Positions 1 to 64,000 of a stretch of DNA of 64,000 nt are shown here, one piece after another (within the stretch, counting starts at the first letter, position 1; every line of letters starts with the position of its first letter). The notes below the pieces were generated by a model that did no database searches, had not been told where the DNA came from, and saw nothing but the letters and a program-made list of their open reading frames with translations. Source of the stretch: Methylacidimicrobium sp. AP8 (lineage in GTDB: Bacteria > Verrucomicrobiota > Verrucomicrobiia > Methylacidiphilales > Methylacidiphilaceae); contig NZ_LR797830.1 of the NCBI RefSeq assembly GCF_903064525.1, positions 1,116,001 through 1,180,000 of the forward strand, given 5' to 3'. Position numbers and translations under genes: made by a program.

Positions 1-533
1 CGGCTCCGCACAACGCGGGCCATGGTCAGCCATTCGACGAGTCCGAGCCCGAGAAAAAGGAGGAAGATGCGGCTGTAGGGGAGAAGGCCGGCCAGCTGAC
101 AGCCGATCAATGCCTTTCGCAAGGGAGCTTCCAGCAAGGCGATCAGGACGATGACGAAGATCAAGGTCGGGAGGGAATAGAGGAGATCGACTATCTGCAT
201 GAGGAATCTGTCAACCTTTCCTCCGGCGTATCCGGCGACCGCTCCATAGGTAGAGCCGATCACCAGGCTCACAACCGCGCCGAAGAATCCGACGAGGAAA
301 GAGATCCGTGCGCCGCAAAGCAGGCGGGTCAAAAGGTCGCGGCCATGGATATCGGTCCCCATCCAATGGCTCGGACTGGGAGGCGCCAAGGACTCTTCAC
401 CGATTGCCGCCGCCGGATAGCGGGAGAGCATCGGGCCGAAGATCGCGGCTAAAACCAAGAGGGCAAGCGAGGCGGCCGCAAAGGCGGTCCACCCGTCGAA
501 GCCTTTCTTGGAAGCACGTACACTGGCTTTCAC
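1..533 (-). CDS. oppC: Oligopeptide/dipeptide ABC transporter permease OppC/DppC type, cut by window edge
   Basis: Second inner-membrane permease of a peptide ABC importer. About 177 codons are visible and the C-terminal half lies outside the window. The GTG start at 533 overlaps the stop of the upstream oppB-type gene (GTGA), so the two are translationally coupled. A first membrane helix lies at about residues 15-35. The family signature GTDIHGRDLLTR is at residues 59-70, and the permease domain begins after it. The other transporter genes lie upstream on the same strand. Confidence 0.9.
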   Translation of the reverse strand, partial: MKASVRASKKGFDGWTAFAAASLALLVLAAIFGPMLSRYPAAAIGEESLAPPSPSHWMGTDIHGRDLLTRLLCGARISFLVGFFGAVVSLVIGSTYGAVAGYAGGKVDRFLMQIVDLLYSLPTLIFVIVLIALLEAPLRKALIGCQLAGLLPYSRIFLLFLGLGLVEWLTMARVVRS

Positions 534-1447
534 GAAAGCTGCACTCTCTTGTCGAGCCAAGCGGATACGAGATCGGCCAACAAGTTGAAGCCGATGAGAA
601 GGGTGCTATAGACCAGAGTCACGCCCGCAACGAGGAAGACATCGCGGCTCAGGACGCCTTCGACGAAAAAGGAGCCCATTCCCTGGATCCCGAAGATCTC
701 CTCGATGACGAGCGAACCGGTCAGGAGATTGGCGGCCAGAGGCCCCGCGTAGGCGATGATGGGAAGAGAGGCGGGCTTGAGCGCATGGACGAAGAGGACG
801 GCTGCGGGGGTCAGCCCCTTGGCCCGCGCGGTGCGGATATAGTCCATCGGCAGGATCTCGAGCATGCTGGCACGGGTGAGCCTGGCGACAACTGCGGCGT
901 AGGGTAGGGCGAGGCAGATTGCAGGTAGAAGGAGCTCGCGGAAGCTTCCCCAACCGCCGGAAGGGAGAAGCTTCCATTGCAAAGAGAGCAGCAGGACGGC
1001 GAGGGGAGCCAACACAAAGCTCGGAATCGAGATGGCCCCCATACAGAGGAGCTGGATGAAGCGGTCCGCCGTCCGGTTATGGCGAACAGCCGCCCAGACA
1101 CCGGCTGCGATGCCGAAGCCGAGGGCCACACAGAACGCGCTTCCCCCGAGCGTCAAGGAGACGGGAAGGGTCTGGCCGATGATCTCACCCACGGTTCGAT
1201 TCCGATAGCGAGTCGAAAGACGGAGATCTCCATGAAGGACGTCGGATACGTAGCTCGTATACTGTTCCCAGAGGGAACCGTTGAGCTTGTAGCGGCTTTC
1301 CAGCTCCCGCAGGATCGCCGGAGGGATGGCTCGTTCTCCGGCAAACGGGCTGCCAGGAGCCAGACGTACCAAAAAGAAGGTGATGGTGATCACCCCCAGA
1401 AGCACCGGAATCGCTCGGATCAAGCGGCGGATAAGGAAGATGACCAT
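530..1447 (-). CDS. oppB: Oligopeptide/dipeptide ABC transporter permease, OppB/DppB type
   Basis: Inner-membrane permease of 305 residues, normal for the family. An N-terminal helix at about residues 7-30 is followed by a periplasmic segment containing the usual RLAPGSPF stretch. The cytoplasmic EAA-type loop that contacts the ATPase is visible as TARAKGLTPAAVLFVHALK around residues 200-220. It lies 174 bp downstream of the binding-protein gene and overlaps the oppC-type gene by 4 bp. No ATPase gene is present in the window, so it either follows oppC or lies elsewhere. Confidence 0.93.
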   Translation of the reverse strand: MVIFLIRRLIRAIPVLLGVITITFFLVRLAPGSPFAGERAIPPAILRELESRYKLNGSLWEQYTSYVSDVLHGDLRLSTRYRNRTVGEIIGQTLPVSLTLGGSAFCVALGFGIAAGVWAAVRHNRTADRFIQLLCMGAISIPSFVLAPLAVLLLSLQWKLLPSGGWGSFRELLLPAICLALPYAAVVARLTRASMLEILPMDYIRTARAKGLTPAAVLFVHALKPASLPIIAYAGPLAANLLTGSLVIEEIFGIQGMGSFFVEGVLSRDVFLVAGVTLVYSTLLIGFNLLADLVSAWLDKRVQLS

Positions 1448-1621
1448 GAGGGTTTCATCCGGATTGCACCTTTCCCCTGGCGGCCGCTTCGCTACTGGCT
1501 CGGCTCGGACTGGTTGCTGCCAGGGGTGGGAGAGAGCCGATCGATGGATGGGAAATCAAAAAAGCAAAGAATCCCGACGAAACATAATCGTGGTCGGGAG
1601 GGGGCTGGTGTGCCATGGTGG

Positions 1622-3229
1622 TCAACGCTGGACCGCGCCCGCCGCGGAGCGGGGACGGAAGTAGATCTCTCGAAACGGGTGCTCATCGAGCAGGTTGCAC
1701 GCGATGCCTCCCAGGCGGTTTTCGTCGTAAAGCATGATTCCCGAGTAGAAGTAGATCGGAAGAATGGGAAGTTCCTCGTTGACGAGAATGGTCTCGGCCT
1801 CGTGGAGCAGGGCCAAGCGTCTCTTGAGATCCACGGTGACCGTGGCTTCCGCCAGCAGCTGTTCGTAGCGGCTGTTCGACCAGCCGGTATTGTTGTTTCC
1901 GCTGCCGCGCAGAAAGCACCCGAGAAAGGTGTACGGATCCGCGTAATCCCCCACCCAGCTCGAGCGCGCGATTTCGTAGGAGAGCGACTGCACGGAATTG
2001 AGGTATACCTTCCACTCCTGATTGCGCAGGCTCACGGAGATCCCCAAGATCTGGCGCCAAAGGGCCTGGATCTCGGTCGCGATCTGTTCGTTCTGCTCGC
2101 TCGAGTTGTACAGGAGAGTCAATGGAGGAAATCCCCGACCGCCGGGGAATCCCGCTTCGGCCAGCAGGGCCCTGGCCTTGTCCGGATCGAATTCCAAGCC
2201 AGCGGGTGGGGTGTATCCGGGAATTCCCGGCGGGGTGAGAGATCGGGCCGGCAGCTCCCCGCCGCGGGTGATGGTGCGGATCAGGCGCTCCCGGTCTATC
2301 GACAGGGCTAGGGCTTTTCGGACGCGAGGATCGTTGAGCGGAGGAACGGTCACATTGATCCGATAAAAGTAGGTAGCCAGGAAAGGGGCGGAATGAAAGT
2401 AGGGCTGCTTCCGAAGCTCGGAAAGAAAGAAGGTCGGAATGAGCCCCTTGTCGAGAAGGAGATCGGCCTTGCCGCTCGCGTAAAGGTTGAACGCCGCCGA
2501 CGCCCGTGTCACGGCGAGCGCTTCGATCCATGGGATGCAAACCGTCTCCTGTCGCCAGTACCGGGGATTCTTCCGCAGCACGATGCGATCGTTGATCCGC
2601 CACGATTCGAGAAGGTAGGGGCCGTTGCTCACGAGCTTTCCGGGTTTGATCCAATTGTCGCCATGTTTTTGTATGGCCGCGAGCGGCACTGGAAAATAGA
2701 TGGGTTGTGCGCAGAGGGCGGGAAAGAAAGGGGTAGGACCAATCAGCCGGACTTCGAGCGTGTGCGCGTCGATTGCCCGGACACCGACTTTGGAGAAATC
2801 GTGCAGCCACCCCCGGTTGTAGGCTTCCGCGTTTTCGATGAAATAGAGCAGGTCCGCATACTTGGCCGCCATCTCCGGTGCGAGGGCCCGCTGCCAGGAG
2901 GCGACGAAATCGGCGGCGGTTAGCGGGCTGCCGTCGCTCCAGCAGCTCTCCCGGAGAAGAAATCGGTAGGTCCTTCCGTCCGGAGAAACGGTCCACTCTC
3001 GGGCGATGCCCGGAACGATGTTGCCGTCCTTGTCTTCGGCCGTGAGACCCTCGAAGAGAGCCTTGCAAATCCGTCCCTCGGGTTGTCCGGTGATTACCTG
3101 CGGATCTAGGCTTTCCGGTTCCGGTCCGTTGATGAGGGTCAGTCGATCGGAGCCGGAGGGCCTGCTGCAATTCGCCAATAGGACGAGCGCAATCCCGCAA
3201 ACGAAAGCCGGGAGGCTACGCGAAGCCAT
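1622..3229 (-). CDS. oppA: Peptide ABC transporter substrate-binding lipoprotein (OppA/DppA, SBP_bac_5)
   Basis: Periplasmic solute-binding protein of 535 residues. The N-terminus is a lipoprotein-type signal ending LLANC; the Asn before Cys is not the preferred lipobox residue. The mature part has the SBP_bac_5 pattern: PESLDPQ near the start, then the AREWTVSPDGRTYRFLLRE segment and a late FEIY-like strand region. The start is only 9 bp past the secG stop, so it is probably read through from the glycolytic operon. The ligand (di- or oligopeptide) cannot be told from the sequence. Confidence 0.92.
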   Translation of the reverse strand: MASRSLPAFVCGIALVLLANCSRPSGSDRLTLINGPEPESLDPQVITGQPEGRICKALFEGLTAEDKDGNIVPGIAREWTVSPDGRTYRFLLRESCWSDGSPLTAADFVASWQRALAPEMAAKYADLLYFIENAEAYNRGWLHDFSKVGVRAIDAHTLEVRLIGPTPFFPALCAQPIYFPVPLAAIQKHGDNWIKPGKLVSNGPYLLESWRINDRIVLRKNPRYWRQETVCIPWIEALAVTRASAAFNLYASGKADLLLDKGLIPTFFLSELRKQPYFHSAPFLATYFYRINVTVPPLNDPRVRKALALSIDRERLIRTITRGGELPARSLTPPGIPGYTPPAGLEFDPDKARALLAEAGFPGGRGFPPLTLLYNSSEQNEQIATEIQALWRQILGISVSLRNQEWKVYLNSVQSLSYEIARSSWVGDYADPYTFLGCFLRGSGNNNTGWSNSRYEQLLAEATVTVDLKRRLALLHEAETILVNEELPILPIYFYSGIMLYDENRLGGIACNLLDEHPFREIYFRPRSAAGAVQR

Positions 3230-3238
3230 CGCCCAGGG

Positions 3239-3580
3239 TCATCTCGCTGGTTTGGGCGTCGTGCCCGGGGCAGACGGAGCCGAAGGCGAAGCGGTCCTGG
3301 GATGGCGTAGCTTCTCCTGGATCCTGGCATGATCCGAGGCAAGCCTTCCGGAAAGATTCGAGAGGATCACGGCCAAGCCGAAAAAGATCGCTGCAAGCCA
3401 TGCGGTTGCCTTGACGAGGATGCTGGAGGTTTGAGCGCCGAAGAGCGCGTCGGTGACTCCGCTGCCGAACGTCGCTCCCAACCCCTCCTGCTTGCTCCGT
3501 TGCATGAGGATGACTAAGACGAGCAGAAGAGCCACCAAGGCATATCCGACAACCAGGACATCGAAAAGAATCCGTATCAT
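3239..3580 (-). CDS. secG: Preprotein translocase subunit SecG
   Basis: Small membrane partner of SecYE, 113 residues. Two hydrophobic helices (about residues 5-25 and 55-78) flank the conserved cytoplasmic stretch LMQRSKQEGLGATFGSG. The C-terminal tail is rich in Pro, Ala and Ser, as in many SecG proteins. It starts 7 bp after the tpiA stop; gap-pgk-tpiA-secG is a widespread bacterial arrangement. Confidence 0.95.
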   Translation of the reverse strand: MIRILFDVLVVGYALVALLLVLVILMQRSKQEGLGATFGSGVTDALFGAQTSSILVKATAWLAAIFFGLAVILSNLSGRLASDHARIQEKLRHPRTASPSAPSAPGTTPKPAR

Positions 3581-3587
3581 GGATGGC

Positions 3588-4352
3588 TTATTCTACCGAA
3601 AGAACGATGGAGGCAAAGCTTCCGGCCTCCAAGCTGGCTCCTCCGACGAGTAGCCCATCCACATCAGGCTGGGCTAAAATCTCCCGCGCGTTTTCCGGGG
3701 TGACGCTTCCCCCGTACTGAAGCCGCAATCCGGTGGCGACGGAATTCCCATGGAGCCGCTCCAGCTCCTGCCGGAGGAAGGCGTGGGCTTCCTGCGCTTG
3801 CTCCGGGGTGGCGGTTCGTCCGGTCCCGATGGCCCATACCGGCTCGTAGGCCAGCACGACTTCCATTAGGATGGACGGAGGCAGATCGTGCAGCACGGCT
3901 TGAAGCTGGGAACGCAAATGGTCCGGCCAGCGTCCCGCTTCCCGATCCGCAAGTTCTTCTCCTACGCAAAAGATGGGGTGCAAGCCCGCCGAAACGGCAG
4001 CGAGAAGCTTGTCGCGGAGGAAAGCGTCGGTTTCGCCGAAGTAGCGCCGCCGCTCCGAATGGCCGACAATCACGAAACGACAGCCGACGTCCGAAAGCAT
4101 CGAAGCCGAAATTTCCCCCGTAAATGCCCCCTTGGGGGCGGGATGAAGGTTCTGCGCCCCTAGCTGGATCCGAGGGGTCGATTCCAGGAGCTTGGCGACG
4201 CTCGCCAGCGCCGTAAACGGCGGACAGAGAACAACATCGCAACCAGAAAACGTGGCCAAGCGCCCTTGGAGCTCGCAGACGAGGGATCGCGCTTCGGCAA
4301 CGGTCTTGTTCATCTTCCAGTTGCCGGCGATGATCTTGGTGCGCGCATTCAC
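3588..4352 (-). CDS. tpiA: Triosephosphate isomerase
   Basis: Interconverts dihydroxyacetone phosphate and glyceraldehyde 3-phosphate. It is a TIM barrel of 254 residues, the normal length. The family opening AGNWKMNK supplies Asn and Lys of the active site. VGHSERR holds the catalytic His, and AYEPVWAIGTG holds the catalytic Glu. The phosphate-binding YGGSVTPEN and LVGGASL segments are intact. The start overlaps the pgk stop by 4 bp (ATGA), so the two are coupled. Confidence 0.97.
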   Translation of the reverse strand: MNARTKIIAGNWKMNKTVAEARSLVCELQGRLATFSGCDVVLCPPFTALASVAKLLESTPRIQLGAQNLHPAPKGAFTGEISASMLSDVGCRFVIVGHSERRRYFGETDAFLRDKLLAAVSAGLHPIFCVGEELADREAGRWPDHLRSQLQAVLHDLPPSILMEVVLAYEPVWAIGTGRTATPEQAQEAHAFLRQELERLHGNSVATGLRLQYGGSVTPENAREILAQPDVDGLLVGGASLEAGSFASIVLSVE

Positions 4353-5635
4353 GTCGGAAGAAAAGACTCGGTCGGCCCTTCGCCGGTCGCGTGGGCGATC
4401 GCAGCCTTGGCTTCTTCTTCGGCCTTATCGGGTATCACCGAGATCCCCGGCAACGGTTTCCCCTCGAGAAACTCGAGGGATGCACCTCCACCCGTCGAAA
4501 TAAAGGTGATGCGGTCGGCCAGCCCGGATCGGTGGAGGGCCTTGACGGAATCTCCGCCGCCTACGATGCTCACCGCATCCCGGTTTTCGGCAACCATTTC
4601 CGCTACGGCGAATGTTCCCTTGTCGCAGCCTCGGATTTCAAAAACACCCATCGGGCCGTTCCAGAAAATCGTCCGTGCAGCCGCGAGCGGGCGTTTCATA
4701 GCCGCAAGCGTCGCAGGGCCGATATCGACGGCTCGCCAGCCGTCGGGAATCTCTTCGGCAGGTTGCGTGTATCGTCCCGGAGAGGTTTGGCGGCGCTCGA
4801 AATCTATGTGTTCGACAATGTAGCTGTCGACCGGCAGGAGAAGCTCGATCCCGCGGCTTGCCGCCTTGTTCAAGGCAAGCCGCGCCATTTCCACCCGGTC
4901 GGGCTCGACGAGCGACTTTCCTACCGCCTTGCCTTGAGCCAGATAAAACGTGTACGCCATCGCCCCACCGATGATGAGCACATCGGCCTTGGCCAGGAGC
5001 CTATCGATGACGCGAATCTTATCGGAAACCTTCGCACCTCCCAGGATCACGACGAAGGGGCGGGCCGGATGCGCCAGCTCCTCTCCGAGAAAATGGAGCT
5101 CCTTCTCCATGAGTAGACCGATGGCCCGCTCCGCAAGGAAGTGGGCTACGCCTTCGGTAGAAGAATGGGCGCGGTGTGCCGTTCCAAACGCATCGTTGAC
5201 GTAGATCTCTCCCAACTGGGCGAGCTGCCGGCTGAATGCGGGATCGTTCTTTTCCTCCTCCGGATGAAAGCGAAGGTTTTCGAGCAGGAGGACTTCTCCG
5301 TCCTGCAGAGACTTCGCCGAATTTTCCGCACCGGCGCCGATGCAGTCGTCGGAAAACCGAACCCGCTTTTGCAGCAGATACCCCAAGCGGTCGGCCACCG
5401 GACGCAAGCTCAGCTTGGGATCCGGCTTCCCTTTAGGACGACCCAAGTGGCTCATCAGCACGACCCGGGCGCCTCTCTTCACAAGATTCTGTACGGTCGG
5501 GAGGGTGGCGCGGATCCGTGTGTCGTCGGTAATTCGCGCATCCCCGTCCACGTGTTCGATCGGAACGTTGAAATCCACGCGCACGAGCACTCGCTTTCCG
5601 CGCACCTCCACGTCCAAAATAGTCCGTTTTGCCAT
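4349..5635 (-). CDS. pgk: Phosphoglycerate kinase
   Basis: Glycolytic kinase making ATP from 1,3-bisphosphoglycerate, 428 residues from the chosen start. That start (MAKRTILDVEV) has a GGGAGG ribosome site just upstream; an upstream in-frame ATG at 5659 is less likely. RVDFNVP, the LMSHLGRPKG substrate loop, LENLRFHPEE, and the nucleotide-binding ILGGAKVSDK and GGGDSVKAL motifs are all present. It is the second gene of the gap-pgk-tpiA-secG run. Confidence 0.97.
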   Translation of the reverse strand: MAKRTILDVEVRGKRVLVRVDFNVPIEHVDGDARITDDTRIRATLPTVQNLVKRGARVVLMSHLGRPKGKPDPKLSLRPVADRLGYLLQKRVRFSDDCIGAGAENSAKSLQDGEVLLLENLRFHPEEEKNDPAFSRQLAQLGEIYVNDAFGTAHRAHSSTEGVAHFLAERAIGLLMEKELHFLGEELAHPARPFVVILGGAKVSDKIRVIDRLLAKADVLIIGGAMAYTFYLAQGKAVGKSLVEPDRVEMARLALNKAASRGIELLLPVDSYIVEHIDFERRQTSPGRYTQPAEEIPDGWRAVDIGPATLAAMKRPLAAARTIFWNGPMGVFEIRGCDKGTFAVAEMVAENRDAVSIVGGGDSVKALHRSGLADRITFISTGGGASLEFLEGKPLPGISVIPDKAEEEAKAAIAHATGEGPTESFLPT

Positions 5636-5713
5636 GACCTTTTTGCCTCCCTGATGCAAAGAACCCCTCTGGTTCCGTTACGTCTGCTCCCGGTTTTCCG
5701 TCCGCCGGACGGC

Positions 5714-6757
5714 CTACGTCGACCGGATCAGATAGTGCACGAGATCCACGCAGCGATTGGCGTAGCCCCACTCGTTGTCGTACCAGGCGATCAGCTTGAA
5801 GAAATGGCTGTTGAGGCCGATGCCGGCACTGGCATCGAAGATGCTGGAGCGGGAATCCTTAAGGAAGTCGCGCGACACTACCGCATCCTCCGTGTAGCCC
5901 AAGACCCCGGCTAAGTAGGTCTCGCTGGCCCGCTTCATCGCGGCGCAGATCTCCTCATAGCTCGTCGCCTTGGTGGTCCGGACCGTCAGGTCCACCACCG
6001 AGACGGTCGGAGTCGGAATGCGGAAAGACATTCCGGTCAGCTTTCCTTTGACCTCCGGTAAGACGAGCGCCGTCGCCTTGGCTGCGCCGGTGCTCGCCGG
6101 AATGATGTTGCCGTCCACCGCGCGACCCCCGCGCCAATCCTTACGGGACGGCCCGTCCTGGATCTTCTGGCTGGCCGTGGCGCTGTGCACGGTGGTCATC
6201 AGCCCTTCCTCGACGCCGAACCCTTCTTTGAGCAGCACGTAAACCACCGGGGTCAGGCCGTTGGTCGTGCAGCTGGCGTTCGAAATGATCGCGTGCCTGC
6301 TCCGATCGATCTCTCGGTGATTCACCCCGTAGACCACAGTGATGTCCGCATCTTTGCCCGGAGCGGTGATAATCACGGTCGACGCGCCGGCCTTGAGGTG
6401 CCCACGGGCCCGTTCGGCGCTCGTAAAGAGACCCGTGGCTTCGAGCACCAAGTCGACACCCAGATCGGCCCACGGCATCGCCGCCGGCCCCTCCTTTATT
6501 TCCAGGCAGCGGATCGTATGGCCGCCAATCTCCAAAAGGTCATCCTTTTCCAGGTTCGGATTCGACTTGGCGGACTGGACGGGAAGAGGAAATCTGCCAT
6601 AGTTGCTATCATAGCGGAGTAAATAGGCTAAATTATCCGCGGCGACTAGGTCGTTGACGGCGACAACCGGGATCTGGCCCAATAGGTTTCGTTCCGCCAT
6701 GATGCGCAAGATCAACCGGCCGATGCGCCCAAATCCGTTAATAGCAATTCTTGTCAC
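5714..6757 (-). CDS. gap: Glyceraldehyde-3-phosphate dehydrogenase, type I
   Basis: Oxidises and phosphorylates glyceraldehyde 3-phosphate, 347 residues. The N-terminal Rossmann motif is [17 protein letters not shown] carries the catalytic Cys and HSATASQK the catalytic His region. The C-terminal [11 protein letters not shown] is intact. It is the first gene of the operon; the promoter should lie in the 180-210 bp upstream, shared divergently with the methionine sulfoxide reductase gene. Confidence 0.97.
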
Positions 6758-6969
6758 GGCGCTTCTCTCCCAAAATAGATCGTTTGCCCCGCTCGCTTGC
6801 TTGGTTGGGGTTGATCCTACAAGCCGAACGAGCTCGCGTCAACGGCAAAAGGAGTAATCGCGCCAGGAAAATCATCCTTCTGCCGGCATGGGGTTGCTTT
6901 TCTTGAATAGAATGGAGAAAAAGGCAATAGAAAAAAATGGTGCCGAGATCCTGGAGGAATGCCGAGAGG

Positions 6970-8022
6970 ATGGGTCTTGCCGCAACGCTGCTTCTGGCTG
7001 GAATGCTCGGGCTTTGGCACGGAATGGGATCGGAAACTATGACGCGGGATGCCTCGACAGGCTCCGGGACCTTCGTTTTCTTGGATGAGTGGGGTCGGCC
7101 GAGCGAGCCTACCAAGGGAGCCTATATTCGGAAGCCGAAGGAGCAATGGCGGTATCTGCTGGGCGATTCGACGTACGCAATCACCAGGGAAGCGGCGACC
7201 GAGCCGCCGTTCTGCGGCCGCTTCATCGCCAGCAAGGAAGAAGGGTTTTATCTTTGCGCCGACTGTGGGCTGCCCCTCTTTTCCTCGGCCGCGAAGTATG
7301 TTTCCGGGACGGGTTGGCCGAGCTTTTTCGCTCCCTTCGCCTCTCAGAACATTCGGCAGGCGGAGGATCGGAGCCATGGGATGGTTCGCCAGGAGATCCT
7401 CTGTGCGCGTTGCGGAGCCCATTTAGGCCATGTTTTCCCCGACGGTCCTCCGCCGACCGGGCTCCGCTATTGCATCAACTCCGGAGCGCTCGTCTTCCTT
7501 CCACAGCATCTGCTCCAGGGTAGGGGAAAGGATGGCGAGCGCTTGGAACGGGCGGCCTTCGCGGGCGGCTGCTTTTGGGGGGTCGAGCAGGCGTTCGAGA
7601 ACGAGAAGGGAGTCGCCGCAGCCTTTTCCGGATATTCCGGCGGCTCAGTTCCGTTCCCGACGTACGAAGAGGTATGCACGGGACGGACGGGCCACGCCGA
7701 AGCGGTGCTTGTCCTCTTCGATCCCAAAAAGATTTCCTACGAAGAACTCTTGCAGAAATTCTGGAGCATCCATGATCCGACGACCCGGAACCGGCAGGGT
7801 CCGGACATCGGCTCGCAGTATCGGTCGGCAATCTTTGTCTACGACGAAGAGCAGAGAAGGGTCGCCGAGCGTTCGCGCCGCACGTTGGACGAGAGCGGAC
7901 GATTCCGCAATCCGATCGTCACGGAGATCGTGCCCGCCGACGGATTCTTCTTCGCGGAAGAATATCACCAGCGATACAACCAAAAGCACGGTATTTCCGG
8001 CGGCTGCGCACACCTCCGGTGA
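6970..8022 (+). CDS. msrBA: Exported bifunctional methionine sulfoxide reductase, MsrB-MsrA fusion
   Basis: Repairs both R- and S-methionine sulfoxide. I chose the ATG at 6970 because GGAGGA lies about 12 bp upstream, giving 350 residues. A hydrophobic N-terminus (about residues 2-20) looks like a signal peptide or anchor. MsrB comes first, with two CxxC zinc pairs (CADCG, CARCG) and catalytic Cys in RYCINSGAL. MsrA follows, with GGCFWG (catalytic Cys), HDPTT, GSQYRS and a C-terminal GGCAHL resolving-Cys region. The more familiar fusions run A then B. Export suggests repair of envelope proteins. Confidence 0.93.
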   Translation: MGLAATLLLAGMLGLWHGMGSETMTRDASTGSGTFVFLDEWGRPSEPTKGAYIRKPKEQWRYLLGDSTYAITREAATEPPFCGRFIASKEEGFYLCADCGLPLFSSAAKYVSGTGWPSFFAPFASQNIRQAEDRSHGMVRQEILCARCGAHLGHVFPDGPPPTGLRYCINSGALVFLPQHLLQGRGKDGERLERAAFAGGCFWGVEQAFENEKGVAAAFSGYSGGSVPFPTYEEVCTGRTGHAEAVLVLFDPKKISYEELLQKFWSIHDPTTRNRQGPDIGSQYRSAIFVYDEEQRRVAERSRRTLDESGRFRNPIVTEIVPADGFFFAEEYHQRYNQKHGISGGCAHLR

Positions 8023-8117
8023 ATTCTCTCCTTTGATCGCGAACGTCACGAGGCGGAGAAACCAAACGGATCGTATCGGCGACTCGTTCAGGAACATAAA
8101 GTTACGGAGGGAGGTCT

Positions 8118-9596
8118 GTGCCGCTGGCTGCTGCCGTTGACCTCGGCTCGAATAGCTTCCACTTGCTGGTCGTGCAGGAGGAGAACGGGCAGATTCGCCC
8201 GATCGACCGCATCAAGGAATCCGTGCGCTTGGCCGCAGGCCTCGGTGCCGATGGAACCTTGTCCCGAGACGCGATGGAACGCGCAGTGCGCTGCCTGGAG
8301 CGATTCGGGCAACGGTTGAAGCCGATCCCTCGGTCGCGCGTCCGGGTAGCCGGGACGAACACCCTCCGGAAGGCGCGCAACGCCTCCGAGTTCATCCAAA
8401 GGGCCGAGAATGCCCTCGGCCATTCGGTCGATGTGATCTCCGGCCATGAGGAGGCGCGGCTGATCTATCTTGGCGTGGCGCACGGCATCCAGGACGACGG
8501 GGGGTTGCGGCTGGTGGTGGATATCGGAGGAGGAAGCACCGAGCTCATTTTGGGCAGAGGCTTGACTCCGGAAAGGATGGAGAGCCTTTTCATGGGCTGC
8601 GTCAGCATGAGCACCGCCTTCTTTGCCGACGGGACGATCACTCCGTCCCGCCTCCGGCGTGCAGAGTTGGAAGCTCTTCGGGAATTGGAACCGATTGCGG
8701 CGGTCTACCGCTCCGCAGGTTGGAAAAAAGCCATCGGCTCCTCGGGGACGATCCTGGCGGTCCTGGAGGTAGCGCAAGCCGAGGGCTGGTCGACGAACGT
8801 CATTACGGCGAGCGCCCTCAAGAAGATCGTTAAGGCGCTTTTGGACGCGCAGAGGATCGACAAGCTGCCTTTCCGGGGACTCGATGAGGATAGGAGGCTC
8901 GTATTTCCCGGCGGGGTGGCCATTCTTTCGGCGCTTTTTTCGTCGCTCGGCATCGAGAGTCTCGATATTTCGCAAGGCGCTCTACGGGAAGGCCTAATCT
9001 ACGATCTTCTCGGAAGGAATTCGGAGGCCGATTCCCGGGAGAAGACGGTGCGGAATCTAGTAGAGCAGTTCCGTATCGACGTGCGACAGGCCGACCGAGT
9101 GGAGAAGCAGGCCTTGCAGCTCTTCGGGCAGGTGGCCGGGAGCTGCCGTCTCACGGAGGAAGATCGCCATTTTCTATCCTGGGCAGCCCGCCTCCACGAG
9201 ATCGGGATGTTGATCTCCTACACCCAGCACCATAAACACGGTGCTTACATCCTTGACCACATCGATATGCCGGGCTTCTCCCTGCGGGACCAGCAGCGGC
9301 TGGCGTTTCTGGTTCGAAGCCATCGCCGCAAGTACCCCAAAGGAGAGCTGCTCCGGCTCCGGGAGGAGGACCGGATGCCCACCTTCTCCTTGAGCATCCT
9401 GCTCCGGATTGCGTGTCTACTGGAGCGGGGACGGCAAGATTCCCTCGTCCCCAGGATCGCGATCGCGGCCGAGGAAGGTGGTTGGAAGCTCCGGTTTCCG
9501 ACGAATTGGTTGCACGAACATCCGCTGACGAAGGCGGATCTGGAAGCCGAAGCCGCGTATCTCGAGGCGACCGAATTCCGATTACGATTCGAGTGA
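8118..9596 (+). CDS. ppx: Ppx/GppA family exopolyphosphatase / (p)ppGpp pyrophosphatase-type protein
   Basis: Hydrolyses inorganic polyphosphate and/or pppGpp; the sequence does not decide which. It has 492 residues with a GTG start preceded by GGAGGGAGG. The ASKHA-fold phosphate loops are visible: AVDLGSNSFHLLV near residue 5 and VVDIGGGSTELIL near residue 137. SSGTILA and the FPGGVAILSAL segment close the ATPase-like half. The C-terminal half has an HD-like helical domain (ARLHEIGMLIS, then RSHRRK). Its 3' end overlaps the convergent cutA gene by 15 bp. Confidence 0.9.
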   Translation: MPLAAAVDLGSNSFHLLVVQEENGQIRPIDRIKESVRLAAGLGADGTLSRDAMERAVRCLERFGQRLKPIPRSRVRVAGTNTLRKARNASEFIQRAENALGHSVDVISGHEEARLIYLGVAHGIQDDGGLRLVVDIGGGSTELILGRGLTPERMESLFMGCVSMSTAFFADGTITPSRLRRAELEALRELEPIAAVYRSAGWKKAIGSSGTILAVLEVAQAEGWSTNVITASALKKIVKALLDAQRIDKLPFRGLDEDRRLVFPGGVAILSALFSSLGIESLDISQGALREGLIYDLLGRNSEADSREKTVRNLVEQFRIDVRQADRVEKQALQLFGQVAGSCRLTEEDRHFLSWAARLHEIGMLISYTQHHKHGAYILDHIDMPGFSLRDQQRLAFLVRSHRRKYPKGELLRLREEDRMPTFSLSILLRIACLLERGRQDSLVPRIAIAAEEGGWKLRFPTNWLHEHPLTKADLEAEAAYLEATEFRLRFE

Positions 9597-9914
9597 AAAC
9601 GCGCCGAGCTCTCCTTCCCACCAGGCAAGGTAGCGCCCTTCGACTCGCTCCGGAGAGAAGGCGACGATCTCCGGACATTCATACGAGTGCTGCCGGCGGA
9701 CGACGGTTTCCAGCTTCTCCCATTGCTCTTGGGCGCTCTTGACCAGCAAAAGAACCTCTGCGGCTTCCTCCCGCTTGCCTTGCCACCAATAGAACGAGCG
9801 AATCGCCGGCAAGAGGTTGACGCAGGAGGCCGCCCGAGCTTCCAGAAGGGCGCTCGCCAGCCGGGCTCCTTCCTCTTCGGAAGAAACGGTGATGAGGATG
9901 AGGAGCGGCTTCAC
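9582..9914 (-). CDS. cutA: Divalent-cation tolerance protein CutA
   Basis: Small cytoplasmic trimeric protein (110 residues) of uncertain biochemical role, historically linked to copper tolerance. Family features: a first strand ITVSSEEEGARLASALLEAR, the ASCVNLLPAIRSFYWWQGK core, and HSYECPEIVAF near the C-terminus. The start overlaps the mnmA stop by 4 bp (ATGA). Confidence 0.93.
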   Translation of the reverse strand: MKPLLILITVSSEEEGARLASALLEARAASCVNLLPAIRSFYWWQGKREEAAEVLLLVKSAQEQWEKLETVVRRQHSYECPEIVAFSPERVEGRYLAWWEGELGAFSLES

Positions 9915-11008
9915 GCAACGGCTCCCTGCGCGCTCCTTTCAATCCATCCTCCGCCCAGCAAGAGGTCGTCCGCGTAACAGACGGCAGCCTGTCCCGGCGC
10001 CAGTCCGGCTTGCGGGGTTTCAAAATCGATGCGTGCACGCCGGTCGGAAAGCAGGGTCAGCCGGGCGGGAGCCGCTGGGTAGTTGTATCGGACCTTAACG
10101 TCCACACGCACGGAGGAGGGCGGAATGGGCTGCTGCCAGTTGGTGTCAGAGAGAAAACAATGGGTCCGCTCGAGGGTTTCGCGAGGGCCGACGACCACCT
10201 GCCGCTTGCCGGCATCGATATCGACCACGTAGAGAGGCTTTCCTTGGCCCCCGGGCAGCCGCCGGCGCTGGCCGACGGTATACGACTCGATACCCTGGTG
10301 ACGGCCCAGCGGCTTTCCGGAGATATCGACGATCTCTCCGCAAGCCTCCTCCCGGGTGCCGATCCGTTCTGCCAGGAAGGCATCGTACCGGTGACCGGGA
10401 ACGAAGCAGATCCCCTGACTCTCTTCCTTATCCCAGACGGATAGCCCCGCTTCCCTCGCGATCCGGCGCACCTCCTCCTTGTGGTAGTCTCCCAGAGGGG
10501 TCAACATCCGATCGAGGGTGTGCGGCTGGAGACGAAAAAGGAAATAGGATTGGTCCTTACGCCGGTCTTTCGCCTTGAGAAGCCGAACCCGCCCCTGTCC
10601 GTCCCTTTCGATACGGGCATAGTGGCCTGTGGCGACATGTTCCGCGCCCCACGCTCTTGCTTTTTGCGGAAGCCGGCCGAATTTCATCTTCTCGTTGCAG
10701 AGCGCGCAAGGGTTAGGGGTGCGGCCACGGCGGTATTCCCGGATAAAGGGGGCGATCACTTCTTCTTCGAATGCCTCCGCTTCGTCGAGAACGAAGTGGG
10801 GAATTCCCAGCCGGTGGGCGACCATGCGCGCGTCAGTGATCGACTGCGGTCCGCAACACTTCTCCTGCGAGCGGGAGAGACAAGAGTCGGACCAGACCTT
10901 AAGGGTAACCCCGATCACTTCAAATCCTTGCTGCTGCAGAAGGTAGGCGGCCACGGAGGAATCCACTCCCCCGCTCATCCCCACGACGACGCGTTCTTTG
11001 GCGGACAC
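9911..11008 (-). CDS. mnmA: tRNA-specific 2-thiouridylase MnmA
   Basis: Thiolates U34 of Lys, Glu and Gln tRNAs. It has 365 residues. The PP-loop SGGVDSSVAA is at residues 10-19. The two catalytic cysteines sit in TPNPCALCN and in GICFVPG. DQSYFL and the tRNA-binding YTVGQRRR segment are present. It is followed directly by cutA. Sulfur would come from a cysteine desulfurase; the NifS-like protein at 44.6 kb looks unable to supply it. Confidence 0.96.
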   Translation of the reverse strand: MSAKERVVVGMSGGVDSSVAAYLLQQQGFEVIGVTLKVWSDSCLSRSQEKCCGPQSITDARMVAHRLGIPHFVLDEAEAFEEEVIAPFIREYRRGRTPNPCALCNEKMKFGRLPQKARAWGAEHVATGHYARIERDGQGRVRLLKAKDRRKDQSYFLFRLQPHTLDRMLTPLGDYHKEEVRRIAREAGLSVWDKEESQGICFVPGHRYDAFLAERIGTREEACGEIVDISGKPLGRHQGIESYTVGQRRRLPGGQGKPLYVVDIDAGKRQVVVGPRETLERTHCFLSDTNWQQPIPPSSVRVDVKVRYNYPAAPARLTLLSDRRARIDFETPQAGLAPGQAAVCYADDLLLGGGWIERSAQGAVA

Positions 11009-11059
11009 CTTGTCTTTCTCCTTGTCAGAACTCGGAAGAAGGCGCTGCCGGGTTCTCGG

Positions 11060-12328
11060 CTACGCCGCTTCGCGCTCTTGCCGCCGACGAAGAATGGGCG
11101 GACGCTTGCCTTCGACGACGGGACGGCTGATGATGACTTCCTCCATGTCGGTTCGGGAGGGAAGGTCGTACATCACCTCGAGCATGATCTTCTCAAGGGC
11201 GGCGCGAAGGCCGCGCGCTCCCATACCTTTGCGGATCGCCTCCTGGGCCAGCAGCCGCAAGGCATCCTTGGTGAAGGAGAGTTTCACCTGATCCATGGCA
11301 AGAAGCTTGGCATATTGCTTGACCAGAGCGTTCTTCGGTTCCGTCAGGATGCTGACGAGCTCATCCTCGGTCAAGGCATCCAGCCAGGCGAGGACCGGCA
11401 ACCGGCCCACAAACTCCGGGATCATCCCGTACTGGACAAGGTCCTCGGGCTCAATCTCCGCGGGAGCCGTCGGGTCGGTCTCGCTCTGGCTATGAGCCGC
11501 AAAACCCAGGCGTCGCTGACTGCGCCGACGGGCGACAATCTTGTCGAGGCCGACAAACGCGCCTCCGCAAATGAAGAGGATATGTTGCGTATTTAGGCGG
11601 ATGCACTCTTGGTGCGGATGTTTTCGTCCACCCTGGGGAGGCACGTGGCTGACCGTCCCCTCGAGCATTTTGAGCAGGGCCTGCTGCACTCCCTCCCCGG
11701 ACACGTCCCGTGTGATCGACGGGCTGTCGGTCTTTCTCGCAATCTTGTCGATCTCGTCGATATAGACGATGCCGATCTCGGCCCGCTTCACGTCGAAATT
11801 GGCGTTCTGGAGCAACCGGAGAAGGATGTTTTCGACATCATCACCGACGTACCCGGCCTCCGTGAGAGAAGTGGCATCCGCGAGACAAAATGGAACGTCG
11901 AGCATCCGGGCCAGGGTGCGCGCCAGCAATGTCTTGCCCGAGCCGGTCGGCCCGATAAGCAGGATGTTGCTCTTTTCCAGTTCGACGTCCGGATGCTTGT
12001 CCAAGCGGCTCGCCAGACCGGCCGGGGAGCCAGCGCCCTGGGCCAGTACGCGCTTGTAATGATTGTGGACCGCGACCGACAGCACCTTCTTTGTCCGCTC
12101 TTGCCCGATCACGTATTGATCGAGAAATCGGTGGATTTCGCTCGGCTTGGGGATCATCGCCGCGCCAGCGGCCGGAGCTTCCCCTTTTTCTTCCCGATCG
12201 AGGATGTCCTTGCAGACGTTGATGCAGCTATCGCAGATGTAGACGCCCGGGCCCGAGATCAGCTTGCGAACCTCCGCATGGCTCCTCCCGCAGAAGGAGC
12301 ACATGGTCAGTTGCACGGGACGGGCCAT
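11060..12328 (-). CDS. clpX: ATP-dependent Clp protease ATP-binding subunit ClpX
   Basis: AAA+ unfoldase that feeds substrates to ClpP, 422 residues. The N-terminal zinc-binding domain has CSFC and CDSC pairs (about residues 10-36). Walker A is GPTGSGKT, Walker [19 protein letters not shown] is the sensor-2 region. [10 protein letters not shown]-type pore/linker segment and an IGF-loop region follow as expected. It lies 14 bp after clpP in the order tig-clpP-clpX. Confidence 0.97.
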
Positions 12329-12342
12329 GGCACTCCGGTCTC

Positions 12343-12981
12343 CTATGCGATCGTCGGCTCCGGCACCTGCGGGACGGTGACCTTAGTCTTCACGACTTCA
12401 TCGACGATGCCATAGGCCTTTGCTTGCTCGGCCGACATGAAGAAATCCCGATCGGTGTCCTTTTCCAGTCTTTCGAGCGGTTGGCCGGTGTGCATCGCCA
12501 GAATTTGGTTGAGCTGCCGCTTGGTGCGCAGGATTTCCTTGGCCTGGATGCTGATATCCGAAGCTTGCCCTTGAGCCCCTCCCAGAGGTTGATGAATCAT
12601 GATCCGAGCATTGGGCAGCGCGAACCGTTTGCCCTTGGTTCCGGCCGCGAGAAGAACAGCGGCCATGCTCGCCGCCTGCCCGATGCAATAGGTCGCTACG
12701 TCGCAGCTGATGAACTGCAGAGTGTCGTAGATCGCCATGCCCGCCGTGACATAGCCACCGGGCGAGTGGATGTAGATGCTCACGTCCTTCTTGGGATCTT
12801 CCATCTGGAGGAAGAGCAGCTGCGCGATGACGACGTTGGCAATCATGTCGTCGATCGCCACGCCAAGAAAGATAATACGATCCTTGAGGAGGCGGGAATA
12901 GACGTCGTACCGCCGTTCTTCCCGGCCGATCTGCTCAATGACGGACGGAATGATCTGTGCTCTCAAGCCATGGTCTGTCAT
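12343..12981 (-). CDS. clpP: ATP-dependent Clp protease proteolytic subunit ClpP
   Basis: Serine protease chamber subunit, 212 residues. The catalytic Ser is in QAASMAA, the His in MIHQPLGG and the Asp in the [11 protein letters not shown] segment. [13 protein letters not shown] is the conserved oligomer/substrate strand. An N-terminal propeptide of roughly 15 residues precedes the conserved IIFLG start of the fold. The start overlaps the tig stop by 4 bp (ATGA). Confidence 0.97.
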
Positions 12982-14279
12982 ACGGTAGCAACCTTCGCTC
13001 TTTCGATGAGGAAGTCGATTACTTTCTCTGTCAATATCTGCCTTTTGAGTGCCTCCAGGTTTTCCCGGGAAATCCGTTGGATGAACTGTCGGGGAGGAAG
13101 CTTCTGCCGATGCGCGAGAGAAGCGATCGCGCCGGAAAGCTCTTCGTCTGTCACCGTCAGTGATTCATTCCGCGCGATCCGCTCAATGAGGAAACGCAGC
13201 TTCACCCGCTGGGCGGCCAGCCTGCGCGCATTCGCGAAGATTTCCTTCGTCTTCTGCTGAACCACGGACAGAGGAATGCCGCGTTCCTGATTCTCGGCGA
13301 CGATTTCCCGAACGGCGCTTGCCGTCTCCTCTTCCACCAGCGATTCCGGGAGCGGGAATTCGACCGAGCCGAGGAGAGCGTTTACGATGTGGTTGGCTTG
13401 CTCCCGGCGTGCGGCCCGCTTCTTTTCGGTTTCCACCGCGGTTTGCAGCAGCGAGAGGAGTCCCGACTCGTCGGTTCCGGCGATCTCCTTGGCCAGTTCG
13501 TCCGAAAGCGGAGGGACGTGGCGCTCCTTGATCGCCAAGAGGGTGATGGAGTAATCGACTCTCTTGCCGCGGAGCGGTTCAAAAAACCAATCCTCCGGAA
13601 AGGATAGGGACAGCGAGCGGGTTTGCCCGATTTCCATCCCGAGGATGCCCTCCGCGAAGCCCGGAACGAAGATTCCCGGCTTGACCAACAGCCACTGATC
13701 CTCGGCGCGGCCGAGGATTCCCGCCGCCGGAAAAAGTGTAGACAGCGGCTGACCGTCTAGAGTTGCTTCGTACCGAAGCACCGCATAATCGCCTTCCGCC
13801 AGCGGGCGGTTCGGAGCATCGGCGAACGTAGCACGGGTTTCCAGGAGCTTGCCGAGAGCTTGATCAACTTCCTCCTTGCTTACCATCAACTCCAATTTCG
13901 GGATAACCATCGACGAATATTCGGGCAGGGAAAAGGTAGGAGCGCAGTCGACCATGGCCGCGAAAGAAAAGGAAAGCCCGGGGAGGTAACGGACATCTTC
14001 GGTTCCCAGCCCGCGGACCACGTTGAGCTGCTGCTTCTGTACGGCTTCTTGAAAGCCCTGGCTAATCAGCGTTTTCTGCAGCTCGTCATCGATACGTTTT
14101 TGGAACTGCTTTTCCACCAGGGGCACCGGCGCTTTCCCCGGCCGGAACCCCGGCAGCCGGGCCGCTTGCGAAAAACGTTCCACGACTTTCTTGCGGATCT
14201 GCGCGACTTGGTCTGCGGAAACCTCGATCCGAAGTCGTTTCCGGCAAGAACCGAGCTCCTCGGTTTGGACAGTCACCAT
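12978..14279 (-). CDS. tig: Trigger factor
   Basis: Ribosome-associated chaperone and peptidyl-prolyl isomerase, 433 residues. The ribosome-binding signature [12 protein letters not shown] is at about residue 44. The central FKBP-like domain follows ([14 protein letters not shown] to [10 protein letters not shown]). The C-terminal part is helical. First gene of the tig-clpP-clpX operon. Confidence 0.95.
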
Positions 14280-14328
14280 GGGTTATTTCTCGTAAAAACT
14301 CCCAAACTAAGCTCCGATTTCCCCGGAA

Positions 14329-15273
14329 TCAAGCGTGCGATGCCGCAGCGGCCGAGGAGAGATATCTTTCCGCGTCCAGAGCGGCCATGCAGCCCATGCC
14401 CGCCGCCGTCACGGCTTGCCGGTAGGTGAAATCCACGCAATCGCCCGCCGCGAATACCCCGCGCTGGTCGGTGTGGGCTCCCTGGCGAACCCGAATATAC
14501 CCGCGCTCGTCGAGATCGACCTGGCCGCGAAAGGGCTCCGTGCTCGGTTGATGACCGATGGCTACGAAAAGTCCCGCGCAGGAGAGGATTCTCGTCTTGC
14601 CCGTTGGGAGCTCGCAGAGGGCCAGCCCCGTCAGCTTGCCCTCATTGCGGCCCAACACCTCGGTTACCACCGTGTTCCAGATAGGTCGGATCTTGGCATT
14701 GCCGAGCACCCGCGCGGCCATGATCGGTGAGGCGCGCAACTGATCGCGTCGATGAATGAGGTACACTTCCGACGCGAAGCGAGTCAAATAGAGGGCTTCC
14801 TCGCAGGCGGTATCGCCCCCGCCCACGACCGCCAAGGGCCGATTGCGAAAGAGAGGAAGCGCACCGTCACAGGTCGCGCAATAGCTGACTCCGCGCGTCT
14901 CGAGCTCCCTTTCGCCCGGCGCATCCAGATGTCTTGGGCGAGCGCCTACGGCCAGAATCACGGCCTTCGCCTCCAGCACTCCGTCTTCGAGAAAGATCCG
15001 CTTGGGAGTACCGCGAAGCTCGGTCCGAGTGACCACCGCCATCGAGAGGACACGCGCCCCGAAACGCTTCGCCTGTTCTTCCATAGCCGCCATTAGGTCG
15101 GGCCCCTGGATCCCGTTGGGAAAACCGGGGAAATTTTCCACCAGCGTCGTCGTCATCAACAGGCCTCCCGGCAAGGTGCCTGTGATTACGAGCGGACGGA
15201 GGTTGGCGCGCGCGGCGTAGATGGCCGCGGTCCAGCCGGCGCAACCGGAACCAACGATGATGAGTTCTTCCAT
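14329..15273 (-). CDS. trxB: Thioredoxin reductase
   Basis: FAD/NADPH enzyme that reduces thioredoxin, 314 residues. The start at 15273 puts the FAD Rossmann motif IIVGSGCAGWTAA at residue 4; a longer in-frame ORF exists but adds unconserved sequence. The redox CATCDG is intact, VVGGGDTACEEA is the NADPH-site motif, and FAAGDCVDFTYRQ is the C-terminal FAD contact. It may support the methionine sulfoxide reductase and other thioredoxin-dependent enzymes here. Confidence 0.95.
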   Translation of the reverse strand: MEELIIVGSGCAGWTAAIYAARANLRPLVITGTLPGGLLMTTTLVENFPGFPNGIQGPDLMAAMEEQAKRFGARVLSMAVVTRTELRGTPKRIFLEDGVLEAKAVILAVGARPRHLDAPGERELETRGVSYCATCDGALPLFRNRPLAVVGGGDTACEEALYLTRFASEVYLIHRRDQLRASPIMAARVLGNAKIRPIWNTVVTEVLGRNEGKLTGLALCELPTGKTRILSCAGLFVAIGHQPSTEPFRGQVDLDERGYIRVRQGAHTDQRGVFAAGDCVDFTYRQAVTAAGMGCMAALDAERYLSSAAAASHA

Positions 15274-15703
15274 AAAAAGCCGATATAATCGGTGAACGAA
15301 GCGAGGCGCAAGCCTTGGAGCGGGTTTGCCGAAGGAGAGCGGGTTCCTCGGCCGGGCCGAAGCAGACAGCGGGGAAACCAAGGCCCGATCTCCCGCTGGC
15401 GGATTGAGCCCGTTCACCCGATTCCTCGCCCACCATTTGCTCCCTGGCGATTGGCTGCGTCTTTGACCGGCAGAGAAGAGGTTGACGAGCCGATGGCCGG
15501 CGGGCTAATTACGGTAATGCCAGCTCGGAACTGCCTTTAGGAAGCTGGCTCCCACGCGTTTCGGTTGCGTTTGCGGTTTCGGCCGCCGGCGCAAAGCGTT
15601 TGGCATCGTCTTTTCGAGGGCCTGCTACCGAACAAGGCTGCGGAGGAGCACTCCTGAACAGAGGAACAGTCCTAACACCCCGGGCCCGGAACGGATCTGT
15701 TTT
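15274..15703. other. 430-bp intergenic region between divergent trxB and the 15704 gene
   Basis: No convincing gene. Short overlapping ORFs here show no recognisable family and no ribosome site. It should contain the divergent promoters for trxB and the unknown-sucCD operon. I saw no strong hairpin or RNA motif; a GAGGAACAGTCC stretch near 15661 only superficially recalls RNase P RNA. Confidence 0.5.
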
Positions 15704-17023
15704 TTGAACGCTCTCGATCGATTGTCGTTGTTACGGAGGGGAATGCCCGAATCGGGCCTGCTGGCCGAAAAGGAATGGCGGGTCAGCGACACCTCCTTTC
15801 CCCTAAGCGAGCGGCACGTCGCAATATTAGAACGGCTCGGTCCGGTCCTGCAGCACTTCGTGCAGGGGTGTAATCTCCTCTATCGGTGGAGCGTGCAAGG
15901 AAGAGCACCGGCCTGGATCGCCGAGCTGCTCGACCGCGGCAAGCCCAAAGATCTGATTTCCCTATCGCGGCACGCCGCCTTGGCGAATCAGGTTCCCCGG
16001 CTGATCCGGCCCGATCTCCTCTGGACCGATTCGGGTTTTGCGCTCTGCGAGCTCGACAACGTACCGGGCGGCATCGGGGTGACCGCTTGGTTGCAGGAAC
16101 GCTTCGCCCACTGGGATGCAAAGCTTCTCGGGGGAACAGACGGAATGCGGAAGGGCTTCTCCCGTATCTTTCCCGCCGGGGACGTCGTGATCTCCGAGGA
16201 AGCCTCTTCCTACCGGCCGGAAATGGAGTACCTAGTCGGACCGGACCGGATCCGTCGGGCGGAAGATTATCGATGCGGCGACCCGGCGATCTACCGCTTT
16301 TTCGAGTGCTTTGATTGGGAAAAGCTTCCCACGATCCGGGCGAGCTTCGTTCCCGATCGGACCGTAATGACGCCGCCGCTGAAGCCCTACTTGGAAGAGA
16401 AGCTTTGGCTCGCGCTCTTTTGGCTTCGACCGCTGCGGGACTTTTGGCGGCGTCAGCTCACCGAAAAAGGTTTTCGATTCCTGCGGGAGCTCATCCCCCA
16501 GAGCTGGATTCTGGATCCGACCCCTCTTCCTCCGCAAGCGGTCTATCCGGGATTGGAGATCAACGATTGGCGGGAGCTCGGTCATTTCAGCCAGACGGAG
16601 CGGGATCTGGTGCTCAAGATTTCCGGCTTTTCTCCTCTGGCCTGGGGCTCGCGAGGCGTCTTTGTGGGCTCGGACTTGGCACAAGCCGAGTGGCAGAAGC
16701 GGATCGAGCAGGCCCTCGAAGATTTCGAGACTCATCCCTGGGTTTTGCAGCGGTTTGTCAAGGGTTCGCTCGCCGAGCACCCTTTTTTCACTGCGGACGG
16801 GGCAAAAGAACGAATGACCGGCCGTGTACGGATTTCCCCCTACTATTTCGTCTTGGACGGCAAAGCCGAGCTTTGCGGGGTTTTGGCGACCATTTGCCCT
16901 GCGGACAAGAAGCTGGTGCATGGCATGCGTGACGCGATCCTCGTTCCGGCTTCGCGGGCGACGGAGGTGCAGGAACCCCATGGTGGAGACGGGCGCGAAC
17001 GGAGGTTCGACCGGGCGCTATGA
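15704..17023 (+). CDS. Unknown 439-residue protein, possibly circularly permuted ATP-grasp-like
   Basis: I do not recognise a named gene. The protein is soluble and Trp/Arg-rich, with no signal peptide. The segment PDLLWTDSGFALCELDNVPGG (about residues 104-124) resembles the Asp/Glu-rich strand of permuted ATP-grasp ligases, where an acidic-Asn-x-x-PxG motif binds Mg-ATP. RFVKGSLAEHPFF and GRVRISPYYFVLDGK near the C-terminus could be further nucleotide-site strands. Its stop overlaps the sucC start by 4 bp, so it is coupled to succinyl-CoA synthetase genes; whether it works with them is unknown. Confidence 0.65.
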   Translation: MNALDRLSLLRRGMPESGLLAEKEWRVSDTSFPLSERHVAILERLGPVLQHFVQGCNLLYRWSVQGRAPAWIAELLDRGKPKDLISLSRHAALANQVPRLIRPDLLWTDSGFALCELDNVPGGIGVTAWLQERFAHWDAKLLGGTDGMRKGFSRIFPAGDVVISEEASSYRPEMEYLVGPDRIRRAEDYRCGDPAIYRFFECFDWEKLPTIRASFVPDRTVMTPPLKPYLEEKLWLALFWLRPLRDFWRRQLTEKGFRFLRELIPQSWILDPTPLPPQAVYPGLEINDWRELGHFSQTERDLVLKISGFSPLAWGSRGVFVGSDLAQAEWQKRIEQALEDFETHPWVLQRFVKGSLAEHPFFTADGAKERMTGRVRISPYYFVLDGKAELCGVLATICPADKKLVHGMRDAILVPASRATEVQEPHGGDGRERRFDRAL

Positions 17024-18210
17024 ACGTCTACGAGTATCAAGCGAGGGATCTCCTTGCTCGTTATGGCTTACCGATTCCCGCCGGCGCGGTCGCATCGAGT
17101 CCCCAGCAAGCCCGCGATATTGCGGAGCGGTTGACCGGTCGACCCTTGGTTGTCAAAGCGCAGATTCTGGCCGGGGGAAGGGGGAGGGGACGCTTTGTAA
17201 GCGGTTTTGCCGGAGGAGTCCGCCTTTGCAAGAATCCCGCGGAAGTGGAATCGGTTGCGCAGGCGATGCTCGGGGGAGTCTTGGTCACCGCCCAGACCGG
17301 GCCGGAGGGCCGACCGGTGAACAAGCTGCTGGTTGCCGAGGCGCCGCGGATCAGCCGAGAGCTTTACCTGGCGATTCTCATCGACCGCGAACACCGTTGC
17401 CCTCTGCTGATCGGGAGTTCTCGAGGAGGGGTGGACATTGAAGAGGTTGCGCAAAAGGAGCCCGATGCCATTCAACGGCTACGGATCGACTTCCTATCTG
17501 GGCTCTGGCCCTATCAGGCGCGCGAGCTCGCCGGGCGGATGGGCTTGCATGGCTCCCTGCGGAATCAGGTGGTGGATGTGGCGGTTCGGCTCTACCGGTT
17601 CTTTTGCGATTGCGACGCGAGCCTGGTCGAAATTAATCCGCTTGCCATCGTCGAGAACGAAAGGATCGCCGTGATCGACGCAAAGGTCGGATTCGATGAG
17701 AACGCTCTCTTTCGCCATCCGGAAATCGCCTCTTACCAGGACGAGGTCCTCGAAGACCCGCGAGAGGCGGCGGCCGCGAAAGCCAGACTCAATTATGTCG
17801 GTCTCTCCGGAAATATCGGCTGTCTGGTCAACGGGGCCGGCCTTGCGATGGCCACGATGGATATACTCCACCGTTACGGCGGAGAACCGGCCAACTTCCT
17901 GGATGTCGGTGGGGGTGCCGACTTGGAGCGGGTTACCCGGGCGTTCGACATCCTGCTAGGGGACCCCAAGGTGCGGTCGGTTTTTGTTCACATCTTCGGC
18001 GGCATCCTCCGTTGCGACCTGATCGCGCGCGGCATGGTGGAGGCGATTTCCCGTCTGCAACCCAAGGTGCCGATCATCGTTCGACTCCAGGGCACGAATT
18101 TCGAAGAGGGCAAGGAGATCCTGGAGCAGTCGGGACTACCCATCCGGACCTCCGACGATCTGGCCGAGGCGGCCCGAAAAGCGGTAGAGGCGGCCAGGGA
18201 GGCCGGGTAG
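17020..18210 (+). CDS. sucC: Succinyl-CoA synthetase (ADP-forming) beta subunit
   Basis: Nucleotide-grasp subunit of the TCA-cycle enzyme, 396 residues. The opening MNVYEYQARDLLARYGLPIP is typical. KAQILAGGRGRGRFVSG is the ATP-grasp lysine loop, LVEINPLAIVE the metal-binding strand, and NGAGLAMATMD and GGADLERV are the CoA-ligase-domain loops. Malate thiokinase subunits are close homologues and cannot be fully excluded, but length and motifs fit SucC. sucD follows with no gap. Confidence 0.93.
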   Translation: MNVYEYQARDLLARYGLPIPAGAVASSPQQARDIAERLTGRPLVVKAQILAGGRGRGRFVSGFAGGVRLCKNPAEVESVAQAMLGGVLVTAQTGPEGRPVNKLLVAEAPRISRELYLAILIDREHRCPLLIGSSRGGVDIEEVAQKEPDAIQRLRIDFLSGLWPYQARELAGRMGLHGSLRNQVVDVAVRLYRFFCDCDASLVEINPLAIVENERIAVIDAKVGFDENALFRHPEIASYQDEVLEDPREAAAAKARLNYVGLSGNIGCLVNGAGLAMATMDILHRYGGEPANFLDVGGGADLERVTRAFDILLGDPKVRSVFVHIFGGILRCDLIARGMVEAISRLQPKVPIIVRLQGTNFEEGKEILEQSGLPIRTSDDLAEAARKAVEAAREAG

Positions 18211-19083
18211 ATGTCGATCCTCGCCGACCGTTCCTCTCGGGTCGTGGTGCAGGGCATCACCGGGAAGGCGGGATCTTTTCATGCGCGAGCCTGTCTCGAT
18301 TACGGGACGAAGATCGTGGCAGGGGTGACGCCCGGACGTGGGGGGCAGAAGTTCGATGGGCGGGTGCCCATCTTCGATTCGGTGGCCGAAGCAAAGGAAG
18401 CCACAGGGTGCAATGCGAGCTTGATCTTCGTTCCTGCGGCCGCCGCCCCCGATGCCCTCGTTGAGGCCGCCGCTTCCGACATCGAATTGATCGTTTGCAT
18501 CACCGAGGGGATTCCGACTCTCGATATGGTGCGGGTCCTGGCCTGCTTGGAACGAAGGAACACGCGCCTGATCGGCCCCAACTGCCCGGGGGTGATCACA
18601 CCGGGTGAGTGCAAAATCGGAATCATGCCGGGGTATATTCACAAACCGGGGCCAGTCGGTATCGTCTCCCGCAGCGGGACACTCACCTACGAGGCGGTCT
18701 GGCAGCTCTCGCAGAAAGGCATCGGCCAGAGCAGTTGCGTGGGAATCGGGGGTGATCCCGTCCATGGGCTCAGCCTCAGGAGCGTCGTCGAGATGTTCGA
18801 TGCGGATCCGGCGACGGAGGCGATCTTGATCATCGGGGAGATCGGAGGGGTCGAGGAACAGGAAGCCGCCGCCTTTTGGAAGACTTCTTCCCGTAAGCCG
18901 ATCGCGGCTTTCCTAGCCGGCGCCACGGCACCACCCGGGAGGCGCATGGGGCATGCGGGGGCGGTCATTACGGGGGCCGCCGGCACGGTGAAGGCGAAAA
19001 TCGAAGCCTTCGAAGCGGCAGGGATTCCCGTTATCCTTTCTCCCGCCGAGATCGGAAGCGGAATGGCCAGAGCCATGCGGTGA
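18211..19083 (+). CDS. sucD: Succinyl-CoA synthetase alpha subunit
   Basis: CoA-binding and phospho-His subunit, 290 residues. [15 protein letters not shown] is the CoA-domain motif, [20 protein letters not shown] is the conserved central run, and [10 protein letters not shown] the phosphate loop. [11 protein letters not shown] holds the His that is phosphorylated. Immediately downstream of sucC. Confidence 0.95.
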
Positions 19084-19116
19084 GCCGCCGGTCGCGCGCC
19101 GCCGGGTCGTTTTGCT

Positions 19117-19743
19117 TCAGACGACCATGCGGATCTCGCGAATCGGAGTGCCCAGGGCTTCGGAAAGGAACGAGCAGAGATCCGGACGTCGGCGCAGCGA
19201 AAACGCAAGCGACGCATTAAGCGACCGGATGATGGCGCGGCAGGATTCTCTGTCGATGCGAACGAGCTGGGATTCCGCGGCGATGCGCGGGCCGACGGCC
19301 TTTTGCCAAACCTGATCCAGCCAGGGACGACTGTTCAGCCGTCGTCGTTCGATGCGGGTGAGCAGTCGCTGAACAAGCGCGCGTCGATAGAGGCGGGCTC
19401 TCCATTTCGCCGGCTTCCGGCCGGAAGCGGTTAATTCCGAGGAACCCTCTTCCCGCAGAACCGCGTCGTAGGCCGCGAATCGCAGTCGCTCCCGGAAGTA
19501 GGTGGTTAGAAAGGTCGCCGAAAAGAGAGACGGGTTGTCGCGAATGGGAAAGAGCCGGGAAGCGATCAACCGGTTGAGGATCGCTTCATAGCGATCCTGT
19601 CCGACGAGAACGCGCGGGTATTCGGGAATTTCCCCTCCGATCGCGACCGCCTTGTCTGGAGATTCGGCGTCCAGCCGGAGCGGGGCTTTCCCCAATCCCA
19701 GCGAACGGTAGGTCGCGTCAGCGTCTTCAGTGCTGAGATTCAT
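19117..19743 (-). CDS. DUF721/DciA-like protein with an extra N-terminal region
   Basis: 208 residues from the ATG at 19743, which overlaps the sufE stop (ATGA). The C-terminal 75 residues have a DUF721 pattern: WLDQVWQKAVGPRIAAES, then a hydrophobic strand, a helix and a final strand ending REIRMV. DciA-type DUF721 proteins help load the replicative helicase, but many members are uncharacterised. The first 125 residues are Arg-rich and unfamiliar. A longer in-frame ORF extends upstream into sufE in another frame and is probably not used. Confidence 0.6.
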   Translation of the reverse strand: MNLSTEDADATYRSLGLGKAPLRLDAESPDKAVAIGGEIPEYPRVLVGQDRYEAILNRLIASRLFPIRDNPSLFSATFLTTYFRERLRFAAYDAVLREEGSSELTASGRKPAKWRARLYRRALVQRLLTRIERRRLNSRPWLDQVWQKAVGPRIAAESQLVRIDRESCRAIIRSLNASLAFSLRRRPDLCSFLSEALGTPIREIRMVV

Positions 19744-20225
19744 GGCGCGGAGCCCGCGGACTGCGCCTGTCGCTGTTCGACGAGCAGGCGTCGACATGCG
19801 CCTTTGAGGCGTGCCAGGATGTAATAGACGGTCTGGCTCCGCTGGCGGACGAGCTCGGTGCCGACGATTTTCGGTACGAAGGTGTTCGGGATCGCCATCA
19901 CCTCCGCCGCGGTCGAACCCGCCAATCCCTGACAAAGGATCGAGGCCATAGCACGGGTAAGAGTCTGCACGTGGGGACCGAGCGACATTCGGAAAAGAAG
20001 TCGATCTCCCGAATCAGCCTTCAGGAAGACACCGACCGAATCGGTGCACTCCTCGTCTTTACGGACATCCGAGAGTAAAAAGGTCTCCCCCTCCTTTGGG
20101 GCATATTCGCCGGCACGGTCGCTGTAGGCGATGAGCAATTCCCTCTTTTCCTGCGCAGGGAGGCTTTCAAAGAGATGGACGATCTCCTGCAGGCCCGCGG
20201 GCAATGGTGCGTCGACGCTTGGCAT
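19740..20225 (-). CDS. sufE: SufE-family Fe-S cluster assembly sulfur acceptor
   Basis: 161 residues. SufE takes persulfide sulfur from a SufS-type desulfurase. Family shape is visible: LQEIVHLFESLPAQEKRELLIAYSDR at the N-terminus, then ECTDSVGVFL, where the Cys fits the sulfur-accepting loop, and GLAGSTAAEVMAIPNTF in the C-terminal half. It lies 33 bp downstream of bioB, a radical-SAM Fe-S enzyme, which fits a shared need for clusters. Confidence 0.8.
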   Translation of the reverse strand: MPSVDAPLPAGLQEIVHLFESLPAQEKRELLIAYSDRAGEYAPKEGETFLLSDVRKDEECTDSVGVFLKADSGDRLLFRMSLGPHVQTLTRAMASILCQGLAGSTAAEVMAIPNTFVPKIVGTELVRQRSQTVYYILARLKGACRRLLVEQRQAQSAGSAP

Positions 20226-20258
20226 GGAATTACAATCAAGTCACAATCGGCGCGAACG

Positions 20259-21293
20259 TCAATCGCCACGTTGGTCAACCGATCCCGCAAAGTTGCTGCC
20301 GCGGCAAGGATTTCGCCGGAGGAGCGGCTCAGCTGACTTCGATCGCGGGCAAGAATTGGAACCGGACGAGCTTACCCCCAAGCTTTCGAAAAGCACGCGA
20401 TCGGAATCGAACGAGGCATTGGGTGTGGTGAGCAGCTTTTCGCCGATGAAAATCGAGTTGGCGCCGGCCAGAAAGCAGAGGAGCTGGGTTTCGGGCGGCA
20501 AGCGGCGCCGCCCGGCCGCCAACCGGATCCGGCTGCGGGGGAGGACGATGCGCGTCACGCAGATTAGTCGCACCAAGTCGAGTGGGTCGACCGGCGGTTG
20601 AGAACTGAGAGGGGTGCCCGGAATGGGAACGAGAAGATTGAGCGGGACGCTTTCCGGCGCGGGGTCGAACTCAAGAAGGGCCAGCAGCATTTCCAAGCGG
20701 TCATCCACGCTTTCCCCCATGCCCAGGATGCCGCCGCTGCAAAGGCGCAAGCCGGCCTCTTGCGCCGCGCGCAGGGTGGCAATCCTGTCCGCGAAGGAAT
20801 GGGTCGTCGCGATTTCCCGATAGAACTTCGGACCGGAATTGAGGTTGTGATTGTAAACCGTGACCCCGGCCTCGCGAAGACGACGTGCGGCCGCCGGTCG
20901 GAGCAGACCCAAGGTCACGCAGATCTCCAGGCCCTCGTCACGAATCGTTTCCACGAGTCGACAGACCTCATGGAGCCGGCTATCTCCTTCTTTGAGACCA
21001 CGCCAGGCAGCTCCCAGGCAGAGACGGGTTGCTCCGCGGAGGCGTGCTTCCCGCGCCGCCCGGCGAAGAGAGGAAGGGTCGAGAATCCCCTGCCGGGTGA
21101 TTCCGGTTGCGTACCGCAAGCTTTGCGCGCAGTACCGGCAGTCCTCCGAGCACCCTCCCGCCTTGATGTTCACAAGCTCACAGCGCTGGATCTCATTCTC
21201 CGGATGGTGGACGACATGGACGGAGCGGGCGCGCGTGAGGAGAGGCAGGAGTGGCTGATCATAAAGCCTTCGAAGACTTTCCAAGGTCTCCAT
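20259..21293 (-). CDS. bioB: Biotin synthase
   Basis: Radical-SAM enzyme that inserts sulfur into dethiobiotin, 344 residues. The CxxxCxxC cluster motif is in GGCSEDCRYCAQS near residue 50. YNHNLNSGPKFY and GGILGMGES are conserved substrate/SAM segments. RIRLAAGRR and CFLAGANSIFIGEKLLTTPN match the C-terminal BioB core. The last 30 residues are Ser/Arg-rich and may be variable tail. Other biotin genes are not in the window. Confidence 0.94.
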   Translation of the reverse strand: METLESLRRLYDQPLLPLLTRARSVHVVHHPENEIQRCELVNIKAGGCSEDCRYCAQSLRYATGITRQGILDPSSLRRAAREARLRGATRLCLGAAWRGLKEGDSRLHEVCRLVETIRDEGLEICVTLGLLRPAAARRLREAGVTVYNHNLNSGPKFYREIATTHSFADRIATLRAAQEAGLRLCSGGILGMGESVDDRLEMLLALLEFDPAPESVPLNLLVPIPGTPLSSQPPVDPLDLVRLICVTRIVLPRSRIRLAAGRRRLPPETQLLCFLAGANSIFIGEKLLTTPNASFDSDRVLFESLGVSSSGSNSCPRSKSAEPLLRRNPCRGSNFAGSVDQRGD

Positions 21294-21456
21294 GCGCCAA
21301 CGTTATGGGCTCGCCGATGCCAGGCAAAGCTCTTTTTGCCTGAAGCGACCGTCTGAAGACAGGCCGATTCGGACCGAGCGCCAAGGGGAAAGCGTCAGCG
21401 GACAAAAAAAGGGATGTTGAACAAACCATGGCTATATTCTCAATCATAGGGACCGA

Positions 21457-22116
21457 TCAGCCATCTCCGGGATGGCCCGGAAGCGAGCGGGCGCGGGTGC
21501 CGAATTGCCGATCGCCGGCGTCCCCCAGCCCCGGGAGAATGAAGCCGCGCTCGTTCAGCCCGCGATCGATGGCTCCGGTGAAGATGGTCACTTCCGGATG
21601 AGCTTCCTGTACCCTGCGGATTCCTTCCGGGGAAGAGAGGCAGCAGACGAGGCGGAGCCGCCGGGCTCCTCGCTCCTTGAGCAGGTTGAGAATGGTCACG
21701 GCGGTGCCTCCGGTTGCGAGCATCGGATCCAAGAGAACGACCTGCGCATCGGAAGTCACCGCAGGAATGCGGTCGAGATAAATGGACGGTTCCAGCGTAT
21801 GCTCGTCTCGCAGCGCGCCGATGAAGGAAACAGCGGCTTGGGGAAGAAGGGTACGGAAGGGCGGGAGCATGCCCAAGCCGGCGCGCAGGATCGGCACGAG
21901 CACAACCGCTTCCGAGAGGATGGGGCCTCGAGTGTCTTCCAACGGGGTAGCGACAGGGATCGACTTGAGCGCGAAATCGCGCGTCGCCTCCACGGCGAGA
22001 ACAAAACAGGCTTCTTCCAGCAAGCGAACGAAAAGGCTCTGATCGGTTCGCCGGTCGCGCATCTGGGTAATGCGATCGTAGAGGACGGGATGTTGGACAT
22101 GATGCAGGCCGGACAT
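21457..22116 (-). CDS. upp: Uracil phosphoribosyltransferase
   Basis: Salvages uracil to UMP with PRPP, 219 residues. VLVPILRAGLGM is the flexible-loop region, LLDPMLATGGTAV is the PRPP-binding motif with the acidic pair position DPMLATG, and GFILPGLGDAGDRQFGT is the uracil-binding C-terminal motif. Single gene, divergent from hemB. Confidence 0.95.
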   Translation of the reverse strand: MSGLHHVQHPVLYDRITQMRDRRTDQSLFVRLLEEACFVLAVEATRDFALKSIPVATPLEDTRGPILSEAVVLVPILRAGLGMLPPFRTLLPQAAVSFIGALRDEHTLEPSIYLDRIPAVTSDAQVVLLDPMLATGGTAVTILNLLKERGARRLRLVCCLSSPEGIRRVQEAHPEVTIFTGAIDRGLNERGFILPGLGDAGDRQFGTRARSLPGHPGDG

Positions 22117-22331
22117 GAGCGATCGCCTCGTGCGCGTTGGCTCTAGAAAGGCAAAAAACTATTGAAAAGCAAGGAGCAGTATGGCGGAGCCCCGGCTTTG
22201 GGGCGAAGATCCCCGCCGTGCGGCATCCGACACAGCTGGGGAGGAAGCCCGAGGCCGCTTGCGAGGGCAAGTCTCCGGGCCTTCGGCAGAAAGCCCTTGG
22301 AAAGGGAAAAGAGAACGTCATAGCGTAGGAC

Positions 22332-23336
22332 ATGGCAAATTCCTCCCATAAGCTTGCACTGCGCCGCCGTCCTCGGAGGCTCCGGGCCACCGAGGCGATC
22401 CGGCGGTTGATCGAAGAGCACGTTCTGAACGTGAGCGACCTCGTCGCACCTATTTTTTGCAAGGAAAGCGGGCCGCAGGAGGAGATCGAGTCGATGCCCG
22501 GGGTCTTTCGACACAATCCGGCCGACGCCGTCCGGCTGGCGCTGGATTTATACGAAGCGGGGGTACCGGGTGTCGCCCTCTTTCCCTGCATCCCCGAAGA
22601 AAAGAAGGACGCGAAGGGATCAGCCGCGCTGGACCCTGCGGGGTTGATACCCCGGGTGGTGCGGGAGATCAAGGCGAGAGGGGCGGGTCTGCTGGTGATC
22701 GCCGACGTCGCTCTGGATCCCTATACGGACCACGGGCACGACGGTGTTTGGAATGCGGAGACCGGAGAGATCGAGAATGATCCGACTGTCTTCGTACTCT
22801 GCGAGATGGCGCGGATCCTCGGCGAGGCGGGCGTCGATTTCGTCGCGCCTTCCGACATGATGGACGGAAGGATCGCCGCCATCCGGGTGAGCTTGGATGC
22901 GGCGGAACTGGAGCGGGTGGGGATCCTGGCCTATGCCGTCAAATTTGCTTCCGCTTTTTACGGGCCTTTTCGCGACGCTATCGGAAGCCGCCGAGGGAAA
23001 GGGTATTTGGATAAAAGAAGCTATCAGCTCAATCCGGCCAACCTTCGTGAGGGCTTGCTCGAAGCGCAGCTCGATGAGGAGGAAGGAGCGGATATCCTCA
23101 TGGTTAAGCCGGCGGGACCCTATCTGGACGTGATTTCGAACGTCCGTGCGCGCACTCTTCTTCCCGTCGCCGCCTACCAGGTCAGCGGCGAATATGCGCA
23201 AATCATCGCTGCCGCGGGAAAGGGCTGGCTCGATCTGGAAGCGGCCTATCGGGAATCTCTTCTCGCCATCAAGCGCGCGGGGGCGGATCTTATTTTTACT
23301 TATTTCGCCCCTCTCTTTGCAGGCATTAAGCTGTAA
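22332..23336 (+). CDS. hemB: Delta-aminolevulinic acid dehydratase (porphobilinogen synthase)
   Basis: Condenses two aminolevulinates in haem synthesis, 334 residues. DVALDPYTDHGHDGV is the metal-site region (Asp/His type rather than the zinc Cys triad). APSDMMDGRI and the first Schiff-base Lys in YAVKFASAFYGPFRDA are intact, as is the second in ILMVKPAGPYLD. The 215-bp region upstream contains a short GC hairpin near 22185 (GCCCC/GGGGC) of unknown role. Confidence 0.96.
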   Translation: MANSSHKLALRRRPRRLRATEAIRRLIEEHVLNVSDLVAPIFCKESGPQEEIESMPGVFRHNPADAVRLALDLYEAGVPGVALFPCIPEEKKDAKGSAALDPAGLIPRVVREIKARGAGLLVIADVALDPYTDHGHDGVWNAETGEIENDPTVFVLCEMARILGEAGVDFVAPSDMMDGRIAAIRVSLDAAELERVGILAYAVKFASAFYGPFRDAIGSRRGKGYLDKRSYQLNPANLREGLLEAQLDEEEGADILMVKPAGPYLDVISNVRARTLLPVAAYQVSGEYAQIIAAAGKGWLDLEAAYRESLLAIKRAGADLIFTYFAPLFAGIKL

Positions 23337-23445
23337 GATCTACGCATTCAATTATTTGTAAAATTTACTCTCTGTAAAAGAAACGAGCGACGCGATAACG
23401 GAAGCGTTCTGTGCGATCCGGCAGGCGCGAGGGGGAGAGCATTCC

Positions 23446-26043
23446 ATGCAAGAAACTTTCGGTCGATTTCCGAGCTTTGACGACGCCCTTGCGGCGTTCC
23501 TGCGCTTTTCGGCGGTATCGCGCAATCGCTTGGCGTTCCACTCCGATTGGCGGGATTGGCTGGTTGCGGTTGCGGCCGCGCCTCCCGGGGGGGTACGGGG
23601 TCCAGGCAGGTGGAGAATGGACTGGCGTGAGCTGTGCGGGGCCGGCGCGGATGCTTCCCGCAAGCTCGACGCGTTGCGGGTCTTGAAGCACCGGGAGCAG
23701 CTGCGGATCGGCTTCCTCGACTTTGCGGGACGTTATTCTTGGCAGGAAACAGTCGCGGCCCTTTCGCATCTCGCCGATTTTTCCATCGCCTCAGTTCTAC
23801 GACTCGTTGAGGAAGAACTTCGTGTGACGCACGGTTCGGTTTCGGTGCTTGCGTTGGGGAAGCTGGGCGGACAAGAGCTGAACTACAGCTCGGACATCGA
23901 CATCGTCTTCCTTGCCGGGGACGAGGAGAGCCGTTTTGCCGCACCGCTTCGGACGACCATCGCCCAACGCGTCATATCCGGGCTTTCCGGTGCGGGCAAA
24001 GCCGGAGCGCTCTATCGGGTCGATTTGCGGCTGCGCCCGGATGGCGACTCCGGGGCGCTGGTGCCCTCATTGTCCGAGAGCGAGCGGTATTATGCGGCCT
24101 CCGGCGAGACCTGGGAGCGGATGGCGCTGATCAAAGCACGCTACGTCGCAGGAGATCCTGACCTGGGGTACGAGTTCGAACTGTTGCGGCAACACTTTTG
24201 CTTTCCCCGCCATCTCACGGAGGAGGTCTTCGAGGAGATCGCCGCGATGAAGGCCCGCATCGATGAGGAGATCCTGCTCGGCGATCGGAAGCTGCGTGAC
24301 GTAAAGCTCGGACCGGGAGGAATCCGCGAGATCGAATTCGTCGCGCAGGCGCTGCAGCTTTTTTATGGGGCCCGGCAGCCGATCATCCAAGTGCGATCTA
24401 CCTGTTCCGCGTTGCGCGCGCTGGCAACCGTGCAGATCCTGCCGTTCGAAGAAGCGGAGGCGTTGACGAAAGCTTACGGCTTTTTGCGGAACTTGGAACA
24501 CCGGCTGCAAATGGTGGAGGAATTGCAAACGCATTTGCTTCCTACGGATTCGGATGCACGGGCGGAGATCGCCAAGTCGCTGGGATTATCACCGCCGGAC
24601 TTCGAGTCGACGCTGCAAAAGCACCGCACGCTTGTCCATGAATTATTTCAAAAATATTTCATTAAAAAATGTGAAACGCACGCTCATATTCCGCTCGGAG
24701 TCTTCGCTGCTCCCGCGGAGGCGGAACGAAATCTCGCGGCTCTTCAGGTGCGCGATTCCCTCTTGAGCGCTCCCCGCGCCGCTCGCGCGTATCGTCGCTT
24801 AGCTCCCTTTCTGGCACAGTCGCTCGCATCGGCGGTCGACCCCGATGCCGTCCTCCGCCGTTTCGTCTCTTTCGTATCCAAATACGGAGCGCGGTCTTTC
24901 CTTTACGAAACCCTGGCGGCCAATCCGAAAGCCCTCGATCTCCTGATCCGGCTTTTCGACGCCAGCTCCTTCTTCAGCGAAATCCTTTTCGCGCAGCCCG
25001 AACTCTTCGAAGAGGTTACGCAAAGCCCTTCCCTGGGAAGGCAGAAGAATCGGGCCGACTATCTCCGAGAGCTGGAAAGTTTGCCGGGGGAACCGGCGGT
25101 CGCCGCGCGGATCTATCGTCGCGGCGAGCTTCTCCGTATTCTCCTCCGCGATATTCTGGGGCTGGCCGATCTCGCTGCGATTCAAGAAGAATATACGGCG
25201 CTTGCCGAAGCCTGCCTTGAACTTGCCTGCCGAAGATCGAGCCGGGGAAATCTGGCCTACGTGGCCCTCGGCAGGTTTGGAGGCGGTGATCTCGCTTACG
25301 GGTCCGATCTCGACTGCCTTTGCATCGGCGCACCGGAAGAAGCGGCATTGGCCGTGCACCGTTTTCTTACCGAAACGCTGGGGGCGGGAATTCTTTTTCC
25401 TATGGATTACCGTCTGCGGCCGCACGGAGAAGGCCCTCTGGCTCGTCCGGTGGAAGCGTACGAGCGCTACTACCGCGATGAGGCGGAGTTTTGGGAAATT
25501 CAGGCTTTGACTCGCGCGCGCTTCGTCGCGGGCGACCCAACTACCGGACAAAGGTTCATCGACAAAGTGGAACGGATCTGGCTCGATCGAACCGCGTCCT
25601 GCCCGGTGGACAAGGTCATCGCCATGCGGGAACGAATCGAAGCGGAACGTCACGCGGGCGTTCTTTCTTTCCGACGTTTCAAGACCGGCATCGGAGGGAT
25701 TCTTGATATCGAATTCGGGATCACCCTCTGGCTTATGAAGGAACGCAAACGGGAGCCCAATTTCTGGAAGGCGTTGGTCGCCCTTCAGGCCGCCCTTCCC
25801 GCGGTGGCGCAGCGGTTTGAGCAGGGATACCGATTCCTCCGGCGCTTGGAAGCCGTGCTCCGGCGGGAAAGAAACCAGCACCAGGAAATCTTGCCCGAAG
25901 ACCCTCAAGCGTGGAACCGACTCGGCCGCCGCTTGGGATTTGCTACCCTGGAAGAGTTTATCGAGGCCTACGAAGGGCAGCGAAAGGCGATTCGTGCGGG
26001 CTACGTTGAGCTATGCGAGCGAGTGCGTCGCTCGCTGCATTGA
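23446..26043 (+). CDS. glnE: Glutamine synthetase adenylyltransferase / deadenylase
   Basis: Modifies the Tyr of glutamine synthetase in response to PII. 865 residues, slightly shorter than typical GlnE. The ATG follows GGGGGAG. Two nucleotidyltransferase domains are visible: LGKLGGQELNYSSDIDIVFL near residue 140 (deadenylation half) and LGRFGGGDLAYGSDLDCLCI near residue 610 (adenylation half), each with the GG...SDxD catalytic pattern. DVKLGPGGIREIEF and TGIGGILDIEF are the matching paired motifs. glnB and glnA are at 41.5-43.7 kb; the glnA target Tyr is present. Confidence 0.93.
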   Translation: MQETFGRFPSFDDALAAFLRFSAVSRNRLAFHSDWRDWLVAVAAAPPGGVRGPGRWRMDWRELCGAGADASRKLDALRVLKHREQLRIGFLDFAGRYSWQETVAALSHLADFSIASVLRLVEEELRVTHGSVSVLALGKLGGQELNYSSDIDIVFLAGDEESRFAAPLRTTIAQRVISGLSGAGKAGALYRVDLRLRPDGDSGALVPSLSESERYYAASGETWERMALIKARYVAGDPDLGYEFELLRQHFCFPRHLTEEVFEEIAAMKARIDEEILLGDRKLRDVKLGPGGIREIEFVAQALQLFYGARQPIIQVRSTCSALRALATVQILPFEEAEALTKAYGFLRNLEHRLQMVEELQTHLLPTDSDARAEIAKSLGLSPPDFESTLQKHRTLVHELFQKYFIKKCETHAHIPLGVFAAPAEAERNLAALQVRDSLLSAPRAARAYRRLAPFLAQSLASAVDPDAVLRRFVSFVSKYGARSFLYETLAANPKALDLLIRLFDASSFFSEILFAQPELFEEVTQSPSLGRQKNRADYLRELESLPGEPAVAARIYRRGELLRILLRDILGLADLAAIQEEYTALAEACLELACRRSSRGNLAYVALGRFGGGDLAYGSDLDCLCIGAPEEAALAVHRFLTETLGAGILFPMDYRLRPHGEGPLARPVEAYERYYRDEAEFWEIQALTRARFVAGDPTTGQRFIDKVERIWLDRTASCPVDKVIAMRERIEAERHAGVLSFRRFKTGIGGILDIEFGITLWLMKERKREPNFWKALVALQAALPAVAQRFEQGYRFLRRLEAVLRRERNQHQEILPEDPQAWNRLGRRLGFATLEEFIEAYEGQRKAIRAGYVELCERVRRSLH

Positions 26044-26692
26044 GCTCCGCCTCTTTTTTGCTGCGGCCGGTACCTTCTCCGAGAGGTGCCTCGCCCCACT
26101 CGACGACGACGGTGTACCATTTGCGATGCGCTTCGCCGGATTGGCCAATGCAGCGGTACCGAGGGGGCTCGCCCCCTTCCTTTTGCAGAAATTCCTGCAA
26201 CAATCCTTTCGGATTGCCCAGAAGAGTTTCCGGCGACGAACCCACCCGCTGGAGCGCCTCCGAAAAAAGCTTGCGCACGATCATCTTCGTTTTACGCCAG
26301 CCGGCGTCTCGATAGATGGCGCCGATCAGCGCCTCGAAGGAGTCGGCCAGGGTAGAGTCTTTTTCTCGCCCGCCGCTTTTCTCTTCCCCTTTGCCGAGCA
26401 AGAGCAGAGCGCCCAGGCCGAGTTCCCTGGCAATCGTGGCAAGACGCGCGCGGTTGACCAGAAAGGAGCGCGCTTTCGTGAGCAATCCTTCGTTGTGCTT
26501 GGGGAAAAGAGAATACAGGTAGTCGGTGATGGCGAGTTGCAACACGGCGTCCCCTAGAAATTCCAGCCGCTGATAGTCGGGGCTTTCGCGTCGGCTTTCC
26601 GCCGCGTAGGAAGGATGCGTGAGCGCCTCGCGCAGCAACGACAGGCTGCGAAATTCATGCCCGATGGCCACTTGGAGGCCTTCCAGATTCAT
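25958..26692 (-). CDS. rnc: Ribonuclease III
   Basis: Double-strand-specific RNase for rRNA and mRNA processing, 244 residues. The signature RLEFLGDAVLQLAITDYLY holds catalytic acidic residues, and LADSFEALIGAIYRDAG the second set. The C-terminal double-stranded RNA-binding domain begins about residue 165 (LLQEFLQKEG to SKKEAELNAASDAL). The 3' end overlaps glnE (convergent) by 86 bp. Confidence 0.95.
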   Translation of the reverse strand: MNLEGLQVAIGHEFRSLSLLREALTHPSYAAESRRESPDYQRLEFLGDAVLQLAITDYLYSLFPKHNEGLLTKARSFLVNRARLATIARELGLGALLLLGKGEEKSGGREKDSTLADSFEALIGAIYRDAGWRKTKMIVRKLFSEALQRVGSSPETLLGNPKGLLQEFLQKEGGEPPRYRCIGQSGEAHRKWYTVVVEWGEAPLGEGTGRSKKEAELNAASDALARIAQRSPHESPFAALRRPR

Positions 26693-26913
26693 TTCCCGCT
26701 TTTGCTGTCAAACACGTAATAATCCTTCGGCTGCGCGGTCCGCCGCAGGAAAGCAAGAGGCACTCCGGTCCAGCAGGGACCCCAAGGGAGACATTCCCCG
26801 CGAGGGAACCGCTTCTCCCGGCACGGCCACGAGGAACGGAACGCGACGGGTTCGCTGCGGAAAATGCTTTTGCTTGGATGCCGTAAAAAGGCGTTCCGCG
26901 ACGAAGGCGTCAT
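26689..26913 (-). CDS. Possible small protein coupled to rnc (start uncertain)
   Basis: An ORF of up to 74 codons whose TGA overlaps the rnc ATG (ATGA). Its C-terminal end RRTAQPKDYYVFDSKSGK looks like real protein, whereas the N-terminal half is Arg/Pro-rich and could be noise. I do not recognise it. A shorter start at an internal GTG would leave about 24 residues. It fills the 217-bp gap between the recombinase gene and rnc. Confidence 0.3.
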   Translation of the reverse strand: MTPSSRNAFLRHPSKSIFRSEPVAFRSSWPCREKRFPRGECLPWGPCWTGVPLAFLRRTAQPKDYYVFDSKSGK

Positions 26914-27824
26914 TGACCTCTCGGATGAAACCGCCGATGCACTTCCCGGAGCCGATCGGCGTCGACATGGGTATAAATCTGAGTGGTGGCGAGGTCGGCG
27001 TGACCGAGCAAGAGCTGCAAGGATCGGAGGTCCGCGCCGTGATGAAGAAGGTGGGTCGCGAACGAATGGCGCAATAGGTGGGGATGAATTCCCCGGCCGA
27101 GGCCGATCCGCCGGGCTAGGCGGGAGAGGAGTTGATTCAAAGCAAAACGGCTGAGCGGACCGCCGCCGCGCTTCACAAAAAGAAAGTCGCTTCTTCGCGC
27201 GCCCAGAAGGAGAGGACGACCCTCGCGAAGGTAGACCTCAAGCGCGCGAACCGCGGCCCTACCCAAGGGAACCATCCGTTCCTTGCCGCCCTTTCCAAAA
27301 ACACGCAACAACCGTTCTTCCCGCAAGAACGAGGTGAAGCGGAGGCCGACCAGTTCGCTCGCCCGTAGGCCGGCTCCATAGAGGGTCTCCAGGATGGCGC
27401 GATCGCGAATGCCTTCCGGGGTAGATGGATATTCTATGGATAAAAGATGGATTATTGTCTTCTCCGACAAAACTCGGGGGATTCGAAGCCCGACTTTCGG
27501 CATCTCCAGATCAGTAGCGATGTCGGAGGAAATTGTGCCCTCTCGTCGCAAGAAGAAGAACAAATGACGCAAAGCCACGATCAGCGATTTAAGAGAGCTA
27601 GGAGCCAATCCCCTGTCGCGCTCCCGCGCCAAGTATCTGTGAATGTCTTCGATGGTGACGCGGGCGGGATCGCAGAGGCGGTTTTCCACCGCCCATCGGG
27701 CGAAGGCTTCGAGAAGAAGCCGATTGCTGAGCTGGGTGTTGGCGGCATGATCCTTTTCGGTAGCCAGATAGCATAGCACGGATTCGATGGCTTGGGCCCA
27801 AGCATCGCCATCGGTTTTCCTCAC
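26910..27824 (-). CDS. xerD: Tyrosine site-specific recombinase, XerC/XerD type
   Basis: 304 residues. The N-terminal SAM-like DNA-binding domain (about 1-95) is followed by the catalytic domain: Arg in GAGLRASELVGL, Lys in GKGGKERMVPLG, HxxR in HLLRHSFATHLL, the later His in LLGHADLATTQIY, and Tyr in IYTHV. This is the chromosome-dimer-resolution type rather than a phage integrase. XerC versus XerD is not settled. It follows the nucleotidyltransferase gene by 15 bp. Confidence 0.88.
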   Translation of the reverse strand: MRKTDGDAWAQAIESVLCYLATEKDHAANTQLSNRLLLEAFARWAVENRLCDPARVTIEDIHRYLARERDRGLAPSSLKSLIVALRHLFFFLRREGTISSDIATDLEMPKVGLRIPRVLSEKTIIHLLSIEYPSTPEGIRDRAILETLYGAGLRASELVGLRFTSFLREERLLRVFGKGGKERMVPLGRAAVRALEVYLREGRPLLLGARRSDFLFVKRGGGPLSRFALNQLLSRLARRIGLGRGIHPHLLRHSFATHLLHHGADLRSLQLLLGHADLATTQIYTHVDADRLREVHRRFHPRGQ

Positions 27825-27839
27825 GCTTCCGCGATCCCC

Positions 27840-28550
27840 CTAATGCCGCCTGCGATTGAGCTCCGCCAAAACTTGCGGATCCCGGACGTCGGCCCAATCG
27901 CCCTGTAAAACCAGCCCATGCACCTTGCCGCTCCGGGCCAGCTCGCGGACGGCCGCTGTCAATTCATACTCGCCTCTCGGGGATTTTTCCAACCTCTCCA
28001 TAAAAACAAACGCCCGGGGCGAAAACACGTAGATCCCGGCATTGTAGTAGCGATTCGGCCAGAGATCGGGATTTTGCGGTTTTTCAATAATATCCTGGAC
28101 TAAGCCGTTGGAGTCGAGTCGTACGGCTCCTCCCAACCGGAGGTCCTGCCGGGAACAGACGGCGACAACCCCGTCGTCGCAGTATGCCGCGATCAGGCGA
28201 GGATATTCCTGCGGGTCGACCAAGATGTCCCCGTAAGAGAGGAGAAAGGGCTCTTCGCCAACCCAGTCACGCGCGAGCAGAGGGGCGCGCCCCGTGCCGT
28301 CGAGGACTTTTTGCTCCCGATAGACGATCGAAACTCCAAGCGGCGCTCCATCCTGAAAATAAGAGCGGATACGCTCTTGCTGGTGCCCCACGACCAAACA
28401 GAACTCCGTTACCCGGGCGGAATCCCGGAGGCCGCAAACAATCCGATCGAGTACCGGCCGCCCGCCGACGCTCAACATCGGCTTGGGCACCTGCGTGGTT
28501 AAGGAACCCATGCGAGTGCCTTTGCCGGCGGCCAGGATCATCGCTTTCAT
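27840..28550 (-). CDS. Sugar nucleotidyltransferase (mannose/MurNAc-1-phosphate type)
   Basis: 236-residue single-domain NTP-transferase. AMILAAGKGTRMGSLT is the nucleotide-binding loop, PKPMLSVGGRPVLDRIV follows as usual, LLSYGDILVD carries the metal-binding Asp, and EKPQNPDLWPNRYYNAGIY the sugar-site strand. No hexapeptide-repeat domain follows, which favours the short guanylyl- or uridylyltransferase group used for cell-envelope sugars. Exact substrate is not assignable. Confidence 0.85.
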   Translation of the reverse strand: MKAMILAAGKGTRMGSLTTQVPKPMLSVGGRPVLDRIVCGLRDSARVTEFCLVVGHQQERIRSYFQDGAPLGVSIVYREQKVLDGTGRAPLLARDWVGEEPFLLSYGDILVDPQEYPRLIAAYCDDGVVAVCSRQDLRLGGAVRLDSNGLVQDIIEKPQNPDLWPNRYYNAGIYVFSPRAFVFMERLEKSPRGEYELTAAVRELARSGKVHGLVLQGDWADVRDPQVLAELNRRRH

Positions 28551-28628
28551 AGCCGAATTGTCGTCGAAGCCCTCGCATTTGGTCGAGTCGAATGCAAAAC
28601 AAATTGGACCGAAACACAGGCTCGGCTC

Positions 28629-29228
28629 CTATCCGATCCTTTGGGCGGACGCCAGCCATTCGCGGAGCCGCGCGACCGCCTGCGACCGATGGCTGTAGCG
28701 GTCCTTCTGCTCCGGTGTCATCTCCGCGAAGGTAAGCAGGGCCCCATCGGGCAAGAAGATGGGATCATATCCGAACCCTTCGCGGCCTCGGGGTAGCGGT
28801 GTGATCCTACCTCGGCAGCTCGCCTCCACGGTAACCAAGATTTGGCCGTTCGTCGCCAAGGCCAGGGCACAAGAAAAAACAGCGGTGCGCTCCTCTTGCG
28901 GGACGTCTGCAAGGCGGTGAAGAAGAAGGCGGCGATTCTCAGCGTCGCTTGCCCGGGGGCCGGCATAGCGGGCAGAGCGAACTCCAGGCTCGCCGCCAAG
29001 GGCTGCGACCGAAAGGCCGGAATCATCGGCCAGCACCAACCCGGGGTGGGTGAGGCTATACGATATAGCTTTTGTGATGGAATTATCCATAAACGTCAGT
29101 CCATCTTCCTTCCATGGGTTGTCGGCGGCGGGGAAGATTGCGGGCACCAGGGTTAAGGAAGGCCCGAAAAGGCGTTGAAACTCCGCCAACTTGTGGGGAT
29201 TGGTGGAGGCGAGGTGGAGTGTCAGCAT
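28629..29228 (-). CDS. rdgB: Non-canonical purine NTP pyrophosphatase (HAM1/RdgB)
   Basis: Hydrolyses dITP, ITP and XTP to keep them out of DNA and RNA, 199 residues from the chosen ATG. The family start LHLASTNPHKLAEF, the substrate loop LADDSGLSVAALGGEPGVRSARYAG and the C-terminal GFGYDPIFLPDG, TFAEM and SHRSQAV motifs are all present. An ATG at 29243 would add five residues; neither has a strong ribosome site. Confidence 0.94.
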   Translation of the reverse strand: MLTLHLASTNPHKLAEFQRLFGPSLTLVPAIFPAADNPWKEDGLTFMDNSITKAISYSLTHPGLVLADDSGLSVAALGGEPGVRSARYAGPRASDAENRRLLLHRLADVPQEERTAVFSCALALATNGQILVTVEASCRGRITPLPRGREGFGYDPIFLPDGALLTFAEMTPEQKDRYSHRSQAVARLREWLASAQRIG

Positions 29229-29243
29229 ACGCCAAGCTAGCAT

Positions 29244-29653
29244 GGCAGAGAGGGATGAGAAAGCCGGACGGCGTGTCAGGCGACGTGAGGAACTGATTCG
29301 CTGGCGACAGGGGGAATTGACCGCTATGCAGGTTTCGGAACGGTTGCGGCAAAGGAGCTGGGCTGTTGCTGCACCAGCACCGCCGCGCGCGGTCTCTCGA
29401 TGAGTCGATAGCCTCCTCCACGGGTCGTGGCCGGTAGCTGTGGTGGAGGAGCCGATCGACGATCGCGGTCATTTTGAGACAAGTCATCATGGCCTAGAGC
29501 CGTTTGTGGTCGATCATCAGAAGGTTCCAGATGTCGTCAGGGGGGCATTTTGGGCTGTCGGCTCACTTCGTGCATCCCCTAGGACTTTGTGCCCGGCGGC
29601 GAGTTTTCTTTGCTTGCTGCCGCCCAGGGGCATGGGTTAGCGTCAGGGAGCGG
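29244..29653. other. 410-bp region with possible decayed mobile-element fragments
   Basis: No intact gene. On the plus strand, from about 29242, an open stretch reads RRREELIRWRQGELTAMQVSERL, like the helix-turn-helix start of a transposase, and then decays. On the minus strand around 29400-29530 a stretch reads TAIVDRLLHHSY, which recalls the end of an IS21-type helper ATPase, preceded by DDIWNLLMIDHKRL and a stop. Both resemblances are short and unproven. It sits directly upstream of the tRNA gene. Confidence 0.35.
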
Positions 29654-29725
<72 letters not shown>

Positions 29726-29908
29726 GTCGAATTTCCGAAAGAAGCAATTCTGGAGGCGACGGAGCGTCTATTAGGCTATCCGATCGGCCAGCCCTTTCGC
29801 CGACCCGACGGGCCGCAGTGCACCCTTAACCTCGCCGCGGCTGATCTTATCACAAAATAGCGGAAAAAAGTCGTTTTTAGCCTCTGTTTTTACGCGGAGC
29901 GGAAACCC

Positions 29909-30706
29909 ATGGAGTTACGCGCTGGAAGATGGGATGCGGGGAGGAGCGCGGCCATTCATATGTGTAACTGCCGTTCCGGCGCGTGGGCTGCGATCGTTTT
30001 GCTGTCGGCATGGCTGGGAAGCGCGGGCATGGATGCCGCCAGGGGAGAGATGGAGAGCGTGCGGACCATCCGGGTCCATGCAGAGGCCGAGGCGGCAGTG
30101 CCAATCGATCGAGCGGTCGTGCGGTTCGCTTTGATCAGCGAGGGGAAGACTCCCGGCGAAGCCCAACAGCGGGACGAATGCCGCTTTGGGGACATTCGCA
30201 AACGGGTGGATGGTGAATGGGGCGGAAAGGCGGCCTGGAAGACCTCGGAAATTCGACTGCAGCCAGTCATGGCCGAGGGAAAGGGGAAAAAGGAGGGGAA
30301 AGAGCGCACCATCGCGTACCGAGTGACGCGCCGGGAGGCGATCGAGCTGGCGGAGTTCTCCCAGTTGGGCGGGCTGCTTGCCGTTCTTTTCGCTGCGGGA
30401 GTCGACGAGGTTTCCGGAGTCGAATGGCTGTCGAATCGACTAGAGCCTCTCTATCGGGAATTGCTGGGAAAGGCGTTGGAGAAGGCGCGGGGGAAGGCTG
30501 AACTCCTGGCTAAGGCGGCAGGTGCACAGTTGGGGCCGGTCTTGAACATCCAGGAAGGGCCCGAGCCTGCGCGTCCGCTTTCGCGGTTGGAACTGGAAGG
30601 CGCTGCAAGCGGGGTGGCACAGCAGGGCACTGCGGCCGTGTTTCCCGTCAGCGGCGGAGAAATGAGGATTCAGGCCTCGGTCCAGGTGGTCTTTCGCTTG
30701 TGGTGA
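29909..30706 (+). CDS. Exported SIMPL-domain (DUF541) protein
   Basis: 265 residues, or 248 if the ATG at 29960 is used. A hydrophobic signal segment (SGAWAAIVLLSAWLGSAG) is followed by the SIMPL pattern: TIRVHAEAEAAVPIDRAVVRFALISEGKTPGEAQ, a central RVTRREAIELAEFSQLGGLL, then KALEKARGKAELLAKAAGAQLGPVLNIQEG and a final basic strand. SIMPL proteins of Gram-negatives are periplasmic and sometimes tied to oxidative stress; function here is not known. Start choice is uncertain because the signal peptide begins well inside. Confidence 0.8.
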   Translation: MELRAGRWDAGRSAAIHMCNCRSGAWAAIVLLSAWLGSAGMDAARGEMESVRTIRVHAEAEAAVPIDRAVVRFALISEGKTPGEAQQRDECRFGDIRKRVDGEWGGKAAWKTSEIRLQPVMAEGKGKKEGKERTIAYRVTRREAIELAEFSQLGGLLAVLFAAGVDEVSGVEWLSNRLEPLYRELLGKALEKARGKAELLAKAAGAQLGPVLNIQEGPEPARPLSRLELEGAASGVAQQGTAAVFPVSGGEMRIQASVQVVFRLW

Positions 30707-30779
30707 TTCGTCCGGCGCAGAGGAAAAAGAGGCGGCCGTTCCTTGCCTTTGCGCCGTGCCGGCTGTATGGGAAAGGAAG

Positions 30780-31484
30780 ATGCATCCGGATCTTCCTCCT
30801 TTGCTTGCACTACAGGAGATCGATCAACAAATCGCGCGCCTTCGCTTGGAGATCGCGCAACTGCCTCTTGCCAGGAGACGTGTGGAAGCGGTGTTGGCGG
30901 ATGCGAAGCGGAAGCTGCTGGAGGCCAAGCAGGCACAGCAGTCGACCGAGCTGCTGCGACGGCAAAAGGAAGGTGAGATCGAGGAGCTGGGCCGCCGTCT
31001 GGCCCGATATCAAGCACAACAGATGCAGGTGCGGAAGAACGAAGAATATCAGGCGCTCTCCCATGAAATTCTCCAGGTCAAGAGCGAGGTGGAGAGGGAA
31101 GAGGAGGAGGTGCTGCTGCTCCTCGAAAGAGGCGACGCCTTGAAGATCGACGTGAAGCAGGAGGAAGAGAAGGCGAGGGAAGCGGAAGAGGAAGCCCGGC
31201 AGCAGCGAAAGGCGCTGGCGGAGAAGGAATCCCGGTTGAGGGACCAGCTGGCAGATGCGGAAAAGGATCGGGAGAGGCGGGCGACCGCCGTAAATCAAGC
31301 CCTTCTGGCGCGTTATCAAAATCTTGTGCGAGGACACAGAGAAAATGCTGTCGTCCCGGTCGTCCACGGAAACTGCGGAGGCTGCCACATGAAGCTGACT
31401 CGGCAGACGCTCTTGCGGGCGGAAGTGGGGGCGGAGTTCGCTTTTTGCGATAATTGTGGACGGATCTTGTTTGTTGCGGGCTGA
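30780..31484 (+). CDS. Coiled-coil protein with C4-type zinc ribbon (DUF164/CdsZ-like)
   Basis: 234 residues from the ATG at 30780, which follows GAAAGGAAG. Residues about 10-170 form a long charged coiled coil rich in Glu, Lys, Arg and Gln. The C-terminus has a zinc ribbon with two CxxC pairs, NCGGCHMKL and FCDNCGRIL. Related proteins bind DNA or act as secretion chaperones or hibernation-like factors; the precise role is unknown. Confidence 0.82.
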   Translation: MHPDLPPLLALQEIDQQIARLRLEIAQLPLARRRVEAVLADAKRKLLEAKQAQQSTELLRRQKEGEIEELGRRLARYQAQQMQVRKNEEYQALSHEILQVKSEVEREEEEVLLLLERGDALKIDVKQEEEKAREAEEEARQQRKALAEKESRLRDQLADAEKDRERRATAVNQALLARYQNLVRGHRENAVVPVVHGNCGGCHMKLTRQTLLRAEVGAEFAFCDNCGRILFVAG

Positions 31485-31619
31485 TGGTTCGAGGGCTCGA
31501 ACGCGCCGGCTCCGGCCGCAAGGGTTCCCCGGCTTCTCGAGGATTTTCCGGGGAACGGATTGCTTTTTCCAACGAATAGCTGTAAGTAGGTCCCCTTGGG
31601 CTAAGCAATAGAGCAAACC

Positions 31620-31880
31620 GTGAGCGATACGATTACGATTACCACGCTGCTCCCCGCAGCACTTGAGAAAATGGGCTCCCCGGAAATCTTGATCAACGCG
31701 GTTTCGGGGCGGGTGCGTCTGTTGGCGAAAGGGGCACGGCCATTGGTCGAGGTCCATCCGCAATGGGGCTTGCTCCATATCGCCTTAAAGGAGATCGCCG
31801 ATGGGAAGCTGACGGTGGCTCCCGCGGAGGAGCCTCCCACAGCATTAACCTCGCTGGTTCTGGAAGAACCGGTGGTCTGA
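31620..31880 (+). CDS. rpoZ: DNA-directed RNA polymerase omega subunit
   Basis: 86-residue protein from a GTG start. Omega-type core: ALEKMGSPEILINAVSGRVRLL, then HIALKEIADGKLTV, matching the conserved helix pair that wraps the beta-prime C-terminus. No other family fits this short pattern. It lies between the zinc-ribbon gene and smpB, all on the plus strand. Confidence 0.82.
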   Translation: MSDTITITTLLPAALEKMGSPEILINAVSGRVRLLAKGARPLVEVHPQWGLLHIALKEIADGKLTVAPAEEPPTALTSLVLEEPVV

Positions 31881-31996
31881 TGACAGACGCCTGGCAAGCC
31901 CCTGGTACAAGCCATGGGGAGCTTCAGGAGAGACCTAGGCTCTCGTAGCGAGCAAATCGCGCCGTTCTTGAGGCGCAAGGACCGGTCGGTGAGCCC

Positions 31997-32461
31997 GTGA
32001 GTGAGCGCGCTATCATCGATCTAGTCGTAAACCGTCGTGCCCGAAGGGATTACACCTTTTTAGAGACGTTTGAGGCAGGCTTGGTGCTCCTCGGCTCTGA
32101 GGTGAAATCGCTTCGGCAGGGAAAAGGGCAACTCGATGGAGCATTTGCTCGCATCGAGGACGGGGAGGCATGGCTCTACCAGATGAATATCCCCATTTAC
32201 GAAAATGCCGCCGGCTTCACCACCCGGGACCCGAAGGCACGGCGGAAGTTATTGCTCCACAAAGCCGAAATTCGGAAACTTTTCGGCGAGACCTCGCTCA
32301 AAGGACGCACGCTCATTCCCCTGAAGCTCTATTGGAAGGGGAGCACGATCAAGGTGCTGCTCGGTCTCGGGGTCGGAAAGGCGGAACACGACAAGCGGGA
32401 AGAGCTTCGGGCCGTGGAAGCGAAAAAAGACATGCGTGATGTCATGCGCCGGCGGGGTTAG
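31997..32461 (+). CDS. smpB: SsrA-binding protein SmpB
   Basis: tmRNA partner in ribosome rescue, 154 residues, GTG start. It opens NRRARRDYTFLETFEAGLVLLGSEVKSLRQGK, the standard SmpB fold. The RNA-binding core LDGAFARIEDGEAWLYQMNIP is intact. The C-terminal tail is basic (KREELRAVEAKKDMRDVMRRRG). The tmRNA gene lies 305 bp downstream on the same strand. Confidence 0.96.
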   Translation: MSERAIIDLVVNRRARRDYTFLETFEAGLVLLGSEVKSLRQGKGQLDGAFARIEDGEAWLYQMNIPIYENAAGFTTRDPKARRKLLLHKAEIRKLFGETSLKGRTLIPLKLYWKGSTIKVLLGLGVGKAEHDKREELRAVEAKKDMRDVMRRRG

Positions 32462-32476
32462 CCGTCCGGCCTAAGC

Positions 32477-32632
32477 CTAAATAGGGTAAATCCGAATGCC
32501 GAGGGCGACGAGCAGCCCGATAGCGAATTGAATGACGGATAGGAAGAATAGGAGGAGGCAAAGGAGAAAGGTGTGCCGCATCCACCGCCGGTTGCCGTCA
32601 TCGTCGGGAGGCCATTTGGGATTTCCCGACAT
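32477..32632 (-). CDS. Small single-span membrane protein
   Basis: 51 residues from an ATG with GAGGA about 9 bases upstream. The first 20 residues are charged and Pro-rich (MSGNPKWPPDDDGNRRWMRH), followed by one strong hydrophobic helix (about 21-48). The sequence is not recognised. It lies antisense between smpB and the tmRNA gene. The longer in-frame ORF upstream would run into the tmRNA and is probably not translated. Confidence 0.5.
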   Translation of the reverse strand: MSGNPKWPPDDDGNRRWMRHTFLLCLLLFFLSVIQFAIGLLVALGIRIYPI

Positions 32633-32765
32633 CGCTTGCGATCCTCGCTTCCCAGCGCGAAATCGGTCTGGGGCTTTGCGGAAATTCCTCTTTCTTGGCG
32701 TCCTTGAGAAGGCGGCCGCGTTTGACAGAGCGCGATCCGCTGCATAAGGTTGTATGGTTATCGAC

Positions 32766-33148
32766 GGGGGCGCAAACGGTAATCGATTCTTGCGCATCCC
32801 CGTTCGTGGCAAGTCGAGGGCTCGCGAGTGGGTTGGCCTCGTAAAAAAACCCGCTCGAAAAAGATAACTGCCGACCACGAGTTGGCTCTTGCTGCCTAAG
32901 CGAACTGCTGGACAGCAAGCGTTTATTTCGACCCGCGCCGGTACGGGCGAGATAAGCGTGTTCTTCTGCCGGACGACCTGCTCATGGTTGCGGGCTCCAG
33001 GAGCGGGTGGCAAGGAAAAGCCCGGCGTACCGCCTGCATCGCGTGTAGCCCGGCTGGCGGCGGGCGCGTTATGTTCATCGGGCTACTAAACTTGTAGAAG
33101 CGAACGGGAGTCCGCGAGAAGACGAGGGTTCGACTCCCTCCGCCTCCA
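32766..33148 (+). ncRNA. ssrA: Transfer-messenger RNA (tmRNA)
   Basis: 383 nt, conventional one-piece form. The 5' acceptor GGGGGCG pairs with CGCCTCC at 33141-33147 (one G-U pair). The T arm is GAGGG-TTCGACT-CCCTC. Helix 2 pairs CCCCGTTCGTGGCAAGT with ACTTG...CGAACGGG. Pseudoknot 1 (CGAGG/CCTCG with the second stem GAGTGGGT/ACCCGCTC) leads into the tag reading frame at 32870-32899: GCC GAC CAC GAG TTG GCT CTT GCT GCC TAA. The tag is thus (A)ADHELALAA. CCA is not encoded. A short stem GCCTC/GAGGC followed by TTTTCTCT just after the 3' end may terminate transcription. Confidence 0.93.
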
Positions 33149-33187
33149 CTTTGAGGCTTTTCTCTGTAAACAATACGAAAAGCTAGC

Positions 33188-34201
33188 TCAACAAAGAAGA
33201 ACTCGTCCTTCTCCCGGCACAAGTTTGCCGATGATTCTTCCGCCGACCGCCTGAGCGACGCGCTCGGCGCAATCAGCAGCAGCAACCAGAACCATGCCGA
33301 TCCCCATATTGAAAACGCGATAGCTTTCTTCCTGGGAAAGCTTCCCGACCTTGGTCAGAAAGCGGAACAGGGGAGGTATCCGCCAGCTTCCGATCTTGAT
33401 TTGGGCGTCGAGCCGCTTGGGCAGAATGCGCGGGAGATTCTCCGGCAGCCCTCCGCCGGTGATGTGCGCGATTCCCTTAACCGGAAGCTCGAGCCGGCGC
33501 AGCCGCCGAAGCTCAGGCAAATACGAACGATGGACTCGGAGCAGCTCATCTCCCAAGGAAAGGGGGCAGCCGGGAATCCGCGAATCGAGCGTGAGGTTCT
33601 GTTCCTCGAATAAAATTTTTCTCGCTAGGGAGTATCCGTTGGTATGAAGGCCCGAGGAGCGGAGGCCGACCAGAAGATCTCCGGCCCGCATTCCGGCGCG
33701 GGGTAGGAGCGCTGAGCGGTCCACGACTCCGACGATAGCGCCCACCAAGTCATACTCGCCGTCCCGGTACATTCCCGGCAACTGGGCCGTCTCTCCGCCC
33801 AGAAGCGCGCAGCCGGTTCTCCGGCAAGCGCGAGCCATTCCCCGCAGGATGTCGTGAAAGCTTGTCGGATCGAGGCGGGAGGTCCCCACATAGTCGAGAA
33901 AAAAAAGGGGCTCCGCGCCCGTGGTGGCAATGTCATTAACGCAATGATGGACCACGTCTTCACCCACTCCCTGATGGCGACGGGCGAGGGCGGCAATCTT
34001 GAGCTTCGTGCCGACTCCGTCGATGCTCGCAACGAGGATCGGTTCCCGAAAGGCATGGAAGTCCGGGCGAAATAGCCCGCCGAATCCGCCGATGGCCCCG
34101 ATGACCTCGGGACGTCTGGTGCTTCGAACAAGCCCCCGAAGGCGAGCCTTAACCGAGGCGGCCAGATCGAGGTCGACACCGGCTTCGCTGTATCGGTCCA
34201 T
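33188..34201 (-). CDS. purM: Phosphoribosylformylglycinamidine cyclo-ligase (AIR synthetase)
   Basis: Step 5 of purine synthesis, 337 residues. SIDGVGTKLKIA is the conserved ATP/Mg strand, HHCVNDIATTGAEPLFFLDY the glycine-rich active-site run, and LLGGETAQLPGMY the substrate motif. HITGGGLPENLPRILP is the C-terminal hallmark. It follows purF by about 30 bp on the same strand. Confidence 0.96.
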   Translation of the reverse strand: MDRYSEAGVDLDLAASVKARLRGLVRSTRRPEVIGAIGGFGGLFRPDFHAFREPILVASIDGVGTKLKIAALARRHQGVGEDVVHHCVNDIATTGAEPLFFLDYVGTSRLDPTSFHDILRGMARACRRTGCALLGGETAQLPGMYRDGEYDLVGAIVGVVDRSALLPRAGMRAGDLLVGLRSSGLHTNGYSLARKILFEEQNLTLDSRIPGCPLSLGDELLRVHRSYLPELRRLRRLELPVKGIAHITGGGLPENLPRILPKRLDAQIKIGSWRIPPLFRFLTKVGKLSQEESYRVFNMGIGMVLVAAADCAERVAQAVGGRIIGKLVPGEGRVLLC

Positions 34202-34231
34202 ATTCGGAATGGGAAATCGCAGCGATGCTCG

Positions 34232-35695
34232 CTATTTGGCCGCCAGCCGCGTCGATGGGCTGTTCTCCAGAATCTCCTTGTAGCGCCCGCGATGAAACGC
34301 GACCGGATAATCGCCTGTAAAGCAAGCTGTGCAAAAATCGATGGCGGACCGCCCCGCGCCGCAGGCCCGAAGCAGGCCGTCGATGTCGAGGTATCCGATC
34401 GAGTCCGCATTCAAGTAGGACCGAATGCTCTCGACCGGCAGTTGATTGGCCAAGAGAGAATTCGGGTCGGGAAAATCGATTCCGTAATGGCAGGCGAAGC
34501 GGTGGGGCGGACAGCTCACGCGAATGTGCACCTCCGCGGCACCCGCTTCCCTGAGGTTAGCGACCCGCGCACGGGCCGTCGTGCCCCGTACGATCGAGTC
34601 GTCCACCACGACGACGCGCTTCCCGCGAACCGATTCTTGGACTAGGTTCAGCTTAATCCGGACGTTGAAGTCCCGGATGAGCTGGGTGGGCTGGAGGAAA
34701 GTCCGGCCGACGTAGTGATTGCGTACAAACGCTAAATCGAAAGGGATCCCCGCCTCTTCCGCAAATCCGAGCGCGGCATAGTTACCCGAGTCCGGCACCG
34801 GTATGACCAGATCCGCCTCGACCGGGTGGAGGCGAGCCAATTCACGTCCCATTTGCATGCGAGCCTGGCTCACGTTGATCCCGTGGATCGTGCTATCCGG
34901 ACGGGCGAAGTAGACGTATTCGAAGATGCAAAAAGCTGAAGTTTGCCTCGGGTTCGGTGGCCGCAAGATGTGCACTCCGCCGGCATCGATAGCGATGACC
35001 TCTCCCGGAGCGATATCCCGGAGAAATTGGACATGGAGCAGATCGAAGGCGCAAGTTTCGCTCGCTACGAAGTAGCCGTCGTCCAAGCGTCCGAGCGACA
35101 AGGGGCGGAAGCCGTGCGGATCCCGGGCAGCGAAGATCCTGTCCTTGGTCATGAGGACCAGGGAATACGCACCCTCCGCTTGGTCGAGGGCCCAGAGAAA
35201 AGCTTCCTCTACGGACCTGCCCACTTGTTGGGCCATCAGATGGAGAATCACCTCGCTGTCGGTGGTCGTTTGGAAGATCGAGCCGCGTCCCTCCAGCCGG
35301 GCGCGGAGATGGCTTGCATTGACGATGTCTCCGTTGTGCGCCAGGGCCAGCTCTCCGTGCGAGCAGCGGACGGCGATCGGCTGCGCGTTCGTCAGGTTGC
35401 TGGATCCGGTGGTAGAATACCGGACGTGGCCGACGGCTATCTGTCCCGGAAGCGCGGCCAGGGAAGACGAATCGAACACCTGTGAGACCAGACCCATCCC
35501 CTTGTGAATCCGAAAGGGCTGCTTGCCGTCCGAGGTGGCGATTCCGGCGCTTTCTTCTCCCCGATGCTGCAACGCATACAGGCCGTAGGTAGCCAGAGCG
35601 GCCGCGTTGACGTGGCCGTATACTGCGACGACCCCGCACTCCTCTCCGGGATAAATGCGCACCACCCATTGGTAACTCACGTGGGCCGGCGGCAC
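34232..35695 (-). CDS. purF: Amidophosphoribosyltransferase
   Basis: First committed purine step, 487 residues. The N-terminal glutaminase nucleophile Cys is in EECGVVAVYGH (about residue 19), implying a short propeptide is removed. GHVRYSTTG and HNGDIVN are the glutaminase loops. The PRPP-binding motif is VVVDDSIVRGTT. Four-Cys Fe-S ligands may be present (for example CPPHRFAC near residue 390 and DFCTACFTG near the end), suggesting the B. subtilis-type Fe-S enzyme. Confidence 0.95.
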   Translation of the reverse strand: MPPAHVSYQWVVRIYPGEECGVVAVYGHVNAAALATYGLYALQHRGEESAGIATSDGKQPFRIHKGMGLVSQVFDSSSLAALPGQIAVGHVRYSTTGSSNLTNAQPIAVRCSHGELALAHNGDIVNASHLRARLEGRGSIFQTTTDSEVILHLMAQQVGRSVEEAFLWALDQAEGAYSLVLMTKDRIFAARDPHGFRPLSLGRLDDGYFVASETCAFDLLHVQFLRDIAPGEVIAIDAGGVHILRPPNPRQTSAFCIFEYVYFARPDSTIHGINVSQARMQMGRELARLHPVEADLVIPVPDSGNYAALGFAEEAGIPFDLAFVRNHYVGRTFLQPTQLIRDFNVRIKLNLVQESVRGKRVVVVDDSIVRGTTARARVANLREAGAAEVHIRVSCPPHRFACHYGIDFPDPNSLLANQLPVESIRSYLNADSIGYLDIDGLLRACGAGRSAIDFCTACFTGDYPVAFHRGRYKEILENSPSTRLAAK

Positions 35696-35864
35696 AAGGA
35701 TAAGAATGAGTTAAGAAAAGAGGCGCTCCGGTGAGGGGCGAAGCATGTATGGAAAATGGATCATGTATTAGTAAAACATGGATCAATTGCGAGATGTGTC
35801 TCTCCTTGTTTTCTAGAACATTTTTCTTTTGACGAGATGGGCGGGGCTGCCTACAAAAGCAACG
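35696..35864. promoter_or_regulatory. AT-rich divergent intergenic region with direct repeats
   Basis: The sequence is clearly more AT-rich than its surroundings between about 35740 and 35830. Two perfect copies of ATGGATCA lie at 35756-35763 and 35778-35785, a spacing of 22 bp, close to two helical turns. This could be an operator or iteron-like site for the plasmid-type gene pair downstream. No function is proven. Confidence 0.4.
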
Positions 35865-36440
35865 ATGGCCGGGAAGCCGTACCGGAGCAAGCTGGAGGCC
35901 CACTGGGATACGATCCGGGAATTGCGCCAGAGGCGGAAGAGCTGGCGCGAAATCACGGACATACTACGCGGGCGGGGCGTGAGCGTGAGTCAGCATGCCT
36001 TGTACAACTTTGTGCAGGTGCGTAGGAAGTGGGCTCGGGAAGGAAAATTCAGCGAGCTTCCCCATCCAAGCCTGATCGGCAAGGGAATAGCGCTAGGGGC
36101 CCGGGCAGGGGCCGAAGCAGAGACGATGGGCAAGATCGAGCCGGAAAGGAAGACGGCCGCAAAGCGGCCGCAGGCCGAGGCGGCTCGAATCCCGGAGGAG
36201 CAACCGGGCGAATGGCCGACCGAATCCATGGAGATGAGCGTGGAAGACGCCATCGCCGCCGCCAAAGCCGCCGCCAAAGGGCGCGCCGCTCACCAGAAGA
36301 CCGATGCATCATCCGTCGCACCGATCCAAAGGCTTACCTTCCTGCCTTCCCGCGGAGAGCAGAAATCGGAAGAAAATCAGCCGAAGACACAGAAGGGCCG
36401 GCGCCGCGGCCCGGTTTCCGGCAAATCATCCGCGGCGTAA
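35865..36440 (+). CDS. TraK-like plasmid-type DNA-binding protein
   Basis: 191 residues from the ATG at 35865; a TTG at 35829 is an alternative. The N-terminal domain (about 1-60) reads KPYRSKLEAHWDTIRELRQR, then SWREITDILRGRGVSVSQHALYNFVQVRR, a helix-turn-helix style seen in oriT-binding TraK proteins of IncP-type plasmids. The rest is a low-complexity Ala/Glu/Lys/Pro tail. The downstream ATPase supports a TraK/TraL reading. The family assignment is from pattern only. Confidence 0.55.
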   Translation: MAGKPYRSKLEAHWDTIRELRQRRKSWREITDILRGRGVSVSQHALYNFVQVRRKWAREGKFSELPHPSLIGKGIALGARAGAEAETMGKIEPERKTAAKRPQAEAARIPEEQPGEWPTESMEMSVEDAIAAAKAAAKGRAAHQKTDASSVAPIQRLTFLPSRGEQKSEENQPKTQKGRRRGPVSGKSSAA

Positions 36441-36461
36441 AGAAATTCTGAGTTGCTAGCC

Positions 36462-37172
36462 ATGACCAAAAGCGTAATCCATATCGTCCTCGGCACGAAA
36501 GGCGGGGTAGGCAAGACAACGTTGGCCTGCCATCTGGCGGACTATCTGGCGGGTCAGCACGTCCCGCATCTGCTCGTGGATGCGGATGATGAAAACCAAT
36601 CTTTTCATCGGTTTTTCCCGGATGCGATGCCGGTGAGTCCTCGCAATGTCCGGAGCGTCGATTCCGTGGTCGCAATGGCGGAAAGCGGCGACCATCGCAT
36701 CGTGCTCGTCGATTTGCGCGCAGGCAGCGGCGACGAGATGCTGCGATGGTTCGAGGATGTGCCGTTCGATGAGCTGCGGGAAACGGTTCGTTTCGTGGGC
36801 TGGGGATGTATCACCACCGATCCGGATTCGGTGGTTGTCTTGTTGCGATGGGCAGCCTCTCTGGGAGACCACCTTCAGTACGTCGTCGTCAAAAATGAGA
36901 AGGACGGCAAGGAAATGGATGCACTGGAACACACCAAGGAGGGTGCGGAATTTCTTAAAAAGAGGCTCCCGCAAGAAGTTCGGATTCCCCTGCTCGCGCC
37001 TACCTCCGTCGTGGTCGATCTCAACAAGAATAACCTTTCTCTAGGAAGCGCCCTTACTCTAAAGGAAAAGATTCCGGGCCTGACCGATACAATGATGAGA
37101 AGCCGTTTGCGAAGATATCAACGCGGCATCTTCGATCAGTTCGACCGGCTGGCCGAAGTCATTTTCCCTTGA
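36462..37172 (+). CDS. ParA/MinD-type P-loop ATPase, TraL-like
   Basis: 236 residues from ATG 36462; an in-frame TTG lies at 36453. The deviant Walker A GTKGGVGKTTLACHLADYL is at residues 10-28, the LLVDADDENQSFHRFF segment supplies the switch Asp, and IVLVDLRAG is the Walker B-like strand. It lacks the usual full ParA chromosome-partition partners (no ParB). Lying 22 bp after the TraK-like gene, it matches plasmid TraL. It may be a chromosomal relic of a conjugative element. Confidence 0.7.
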   Translation: MTKSVIHIVLGTKGGVGKTTLACHLADYLAGQHVPHLLVDADDENQSFHRFFPDAMPVSPRNVRSVDSVVAMAESGDHRIVLVDLRAGSGDEMLRWFEDVPFDELRETVRFVGWGCITTDPDSVVVLLRWAASLGDHLQYVVVKNEKDGKEMDALEHTKEGAEFLKKRLPQEVRIPLLAPTSVVVDLNKNNLSLGSALTLKEKIPGLTDTMMRSRLRRYQRGIFDQFDRLAEVIFP

Positions 37173-37208
37173 ATCAGGGCGCTGGCCTCCGCTCGTAGGA
37201 CCGGGTGG

Positions 37209-38222
37209 TCACCACTCCAACAAAGCGCTGGCCCAGGTCAGGCCGCCTCCGAACGCGATCAGCAGGACCTTTTCCATGGGCCGGATGTCCCCCGCAGTCA
37301 GTGCCTCGTGGAGGGCGATCGGGATACAAGCCGCCGACGTATTTCCGTAGCGCTCCAAGTGGGTGAAGAAACGCTTGAGCGGGAGATGTAAGCGTTCGGA
37401 AAGCAACTCGATGATCCGCATGTTTGCCTGATGAGGGATGACGTAGCCCACCTCTTCCGGCTGGAGTGCCGCCTTCTTCAGGCAGTTTCTGGCGGTCGTT
37501 TCCATGGCGTCGATGGCGAGGCGGAAGACCTTCTTGCCGGCCATCTGAATAAACTGGAGCCCTTCTCCGATGTTCTCCGGGGTGAGGGGCAACCGCGAGC
37601 CGCCGGCCGGGACGGTGAGCACCTGGCCTTGAGAACCATCCGATCCCAAGTCGTGGGCGATCATCTGTCCGCCCTGAGTGGATTGCTGGACGATCACGGC
37701 ACCGGCACCGTCGCCGAATAGAACACAAGTATTTCTGTCCGACCAGTTTACGATGGAAGATAGCTTCTCGGCGCCGACGACGAGGACAGTGGGATAGGTC
37801 CCCAGGGCCACCATGTGATAGGCCATGACAAGACCGTAAAGGAATCCCGAGCAGGCCGCTTGCAGATCAAAGGCCGGGATTTTGCGCGCACCGATTTTTT
37901 GCTGAATATGACAAGCCGTCGAGGGGAAGAGTGTGTCCGGCGTCGTCGTCGCCACTATGATCAAATCTAGGTCGTTAGGCGCCAGTCCCGCACGCTCCAG
38001 TGCCATCAATGCCGCCGCGGCCCCCATGTCGGAGGGACATTCCTTTTCGGCGGCAATCCTCCGTTCTCGGATGCCCGTTCGCTCGACGATCCAGCTATCG
38101 CTCGTTTCGACCATCCGCTCAAGGTCGCTGTTGCGGAGCACCTTTGCGGGAAGATAGGCCCCTGTGCCTACAATCGCGGGTCTAGACTGTCGAAGCCGTT
38201 GTATTTTCGGATTTCGCCTCAC
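37209..38222 (-). CDS. fabH: 3-oxoacyl-ACP synthase III
   Basis: Starts fatty-acid synthesis from acetyl-CoA and malonyl-ACP, 337 residues. The catalytic Cys is in QAACSGFLYGL, His in YVIPHQANMRI and Asn in RYGNTSAACIP. The N-terminal SRPAIVGTGAYLP matches the fold start. The annotated start makes the gene overlap plsX by 41 bp; a slightly later start would shorten the overlap but I see no better one. Confidence 0.94.
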   Translation of the reverse strand: MRRNPKIQRLRQSRPAIVGTGAYLPAKVLRNSDLERMVETSDSWIVERTGIRERRIAAEKECPSDMGAAAALMALERAGLAPNDLDLIIVATTTPDTLFPSTACHIQQKIGARKIPAFDLQAACSGFLYGLVMAYHMVALGTYPTVLVVGAEKLSSIVNWSDRNTCVLFGDGAGAVIVQQSTQGGQMIAHDLGSDGSQGQVLTVPAGGSRLPLTPENIGEGLQFIQMAGKKVFRLAIDAMETTARNCLKKAALQPEEVGYVIPHQANMRIIELLSERLHLPLKRFFTHLERYGNTSAACIPIALHEALTAGDIRPMEKVLLIAFGGGLTWASALLEW

Positions 38223-39231
38223 AATGACGCCTCATTTCCTGGACGATCCTGCTGTTCACATTCTGCATAACGGCTTCCCGCGCAATACGAATCGCGTTGC
38301 GAATGGCTTTCGGCGTAGAGGCTCCGTGGGCGATGATGCAGGTCCCGTTGATGCCAAGGAGGAGGGCACCCCCATATTCTTCGTAGCTCGACTTCCGCTT
38401 TACCGCGAGAAAGGCTCCACGAGCGAGGGAGGCTCCGAACATCCGGAGTGGGTTCCGGCCTAGCTCGGAGCGCAACCAGTGCATGACGGCCTTCGCGACA
38501 CTTTCGGCTGTTTTCAGTACTACATTGCCGACGAAGCCATCGCAAACAACGACATCCACCGGATTTTCGAAGAGATTGTGACCTTCTACGTTGCCACTGA
38601 AGCGGATGTCCGCCTGCGTCAAGAGCTTGAATGCTTGTTTCGTCAGCTCATTCCCTTTGACGTCTTCGGTCCCGATGCTGAGGAGTCCGACTCGCGGATT
38701 CGCGACGTGAAGGACCTCGCGCGAGTAGATGCTGCCCATGATAGCATAGCCGAGGAGGTGCGTGGGACCGGAGTCGATGTTGGCTCCGGAGTCGATGAGC
38801 ACAAACTGCTTCTGCTCGGTCGGAATGACTGTGGCGATCCCGGCGCGCTGAATTCCGGGGAGAGTTCGCAAAAGGATCGTAGCCGCGGCCACGACGGCTC
38901 CCGTATGGCCGGCAGATACGAGGGCATCGGCCTTGCCTTCTTTCACGAGCCGGACACAGTGGCTGATCGAGGAATCCCGCTTTTGCCGGACGCTCTCGAT
39001 TGCTTGCGCGTCCATCGGCACCACTTGGGTGGAATGGACAAACTCGACGCGATCCGCGAAAGGATGTCCGCCGTGGCGCCAGAAGGCTTCGGCAACCTGG
39101 TTCTGATCCCCTACAAGGAAGAGGTAGGTGTCGGGGTAGGCTCGAAGCGCCTCCAAGGCTCCCAATAAGGGGTTTTGCGGCGCGAAATCACCTCCCATTA
39201 CGTCTAAAGCGATCTTCATCGTCTTTAGCAC
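38182..39231 (-). CDS. plsX: Phosphate acyltransferase PlsX
   Basis: Makes acyl-phosphate for phospholipid synthesis, 349 residues. The family start IALDVMGGDFAP is intact, then GHTGAVVAAATILLRTLPGI, PTEQKQFVLIDSGANIDS and CDGFVGNVVLKTAES. The order rpmF-plsX-fabH is common in bacteria. The final residues overlap the fabH 5' end. Confidence 0.95.
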   Translation of the reverse strand: MLKTMKIALDVMGGDFAPQNPLLGALEALRAYPDTYLFLVGDQNQVAEAFWRHGGHPFADRVEFVHSTQVVPMDAQAIESVRQKRDSSISHCVRLVKEGKADALVSAGHTGAVVAAATILLRTLPGIQRAGIATVIPTEQKQFVLIDSGANIDSGPTHLLGYAIMGSIYSREVLHVANPRVGLLSIGTEDVKGNELTKQAFKLLTQADIRFSGNVEGHNLFENPVDVVVCDGFVGNVVLKTAESVAKAVMHWLRSELGRNPLRMFGASLARGAFLAVKRKSSYEEYGGALLLGINGTCIIAHGASTPKAIRNAIRIAREAVMQNVNSRIVQEMRRHCEAKSENTTASTV

Positions 39232-39237
39232 TGGCGA

Positions 39238-39423
39238 TCACGCTTCAGTTTTCTTGGTCAGAACTTGGCGGTCACGATAGCTGCCGGTGGCGGGATCTAC
39301 GCAATGGGGAAGGTGGAGGTTGCCTGTCTTCGGGTCCTTAAAAAGCCCCGGAGGCTTCCACCGGTTCGCCGCCTTTCGGGAACGAAGGCGGGCTTTGGAT
39401 GTCTTGCGCTTGGGAACTCCCAT
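39238..39423 (-). CDS. rpmF: 50S ribosomal protein L32
   Basis: 61 residues. The opening MGVPKRKTSKARLRSRKAANRWK is the standard L32 start, with a further HLPHCVDPATGSYRDRQVL end. Only one of the classic zinc cysteines is seen, so this is probably a zinc-independent (C-minus) form. Seven bases before plsX. Confidence 0.93.
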   Translation of the reverse strand: MGVPKRKTSKARLRSRKAANRWKPPGLFKDPKTGNLHLPHCVDPATGSYRDRQVLTKKTEA

Positions 39424-39509
39424 GTTGTCTCCTTTGTGAGCCTTCTGCGGAAAATCCGTAATCGACCGGTTCTGCTGCCGTCGTTTCGAATCGTTTCAGC
39501 CGGAGGGAA

Positions 39510-39959
39510 TCACCGATTCCACTGGAACCGTTCCAAGATCTCCCAAACGTCCTTGCCGTGGATCGACTCTTGTGTTTCGCCTTCGCTCCCCGCTCCGGTC
39601 CATTCGGCGAAACATCCCTCCTTACAGACGGCGATCATCGGAAGGGCCAACAGGATGTCTTCCCGGACAAAAGGTGTCAAGTCGATCCACAGAGGGAACG
39701 GAGGCCGGATGCGGACCTGGAAATCCGGCAGACGAACCGGCCAGCGCATCCAGCGGCAGCACCGGCCGCACTGGAGCTCCACGGCCGTCTCGACCAGTCC
39801 TCCACCGAAGATCAGATCGTCGATCAGGGTCAGCGAAAGGTCGACGACAATCGGCTCTTTCCCTCGGGCCGCCGGCTCCTCGAGGCCGAGGATCGCCGGT
39901 TGCAGGATCTCTTGCACGCGAAGCGGTTCTGCCGAAAGACTAGCCGTCTTGATTTTCAT
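39510..39959 (-). CDS. DUF177/YceD-family protein
   Basis: 149 residues from the ATG at 39959; a longer in-frame ORF starts at 40088. The conserved middle LVETAVELQCGRCCRWMRWPV is the DUF177 pattern, followed by ILLALPMIAVCKEGC. The CxxC and CxxxC pairs could bind zinc, as in other family members. YceD homologues are placed next to rpmF in many bacteria and help large-subunit rRNA accumulation. Confidence 0.8.
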   Translation of the reverse strand: MKIKTASLSAEPLRVQEILQPAILGLEEPAARGKEPIVVDLSLTLIDDLIFGGGLVETAVELQCGRCCRWMRWPVRLPDFQVRIRPPFPLWIDLTPFVREDILLALPMIAVCKEGCFAEWTGAGSEGETQESIHGKDVWEILERFQWNR

Positions 39960-40279
39960 GGGCCAAGTAAGCCCACGGCGATGCGCATTTCCACTAAAAA
40001 AACAAATAGCCGCACGCCCAGACTGGCATATACCCGGGGCAACCGTAAACTCCTGGCCGGAACGAACTTCGCCTGACGAATTTTTCAAACGCGCCGGGCT
40101 ATACGTTTGCCGGAACTCCGGTTATTCTCTACCAGGATCATGAAGGGAGCGTGCTCCGGCCCGGCTTATACGATCGAGCAAAGGGCAGGGGGCAAGCGCA
40201 GTCATCAGACGGTAGCTGCCGTCGCTTCGTCTCCCTTTTCATGCCCCATGGAAGAAAAACAGCGGCCGCCTGAATCACG

Positions 40280-40762
40280 ATGAAATGCCCAAAATGCGGA
40301 GCCTTGCGGGATCGGGTGATCGATTCCCGGCCGTTGCAGGAAGGTGCGATCATCCGACGGCGGCGCGTATGTCTCCAATGCGGCGCGCGCTTCACCACCT
40401 ATGAGGAGATCGAGAGGCTCGCCTTGCGGGTGCAAAAGCGTGACGGGAGCTTCGAGCTCTTCGATCGTCAAAAGATGATCCTCGGTATCGAGAAGGCGTG
40501 TGAAAAGCGTCCGATCAGCCTTAAGACGATCGAGGATCTCGTCGATCGCGTGATGGCCGAACTTGTCCAGGCTCACGGTCACGAGATCCCGTCGAGTGCC
40601 ATCGGCGAAAGGATTGTCGAAAAGCTGCGGACACTCGATGAGGTGGCGTACGTCCGTTTCGCTTCCGTCTACAGGAAGTTCCGAGACGCGAGCGACTTCG
40701 TCCATGCCGTCAAGAAATTGAATCGATCATCTCCGCAGTCGGAAACCTTGCCGCTGCTATGA
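40280..40762 (+). CDS. nrdR: Transcriptional repressor NrdR
   Basis: Zinc-ribbon/ATP-cone repressor of ribonucleotide reductase genes, 160 residues. The zinc ribbon uses CPKCG and CLQCG (residues 3-34). The ATP-cone begins about residue 49 with RVQKRDGSFELFDRQKMI. YVRFASVYRKFRDASDFV is the conserved end. No nrd genes are in the window. Confidence 0.95.
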   Translation: MKCPKCGALRDRVIDSRPLQEGAIIRRRRVCLQCGARFTTYEEIERLALRVQKRDGSFELFDRQKMILGIEKACEKRPISLKTIEDLVDRVMAELVQAHGHEIPSSAIGERIVEKLRTLDEVAYVRFASVYRKFRDASDFVHAVKKLNRSSPQSETLPLL

Positions 40763-40796
40763 GCCGTTCCCATCAGCCGCGCGCCCGGAATTTGCC

Positions 40797-41147
40797 ATGA
40801 AAAGCTTGTTCAGCCGCATCATCGATCGAGAGCTTCCTGCTCAGGTGATCTACGAAGACGACCATTGCATCGCGATTCACGACATCCATCCGGTCGCCCG
40901 CGTTCATGCCCTAGTGATTCCGAAGAAACCGATCCCACGTCTTTCCGAGGCCAAGCAAGAAGATCAGCAGCTGCTCGGACATCTGCTGCTCGCGGCCAAA
41001 ACCGTTGCCGCGCATCTGGGGATCGCGGAGACGGGCTTCCGATTGATCATCAACAACGGGAAAGACGCGGGAGAAAGCGTGCCGCATCTGCATCTCCACC
41101 TGCTGGGCGGAGAGCCCCTGGGCTGGAAGCACGGCGGTTCGAACTGA
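40797..41147 (+). CDS. HIT-family (HinT-like) nucleotide hydrolase
   Basis: 116 residues. Opens LFSRIIDRELPAQVIYEDDHCIAIHDIHPVARVH, typical of the HinT group. The active-site histidine triad is in VPHLHLHLLGG at about residues 98-108. Probable purine nucleoside phosphoramidase. Confidence 0.93.
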   Translation: MKSLFSRIIDRELPAQVIYEDDHCIAIHDIHPVARVHALVIPKKPIPRLSEAKQEDQQLLGHLLLAAKTVAAHLGIAETGFRLIINNGKDAGESVPHLHLHLLGGEPLGWKHGGSN

Positions 41148-41887
<740 letters not shown>

Positions 41888-42227
41888 GGCTATGGCCCCC
41901 TGCTCTGTCGCCTCGACGGAAACCGGTCGGTCTTTCCTCGTCCCGGCGGCGCTCGCCGGGCGGCCGGCCTGACCCATTCCCCTGGCAACGCATGTGAGTC
42001 ATGGAATGGGCTGCGCCGGCGGCGCGCCCGGTTTGCGGGAAACGGTTGGAACCATAGAGTGCGTAGCGGTTTAGATCTCTTTTGCGCGGGAAGGCGGTTC
42101 CGGCTTTGCTCCGGATGAGGGTCCCCGGCGCGAAAAAAGAGGACGGAAGCGGGGGCGCTGGCGCCCACGCCAACTCCGGTCCAGACAAAAAGGGAAAGCG
42201 ATTCAGAGGAGAAAGAGGGAGTCGTAT
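41888..42227. other. 340-bp intergenic region between glnB and glnA
   Basis: No ORF of its own. Contains an inverted pair CCATTCC/GGAATGG around 41975-42010 and a GCGCCGGCGGCGCG palindrome near 42013-42026; neither is followed by a T-run. The last 20 bases before glnA hold AGAGGAGAAAGAGGGAG as ribosome-binding region. A possible sigma-54 box was rejected because the spacing is one base too long. Confidence 0.45.
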
Positions 42228-43661
42228 ATGGCAGAAAAGTATAGGCGGTGCGCTTCGGGAGAGGAAGCGCTGGCATTCGGGCGGGAACACAATGTGCGCT
42301 TTGTCGATTTGAAGTTTTCCGATCTTCTCGGAACCTGGCAGCACTTTACCATGGGAATCAACGAGCTGGCGGTCGAAGCCTTCGAAGAAGGGGTCGGTTT
42401 CGACGGTTCCTCGATCCGGGGATGGCGGGGCATCCAGGAGTCGGACATGTTGGTCATGCCCGATCCGTACACGGCGTTCATCGACCCGTTCATCGCCGAA
42501 CCGACGTTGAGCTTCATCTGCTCGATTTCCGATCCGATCACGAGGCAGACGTATGTTCGCGATCCTCGCAGCATCGCGATTCGCGGCGAGGCGTATTTGA
42601 AGAGCACCGGCATCGCGGATACCGCCTTCTTCGGGCCGGAGGCCGAGTTCTTCATCTTCGACGACGTCCGCTACGACAACCAGGCCAACGGCGCTTTCTA
42701 CGAGGTCGATTCCGTCGAGGGAATCTGGAACACGGGTCGGGACGAGGAGCCGAACCTCGGCCATAAGATCCGGCACAAGGAAGGCTATTTTCCCGTCCCG
42801 CCGGCCGATACGCTCCAGGATGTACGCGACCAGATGGTTTTAGGCTTGGAGAGCCTCGGGGTCGCCGTGGAAAGACAGCATCACGAGGTGGCTACGGCGG
42901 GACAGGCGGAGATCGACATCCGCTTCAACACCCTGCTCCGGATCGGCGATGACATGATGATCTACAAGTATGTCGTCAAGAACGTCGCCCGCCGCTTCGG
43001 CAAGACCGTGACCTTCATGCCGAAGCCGCTTTTCGGCGACAACGGGTCGGGGATGCATACCCACCAGTCCCTTTGGAAGGACGGGAAGCCGCTCTTTGCG
43101 GGGAACCGCTACGCGGGGTTGAGCGAGCTTGCGCTGCACTACATCGGAGGCATCCTCAAGCATGCGCCGGCGCTGACCGCTATCACCAATCCGACGACCA
43201 ACAGCTATAAACGGCTCGTTCCCGGATTCGAGGCGCCCGTCAACCTCGCCTACTCGGCGCGGAACCGGAGTGCTTCGGTTCGGATTCCGATCTATTCTCC
43301 GAGCCCCAAGGCCAAGCGCATCGAGTTCCGCACCCCCGATCCGGCGGCCAACGTCTATTTGGCGTGCACGGCGATGATGATGGCGGGCTTGGACGGAATC
43401 CAGAATCGGATCGACCCGGGCGAGCCGCTGGAAAAGAACATCTACGAGCTTCCTCCCGAGGAGCTCAAGAATGTGCCGACCGTTCCCGACTCCCTGCGCG
43501 GCGCCATGGAGGCGCTCGAGAAGGATCACGAATTCCTGCTCAAGGGCGACGTCTTCACCAAGGACGTCATCGAGACCATCCTCGAGCTTCGGAAAAAAGA
43601 GTACGATATGCTGCGCCTCCGCCCGCATCCCATCGAATACCAGATGTATTACGACGTCTGA
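42228..43661 (+). CDS. glnA: Glutamine synthetase type I
   Basis: Ammonia assimilation, 477 residues. [35 protein letters not shown] (active-site His) and [15 protein letters not shown] mark the GSI core. KAKRIEFR is also present. The adenylylation Tyr sits in [11 protein letters not shown] near residue 405, so control by GlnE is possible. A strong terminator follows. Confidence 0.97.
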
Positions 43662-43688
43662 GCCGTTTTCGGAGCGTTCAGGAAGGGG

Positions 43689-43730
43689 GAAGGCCGCGGG
43701 CAGCTTGCCGCGGCCTTCTTCCTTTTTATT
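43689..43730 (+). terminator. Rho-independent terminator after glnA
   Basis: An 11-bp perfect stem GAAGGCCGCGG / CCGCGGCCTTC with an 8-nt loop, followed by TTCCTTTTTATT. It lies about 27 bp after the glnA stop. Confidence 0.92.
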
Positions 43731-43740
43731 GCGGACCGAG

Positions 43741-43780
43741 CAAAAATGAGAAGAGCGGCACGGGAACCGCGCCGCTCTTC
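43741..43780 (-). terminator. Rho-independent terminator of the minus-strand PAP2/desulfurase-like operon
   Basis: On the minus strand a perfect 10-bp stem GAAGAGCGGC / GCCGCTCTTC is followed by TCATTTTTG. It lies about 50 bp past the PAP2 gene stop and faces the glnA terminator. Confidence 0.82.
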
Positions 43781-43828
43781 CGGGAATCGTTAGAGGAGGA
43801 AACAATTCGATCGAGGTACCTATTTTTT

Positions 43829-44632
43829 TTAACGCGACTGCCCGCGTTTCCGTTCAAGCCACGCATGCCGCGGAGAAGCCGGCGCGGGCTTCGGCCTGGG
43901 AGGAAGCCGCCCGAGGAGCAGCCGGCCGAACCCGATCCCCCATAGCGCGCCCCAGAGCGCGCCTACGGCGACATCCGACAGGTAGTGCTGCCGCAGCTCC
44001 ATGCGCGACCAGCAGACACCGGCGGCCAGCAGAGTCAAGGGAATGCCGATCTCCGGAACCAACGGGAGCACGGCGACCGCGCTCGCCGTCGACGAAGTCG
44101 CGTGGCCCGAGGGAAATCCCTGAAACATGTGGATGCCGACCGGGCCGTAGAAGCCATCGGGGAGATCGGTTCCCGGACGCGTTCTCCCGAACGAGACTTT
44201 CACCTCCGGAGCGCGTCCGAGCTGAAGGGCCGCAGCGGCCGCGGTGGCGTACGGCCGCGGGCGTCCGAAGGAAAAGCGGCAGGCATCCACGCTGAGCCCG
44301 GCGCAGGTAGCGGCGAGCAAGCTAGCCAAGGCAGCCGATCGAATCCGCCGGTTCCGTGCGAGCAAGCCGCCCGTAAAGAGGATCACCGAGACTAGGACGC
44401 TTCCGGGAAAGTAGTCTCCCCAGAAGCTGAACTGCTGCGCAGCTTGTTGGAAGAGAGGGTGATCGATCCGTTCCAAGGCCTGGTAAGCGGAAAAATCCAG
44501 GGGAAACGTGAGGAGAAAACCTGCAATCAAGAGTGCGGAGGCTACCAGAAGCCGCCCCCTCACCCGGTGTTCGGTTCCCGGAGCGGCGGCTCCGTCCTCT
44601 CTGCCTGCGGCCGGGCTCCGGGGCTCGTTCAT
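43829..44632 (-). CDS. PAP2-family membrane phosphatase
   Basis: 267 residues with about six hydrophobic segments. The phosphatase motifs are FGRPRPY (first motif, lacking the usual upstream Lys spacing), FPSGHATSS and SRMELRQHYLSD. Members dephosphorylate phosphatidate, undecaprenyl-pyrophosphate or related lipids; substrate not determinable here. It overlaps the upstream gene by 4 bp (ATGA). Confidence 0.88.
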   Translation of the reverse strand: MNEPRSPAAGREDGAAAPGTEHRVRGRLLVASALLIAGFLLTFPLDFSAYQALERIDHPLFQQAAQQFSFWGDYFPGSVLVSVILFTGGLLARNRRIRSAALASLLAATCAGLSVDACRFSFGRPRPYATAAAAALQLGRAPEVKVSFGRTRPGTDLPDGFYGPVGIHMFQGFPSGHATSSTASAVAVLPLVPEIGIPLTLLAAGVCWSRMELRQHYLSDVAVGALWGALWGIGFGRLLLGRLPPRPKPAPASPRHAWLERKRGQSR

Positions 44633-45834
44633 CGGCCGCCCTCGCCCGGGAAAGGCCGCGAAGCCAAACGCTCCTTCGCCAGCCGCCAGGCGGGCGAGAG
44701 CGATCGTAGCCGTTCGATGACCTTGGGATAGATTCGGCAGAAAAAGGCGACATCCGCTTCGGATGTCTCTCGGCTCAAGGTCAGCTGAACCGCCGAGCGG
44801 ATAAGTCTGGCCGGAACACCGATCGCCCGGAGGACATGGCTACCTCGCAACGATTTGCTGATGCAGCTCGGACCCGCGGCGATCGCCGCGCCCTGAAGAT
44901 CGCAGGCGAGCACCTGCGCCTCCCCCTCGACCCCCTCCGGACTCCAAGAGAGATGGTGCGGGAGCCGTTCTTCTCCGGGAGGCGGACCGTGCCAGTGGAG
45001 TGCGGGAATCTCGTCGCGGATCGCCTTCCAGAGAGTTTCGGCAAGGAGACGCAGGCGGGACACCGAGGGGCCCACGGTCCCGGACGCCAATTCCGCCGCC
45101 TTGCCCGCTCCGACGATTCCCGGAAGATTTTCGGTGCCGGCGCGCAGCCCCTTTTCTTGCGGCCCGCCATGAATCTGGGGCTCGAGGGCCACTTCTTCCC
45201 GTTTGTAGAGAGCCCCGACCCCGACCGGACCTCCGCACCCACGGAAATGCGCCGCGGCGAGCGACACCGATGTCTGAGAGAAATCCACCGGCGTCCAACC
45301 CACGGCCGCCGTAGCGTCGCAAAAGAGGGCTGTTCCTGCTTCCTCGCAGATCCGCCCGATTTGGGCGATCGGTTGGATCGTGCCCGTCTCCCCGTTGGCC
45401 CACTGGACGCAGACCAAGATGGTCCGAGGATCGAGTGCGGCGGCGACCGCGGCGGGGTCGACGCGGCCTTCCCGATCGACCGGGATCGATACGATCTCCG
45501 CCCCCTGTTCGCGCAGCCGATCGAGCGAGCGCAGGACCGCGGCGGATTCGATCGGTGCGCACAGAATACGGGCGCCCGGCTTTCGGTTGGCCTCGTAGAA
45601 GCCTTTGATGGCGAGATTGATCGCCTCGGTTCCTCCGGAGGTGAAGAAAATCTCGGCGGGAGCCGCTCCGAGCAAACCGGCCACCGCCTCCCGCGCCCGC
45701 TCCAAGGCTTCCCGCGCCCGCATGCCGGCGCTGTAAAGGCTCGTCGGGTTGCCGGGCTCCCGAAAAAAAGGGAGCATGGCCTCGATCACTTCAGGAAGGA
45801 CCGGGTTCGCAGCCGCTGAATCAAAGGAAATCAC
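44629..45834 (-). CDS. Cysteine-desulfurase-like (NifS/IscS fold) protein lacking catalytic residues
   Basis: 401 residues with a clear class-V aminotransferase/NifS fold: ISFDSAAANPVLPEV, GNPTSLYSAG, FTSGGTEAINLAIKG, NGETGTIQPI, GVGALYKR and GLRAGTENLPGIVG. But the PLP-binding Lys is replaced: the HK motif before GP.GVGALY reads H196-F197. The His that stacks on PLP is Ser97 (IESAAVL for IEHHAVL) and the Q of DAVQA is Ala176. A Cys remains in GPSCISKSLRG. It therefore looks like a pseudoenzyme. Coupled to the PAP2 gene. Confidence 0.85.
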   Translation of the reverse strand: MISFDSAAANPVLPEVIEAMLPFFREPGNPTSLYSAGMRAREALERAREAVAGLLGAAPAEIFFTSGGTEAINLAIKGFYEANRKPGARILCAPIESAAVLRSLDRLREQGAEIVSIPVDREGRVDPAAVAAALDPRTILVCVQWANGETGTIQPIAQIGRICEEAGTALFCDATAAVGWTPVDFSQTSVSLAAAHFRGCGGPVGVGALYKREEVALEPQIHGGPQEKGLRAGTENLPGIVGAGKAAELASGTVGPSVSRLRLLAETLWKAIRDEIPALHWHGPPPGEERLPHHLSWSPEGVEGEAQVLACDLQGAAIAAGPSCISKSLRGSHVLRAIGVPARLIRSAVQLTLSRETSEADVAFFCRIYPKVIERLRSLSPAWRLAKERLASRPFPGEGGR

Positions 45835-45871
45835 GCGTTGCTGCCGGAGGTCCCTTACGAGCCATCCAGTT

Positions 45872-46657
45872 CTAGGAAGCCCCCGAGTCCGCCGGCGCGA
45901 CCGAGGCGGATCCGGTCTCTACGGCGGAGGCGTAAATCGGACCAAACCAAGTGTCGACAAGGCATAGCCCGAAAAAGAGGGCAAAAGGAATCGTATAAAA
46001 AAGAGACATCAAAATAGCGTTCAACCCTCCGAGGAAAGCGGAAGCGATCAGGAAGTCGCCGCGATGTTTCCAAAAAATCCGTAAATTTTCCCGGTAATCG
46101 AGGGCGCAAGCGAACACCGACGCACCGTCAAGCCAGCGGCAACAGGCCACGGCGCAAAACGGCACCGCAAGCCAGCTTCCCAAAGGGACAAAAAGAGAAA
46201 GCAACTGTGGGGAAAGCCCCAAGAGCCGGATGAACAAGCCATGGCAGAAGGCGATCCAGAGGACGAGGGGCAAAAGCAACGTCGTGAGGGAAATCACAAA
46301 TTTGACCGCTCCCTCGCGGAGGTATTGTCCGAGAACGTGGAAATTCCATTCGGGTAGTTGCCTCCCGCCGAAGCGGGCCCGGCGGAGGACCTCGAAGGTG
46401 AAGCCCAAGGAGAACCAGAAGCTGGAGACGTTAACCGCCAGCAGGGAAACCGCCAGCGTTTTATGCTGGGCAAGCCAGCCGCCCGCCTTCGGGGCGAGCG
46501 ATAAGAGAATCGGGTTGATGAGAAGAAATCCGCCGAGGAATATCTTCGGAAACCAGAAGCGGTCGGCGAAGATCTTCGCGAATCCGGCGCGGATGTCACG
46601 GAAGAAATAACCGCTATCTCCTTGCTCCCGTGACAGATCGACCGCATGCCGATGCAT
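45872..46657 (-). CDS. Multi-pass membrane protein, DUF4013-like
   Basis: 261 residues from the chosen ATG at 46657; a longer ORF starts at 46720. Several hydrophobic stretches separated by short loops, for example FLGGFLLINPILLSL and VISLTTLLLPLVLWIAF, and a conserved GWLAQHKTLA-like region, match the DUF4013 pattern of four to six helices. No function is known. Confidence 0.6.
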   Translation of the reverse strand: MHRHAVDLSREQGDSGYFFRDIRAGFAKIFADRFWFPKIFLGGFLLINPILLSLAPKAGGWLAQHKTLAVSLLAVNVSSFWFSLGFTFEVLRRARFGGRQLPEWNFHVLGQYLREGAVKFVISLTTLLLPLVLWIAFCHGLFIRLLGLSPQLLSLFVPLGSWLAVPFCAVACCRWLDGASVFACALDYRENLRIFWKHRGDFLIASAFLGGLNAILMSLFYTIPFALFFGLCLVDTWFGPIYASAVETGSASVAPADSGAS

Positions 46658-46750
46658 CGAGTCCCCCTCCCTTCTCCAAGGGCATCGGAGAGATTGGTGC
46701 GGAACCGCACGCAGTGTCAAGCCGTTCGTGGCTTGATCGATCGATCGGCG

Positions 46751-47761
46751 TCAAGCGCCCGGTGGGCGGGCGGTTCCCTTCCACAGGCTTCGAAAGCTCT
46801 GTTCCAGCGGCCGGAGCCGGGACGCCGCTCGGCAAACCCGCTCCGCTCCCTCGAAGCCGAGCAGGCCGAAAAGGGTGCGATAGGCGCGGGAAGCCTTCGG
46901 CCCGCAAGGATAGACGAGGCCGCCCTTCTCGCGCTCCTGGTAGAGCCGTGCCGCCTCGCGCACGTCGTCCTTGGCGATTTCCCGAAGCACCCGGAAATAT
47001 CCTTGTGCCGCCGCTTCCCGCCGCGCGTCCGTCCAGAGGCCGCGTCTCTCGAGCCAGCGGGACATCCTGTCGAACAGGGAGAGCTCGGTCTGAAAAAGTT
47101 CCCGATGGTTGCGGTGGCACAACGACCCTTGCGACCAGTCCGCCCGATAGACCGCACCCGCCGTGGGCGTCCAAGCAAAGAGGAAATCCGCCTGGAGCGA
47201 TCGCAGATAAAGTTCGTTGTCTTCGGCGCAGCGAATGGAGCGGTTCCAGCCTCCGATGCGGGCCAGCGACTTCTTGCGCCAGAGCCCGGCGGCAACCTGC
47301 GGATTCTTGCGCTGAAACCAGCGGACGATCGGATCCGGGTCTCCTTCGTCCGGCGGCTGGCGGACCGGCAACGGCTTCCCCGCCTCCCACCGCTCCTCGA
47401 GCAGAGGAGAAAGGATGACGTCCGCATCCCGGCGGGAGCACTCGATCCACTGACGCTCGATCTTTTCGGGAAGGAGATAGTCATCGGCATCCAGGTACTG
47501 GATCCATTCCCCGCGGGCTTCCAGGAGGATGCGGTTTCTCGCTGCGGCTGCCCCCTGATTGGTTTGCCGGAGGATCGTCACCCGGTCGCGATATCGCTCC
47601 AGGATTTCCGGCGTCCGGTCCTTGGAGCCGTCGTCGACCACGATCACCTCCTCCGGAGGCCAGCTTTGGGCCAGGGCGCTTTCGATCGCCTGCGCGATAA
47701 AGCGGGCACCGTTGAAGACCGGGATTCCCACCGTGACCAGCGGCTTTTCGGGTTCGGACAT
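46751..47761 (-). CDS. Family 2 glycosyltransferase
   Basis: 336 residues. N-terminal GT-A fold: LVTVGIPVFNGARFIAQAIESALAQ, VIVVDDGSKDRTPEIL and YLDADDYLLPEKI (DxD-like metal site). IRCAEDNELYLR is the acceptor-side motif. The C-terminal 100 residues are helical and unassigned. It overlaps the upstream gene by one base (TGATG). A much longer in-frame ORF exists upstream but is a shadow. Confidence 0.9.
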   Translation of the reverse strand: MSEPEKPLVTVGIPVFNGARFIAQAIESALAQSWPPEEVIVVDDGSKDRTPEILERYRDRVTILRQTNQGAAAARNRILLEARGEWIQYLDADDYLLPEKIERQWIECSRRDADVILSPLLEERWEAGKPLPVRQPPDEGDPDPIVRWFQRKNPQVAAGLWRKKSLARIGGWNRSIRCAEDNELYLRSLQADFLFAWTPTAGAVYRADWSQGSLCHRNHRELFQTELSLFDRMSRWLERRGLWTDARREAAAQGYFRVLREIAKDDVREAARLYQEREKGGLVYPCGPKASRAYRTLFGLLGFEGAERVCRAASRLRPLEQSFRSLWKGTARPPGA

Positions 47762-48549
47762 CAGCTTGGTTGCCTTTCCTGCCCGGACGCGGGCACCGTC
47801 GAGCTTTCTCCCTCTCCTCCCTCCGGCTTCCAGCAGGGGATCAGAGCCCGGTTGACGGGATCCCGATGGTAGGCGCGCGTCGGCTTTCCGAAAAGCAGCG
47901 GATCGAGGGCCGATCCGACATCGAGGTAGGTATTTTCGGCTGACACCTTCCAGAGGGCATGGATGAGGATCTTTCCGAGAGGCCCCCCCGCGACAAGGAA
48001 GACCGCTCCGCGGGAAAGCGAGGCCTTGAGATCGACTAGATCGAGAAGCTCCCGCTCCTTCCTCCGCCACAGCCTGACGCAGTCCCCGGCGAGGGGAAGA
48101 AAATCGGAGATGCCGAGCAGCTCCTCCAACCGGCGGCGGGAAAGGCGGGCGTTCCCCACAAAGAGAATCGGGCGGTCCCGGCGCCGGAGCCGGGGAACGA
48201 ACTCCTCCAGAAATCGATCGTGATTCCCGTTGGCGAAGAGCGCGGCGAAGGTCAGGCTTTCCCGACGCGCGGCGGTGAGGCCCCGCACCAGATCGTGCAT
48301 CCAGGGGCTCATGTCCCAGGAAGGCAGGCCGTAAAAATAGCGGTCGTGCCGCACTTGGAGCGACTCCCGGAGCGACGCGCGAAAGTGCAGATCGTTTCCC
48401 GGCCGGTATTGCCATTCGTGCTTGCATCCGACCGGTTGGTTGGCGAGGATGCGGGCTTCCCCATCGTTGAAGCGGGCGAAAGCGAACGGGATCCCGGAAT
48501 CGTAGAGGTCCAGAAGCTCGTCGAAATCCTTCCGGAAATCCTGCCTCAT
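47761..48549 (-). CDS. GT-D-fold (DUF1792-like) glycosyltransferase-type protein
   Basis: 262 residues. The signature FAFARFNDGEARIL near residue 22 resembles the RFGDGE motif of GT-D enzymes, and ILFVGNARLSRRRLEELLG and YLDVGSALDPLLFGKPTRAYH match the rest of that fold. These enzymes add sugars to glycoproteins or capsules. Placed between two GT2 genes, sharing start/stop bases with both. Confidence 0.72.
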   Translation of the reverse strand: MRQDFRKDFDELLDLYDSGIPFAFARFNDGEARILANQPVGCKHEWQYRPGNDLHFRASLRESLQVRHDRYFYGLPSWDMSPWMHDLVRGLTAARRESLTFAALFANGNHDRFLEEFVPRLRRRDRPILFVGNARLSRRRLEELLGISDFLPLAGDCVRLWRRKERELLDLVDLKASLSRGAVFLVAGGPLGKILIHALWKVSAENTYLDVGSALDPLLFGKPTRAYHRDPVNRALIPCWKPEGGEGESSTVPASGQERQPS

Positions 48550-49502
48550 CCCCGATCCGCTCCCACGGACGCCCGTTCCCGACGGCCGGCGGGAAGGCAC
48601 CCTTTTCCCTTCGGGTCGCCCTCTTCCCTGCCCTCCGCCGCCGCCCGGATGGCTGCGTACTTGCTCCACCGCTCGTTCCAGCCGCTCGCCCGTCCGGCCA
48701 CCGGTCGGCAGAGGCCGAGCAGGAAGAGCTCCCAGGAACTCTTTACCCATTGACGGATCCGGATCCGCCGGATCGACCGGCCCGAATAGTGCTTCCGGTA
48801 AAAGAGGTACTCCCCTTGGAGCTTCTTGCGCCAATATTCCCGCGGGCTCGTCCCGCGTTCGCTGTGTCGGCCGATATGGACCGCACGCACCTCGGAAACG
48901 CAGCCGAGCCGCAGCCCCAACCGGCGGACGCGGAGGCAGAGATCCTGGTCCTCCCCGTACAGAAAGAAATCCTCGTCGAACCCTCCGACCGCCGCGGCCG
49001 TTTCCGCGCGCAACGCGAGGCAGGCGCCCAACAGAGCCGCGATCTCGCCGGGCAAACCGCTCAGCTCTCCCCTCGTCGACCGTTCGTTCGGGTAGCGTCG
49101 AGCCGTGCTCGGCTGCCGCGACCCGTCTTCTTGATAGAAAGCCGGACCCACGATACCCAAGGAGCGATCGGCACGCAGGGCCGCGGCCAGCCGCGCCGCC
49201 GCATCCGGCTCGGGGAACCGGAGGTCGGGGTTGACGAAGAGCAGGATCTCCCCCCTCGCCTCCCGCATCCCCTGGTTGCACGCCCTACCGAAACCGACAT
49301 TCTCGGGATTCCGCCGCAGGCGGACGTCGGGGAAGCTCCGGGCGACCCAATCGGCCGTGCCGTCTTCGGATGCGTTGTCGATGACCAGAATCTCGAGCCG
49401 AATCCCCTCTTGCCTTTGCAGGGAGCGGAGGCAGCCGTCGAGCACCGGACGGCTGTTATAGGTCACCAGGATGGCGGATACCTCGATCGACTCCCTCACC
49501 AC
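48546..49502 (-). CDS. Family 2 glycosyltransferase, rhamnosyltransferase-like
   Basis: 318 residues. VSAILVTYNSRPVLDGCLRSL, ILVIDNASEDGTADWV and NPENVGFGRACNQGM are the GT2 core, with LFVNPDL as the metal site. GFDEDFFLYGEDQDLCLRVRRLG is the rhamnosyltransferase-type acceptor motif. The C-terminus is Arg/Glu-rich. First gene of the three-gene glycosyltransferase run; overlaps the next by 4 bp. Confidence 0.9.
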   Translation of the reverse strand: MVRESIEVSAILVTYNSRPVLDGCLRSLQRQEGIRLEILVIDNASEDGTADWVARSFPDVRLRRNPENVGFGRACNQGMREARGEILLFVNPDLRFPEPDAAARLAAALRADRSLGIVGPAFYQEDGSRQPSTARRYPNERSTRGELSGLPGEIAALLGACLALRAETAAAVGGFDEDFFLYGEDQDLCLRVRRLGLRLGCVSEVRAVHIGRHSERGTSPREYWRKKLQGEYLFYRKHYSGRSIRRIRIRQWVKSSWELFLLGLCRPVAGRASGWNERWSKYAAIRAAAEGREEGDPKGKGCLPAGRRERASVGADRG

Positions 49503-49633
49503 TGGTCGCTAGGGTGAAACGCGAGAGAAGCCCTGTCAAAGCCAAAGCCGGGGAAGCCCGTGGTTTTCGGTTTCGAGGAGAGGGATCGAAGCGGATTTTT
49601 GCACTGCCGTTTAAAAAAAGCCTATCTTTCTCC

Positions 49634-50224
49634 GTGAACCCGGCTTCCCCGCCCCCAGCCTCCTCTGCCGTCTTTACGCTTGGACACGGCACGCGCTCCC
49701 TGGGCGAGTTCGTTCTCATCCTCAAAGCCGCGGGAATCCGGCTTGTCGTCGACATCCGGACCATTCCCCGCTCCCGCCATAACCCGCAGTTCAATCGGGA
49801 GAGACTGCCGGCGGCACTCGCGGCGGAAGGGATCGGCTACGAGCATTGGGCCGTCCTCGGAGGTCTTCGCCACCCGAAACGGGACTCGCCCAACGGAGCC
49901 TGGCGCAATTCCAGCTTTCGGGCCTTCGCCGACTATATGCAGACCCCCGAGTTCGCCTCCGCCGTGGTCCGCCTGGAACAAACTTCCCGCCGGACTCCTC
50001 TCGTCCTCCTCTGCGCGGAGACGGTCCCTTGGCGCTGCCACCGTTCCCTCGTCGCGGACGCCCTGCTCGTGCGCGGCGTCCCGGTCGTCCATCTTCTCGA
50101 CGCGACCCACCGCCGGCCGCACCGGATCACCCCCTGGGCGCGGGTCGCGGATAGGCGCCTCACCTATCCCGCGGCTCCTCCGCCGGGCGGCGAGCCGGAA
50201 GGTTCTATTGGTGATGCAGGGTGA
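49634..50224 (+). CDS. DUF488-family protein
   Basis: 196 residues from the GTG at 49634; a longer in-frame ORF starts at 49514. TLGHGTRSLGEFVLILKAAGIRLVVDIRTIPRSRHNPQFN is the DUF488 opening. YEHWAVLGGLRHP and LLCAETVPWRCHRSLVADAL (with conserved Cys pair) complete the family. Function unknown. Confidence 0.8.
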   Translation: MNPASPPPASSAVFTLGHGTRSLGEFVLILKAAGIRLVVDIRTIPRSRHNPQFNRERLPAALAAEGIGYEHWAVLGGLRHPKRDSPNGAWRNSSFRAFADYMQTPEFASAVVRLEQTSRRTPLVLLCAETVPWRCHRSLVADALLVRGVPVVHLLDATHRRPHRITPWARVADRRLTYPAAPPPGGEPEGSIGDAG

Positions 50225-50318
50225 GCCCGCCTTCCGGCGATCCGGGATCGGAAACCGCCCGGACAACGAGCCTTTTGGGATGGATCAGGATAGCAGGCCG
50301 ACAGGCTTTCGCCGATGT

Positions 50319-51251
50319 TCAAGGTGCCGCGGGCGCCTGCCGGATCGTGCCGAAGTCATACTGGAGGGCGACCCACCCTTCGAAGTCCTGGTACCAGCCG
50401 GTGCGGGAGCTGATTGCGGAAACGACGTCCGGATGGAGCCCTTCGACCGTCGACTCGGTGGGAGCGATGAAGCGGGTCGCGTATCCGAGGATCCAGTTCC
50501 AGTGAGGGACGATCCGGATGGCGATCCCCGCCAGAACCTTGGTCGACGGGGCGTAGGTGAAGACCGTCTGTCCCGGAGCGACCAGCTCTTCTCCGGACGG
50601 GCTGATCACCGAATTTCCGCTCGTCCAGGAGAGCGCCACTCCGGCCGTTGCGCCCAGGAACGGCACGAAGCGGGTCGGATTGGAGAAGATGACGACACCG
50701 CCGATTTCCGGGAGAAACGTCCGGCTCGACCCGCTGGAAGCGGTAGGTCCTTCCGAAGAGGAACTGTAGGAGAGAGCGGAAGAGCTCATCTCGGCATAGT
50801 TGAGGATCAGGAGCACTCCGGGAATCGCCTTCCATTTCCCGTCCTTGGTCAGCGGCAAGCCGGCATCCATGAAGTTGTAGCCGAGATAGGGGCCGGTGAA
50901 GATGCCGGTGTGAGGCTGCGAGTAGCCATGGGAGCTTTGCAGACCTTCCGGCGTCCGGGCGATGCCCGAAACTCTTTGCGTCGTGGGCCAGGCACCACCG
51001 AAGAAGCCGCCGACAACGAAACCCTTGGTCCAGTTCTCCTCGGGATCCGGAGGCCGCCGGAGCTCGAGCCGTGCGGCCGCCTTCTCCGGAGTCAGCTCAT
51101 CGATCCCGATCTCCTCCGAGGAAATCGGTCCCCCGACCGCACCCGGCGCCGCCGCCGTCCAGAGCAGGATGCCGACCGCCAGCCGAACCCGGATCGCCGC
51201 CCTAGGGCGCCGCCTCCGCTCTCCATGAGGGCGCGGCGGGGCGATGGCCAT
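50319..51251 (-). CDS. Exported, probably outer-membrane beta-barrel, protein
   Basis: 310 residues from ATG 51251. An Arg-rich n-region and a hydrophobic segment (VRLAVGILLWTAAAPGAVGG) form a signal peptide. The mature part alternates polar and aromatic short strands (FVVGGFFGGAW, GPYLGYNFMD, GWVALQYDFGTI), which is porin-like, with Gly/Ser/Thr loops and a final aromatic strand. I do not recognise the family. Confidence 0.6.
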   Translation of the reverse strand: MAIAPPRPHGERRRRPRAAIRVRLAVGILLWTAAAPGAVGGPISSEEIGIDELTPEKAAARLELRRPPDPEENWTKGFVVGGFFGGAWPTTQRVSGIARTPEGLQSSHGYSQPHTGIFTGPYLGYNFMDAGLPLTKDGKWKAIPGVLLILNYAEMSSSALSYSSSSEGPTASSGSSRTFLPEIGGVVIFSNPTRFVPFLGATAGVALSWTSGNSVISPSGEELVAPGQTVFTYAPSTKVLAGIAIRIVPHWNWILGYATRFIAPTESTVEGLHPDVVSAISSRTGWYQDFEGWVALQYDFGTIRQAPAAP

Positions 51252-51411
51252 ACGGAGACGGTGGGACGGGAAGCGCGGACCCGCAGCGTGCCGGAAAGCA
51301 AGAAATCTGTCAATCGATCGACACAACTTTGCCCGGCCCGATGCGCGGAGAGGCCCGATCGACTAACAACAAAGACAAGAGGCCGTCGTCGGCCCAAACC
51401 CGGAGGAAGCC

Positions 51412-52884
51412 ATGCCTGAAGAAGCCAGGAAGCCGGAGGAAGGGCACCCTTCCCCTTTTCCCCCGTCCTCTCCCGTCGAGCGGGAGCTCGACCAGTTCGT
51501 CAGCCGGATCGGCGAAGGTTTGAGCCGGGGAGCGGCGGCCGCTTGGAATGAGCTCGGCCATTGGTCGGCGGCGGCTTGGAAAGAACTCAACCATGGGTTG
51601 GAGAGCAGCCCGGAGAGGAAGCCCGAGGCGAAAACGGAGCCTCCCGCCCGGAATCCCCCTCCGGCCGTCCCGACCCAGGGTCAGTCCGGGCCGTCTCCCG
51701 CCCAAGATGCCAAGGCGGCCGCCCCCGATCCGCTGCTGGTCGCGATGAACCAGAAGCTCGATCAGGCACAGAAAGAACTTGCGGAACTTCGGATGAGACT
51801 TGACGAGCTCAGCAAAAAAAGCGGCCCGGCAGCCGAAGCCCCCGAGAGGAAGCGGCATGCGGAAAAGCCTCGCCAATCCCCGGATCCGCTTCCGCTCGCG
51901 GGATGGGATGAGTACGGCATCGAGTTTCCCAGCGATCCCAAGGCTTATCTCTCCCACCGGCACTCTCCGGCGCACCCGCATTCCCGCGCGAGCGCGGATC
52001 CGCCCGCCCCGGCCCATGCCCGCGAAGCCCTCCGGCATCTCCATGAGGCCTCCCGGGAGATCGGAGGAGAAGCGCCGCAGGAGGAACGGCGGCTCGAAAG
52101 AGAATTTACGCGGCTTCAGCACCGGAGGGAGCAGTTCTTTGACCAGGCCGGAAGAGTGGTCAAGGACAGCGCGAAGCTCCAGCAAGACCAACGCCTCCAT
52201 CCCGAGCGGGCGGCCGAGGACCGGCAGAGGCTGCTCCATGACCGGCAGCTCCTCGGGCAAAAGCGGGAAATCGTCGAGCAGGGCTCCCGCACGCTGGCAG
52301 ACGACGCCGCCCGCTTCGGCCGGGAGCATCCCGAGCTGCGGAAGGAAGCCGGCGTCCTGGCCGAAGAAGCCCGTCGAGAAGGGCGCGATTTTCCGCGCGT
52401 CCCCTCCGCGCCGTCATCGACCCACCACCGGTCCCCGGTGCCGAGCCATGCGCAGAAGGCGATGGAAGCTCTCCGGGCGCGGGCCAGGGAGTCCCACTCC
52501 CCCGCCTGCGAGATCGTCACCCAGGCCGGCCGGCACGTCCATATCTTTGAAAGCAGCCGCAAGGAGCTTCTGGCCCTGCATCGGAAATATGGAGAAGATC
52601 TCGTGCGCGCCCAAAGGGACAAAGCCCTCCATCCGGAAGAGTGGAAGCGGCTCCGGGACGATCGGGAGAGGCTCGAACGGGATCAAGCGGCGATCCGCAA
52701 GGACGAGCGGGTCATGGGAAGGGAAACGCATGCCGTCGGGCGGCTTGCCCGCGAAATCGGCCGGGAAGACCCCTCCCTGCGCGAGTATGTCCGGAAGCTG
52801 AAGGATCAGGTGGAAGCGGAAAACCGCGATGCCCGGCACCTGGTCCCTCGCGTTCCCGGCAGCCGCGAAGGCCGGGACCGTTGA
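51412..52884 (+). CDS. Large coiled-coil protein with a duplicated ~135-residue module
   Basis: 490 residues; GGAGGA precedes the ATG. No signal or membrane segment. Residues 1-160 are Pro/Ala-rich with a short coiled coil at about 105-140 and an internal repeat AAAWNELGHWS / AAAWKELNHGL (residues 41-63). Residues about 199-331 and 345-482 are two copies of one module: HAREALRHL matches HAQKAMEAL, RLHPERAAEDRQRL matches ALHPEEWKRLRDDR, and GREHPELRKEA matches GREDPSLREYV, each ending VPS or VPG. Highly charged; no family recognised. Confidence 0.65.
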   Translation: MPEEARKPEEGHPSPFPPSSPVERELDQFVSRIGEGLSRGAAAAWNELGHWSAAAWKELNHGLESSPERKPEAKTEPPARNPPPAVPTQGQSGPSPAQDAKAAAPDPLLVAMNQKLDQAQKELAELRMRLDELSKKSGPAAEAPERKRHAEKPRQSPDPLPLAGWDEYGIEFPSDPKAYLSHRHSPAHPHSRASADPPAPAHAREALRHLHEASREIGGEAPQEERRLEREFTRLQHRREQFFDQAGRVVKDSAKLQQDQRLHPERAAEDRQRLLHDRQLLGQKREIVEQGSRTLADDAARFGREHPELRKEAGVLAEEARREGRDFPRVPSAPSSTHHRSPVPSHAQKAMEALRARARESHSPACEIVTQAGRHVHIFESSRKELLALHRKYGEDLVRAQRDKALHPEEWKRLRDDRERLERDQAAIRKDERVMGRETHAVGRLAREIGREDPSLREYVRKLKDQVEAENRDARHLVPRVPGSREGRDR

Positions 52885-53028
52885 TTGCTTCTCGCGTGCG
52901 GGCCTCCGGCGTTTCCTCCCCCTCCTCGCGAAGGTCGAGGAGCGCATGCCTTCGGCCCGCGCTTCGCACGGATCTCCTGCGGATCCCTTCCTCCACATTC
53001 AGCAAAAAGCCCGTGCCCCGCGGGAAGC

Positions 53029-53601
53029 CTACTTCTTCCTGTTCTCGCCGCCGGCCGGTTGCTGCGGCACATAGCGGCCATCTTTAAATATCGGTGGCGG
53101 AGGAGGAGAGAAGTCCGACCGGACCAGTCCGAACTTTTTATAGGCTTTCACGTAGGCCGGATCCGCGAGCTCGCCAGTGCTATACCCCTGTTGAAGGGCC
53201 TCTTGGTACTCTTGCATAATGGAATCGCGCAAGCGATGGAAAAGCCCTGGCCCTCCCTTTTCCAGCCGAGTGGCCAGCTCCTGTTCCGCAAAGGAGTCCG
53301 CTACGGACTGGGGAATGCCGACCTCGCTGAGGTTGGGAGCACCGCCTCCGCCGGTAATCATCTTCGGCACTCCATCCTTGACCTGGACGATGAACGAGCC
53401 GCCTCCCTCTCCGCTGGAGTCGACCACACCGATGTAAAAGTAGATGCTTCCGTCCGGCCCGACGGCCTTGGCATCCACTGTCCTTTCCTTTGCCCCGGGC
53501 TCAAGCTCTTCCCAGAACTTCCGGGGGATTTCCGGCGGCCGCTCGTTCACAGCCCACGCTGCGGAGAAGAATAAGAGCAAGCAGGACAAAAGAAGAGACA
53601 T
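53029..53601 (-). CDS. Secreted partner protein (candidate immunity protein) of the 53.6 kb hydrolase
   Basis: 190 residues. A signal peptide (SLLLSCLLLFFSAAWA) is followed by PPEIPRKFWEELEPGAKE, the same start motif as the larger homologues at 57.6 and 61.7 kb (RPADISAADWERLF; RPPEISPEAWKDLF). DGSIYFYIG, FIVQVKDG and the C-terminal KKFGLVRSDFSPPPPP (against KELGLLPPDFVPPP) also align. It starts 13 bp after the stop of the Cys/His protein, so the pair is one transcript. Function is inferred from pairing only. Confidence 0.6.
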   Translation of the reverse strand: MSLLLSCLLLFFSAAWAVNERPPEIPRKFWEELEPGAKERTVDAKAVGPDGSIYFYIGVVDSSGEGGGSFIVQVKDGVPKMITGGGGAPNLSEVGIPQSVADSFAEQELATRLEKGGPGLFHRLRDSIMQEYQEALQQGYSTGELADPAYVKAYKKFGLVRSDFSPPPPPIFKDGRYVPQQPAGGENRKK

Positions 53602-53614
53602 AACAGGCTCCTGT

Positions 53615-54412
53615 TCAATATCGCAGACGAAAATAGCGCGTAGTCAATCCCCGACCTCCATAGTACCGATTCCAACTGGTTAGGGTAAAGTTGTCGAGGA
53701 AGTTGTGCCGGCTCGAGCTGTTCGAGTAGATTTGCCCATCTCCCATGTAAACTCCGATGTGACCGGCGTTTTTTCCTACGGTCGGGCTGATGACGATATC
53801 CCCGGGTTGTAGTTGATCTTGGGAGATCTCGATCCCACGGCCGTTCTCGAGCTCATTGTATACGTCCGGCGTGTATAAGGTCCGAAATGTCTTAAGTCCT
53901 CCATTTTTCAGGACCTTATTGAGGTTCCAGACGCACGCCTTGTTTCCCCCGTCCGGTCCCTCGTCCGAAGGAGAATTCCCTACCATCTGCTCGGCGGAAT
54001 TCCGAAGCCGTTGTCCCGGGGTCACGGCTTGCTCCGATCCTCCGGCGGCGGCTGCATTGCCGCTCGCCGACCGTTGCTCGGGCGAACCGGGATTCCCGGA
54101 AGGCGCCTGGCTTGCCCCTCCGCTTGCGGCGCCGGCGCCGGAATCGGCGGAGGCCTTCGTGCCGGCTGCTCCGGCTGCGTCCTGAGGGAGGGGCGGGCAG
54201 CAATTCTCTGCAGGCGCGCAACCGTCGCACGGAGCAGCCTGCCCGCCGGGAAGCGGCGCATTTTGCGCGAGGCTCCCGCAAGCCCAAAGCACGATCAACC
54301 CTGGGCATATTCGACGGAACCCGGGCCACCCCGGGCGCAGCAAGAGCGCAGTTCGATGAGGATGGCGCGCCCGCGGCGCCGGCGCCTGCTCGTCGGCCAT
54401 ACTTCCAGCCAT
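53615..54412 (-). CDS. Secreted NlpC/P60- or CHAP-like Cys/His hydrolase (candidate effector)
   Basis: About 265 residues from the ATG at 54412; the start is uncertain because longer ORFs in frame exist. A hydrophobic segment (ICPGLIVLWACGSLAQ, about 35-50) is followed by a Cys/Ala/Ser/Gly/Pro-rich linker. The C-terminal 110 residues have papain-like hydrolase marks: Cys160 in NKACVWNLNKVL, then LQPGDIVISPT, His218 in AGHIGVYMGDGQIYSN and a possible third residue Asn231. This pattern fits peptidoglycan amidases or endopeptidases. The partner gene follows after 13 bp. Confidence 0.65.
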   Translation of the reverse strand: MAGSMADEQAPAPRARHPHRTALLLRPGWPGFRRICPGLIVLWACGSLAQNAPLPGGQAAPCDGCAPAENCCPPLPQDAAGAAGTKASADSGAGAASGGASQAPSGNPGSPEQRSASGNAAAAGGSEQAVTPGQRLRNSAEQMVGNSPSDEGPDGGNKACVWNLNKVLKNGGLKTFRTLYTPDVYNELENGRGIEISQDQLQPGDIVISPTVGKNAGHIGVYMGDGQIYSNSSSRHNFLDNFTLTSWNRYYGGRGLTTRYFRLRY

Positions 54413-54676
54413 AGGACAGCGCCCGCGGACGCCCCCGCTCGCTGCTCTCCGCTTTGCCGCAGTTCCGTACGGGCACACCCCCCATGCCGCCTCGCAGGAG
54501 GCTTTTCCCGTGCGTAGACGCCCGCCTCCCGGGCGCAAGCGGGCAAAAGCCAAGGCCGAAAGCGATGCGCACGGGCGAAACCACGCCGATCCTCCCAACG
54601 AGAAACAGCACCCCGGCATTGGATTGGCGCCCGACTGCCGAACCGGCGGGTTTCCGGTTTGGCGGCCCGCCGTCCT
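54413..54676. other. 264-bp divergent intergenic region of two effector-type genes
   Basis: Between the 53.6 kb hydrolase gene (minus) and the broken effector copy (plus). GC-rich with overlapping spurious ORFs; I saw no clear promoter. Start of the first gene may lie inside this region. Confidence 0.35.
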
Positions 54677-55203
54677 ATGGCAATAGGCATGCGCTGCCGG
54701 CGCTGTTTCCCTCTGCTCCTCCGGCTGGCCATCGCCGCGTCTTGGCTCTCCTCCGCTCTTCCGGCCCCGGCGCAGCTCTACCAGATGGAAGCCTTGCCCC
54801 CTGAAGACGCGGCTCCCCAAGCCGCGCCCTCCTCTGCGCCCGAAGGCGGCGCGCCGGCGGCGGCTCGGAACGGCGCCACCGTCGCCCCTGCCGCCGCTTG
54901 CGACCCATGCCCTCCGCTTCCTTCTTCCGACCCTCCCGACCAAGCCGCCGGTGGCGCATGTTCCCCCCTCGGAAGCTCCCCCGAAAAAGAAGTCCGACGA
55001 GCCATCCGCCGCCGACTCTCCCTCCGTCCCAAAAGCGCCCTGGTTTAACACGGATGACCTAAGAAACCCACAGAGCGAGCTGGCCGCTCGGCTTGCGGTT
55101 CAATCCGGAATCACCCCCAACCCCGGCTCGCCGTTTGCGAAGAAGCAAGGTTCGGCTGCCTCCGACAGCTCCTTCGCCGACACGCCCGACTGGGCGCTCC
55201 GGC
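54677..55203 (+). pseudogene. Broken N-terminal copy of the effector-type gene
   Basis: The plus-strand reading RCRRCFPLLLRLAIAA...ALPAPAQLYQMEALPPE parallels the intact protein at 58.5 kb (RRCPLLLRLLIAA...APGQLYQSEVLPAE). Near 54950 the frame shifts by one base; the next frame continues APPKKKSDEPSAAD, KAPWFNTDDLRNPQSELAARL and QSGITPNP, matching KAPWFTEKDLRNPESELAAQL and QYGITPNP. The gene is cut at 55204 by the end of an insertion sequence, so the catalytic C-terminal half is missing. Confidence 0.75.
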
Positions 55204-55409
55204 CCATGTTTGGTGAAAAGCGGCCTCTTGGACGACGGCTCCAGGGTTAGGGAACGAAAGTTTGCCAAAATGTAGTGCCACACTGTGAACAACTTTATCG
55301 CATGCAATTAGCCTTTTGCTCTTGCGCATCACGATGCTGCAGTGTAATGCTATTTCCTGTTTTTGCGCACCCTGCAGTTGCGTCGGAGGACGGGAGCGAG
55401 GCGGAGTAG
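55198..55409 (+). mobile_element. Left part of an interrupted IS-B-type insertion sequence
   Basis: Starts with CCATGTTTGG (from 55204) after TCCGGC. The next 200 bp match the left end of the element at 59.7 kb closely (GTGAAAAGCGGCC, ATGTAGTGCCACACTGTG, AATGCTATTTCCTGTTT, then the transposase start region). It is broken at 55409 by insertion of another element; the rest resumes at 57228. Confidence 0.8.
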
Positions 55410-57227
55410 CCCATCTTCCGCACAATTTTGAGGATTGTTTTGGCACATGAAGGAATTACGCAAAATAATGTAGGACGTGTAATGCGAATACAATGTGAAT
55501 AACATTTGTTTGCATAAGCATCATGCTCTTGGCATATTGTAGGCATGTACGTGCAAGAGGTGCGCACTTGCCAGAGGGGCAAAGTCTACCGATCCGTTCT
55601 TGTCCGGGAGTCGTATCGGGTGGGCAAGCAGGTCAAGACGAGGATCCTGTCCAATCTGACCCGGATGCCGGTGGAGGTCCAGCAGGCGGTCCGAGCGCTG
55701 CTGCAGGGGAAGAAGCTGGTGCCCCTGGACGGACTGGAAGGGCAGGAAGCTCTGGATTACGGAGGAATCGCGGTCCTCGAGCAAGCGTGGCAGCGATTTG
55801 GACTCGATCAGGTTCTTTCCGGGGTGGGTTCGGAGCGGAAGGGGCGGCTTTTGAAAGCGATGATCTTTGGACGGATTCTCTTTCCCTCTTCCAAGCTCGC
55901 CCTTCGGGAGGAAGCAGGCGGGACGCTTTTGGCTAAGGTATGCGGGCTGGAGGAGAAGGACCTGGAAGAAGACGATCTCTACCGGGCGATGGATGGGCTC
56001 AACGGCGTTTGGAGCGGGATCGAGAAGAAGCTTTACCGGGAAGCCCAACCAGAGGGAGCGAGCTTGGTGCTCTATGACCTTTCGAGTGTCTACTTCGAGG
56101 GGGACGGCCCCGAGGGATTGGCGCAGTACGGCTACAGCCGGGATCACCGGCAAGATCGGCGGCAGGTGCTTCTTGCGGTCGCCACCGATGCCCGGGGGAT
56201 CCCGATCCATGTGGAGGTCCTGCGGGGGAACCGGGCGGACAGCACGACGCTGACGGGGCTCTTGGTGACTCTCAGACGCCGACTCGGGATCCGAGAGGCT
56301 ACCTTCGTCTTCGATGGCGGGATGAAGAGCCGGTGGAATCTGGAGATGCTCACCGGCATGGAGCTTGAGTACGTGACCCGATCAACTGGGACCAAGCTCC
56401 AGGAGATCGTTCGGCGACTTCCCAAAGATCGGCAGCTCTGGCTGACGGATCGAACCCGGGTGATGGAGATCGAGCACCAAGGGGTTCGCTACGTCGTTGC
56501 CGGAGGGGAGTGGCGCGCGATGCGCGATCGGGAGCGGCGGCAGAGCCGCATTGCCCGAGGAGAGGAAGAGCTGCGCCAGATTGCCAAGGCAACGCGCAAG
56601 GGAGCAGACCCGGTCGAGCTCGGCAGCCGGATCGGCCGGGCGCTCCAGCGGATCCAGGCCCATAAGTACTTTCAGTATGGAGTCGACGCCAAGGGCCGGT
56701 TCTGGTGGAAGCTTGACCAAGAGCGGGTCAAAGAAGAAGAGGCGATCGACGGCTGGTATCTTTGGAGACCAACCTCCCGTCCGCCAAGGCTTCTCCTCAG
56801 GAGGTGCTGACCCACTACAAGCGGCTCGCAGAGGTCGAGGCCGCTTTTTCAGAACTCAAGAGCTACCTCGAAGTCCGTCCGGTCTATCATTGGCGGCCCG
56901 ATCGGGTCCGCAACCACGTGAGAATCTGCTTCTTGGCTTTCTGGATGAATGCCCGCCTCAGGACCGAATGGGTGGCCAAAGGGTTTACCGAAGAGGTGCC
57001 CAAGGTGCTCCGCCGCCTTCAGGCGATCCGCTTGATCCGGCTTGCCCCAAACGGACGGCCTTTGATCGGGTTCTTCTCCAAGATCCCCGCCGACATCAAC
57101 GCACTGCTCCAAAAGCTCGACCTGCTCCCCCTCTTTGCTCGCCCGCCCAAATGGGCCATGTAGGCAGAACGAAAAAGTCTTAACGTTCTGCTACAATCAC
57201 TTGCGACACTACACAGCGGAAGTTCGG
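55410..57227 (+). mobile_element. Insertion sequence (IS-A), IS4/IS1634-like, nested in an IS-B fragment
   Basis: 1,818 bp. Imperfect 12-bp terminal inverted repeats CCCATCTTCCGC and GCGGAAGTTCGG (10 of 12 match). Direct 4-bp target duplication GTAG at 55406-55409 and 57228-57231. Removing the element and one GTAG restores an IS-B sequence (GCGGAGTAGGTCCGC against GCGGAGTATGTCCGC at 59.9 kb). One transposase gene inside, frameshifted. Confidence 0.85.
55545..57163 (+). pseudogene. IS-A transposase (DDE, IS1634-like), frameshifted
   Basis: First ORF of 421 codons (55545-56810), second 133 codons in another frame (56762-57163). The break is near 56760, where the sequence reads GGCTGGTATCTTTGGAGACC; one missing base would restore YLLETNLPSAKAS. 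The DDE acids are Asp in LYDLSSVYFEGDGPE, Asp in FVFDGGM and Glu in AEVEAAFSELKS; the last is in the second frame, so the protein is inactive unless frameshifting occurs. Confidence 0.85.
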
Positions 57228-57352
57228 GTAGGTCCGCTTGGTCGAAAGCTACCGGGAAAAGGGACGGGTCAAGCAGCGGATCGTCGCGACTCTTGGCCGC
57301 AAGGATCTCTTGGCCCCCCACTTGGATCGGCTCGCGGAGATGCTCGGGCGCA
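57228..57352 (+). mobile_element. Right part of the interrupted IS-B fragment
   Basis: Continues GGTCCGCTTGGTCGAAAGC, coding RLVESYREKGRVKQRIVATL, the N-terminus of the IS-B transposase (59.9 kb). The match ends after DRLAEMLGR at about 57352, where the sequence switches to a reverse-strand partner-gene remnant across a microhomology CGGGCG. The rest of IS-B is deleted. Confidence 0.75.
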
Positions 57353-57501
57353 GGGATGCGCGGGCTTGGCGGTAAAGAGCGGCACAGGGATCAGCACGAG
57401 AAGGAAGGTAGCCCGAAGGAGCGGGAGGCGTAGCGGCCGTGGCGCATCGGAAACGGGATGGGAGCAAGCCGCATGTTTTGGATGGTGAGATTTCGTTTCA
57501 T
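57350..57501 (-). pseudogene. 5' remnant of a partner-type (immunity-like) gene
   Basis: The minus strand reads MKRNLTIQNMRL, PFPMRHGRYAS, then after a frame change PLLRATFLLVLIPVPLFTAKPAHPCA, against MKRNLPTQTV, PFPMRHGRRC and LFGAKPLHPCA of the intact gene at 61.7 kb. It stops at an IS-B fragment. Its ATG overlaps the TGA of the tail remnant before it (ATGA), as in the intact pair. Confidence 0.75.
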
Positions 57502-57587
57502 GGGCTTGAATTGGGCTGAATGGGGCCGATCCAGCGGAAAAAGCGGATCGGTCCGTCAGTATGCCTCTTGGTAAGCGGATCAAGATT
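57498..57587 (-). pseudogene. C-terminal tail of a lost effector-type gene
   Basis: The minus strand reads NLDPLTKRHTDGPIRFFRWI, then GPIQPNSSP and stop; the end of the intact protein is NVMPLSEMHTHGPMRFFHWN, then GPVPYPPKP. Thirty codons remain without a start. It overlaps the stop region of the upstream partner gene (57580) and is followed by a partner-gene start. Confidence 0.8.
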
Positions 57588-58512
57588 CTTCCTTTCCCAT
57601 CCGTGGAAATCGGCGGTTTAAGCGCCCTCCTGAGTGCTCGCTGCGAGTGCAGGGGGCCATCCGCTGTCTGTTGTTAGCGTTGCTCGGCCGGGGCGCGCTT
57701 TGCTCCGACGGCTTGGGGTGAAAAAGCTCAGGGTGAAAGATCTCGTCGAGCTCCCGATTGGCCTTGTCCATCGCCTTCTTGTCCCCTAGGGCATTGGCGC
57801 GGACGAGTTCGCCCAGCTTCCGGGTAATCGCGTCGTTCTGCTCCTTGGTAAAACGGGGCTTCACCTTCTCTTGGCCGAGCATAACCTTAAGAAAGTGCTG
57901 ATCCTTCTCCGAGAGTGGCGGCGGAACAAAGTCCGGAGGAAGGAGCCCAAGCTCCTTTTCTGCTTCTATGCTCTCTGGATAATAGTTTTGAATATCGAAG
58001 GAGTGTCCTGGCAGCTTGGCCGACGCCTCGTATGCCCTCCGAATATGGTCGCGTAAGTTCTCAAACCCAACGACTTGTATCTCTTTTTCTGCGCTTTGCT
58101 TTACCATCTCGACCGCCTCCCGCTCAGTCAAGCCGAGGGAAGCCCATGGAGGGTCGATCGTTCCAAAGGGTTGGAAACGCCAGGGGACGGTGACATGCCC
58201 GTCTTTTACTTGAACGTAGGTTGCGGCACCCCCCATCCCGCGGACTTCCGGACTCGGATCCCAGTTTCGAAACTCATAGCAGCTTACTCCCTTTGTTGTG
58301 ACAAGGTGTGCGGTAATGATTTGCGGCGTTCCTCTAAAGAGCCGTTCCCAGTCGGCGGCGCTAATGTCAGCGGGGCGAGAGACGGGAGAAAACAAGACGT
58401 CAGCGGAGAGGGGGCCAGCGACTAGCAGAAGACCGCTAAATAAGACTGTGCTTTTTAATAACTTAAACCGGAAGAAAGTCGGGACCAAGCGGAAGTCGAG
58501 TTTTGTCTTCAT
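57580..58512 (-). CDS. Secreted partner protein (candidate immunity protein) of the 58.5 kb hydrolase
   Basis: 310 residues. Start at 58512 overlaps the effector stop (ATGA); a longer ORF to 58602 is a shadow. Signal peptide about residues 15-37 (FKLLKSTVLFSGLLLVAGPLSA). Mature part has RPADISAADWERLFRGTPQIITAHL, YVQVKDGHVTVPW, WASLGLTEREAVEMVKQ and YYPESIEAEKELGLLPPDFVPPPL, each aligning with the 61.7 kb paralogue. No Cys/His catalytic set and no membrane helix beyond the signal, so a periplasmic binding role is likelier than an enzyme role. Confidence 0.7.
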   Translation of the reverse strand: MKTKLDFRLVPTFFRFKLLKSTVLFSGLLLVAGPLSADVLFSPVSRPADISAADWERLFRGTPQIITAHLVTTKGVSCYEFRNWDPSPEVRGMGGAATYVQVKDGHVTVPWRFQPFGTIDPPWASLGLTEREAVEMVKQSAEKEIQVVGFENLRDHIRRAYEASAKLPGHSFDIQNYYPESIEAEKELGLLPPDFVPPPLSEKDQHFLKVMLGQEKVKPRFTKEQNDAITRKLGELVRANALGDKKAMDKANRELDEIFHPELFHPKPSEQSAPRPSNANNRQRMAPCTRSEHSGGRLNRRFPRMGKEES

Positions 58513-59537
58513 GGTTTTGGAGGATAAGGAACGGGGCCGTTCCAGTGAAAAAAGCGCATCGGTCCGTGGGTATGCATCTCGGAAAGCGGCATGACGTTCC
58601 ATAGGGGACTGCCGTCCACATTGGTGGAGACGGCCACCCAGTCGTTTGTCGCGGTATCAAATTTCACGAACCCAATGTGACCAGCAACATATTTAGGGAC
58701 CCGGTGCCAACTTGTTATACTAGGCGGGTTAGACGGATCGATGGCCGAGGACGCAGGGATGATAAAGGTATCCCCGCTCATGGTTTCTATTTCCGGGACT
58801 TCGACGAAATATGGATTTAGTCTGTGGAGATCTCCATCCAGCATGGCCTGACCCATTGGAGATATTCTCGTCTGGTCTAACTTTGCGGCATTGTCAAGCG
58901 AAGGAAAGTTGGCCAAAAAGATCCCACGGCCCAGGTCTATGCTCGAGTCGGCGAGGGTCGAATTCCAATCCGTAAAGCAGAGCCCTTGAGTTTCGGGGTC
59001 GAAGCCATTATATTGCAAATTCAACTCCTTATCCAGCGTCTGGACAATGCGCGCGTTGGCCACCGACATCGGTTTGGCCACATGAGCGGACGCCGCTGGC
59101 GTGTTCGAGCCGGATTGTGAGCTCGGGTTCGGAGTGATTCCGTATTGAACCGCAAGCTGGGCGGCGAGTTCGCTCTCCGGGTTTCTTAGGTCTTTCTCGG
59201 TAAACCAGGGAGCTTTCTTGACGTTGGGAAGATCGGCGTCGGCCGGTTCGTTGGATTTGTTCTCCGGGGGAGCTTGCGTGGCCGAAGATGCGCCGCCGGC
59301 CGCTTGCGGGGCGGCCTGGTTGGCAGGGGCGGGAGCGGGAGGGCATGCGTTGCAGGCGGCGGCCGTGGCGCCGTTCTGGGGCACGCTCTCCACGGGCGCG
59401 GAACTTTCAGCGGGCAGGACTTCCGACTGGTAGAGCTGCCCGGGGGCCGAGAAGGTCCAAAAGCCCCAAAACGCGGCGATCAACAGCCGCAGGAGGAGCG
59501 GGCAGCGGCGGTGCCGGGATGTTGACGGTGCAGCCAC
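58509..59537 (-). CDS. Secreted NlpC/P60- or CHAP-like Cys/His hydrolase (candidate effector)
   Basis: 342 residues. Signal peptide (about 12-33), then an Ala/Pro/Asn-rich linker with CNACPP, then a conserved block KAPWFTEKDLRNPESELAAQL, QYGITPNP (residues 108-138) shared with the broken copy at 55.1 kb. The C-terminal domain has Cys187 in QGLCFTDW, MSGDTFIIPAS, His287 in AGHIGFVKFD and possible Asn306. It ends GPMRFFHWNGPVP, the tail that is repeated in front of every orphan partner gene. The cognate partner overlaps its stop by 4 bp. Confidence 0.68.
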   Translation of the reverse strand: MAAPSTSRHRRCPLLLRLLIAAFWGFWTFSAPGQLYQSEVLPAESSAPVESVPQNGATAAACNACPPAPAPANQAAPQAAGGASSATQAPPENKSNEPADADLPNVKKAPWFTEKDLRNPESELAAQLAVQYGITPNPSSQSGSNTPAASAHVAKPMSVANARIVQTLDKELNLQYNGFDPETQGLCFTDWNSTLADSSIDLGRGIFLANFPSLDNAAKLDQTRISPMGQAMLDGDLHRLNPYFVEVPEIETMSGDTFIIPASSAIDPSNPPSITSWHRVPKYVAGHIGFVKFDTATNDWVAVSTNVDGSPLWNVMPLSEMHTHGPMRFFHWNGPVPYPPKP

Positions 59538-59573
59538 GCCCTTGGAAATAGGTCAGCAAACTTCAAGGTTCGA

Positions 59574-59707
59574 TCATTCGGCCGCTTGCCTCCGCCCGAA
59601 CTCCTCGGCGGCCTTCTTGGCCCGAAGGAGCTCTTCCCGAAGCGCCTTCTCGGTGGCCTTCCTCTCGGCTTGCCGGGCGCGCTCCTCCTCACGAAGCCGC
59701 CGATGGA
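59574..59707 (-). pseudogene. 3' remnant of an unidentified helical protein gene
   Basis: The minus strand is open from the IS-B end to a stop at 59574, coding LHRRLREEERARQAERKATE and then KALREELLRAKKAAEEFGRR, a charged amphipathic helix. It has no start of its own before the insertion sequence at 59708. The parent protein is not recognised. Confidence 0.5.
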
Positions 59708-61638
59708 GCCGGCCCATGTTTGGTGAAAAGCGGCCTTTTTGACGACGGCTCCAGGGTTGGGGAAGGAAATTTTGCAAAAATGTAGTGCCACACTGTGAAC
59801 AACTTGGCCGCATGAAAGTGGCCTTTTGTGCTTGCGATTCACGGTGACGACCGGTAATGCTATTTCCTGTTTCTGCGCACCCTGCGGTTGCGTCGGAAGG
59901 ACGGGAGCGAGGCGGAGTATGTCCGCTTGGTGGAAAGCTACCGGGAAAAGGGACAGGTCAAGCAGCGGATTGTCGCGACTCTTGGCCGCAAGGATCTCTT
60001 GGCACCCCACTTGGATCGGCTCGCGGAGTTGCTCGGGCGGAGCGCGCCGGCTTCTCGGAGAGCGCTTGAGCCTCAGGAATCCACAGTTTGGGGTCCAACG
60101 CTTGTCGCCAGACATCTCTGGAAGGAGCTGGGTATGGAAGAGCTCTTGGAGGAGAAGAGGGGGAAAGGCAAAGGACTGTCCCTTGCGGAACGGGCGTTCG
60201 TCCTTGTGGTCAACCGGCTCTTGTCCCCGGGGAGCGAACACGCCTTGGCCCAGTGGCTGGAGACCGACTACGTTCCCGACGGGAGAGGAGAGCGGATCCG
60301 GCCGGTCTGGAAGCAGAATGGCCGAGTTCGGGTCGACCCCCGCTTCCTTTGGCCGTGGTACCGGACCCTTGACGAGCTCATCGGGCGGAAGGAGCGGACC
60401 CTAGGAAGGGCTCTTTGCCCGGCTGCGGGATCTCTTTTCTCTTAAGCCCGAGATGGTCTTCTATGATTTGACTTCCTCCTATTTCGAAGGGGAAGGCCCC
60501 GAGGGTTTGGCTCAATACGGCTACAGCCGGGATCAGCGGGAGGGAAACCGGCAGATCCTCTTGGGGGTCGTCATGGCCAATGGCTGGCCGATTGCCCACC
60601 ATGTCTTCCGGGGCAATCGGCACGATTCGGAAACAGTTCTGCCGATCGTCGCCGATTTGGAGAAACGCTTCGGGTTGCGTCGGATCGTCTTCGTCGGGGA
60701 CCGGGGGATGGTGAGCACGGCCAACTTGGGCTTCCTGTGGAGCCAGGGGCATGGGTTTTTGTTCGGCTTACGCCGGCGAAGGAGCCCGGAGGTCTTGGAG
60801 TATGTCCGCAAGGCCCAGAGCGGTTCCTGGCAGCCCTGCTCTCCGGAGGAAAAGGATCGGGTCTGCGAAGTCGAGGGAGCGCTTCCCGGGCAGCGGATCT
60901 TCGTGGTCGAAAGCGCCGAGCGGCTGGCCTACGAGCAGGCCATGCGGGAGAGGGATGTCACGAAGACCCGGGAAGAATTGGGCAAACTCGCCAAGCGTAT
61001 CGAAAAAGGAGAGCTTCGGAATCGGGAAGAGATCGGCAGCTGCGTCGCCCGAATCCTCTCTCTCCATCGCGGCCACCGCTACTTCCGCTGGAGTCTGCGG
61101 GCAGGCAAGCTCCAAGTGTCCGAAGAGCCGGTGGAGACCGAAAAGCTTCTGGAGGGGAAGTACGTGATCCTCACCGAGGAAAAGGATCTCTCCCCGCTCG
61201 AGGCGGTCCGGGCCTACAAGGAGCTCTCCGAGGTGGAAAGAGCCTTCCGGAAGCTCAAGGACGTGCTCGAGCTTCGTCCGATCTACCACCACAATCCCAA
61301 ACGGGTGCGGGCGCACGTCTTCGTCGCCGCCTTGGCCTTCCTGCTCGACCGGCTCCTGGAGAAGAAACTCAAGGCGGCCAATCTGCCCTTCTCCAGCGAG
61401 CAAGCTTGGGTTGCCCTCCGAACCATCCATCTGGTGGATTTCTCCTTCGGAAGCGAAAAACGTCGCGGGGTCACCGCCGGGAATCATCAGGCCCGGCAAA
61501 TCCTCTCCGCCTTACGCATCTCTGCCCGGGAGCCGTAGCCGACCGCAAAGGGCAAAAATAGCCCCTGTAGTGCCAATTGGAAATGACGGGTACTGTCTCG
61601 CAACGACTTACAAGACCTTCCCCCAAACATGGGCCGGC
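59708..61638 (+). mobile_element. Insertion sequence (IS-B), IS1634-like
   Basis: Core 59714-61632 with 10-bp inverted ends CCATGTTTGG / CCAAACATGG. Both sides show GCCGGC (59708-59713; 61633-61638), which is palindromic and so may be either an extended inverted repeat or a 6-bp target duplication. The same GCCGGC occurs in the tail repeat at 62752 and 63870, and TCCGGC flanks the other IS-B copy at 55198, favouring target choice. The transposase is split by a frameshift. Confidence 0.83.
59888..61538 (+). pseudogene. IS-B transposase (DDE, IS1634-like), frameshifted
   Basis: ORF 1 59888-60445 (185 codons, TTG start) and ORF 2 60453-61538 (361 codons). The frame breaks near 60400: after IGRKERTL the right frame continues EGLFARLRDLFSLKPEMVFYD, but the sequence reads a different frame and stops. 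ORF 2 holds the catalytic acids: VFYDLTSSYFEGEG, VFVGDRGMVS and SEVERAFRKLKD, plus PIYHHNPKRVRAHV. Two halves could not give a whole enzyme without frameshifting. Confidence 0.85.
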
Positions 61639-61701
61639 GGAAAGCCGATCCGCTTTTTCCGCTGGATCGGTCCGATTCAACCCAGAAAATCAAGCCCATG
61701 A
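61633..61701 (+). pseudogene. C-terminal tail of a lost effector-type gene, copy 1
   Basis: Coding AGGKPIRFFRWIGPIQPRKS plus SP and stop, 23 codons, cut on the left by IS-B. The TGA overlaps the next ATG (ATGA). Confidence 0.75.
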
Positions 61702-62624
61702 AAAGAAACCTCCCCACACAAACCGTGCCGCCTGACCCCCGGCCATTCCCGATGCGCCACGGCCGCAGATGCCTGCCGCTCCTGTGGAGCGTCTTCGTTC
61801 TCCTCCTGACCCCTCCCCTCCTCTTCGGCGCCAAGCCCTTGCATCCTTGCGCCCGTCCACCGGAGATCTCCCCGGAAGCCTGGAAGGATCTCTTTTGGGG
61901 AACCCCTCAGGTGATCCAAGCGCAAATCAAGGCGGCCGATGGCGCCACCTATTATGATTTCATCGAATGGAACCCTCACAGCAAGTATGGCGTAGGTCCT
62001 ATAGGCACTTATGTTCGCGCCAAGGACGGAAAGGCTACCCGTCTATGGACCAATCTTGTATACAATGGTCCACCCGAGCCGCCGTGGACGGCGCTGGGGC
62101 TCACTTTTCGCGAAGCGGTGGAGATGCGAAAGCAAAACTTGCTACCATCGCTCCAAGATGCCATTGCGGAGAACCGAAAGGAGGAGATGATCCGGGCCTG
62201 GCATAAGATGGCGGAACGGAAGCCGGGCACGCCCATCCCACACTTCGCAGAGAGTCCTTGGGATTACTATCCTGAAGTCATCGAAGCGGCCAAAGAGCTG
62301 GGCCTTCTTCCGAAGGATTTCGTCCTCCCGGCTCTGGCTCCCAAGGATCAGCGCTTCCTCAATATCATGCTCGGCATTGAAGAACCCACTATGACTCCCG
62401 AGGAAGAAGCGCGCCAGGAAGCCATCGCCAACGCGCTTGCCCGGATGATTCGCGCAAGCCTCGAAGGCGACAGGAAGACGGCCGAGGAGGCGAATAACAA
62501 GCTCCTGGAGTTGCTGGACCTTTCGGAATTGACCGGCGAATCCGGCGACAATCCTTCCCCTCCCCAGCAGCCGCCGGCGGGGAACGCCCAGGGAAAACAG
62601 CCAATCCCCCCGAGGAGTCGGTGA
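61698..62624 (+). CDS. Secreted partner-family protein (orphan immunity-like), intact copy
   Basis: 308 residues. An n-region with RHGRRC precedes a hydrophobic signal (LPLLWSVFVLLLTPPLLFG, about residues 24-42). The mature chain has RPPEISPEAWKDLFWGTPQV, YVRAKDGKATRLWTNLVYNG, WTALGLTFREAVEMRKQN and YYPEVIEAAKELGLLPKDFVLPAL. The C-terminus is a helical Glu/Ala-rich region, then Pro/Gln-rich. No intact effector gene precedes it, only the 23-codon tail. Confidence 0.75.
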   Translation: MKRNLPTQTVPPDPRPFPMRHGRRCLPLLWSVFVLLLTPPLLFGAKPLHPCARPPEISPEAWKDLFWGTPQVIQAQIKAADGATYYDFIEWNPHSKYGVGPIGTYVRAKDGKATRLWTNLVYNGPPEPPWTALGLTFREAVEMRKQNLLPSLQDAIAENRKEEMIRAWHKMAERKPGTPIPHFAESPWDYYPEVIEAAKELGLLPKDFVLPALAPKDQRFLNIMLGIEEPTMTPEEEARQEAIANALARMIRASLEGDRKTAEEANNKLLELLDLSELTGESGDNPSPPQQPPAGNAQGKQPIPPRSR

Positions 62625-62661
62625 CAAAGAGCTCTCGGAGCTTAGGATTCGGCTCCCCTGA

Positions 62662-62820
62662 TCCCCGCCGGGAGATGCATCGCTGGCCGGCGATATGCTG
62701 TTCGTGACCGCTCGCACCATAGCTATTCTTCCGGCCAGCAAGGCCTTGCCCGCCGGCGGAAAGCCGATCCGCTTTTTCCGCTGGATCGGTCCGATTCCAC
62801 CCAGAAAATCAAGCCCATGA
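62662..62820 (+). pseudogene. C-terminal tail of a lost effector-type gene, copy 2
   Basis: 52 open codons: SPPGDASLAGDMLFVTARTI, AILPASKALPAGGKPIRFFR, WIGPIPPRKSSP, then TGA overlapping the partner ATG. An internal ATG (62695) would give 41 residues but without the catalytic Cys or His. Confidence 0.75.
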
Positions 62821-63869
62821 AAAGAAACCTCCCCACACAAACCGTGCCGCCTGACCCCCGGCCATTCCCGATGCGCCACGGCCGCAGATGCCTGCCGCTC
62901 CTGTGGAGCGTCTTCGTTCTCCTCCTGACCCCTCCCCTCCTCTTCGGCGCCAAGCCCTTGCATCCTTGCGCCCGTCCACCGGAGATCTCCCCGGAAGCCT
63001 GGAAGGATCTCTTTTGGGGAACCCCTCAGGTGATCCGAGCGCAAATCAAGGCGGCCGATGGCGCCACCTATTATGATTTCACCGAGTGGAACCCTCACAG
63101 CAAGTATGGCGTAGGTCCTATAGGCACTTATGTTCGCGCCAAGGACGGAAAGGCTACCCGTCTATGGACCAATCTTGTATACAATGGTCCACCCGAGCCG
63201 CCGTGGACGGCGCTGGGGCTCACTTTTCGCGAAGCGGTGGAGATGCGAAAGCAAAACTTGCTACCATCGCTCCAAAATGCCATTGCGGAGAACCGAAAGG
63301 AGGAGATGATCCGGGCCTGGCATGAGATGGCGGAACGGAAGCCGGGCACGCCCATCCCACACTTCGCAGAGAGTCCTTGGGATTACTATCCTGAAGTCAT
63401 CGAAGCGGCCAAAGAGCTGGGCCTTCTTCCGAAGGATTTCGTCCTCCCGGCTCTGGCTCCCAAGGATCAGCGCTTCCTCAATATCTGCTCGGCATTGAAG
63501 AACCCACTATGACTCCCGAGGAAGAAGCGCGCCAGGAAGCCATCGCCAACGCGCTTGCCCGGATGATTCGCGCAAGCCTCGAAGGCGACAGGAAGACGGC
63601 CGAGGAGGCGAATAACAAGCTCCTGGAGTTGCTGGACCTTTCGGAATTGACCGGCGAATCCGGCGACAATCCTTTCCCTGCCCAGCAGCCGCCGGCGGGG
63701 AACGCCCAGGGAAAGCAGCCAATCCCCCCGAGGAGTCGGTGATAGGGATCGCCCGGAGCTTTGGACTTGGCTCCCCTGATCCCCGCCGGGAGATGCATCG
63801 CTGGCCGGCGATATCCTGTTCGTGACCGCTCGCACCATAGCTATTCTCCCGGCCAGCAAGGCCTTGCCC
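62752..63869 (+). repeat. Tandem repeat unit 2, 1,118 bp
   Basis: Same as unit 1 apart from scattered substitutions and a one-base deletion at about 63485 (ATATCTGCTCGG against ATATCATGCTCGG in unit 1), which explains the 1-bp shorter length. Confidence 0.92.
62817..63742 (+). pseudogene. Partner-family gene, copy 2, frameshifted
   Basis: The first 223 codons match copy 1 almost exactly. The one-base deletion near 63485 shifts the frame to a stop at 63512; the rest of the gene continues in another frame to 63742 (MTPEEEARQEAIANALARMI onward). A truncated 231-residue product may still be made. Confidence 0.85.
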
Positions 63870-63938
63870 GCCGGCGGAAAGCCGATCCGCTTTTTCCGCT
63901 GGATCGGTCCGATTCCACCCAGAAAATCAAGCCCATGA
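63780..63938 (+). pseudogene. C-terminal tail of a lost effector-type gene, copy 3
   Basis: Same 52-codon tail as copy 2 with ATC for ATG at the internal Met (DILFVT for DMLFVT), ending in TGA that overlaps the next ATG at 63935. Confidence 0.72.
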
Positions 63939-64000
63939 AAAGAAACCTCCCCACACAAACCGTGCCGCCCGCTCCCCGGCCATTCCCGATGCGCCACGGC
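63870..64000 (+). repeat. Tandem repeat unit 3, cut by window edge
   Basis: The repeat starts again at GCCGGC and continues to the window end, so the array extends further to the right. Confidence 0.85.
63935..64000 (+). CDS. Partner-family gene, copy 3, partial
   Basis: The first 22 codons (MKRNLPTQTVPPAPRPFPMR and on) are visible before the window ends. It differs from copies 1 and 2 in the APRP segment (DPRP there), so it is not simply identical. Confidence 0.7.
   Translation, partial: MKRNLPTQTVPPAPRPFPMRHG

Follow-up and report, generated by a model that had tools for sequence, protein, structure and literature searches.

What does a protein of the cysteine desulfurase fold do once the lysine that forms the Schiff base with pyridoxal phosphate (PLP) is gone? 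The question is raised by one gene in a window of 64,000 nucleotides, the whole stretch of Methylacidimicrobium sp. AP8 DNA analysed here. An earlier note on this DNA had described its product as a NifS/IscS-fold protein without the PLP lysine and had suggested a PLP-independent or regulatory role coupled to a PAP2 phosphatase. The gene and its surroundings are as follows.

45872..46720, minus strand: DUF4013 protein, directly upstream of the pseudo-desulfurase, start codon uncertain (open reading frame and profile)
44629..45834, minus strand: pseudo-cysteine desulfurase, a lysine-less IscS/NifS-fold protein of 401 amino acids with a GTG start (open reading frame, profile, PDB and fold matches)
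43829..44632, minus strand: PAP2-superfamily phosphatase, its start overlapping the pseudo-desulfurase stop by 4 bp (open reading frame and profile)
43749..43781, minus strand: terminator-like hairpin of 15 pairs after the PAP2 gene, a kind of match no commoner here than in shuffled sequence

The family assignment is secure. PF00266 (aminotransferase class-V) scores the window protein at 180.9 bits and TIGR03402 at 349.9 bits, which places it in the NifS/IscS family, and its phmmer matches in the PDB, which include A. fulgidus IscS, are cysteine desulfurases. An AlphaFold2 model built from 50 rows has a mean pLDDT of 92.7, with the loop at 323-328 falling below 50. The model superposes on human NFS1 with Z 54.5, on A. 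fulgidus IscS with Z 53.4 (rmsd 1.5 over 378 residues, 41% identity) and on E. coli IscS with Z 53.3. The class V aminotransferase/IscS fold is thus present by sequence and by predicted fold, and profiles, model and alignments together bear out the claim of a NifS/IscS fold without its lysine. NCBIfam cut-offs were dropped as a test of desulfurase status; they are uninformative because intact paralogues in the same genome also score under the TIGR03402 cut-off.

The position of the loss requires correction. The earlier note read the HK motif as HF, with lysine replaced by phenylalanine at residue 197. The window sequence VSLAAAHFRGCG followed by GPVGVG aligns without gaps to VDLLSLSAHKFY followed by GPKGVG, both with phmmer and with MAFFT, pairing H196, F197, R198 and G199 with Ser203, Gly204, His205 and Lys206 of E. 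coli IscS. The predicted strand at 192-196 matches the canonical LLSLS strand preceding the lysine and agrees with this register. Because the gap-free alignments put Lys206 at Gly199, the replacements are Lys to Gly and His205 to Arg, and the former reading is off by two residues; equating HF with HK would require two compensating gaps and is ruled out. The relevant residues, all placed by alignment, are these.

45544..45546, minus strand: Ser97, at E. coli His104 (PLP stacking)
45307..45309, minus strand: Ala176, at E. coli Gln183
45241..45249, minus strand: His196-Phe197-Arg198, at Ser203, Gly204 and His205, the site of the former "HF"
45238..45240, minus strand: Gly199 (GGG), at the PLP lysine site, E. 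coli Lys206
45235..45237, minus strand: Cys200, adjacent to the former lysine site, the same in every genus member and missing from other relatives
44863..44865, minus strand: Cys324, at E. coli Cys328, the mobile-loop cysteine, invariant across all lysine-less relatives
44785..44787, minus strand: Gln350, at E. coli Arg354, the substrate-carboxylate binder of active enzymes

The roles attached to these positions (stacking, carboxylate binding and so on) are what we take to be established knowledge of IscS/NifS structures. On that basis the pocket has lost more than its HK lysine. The replacements of the stacking histidine by Ser97 and of the glutamine near the PLP aspartate by Ala176 hold as first described, and both substrate residues are replaced as well, Arg354 by Gln350 and Asn155 by Gly148. 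Of the remaining desulfurase motifs, said to be complete, the mobile-loop Cys324 and Asp173 (E. coli Asp180, under the PLP ring) are kept, as are the phosphate-cup residues Thr69 and Thr234, but Asn155 and Arg354 are gone. Cys200 could sit close to Cys324.

Orthologues in five other species of the genus are 69-81% identical to the window protein, and the motif HFRGCGG is identical in all six species; pairwise dN/dS is 0.09-0.20 (YN00, genus pairs where computable). The residues are therefore not a sequencing error. That conclusion had been drawn from the TTC codon at residue 197, which is the wrong site, and stands instead on six-species identity and purifying selection; the Gly199 codon, GGG, is two changes from AAG. 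Sequence comparison finds no substitute lysine at or beside position 199 in any genus member, and none of the orthologues restores HK. In one genome of the genus (G003, 83% complete) no lysine-less orthologue was found and the best match is an HK paralogue, probably owing to an assembly gap.

Orthologues elsewhere in the same order also lack the lysine, carrying Arg (mostly HRFYGPKG), Gln (NPNQFNGPKG, the form in genus g2 of the window's own family) or His instead, and two further Verrucomicrobiota from another collection (L087, L100) have Arg. Beyond the phylum, a search of named genomes shows the site occupied by Gln or Arg in Nitrospirota, Gln in Chloroflexota, Pro in Smithella, Ala in Myxococcota, Thr in a euryarchaeon and Leu in Rokubacteria; at least eight different residues stand in for lysine. 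A phylum-wide search with a lysine-less profile gave one match above threshold outside the order, itself HK-bearing. Across 34 lysine-less rows the columns of loop Cys328 and Asp180 are invariant, whereas columns 206, 354, 155 and 183 vary roughly as much as an average column does; in the comparison set, picked for having the lysine, invariance at 206 is by construction and at 183 and 354 it is not. The pocket has diverged differently in the two main genera of the window's family, with Cys324 retained in both, and the window protein sits on a long branch, its pocket changed more than in its cousins. Separately, a set of cysteine desulfurase structures from 2026 (PDB 9wep, 9wer, 9wew, 9wf8, 9wfb, 9wfe, 9wfy) carries successive substitutions and is seemingly engineered; in 9wfy the PLP lysine is Leu.

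A tree built without ten active-site columns joins the 22 verrucomicrobial lysine-less rows in a single clade with an SH-aLRT support of 100. The remaining bacterial lysine-less proteins (Nitrospirota, Chloroflexota, Smithella, Myxococcota) form a second group with the euryarchaeon, and A. fulgidus IscS and the Rokubacteria proteins stand apart in the best tree. The number of losses lies between one and four, since the AU test leaves a single clade of all lysine-less proteins standing (p 0.25) and the best tree, which separates them, implies four; a larger tree from all columns needs three label changes. The loss in Rokubacteria looks separate and recent because Gln183 and Arg354 are still in place there.

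Gene neighbourhoods of the relatives feature IscU, IscR, Mrp and IscA. In another family of the same order (f9), the gene order is IscU, lysine-less IscS, Mrp/ApbC and a DUF4032-like protein, in some genomes followed by IscA; this IscU still has its three cysteines together with the Asp, and by its score it is a NifU/IscU scaffold. In genomes of families f2 and f6 the lysine-less gene is accompanied by Mrp and the DUF4032-like protein but has no IscU, and within the order ISC-type IscU was found in f9 only. No SufBD was detected in five of the six f9 genomes searched (drafts, 89-95% completeness), an absence that is likely rather than certain because the genomes are drafts. The HK desulfurases of f9 lie away from the lysine-less gene as solo genes with uninformative neighbours. 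The DUF4032-like protein after Mrp (about 75-100 amino acids; loci L045, L046, L047, L048, L043, L044, L055, L177 and L178) shares 90% identity across f9 and f2 and is much better conserved than the genes around it. In the second group IscU adjoins the lysine-less gene in seven of nine cases, often with IscR upstream, and in Rokubacteria the lysine-less IscS belongs to a complete isc operon and is followed a short way downstream by an intact HK copy, at two loci.

L136:1480-2670 and 7492-8637: Lys-to-Leu IscS and downstream intact HK NifS
L146:6001-7170 and 11953-13098: Lys-to-Leu IscS and downstream intact HK NifS

The window's own family (f1) has a different arrangement. DUF4013 lies directly upstream of the pseudo-desulfurase in all nine further genomes checked and PAP2 directly downstream in eight of them, so the proposed link to PAP2 is real as gene order, within a recurrent DUF4013, pseudo-desulfurase, PAP2 operon. 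A literature search found no papers on DUF4013 together with PAP2, and the suggested regulatory role has found no support so far. The complete 2.3-Mb host genome supplies the intact desulfurases that the earlier note proposed to look for: three further NifS/IscS-type proteins with HK, 37-39% identical to the window protein, and SufS with SufU, accompanied by SufBD. It encodes no IscU of the ISC type, SufU being the sole IscU-family member. Two matches to the AMO/pMMO family suggest that the host, one of the Methylacidiphilaceae, is a methanotroph. Outside the window (G000:C1:1026669-1031869), an intact HK desulfurase (L004) lies near three genes for A-type carriers (Fe-S_biosyn); the group may be a separate Fe-S locus.

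With the lysine gone, most residues for cofactor and substrate lost, HK restored in no orthologue and intact HK desulfurases elsewhere in the genome, the PLP-independent role first proposed is well supported. From these residues we infer that the window protein lacks desulfurase activity, and from the conservation and neighbourhoods above we infer what Cys324 might do and what the present partner might be. We give a probability of roughly 0.5 to the reading that this is a pseudo-cysteine desulfurase that ancestrally partnered IscU/Mrp through its cysteine and is now a non-catalytic Cys324 carrier or docking protein encoded in an operon with DUF4013 and PAP2. Having lost the Schiff-base lysine together with the cofactor and substrate residues, the protein itself would make no sulfide or persulfide, while its mobile loop would still present a cysteine. 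Ancestrally it may have acted beside IscU, the cluster carrier Mrp or both, its cysteine either carrying sulfur from another desulfurase or ligating the nascent cluster in the manner of A. fulgidus IscS. A cofactor-free partner in Fe-S assembly using its cysteine alone is suggested because many cousins adjoin IscU, Mrp or IscA and some of their genomes have no detectable SufBD, and published work on A. fulgidus IscS and M. acetivorans IscS1 makes such an IscU/Mrp partner the most likely ancestral state (PMC7585200). In the window's family of methanotrophic Verrucomicrobiota, which have SUF, IscU would then have been lost and the protein retained in the DUF4013/PAP2 operon, where it most likely still relies on Cys324, serving as a non-catalytic carrier of sulfur or Fe-S or as a docking partner. 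Against the Fe-S explanation, this family has retained neither IscU nor any Fe-S gene next to the pseudo-desulfurase, and the DUF4013/PAP2 operon points to membranes rather than Fe-S assembly. The long branch and further-diverged pocket may reflect a new function.

Such a function could lie in the old pocket itself, which might bind a new ligand in a catalytic or sensing role tied to lipid or phosphate metabolism via PAP2 and DUF4013. The operon is kept across the family, and the pocket set HFRGCGG, Cys200 included, is invariant in the genus, with another set, NPNQFNG, in the sister genus. We consider this unlikely: no ligand is known, and what sister genera share is Cys324 and not the pocket; that genera sharing the operon differ in the pocket counts against one conserved ligand.

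A non-catalytic subunit that tunes an intact desulfurase in a heterodimer, on the model of LCB1 and LCB2 in serine palmitoyltransferase, is quite unlikely. IscS-type proteins are dimers, intact paralogues are encoded in the genome, and Rokubacteria hold lysine-less and intact copies at one locus. However, neither in the window nor in its family does the gene have an intact paralogue as its neighbour, the identity to the paralogues given above is low, and an invariant loop cysteine would be unneeded in such a role.

A working PLP enzyme in which some other residue does the job of the lysine, as His does in ColD, is very improbable; Asp173, Thr69 and Thr234 are retained, yet neither the substrate Arg, Asn and Gln nor the stacking His remains, and across relatives no lysine or conserved base fills the site. 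Decay into a pseudogene, or an error, would fit the lost catalytic residues but is hardly credible for a gene that is intact in six species, with conserved gene order, an invariant loop Cys and a selection estimate that contradicts it.

In textbook accounts, Fe-S assembly begins when IscS, beside IscU, frees sulfur from cysteine in a PLP-dependent reaction. In whole bacterial lineages, IscU instead lies beside an IscS that is, by sequence, unfit for PLP chemistry, some of them without detectable SUF. Lysine-less IscS is previously known from two archaea. In a literature search whose scope left most subscription journals and preprints outside, we found no broad bacterial lysine-less group described and no account of lysine-less Mrp/IscU operons or of a SUF-less genome relying on one. 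We tentatively propose, at less than even odds, a widespread bacterial class of lysine-less IscS proteins with more than one origin, acting as cofactor-free subunits in Fe-S assembly; in some f9 Verrucomicrobiota a member would sit in the sole detectable Fe-S operon, with SUF lacking, so that sulfur would have to arrive in trans or as sulfide, and in the methanotrophs the protein would have outlived IscU and joined a DUF4013/PAP2 membrane operon. If true, persulfide production and the presentation of a cysteine to the scaffold are separable roles of IscS, and the A. fulgidus IscS question becomes testable in bacteria. The annotation "cysteine desulfurase" calls for a one-residue check.

Comparison with known systems places the window protein among several partial precedents. 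LCB1/SPTLC1 of serine palmitoyltransferase, which forms a proven heterodimer with its catalytic partner, resembles the window protein in being a PLP protein of fold type I that lacks the lysine, but it belongs to a different family, and the heterodimer is a feature of LCB1. E. coli IscS and human NFS1 share with the window protein the fold, the mobile Cys loop and the Asp under the PLP ring, but keep Lys206, His104, Gln183, Asn155 and Arg354, none of which the window protein has. Methanosarcina acetivorans IscS1, in which the essential lysine is reported missing and an action like that of A. fulgidus IscS has been suggested (PMC7585200), is likewise lysine-less, but archaeal and paired with IscU1, the likeness being drawn from its published description. 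A. fulgidus IscS is reported to have no desulfurase activity and to ligate the cluster on IscU through its Cys (PMC7585200). Its structures are PDB 4EB5 (identical to the sequence used here), 4EB7 and 4HVK, with a D199K variant in 4R5F. It has Asp at the lysine site and Leu for Arg354, where the window protein has Gly and Gln, and it partners IscU, whereas the window genome lacks an ISC-type IscU; an IscU beside the gene, as with the A. fulgidus kind, is found in f9 and most non-verrucomicrobial relatives but not in the window. The two proteins occupy separate branches in the best tree, with an AU p of 0.25 for a single clade. They nevertheless have in common the IscS fold, the loss of the PLP lysine and Arg354, the replacement of Gln183 by Ala, and the retained loop Cys.
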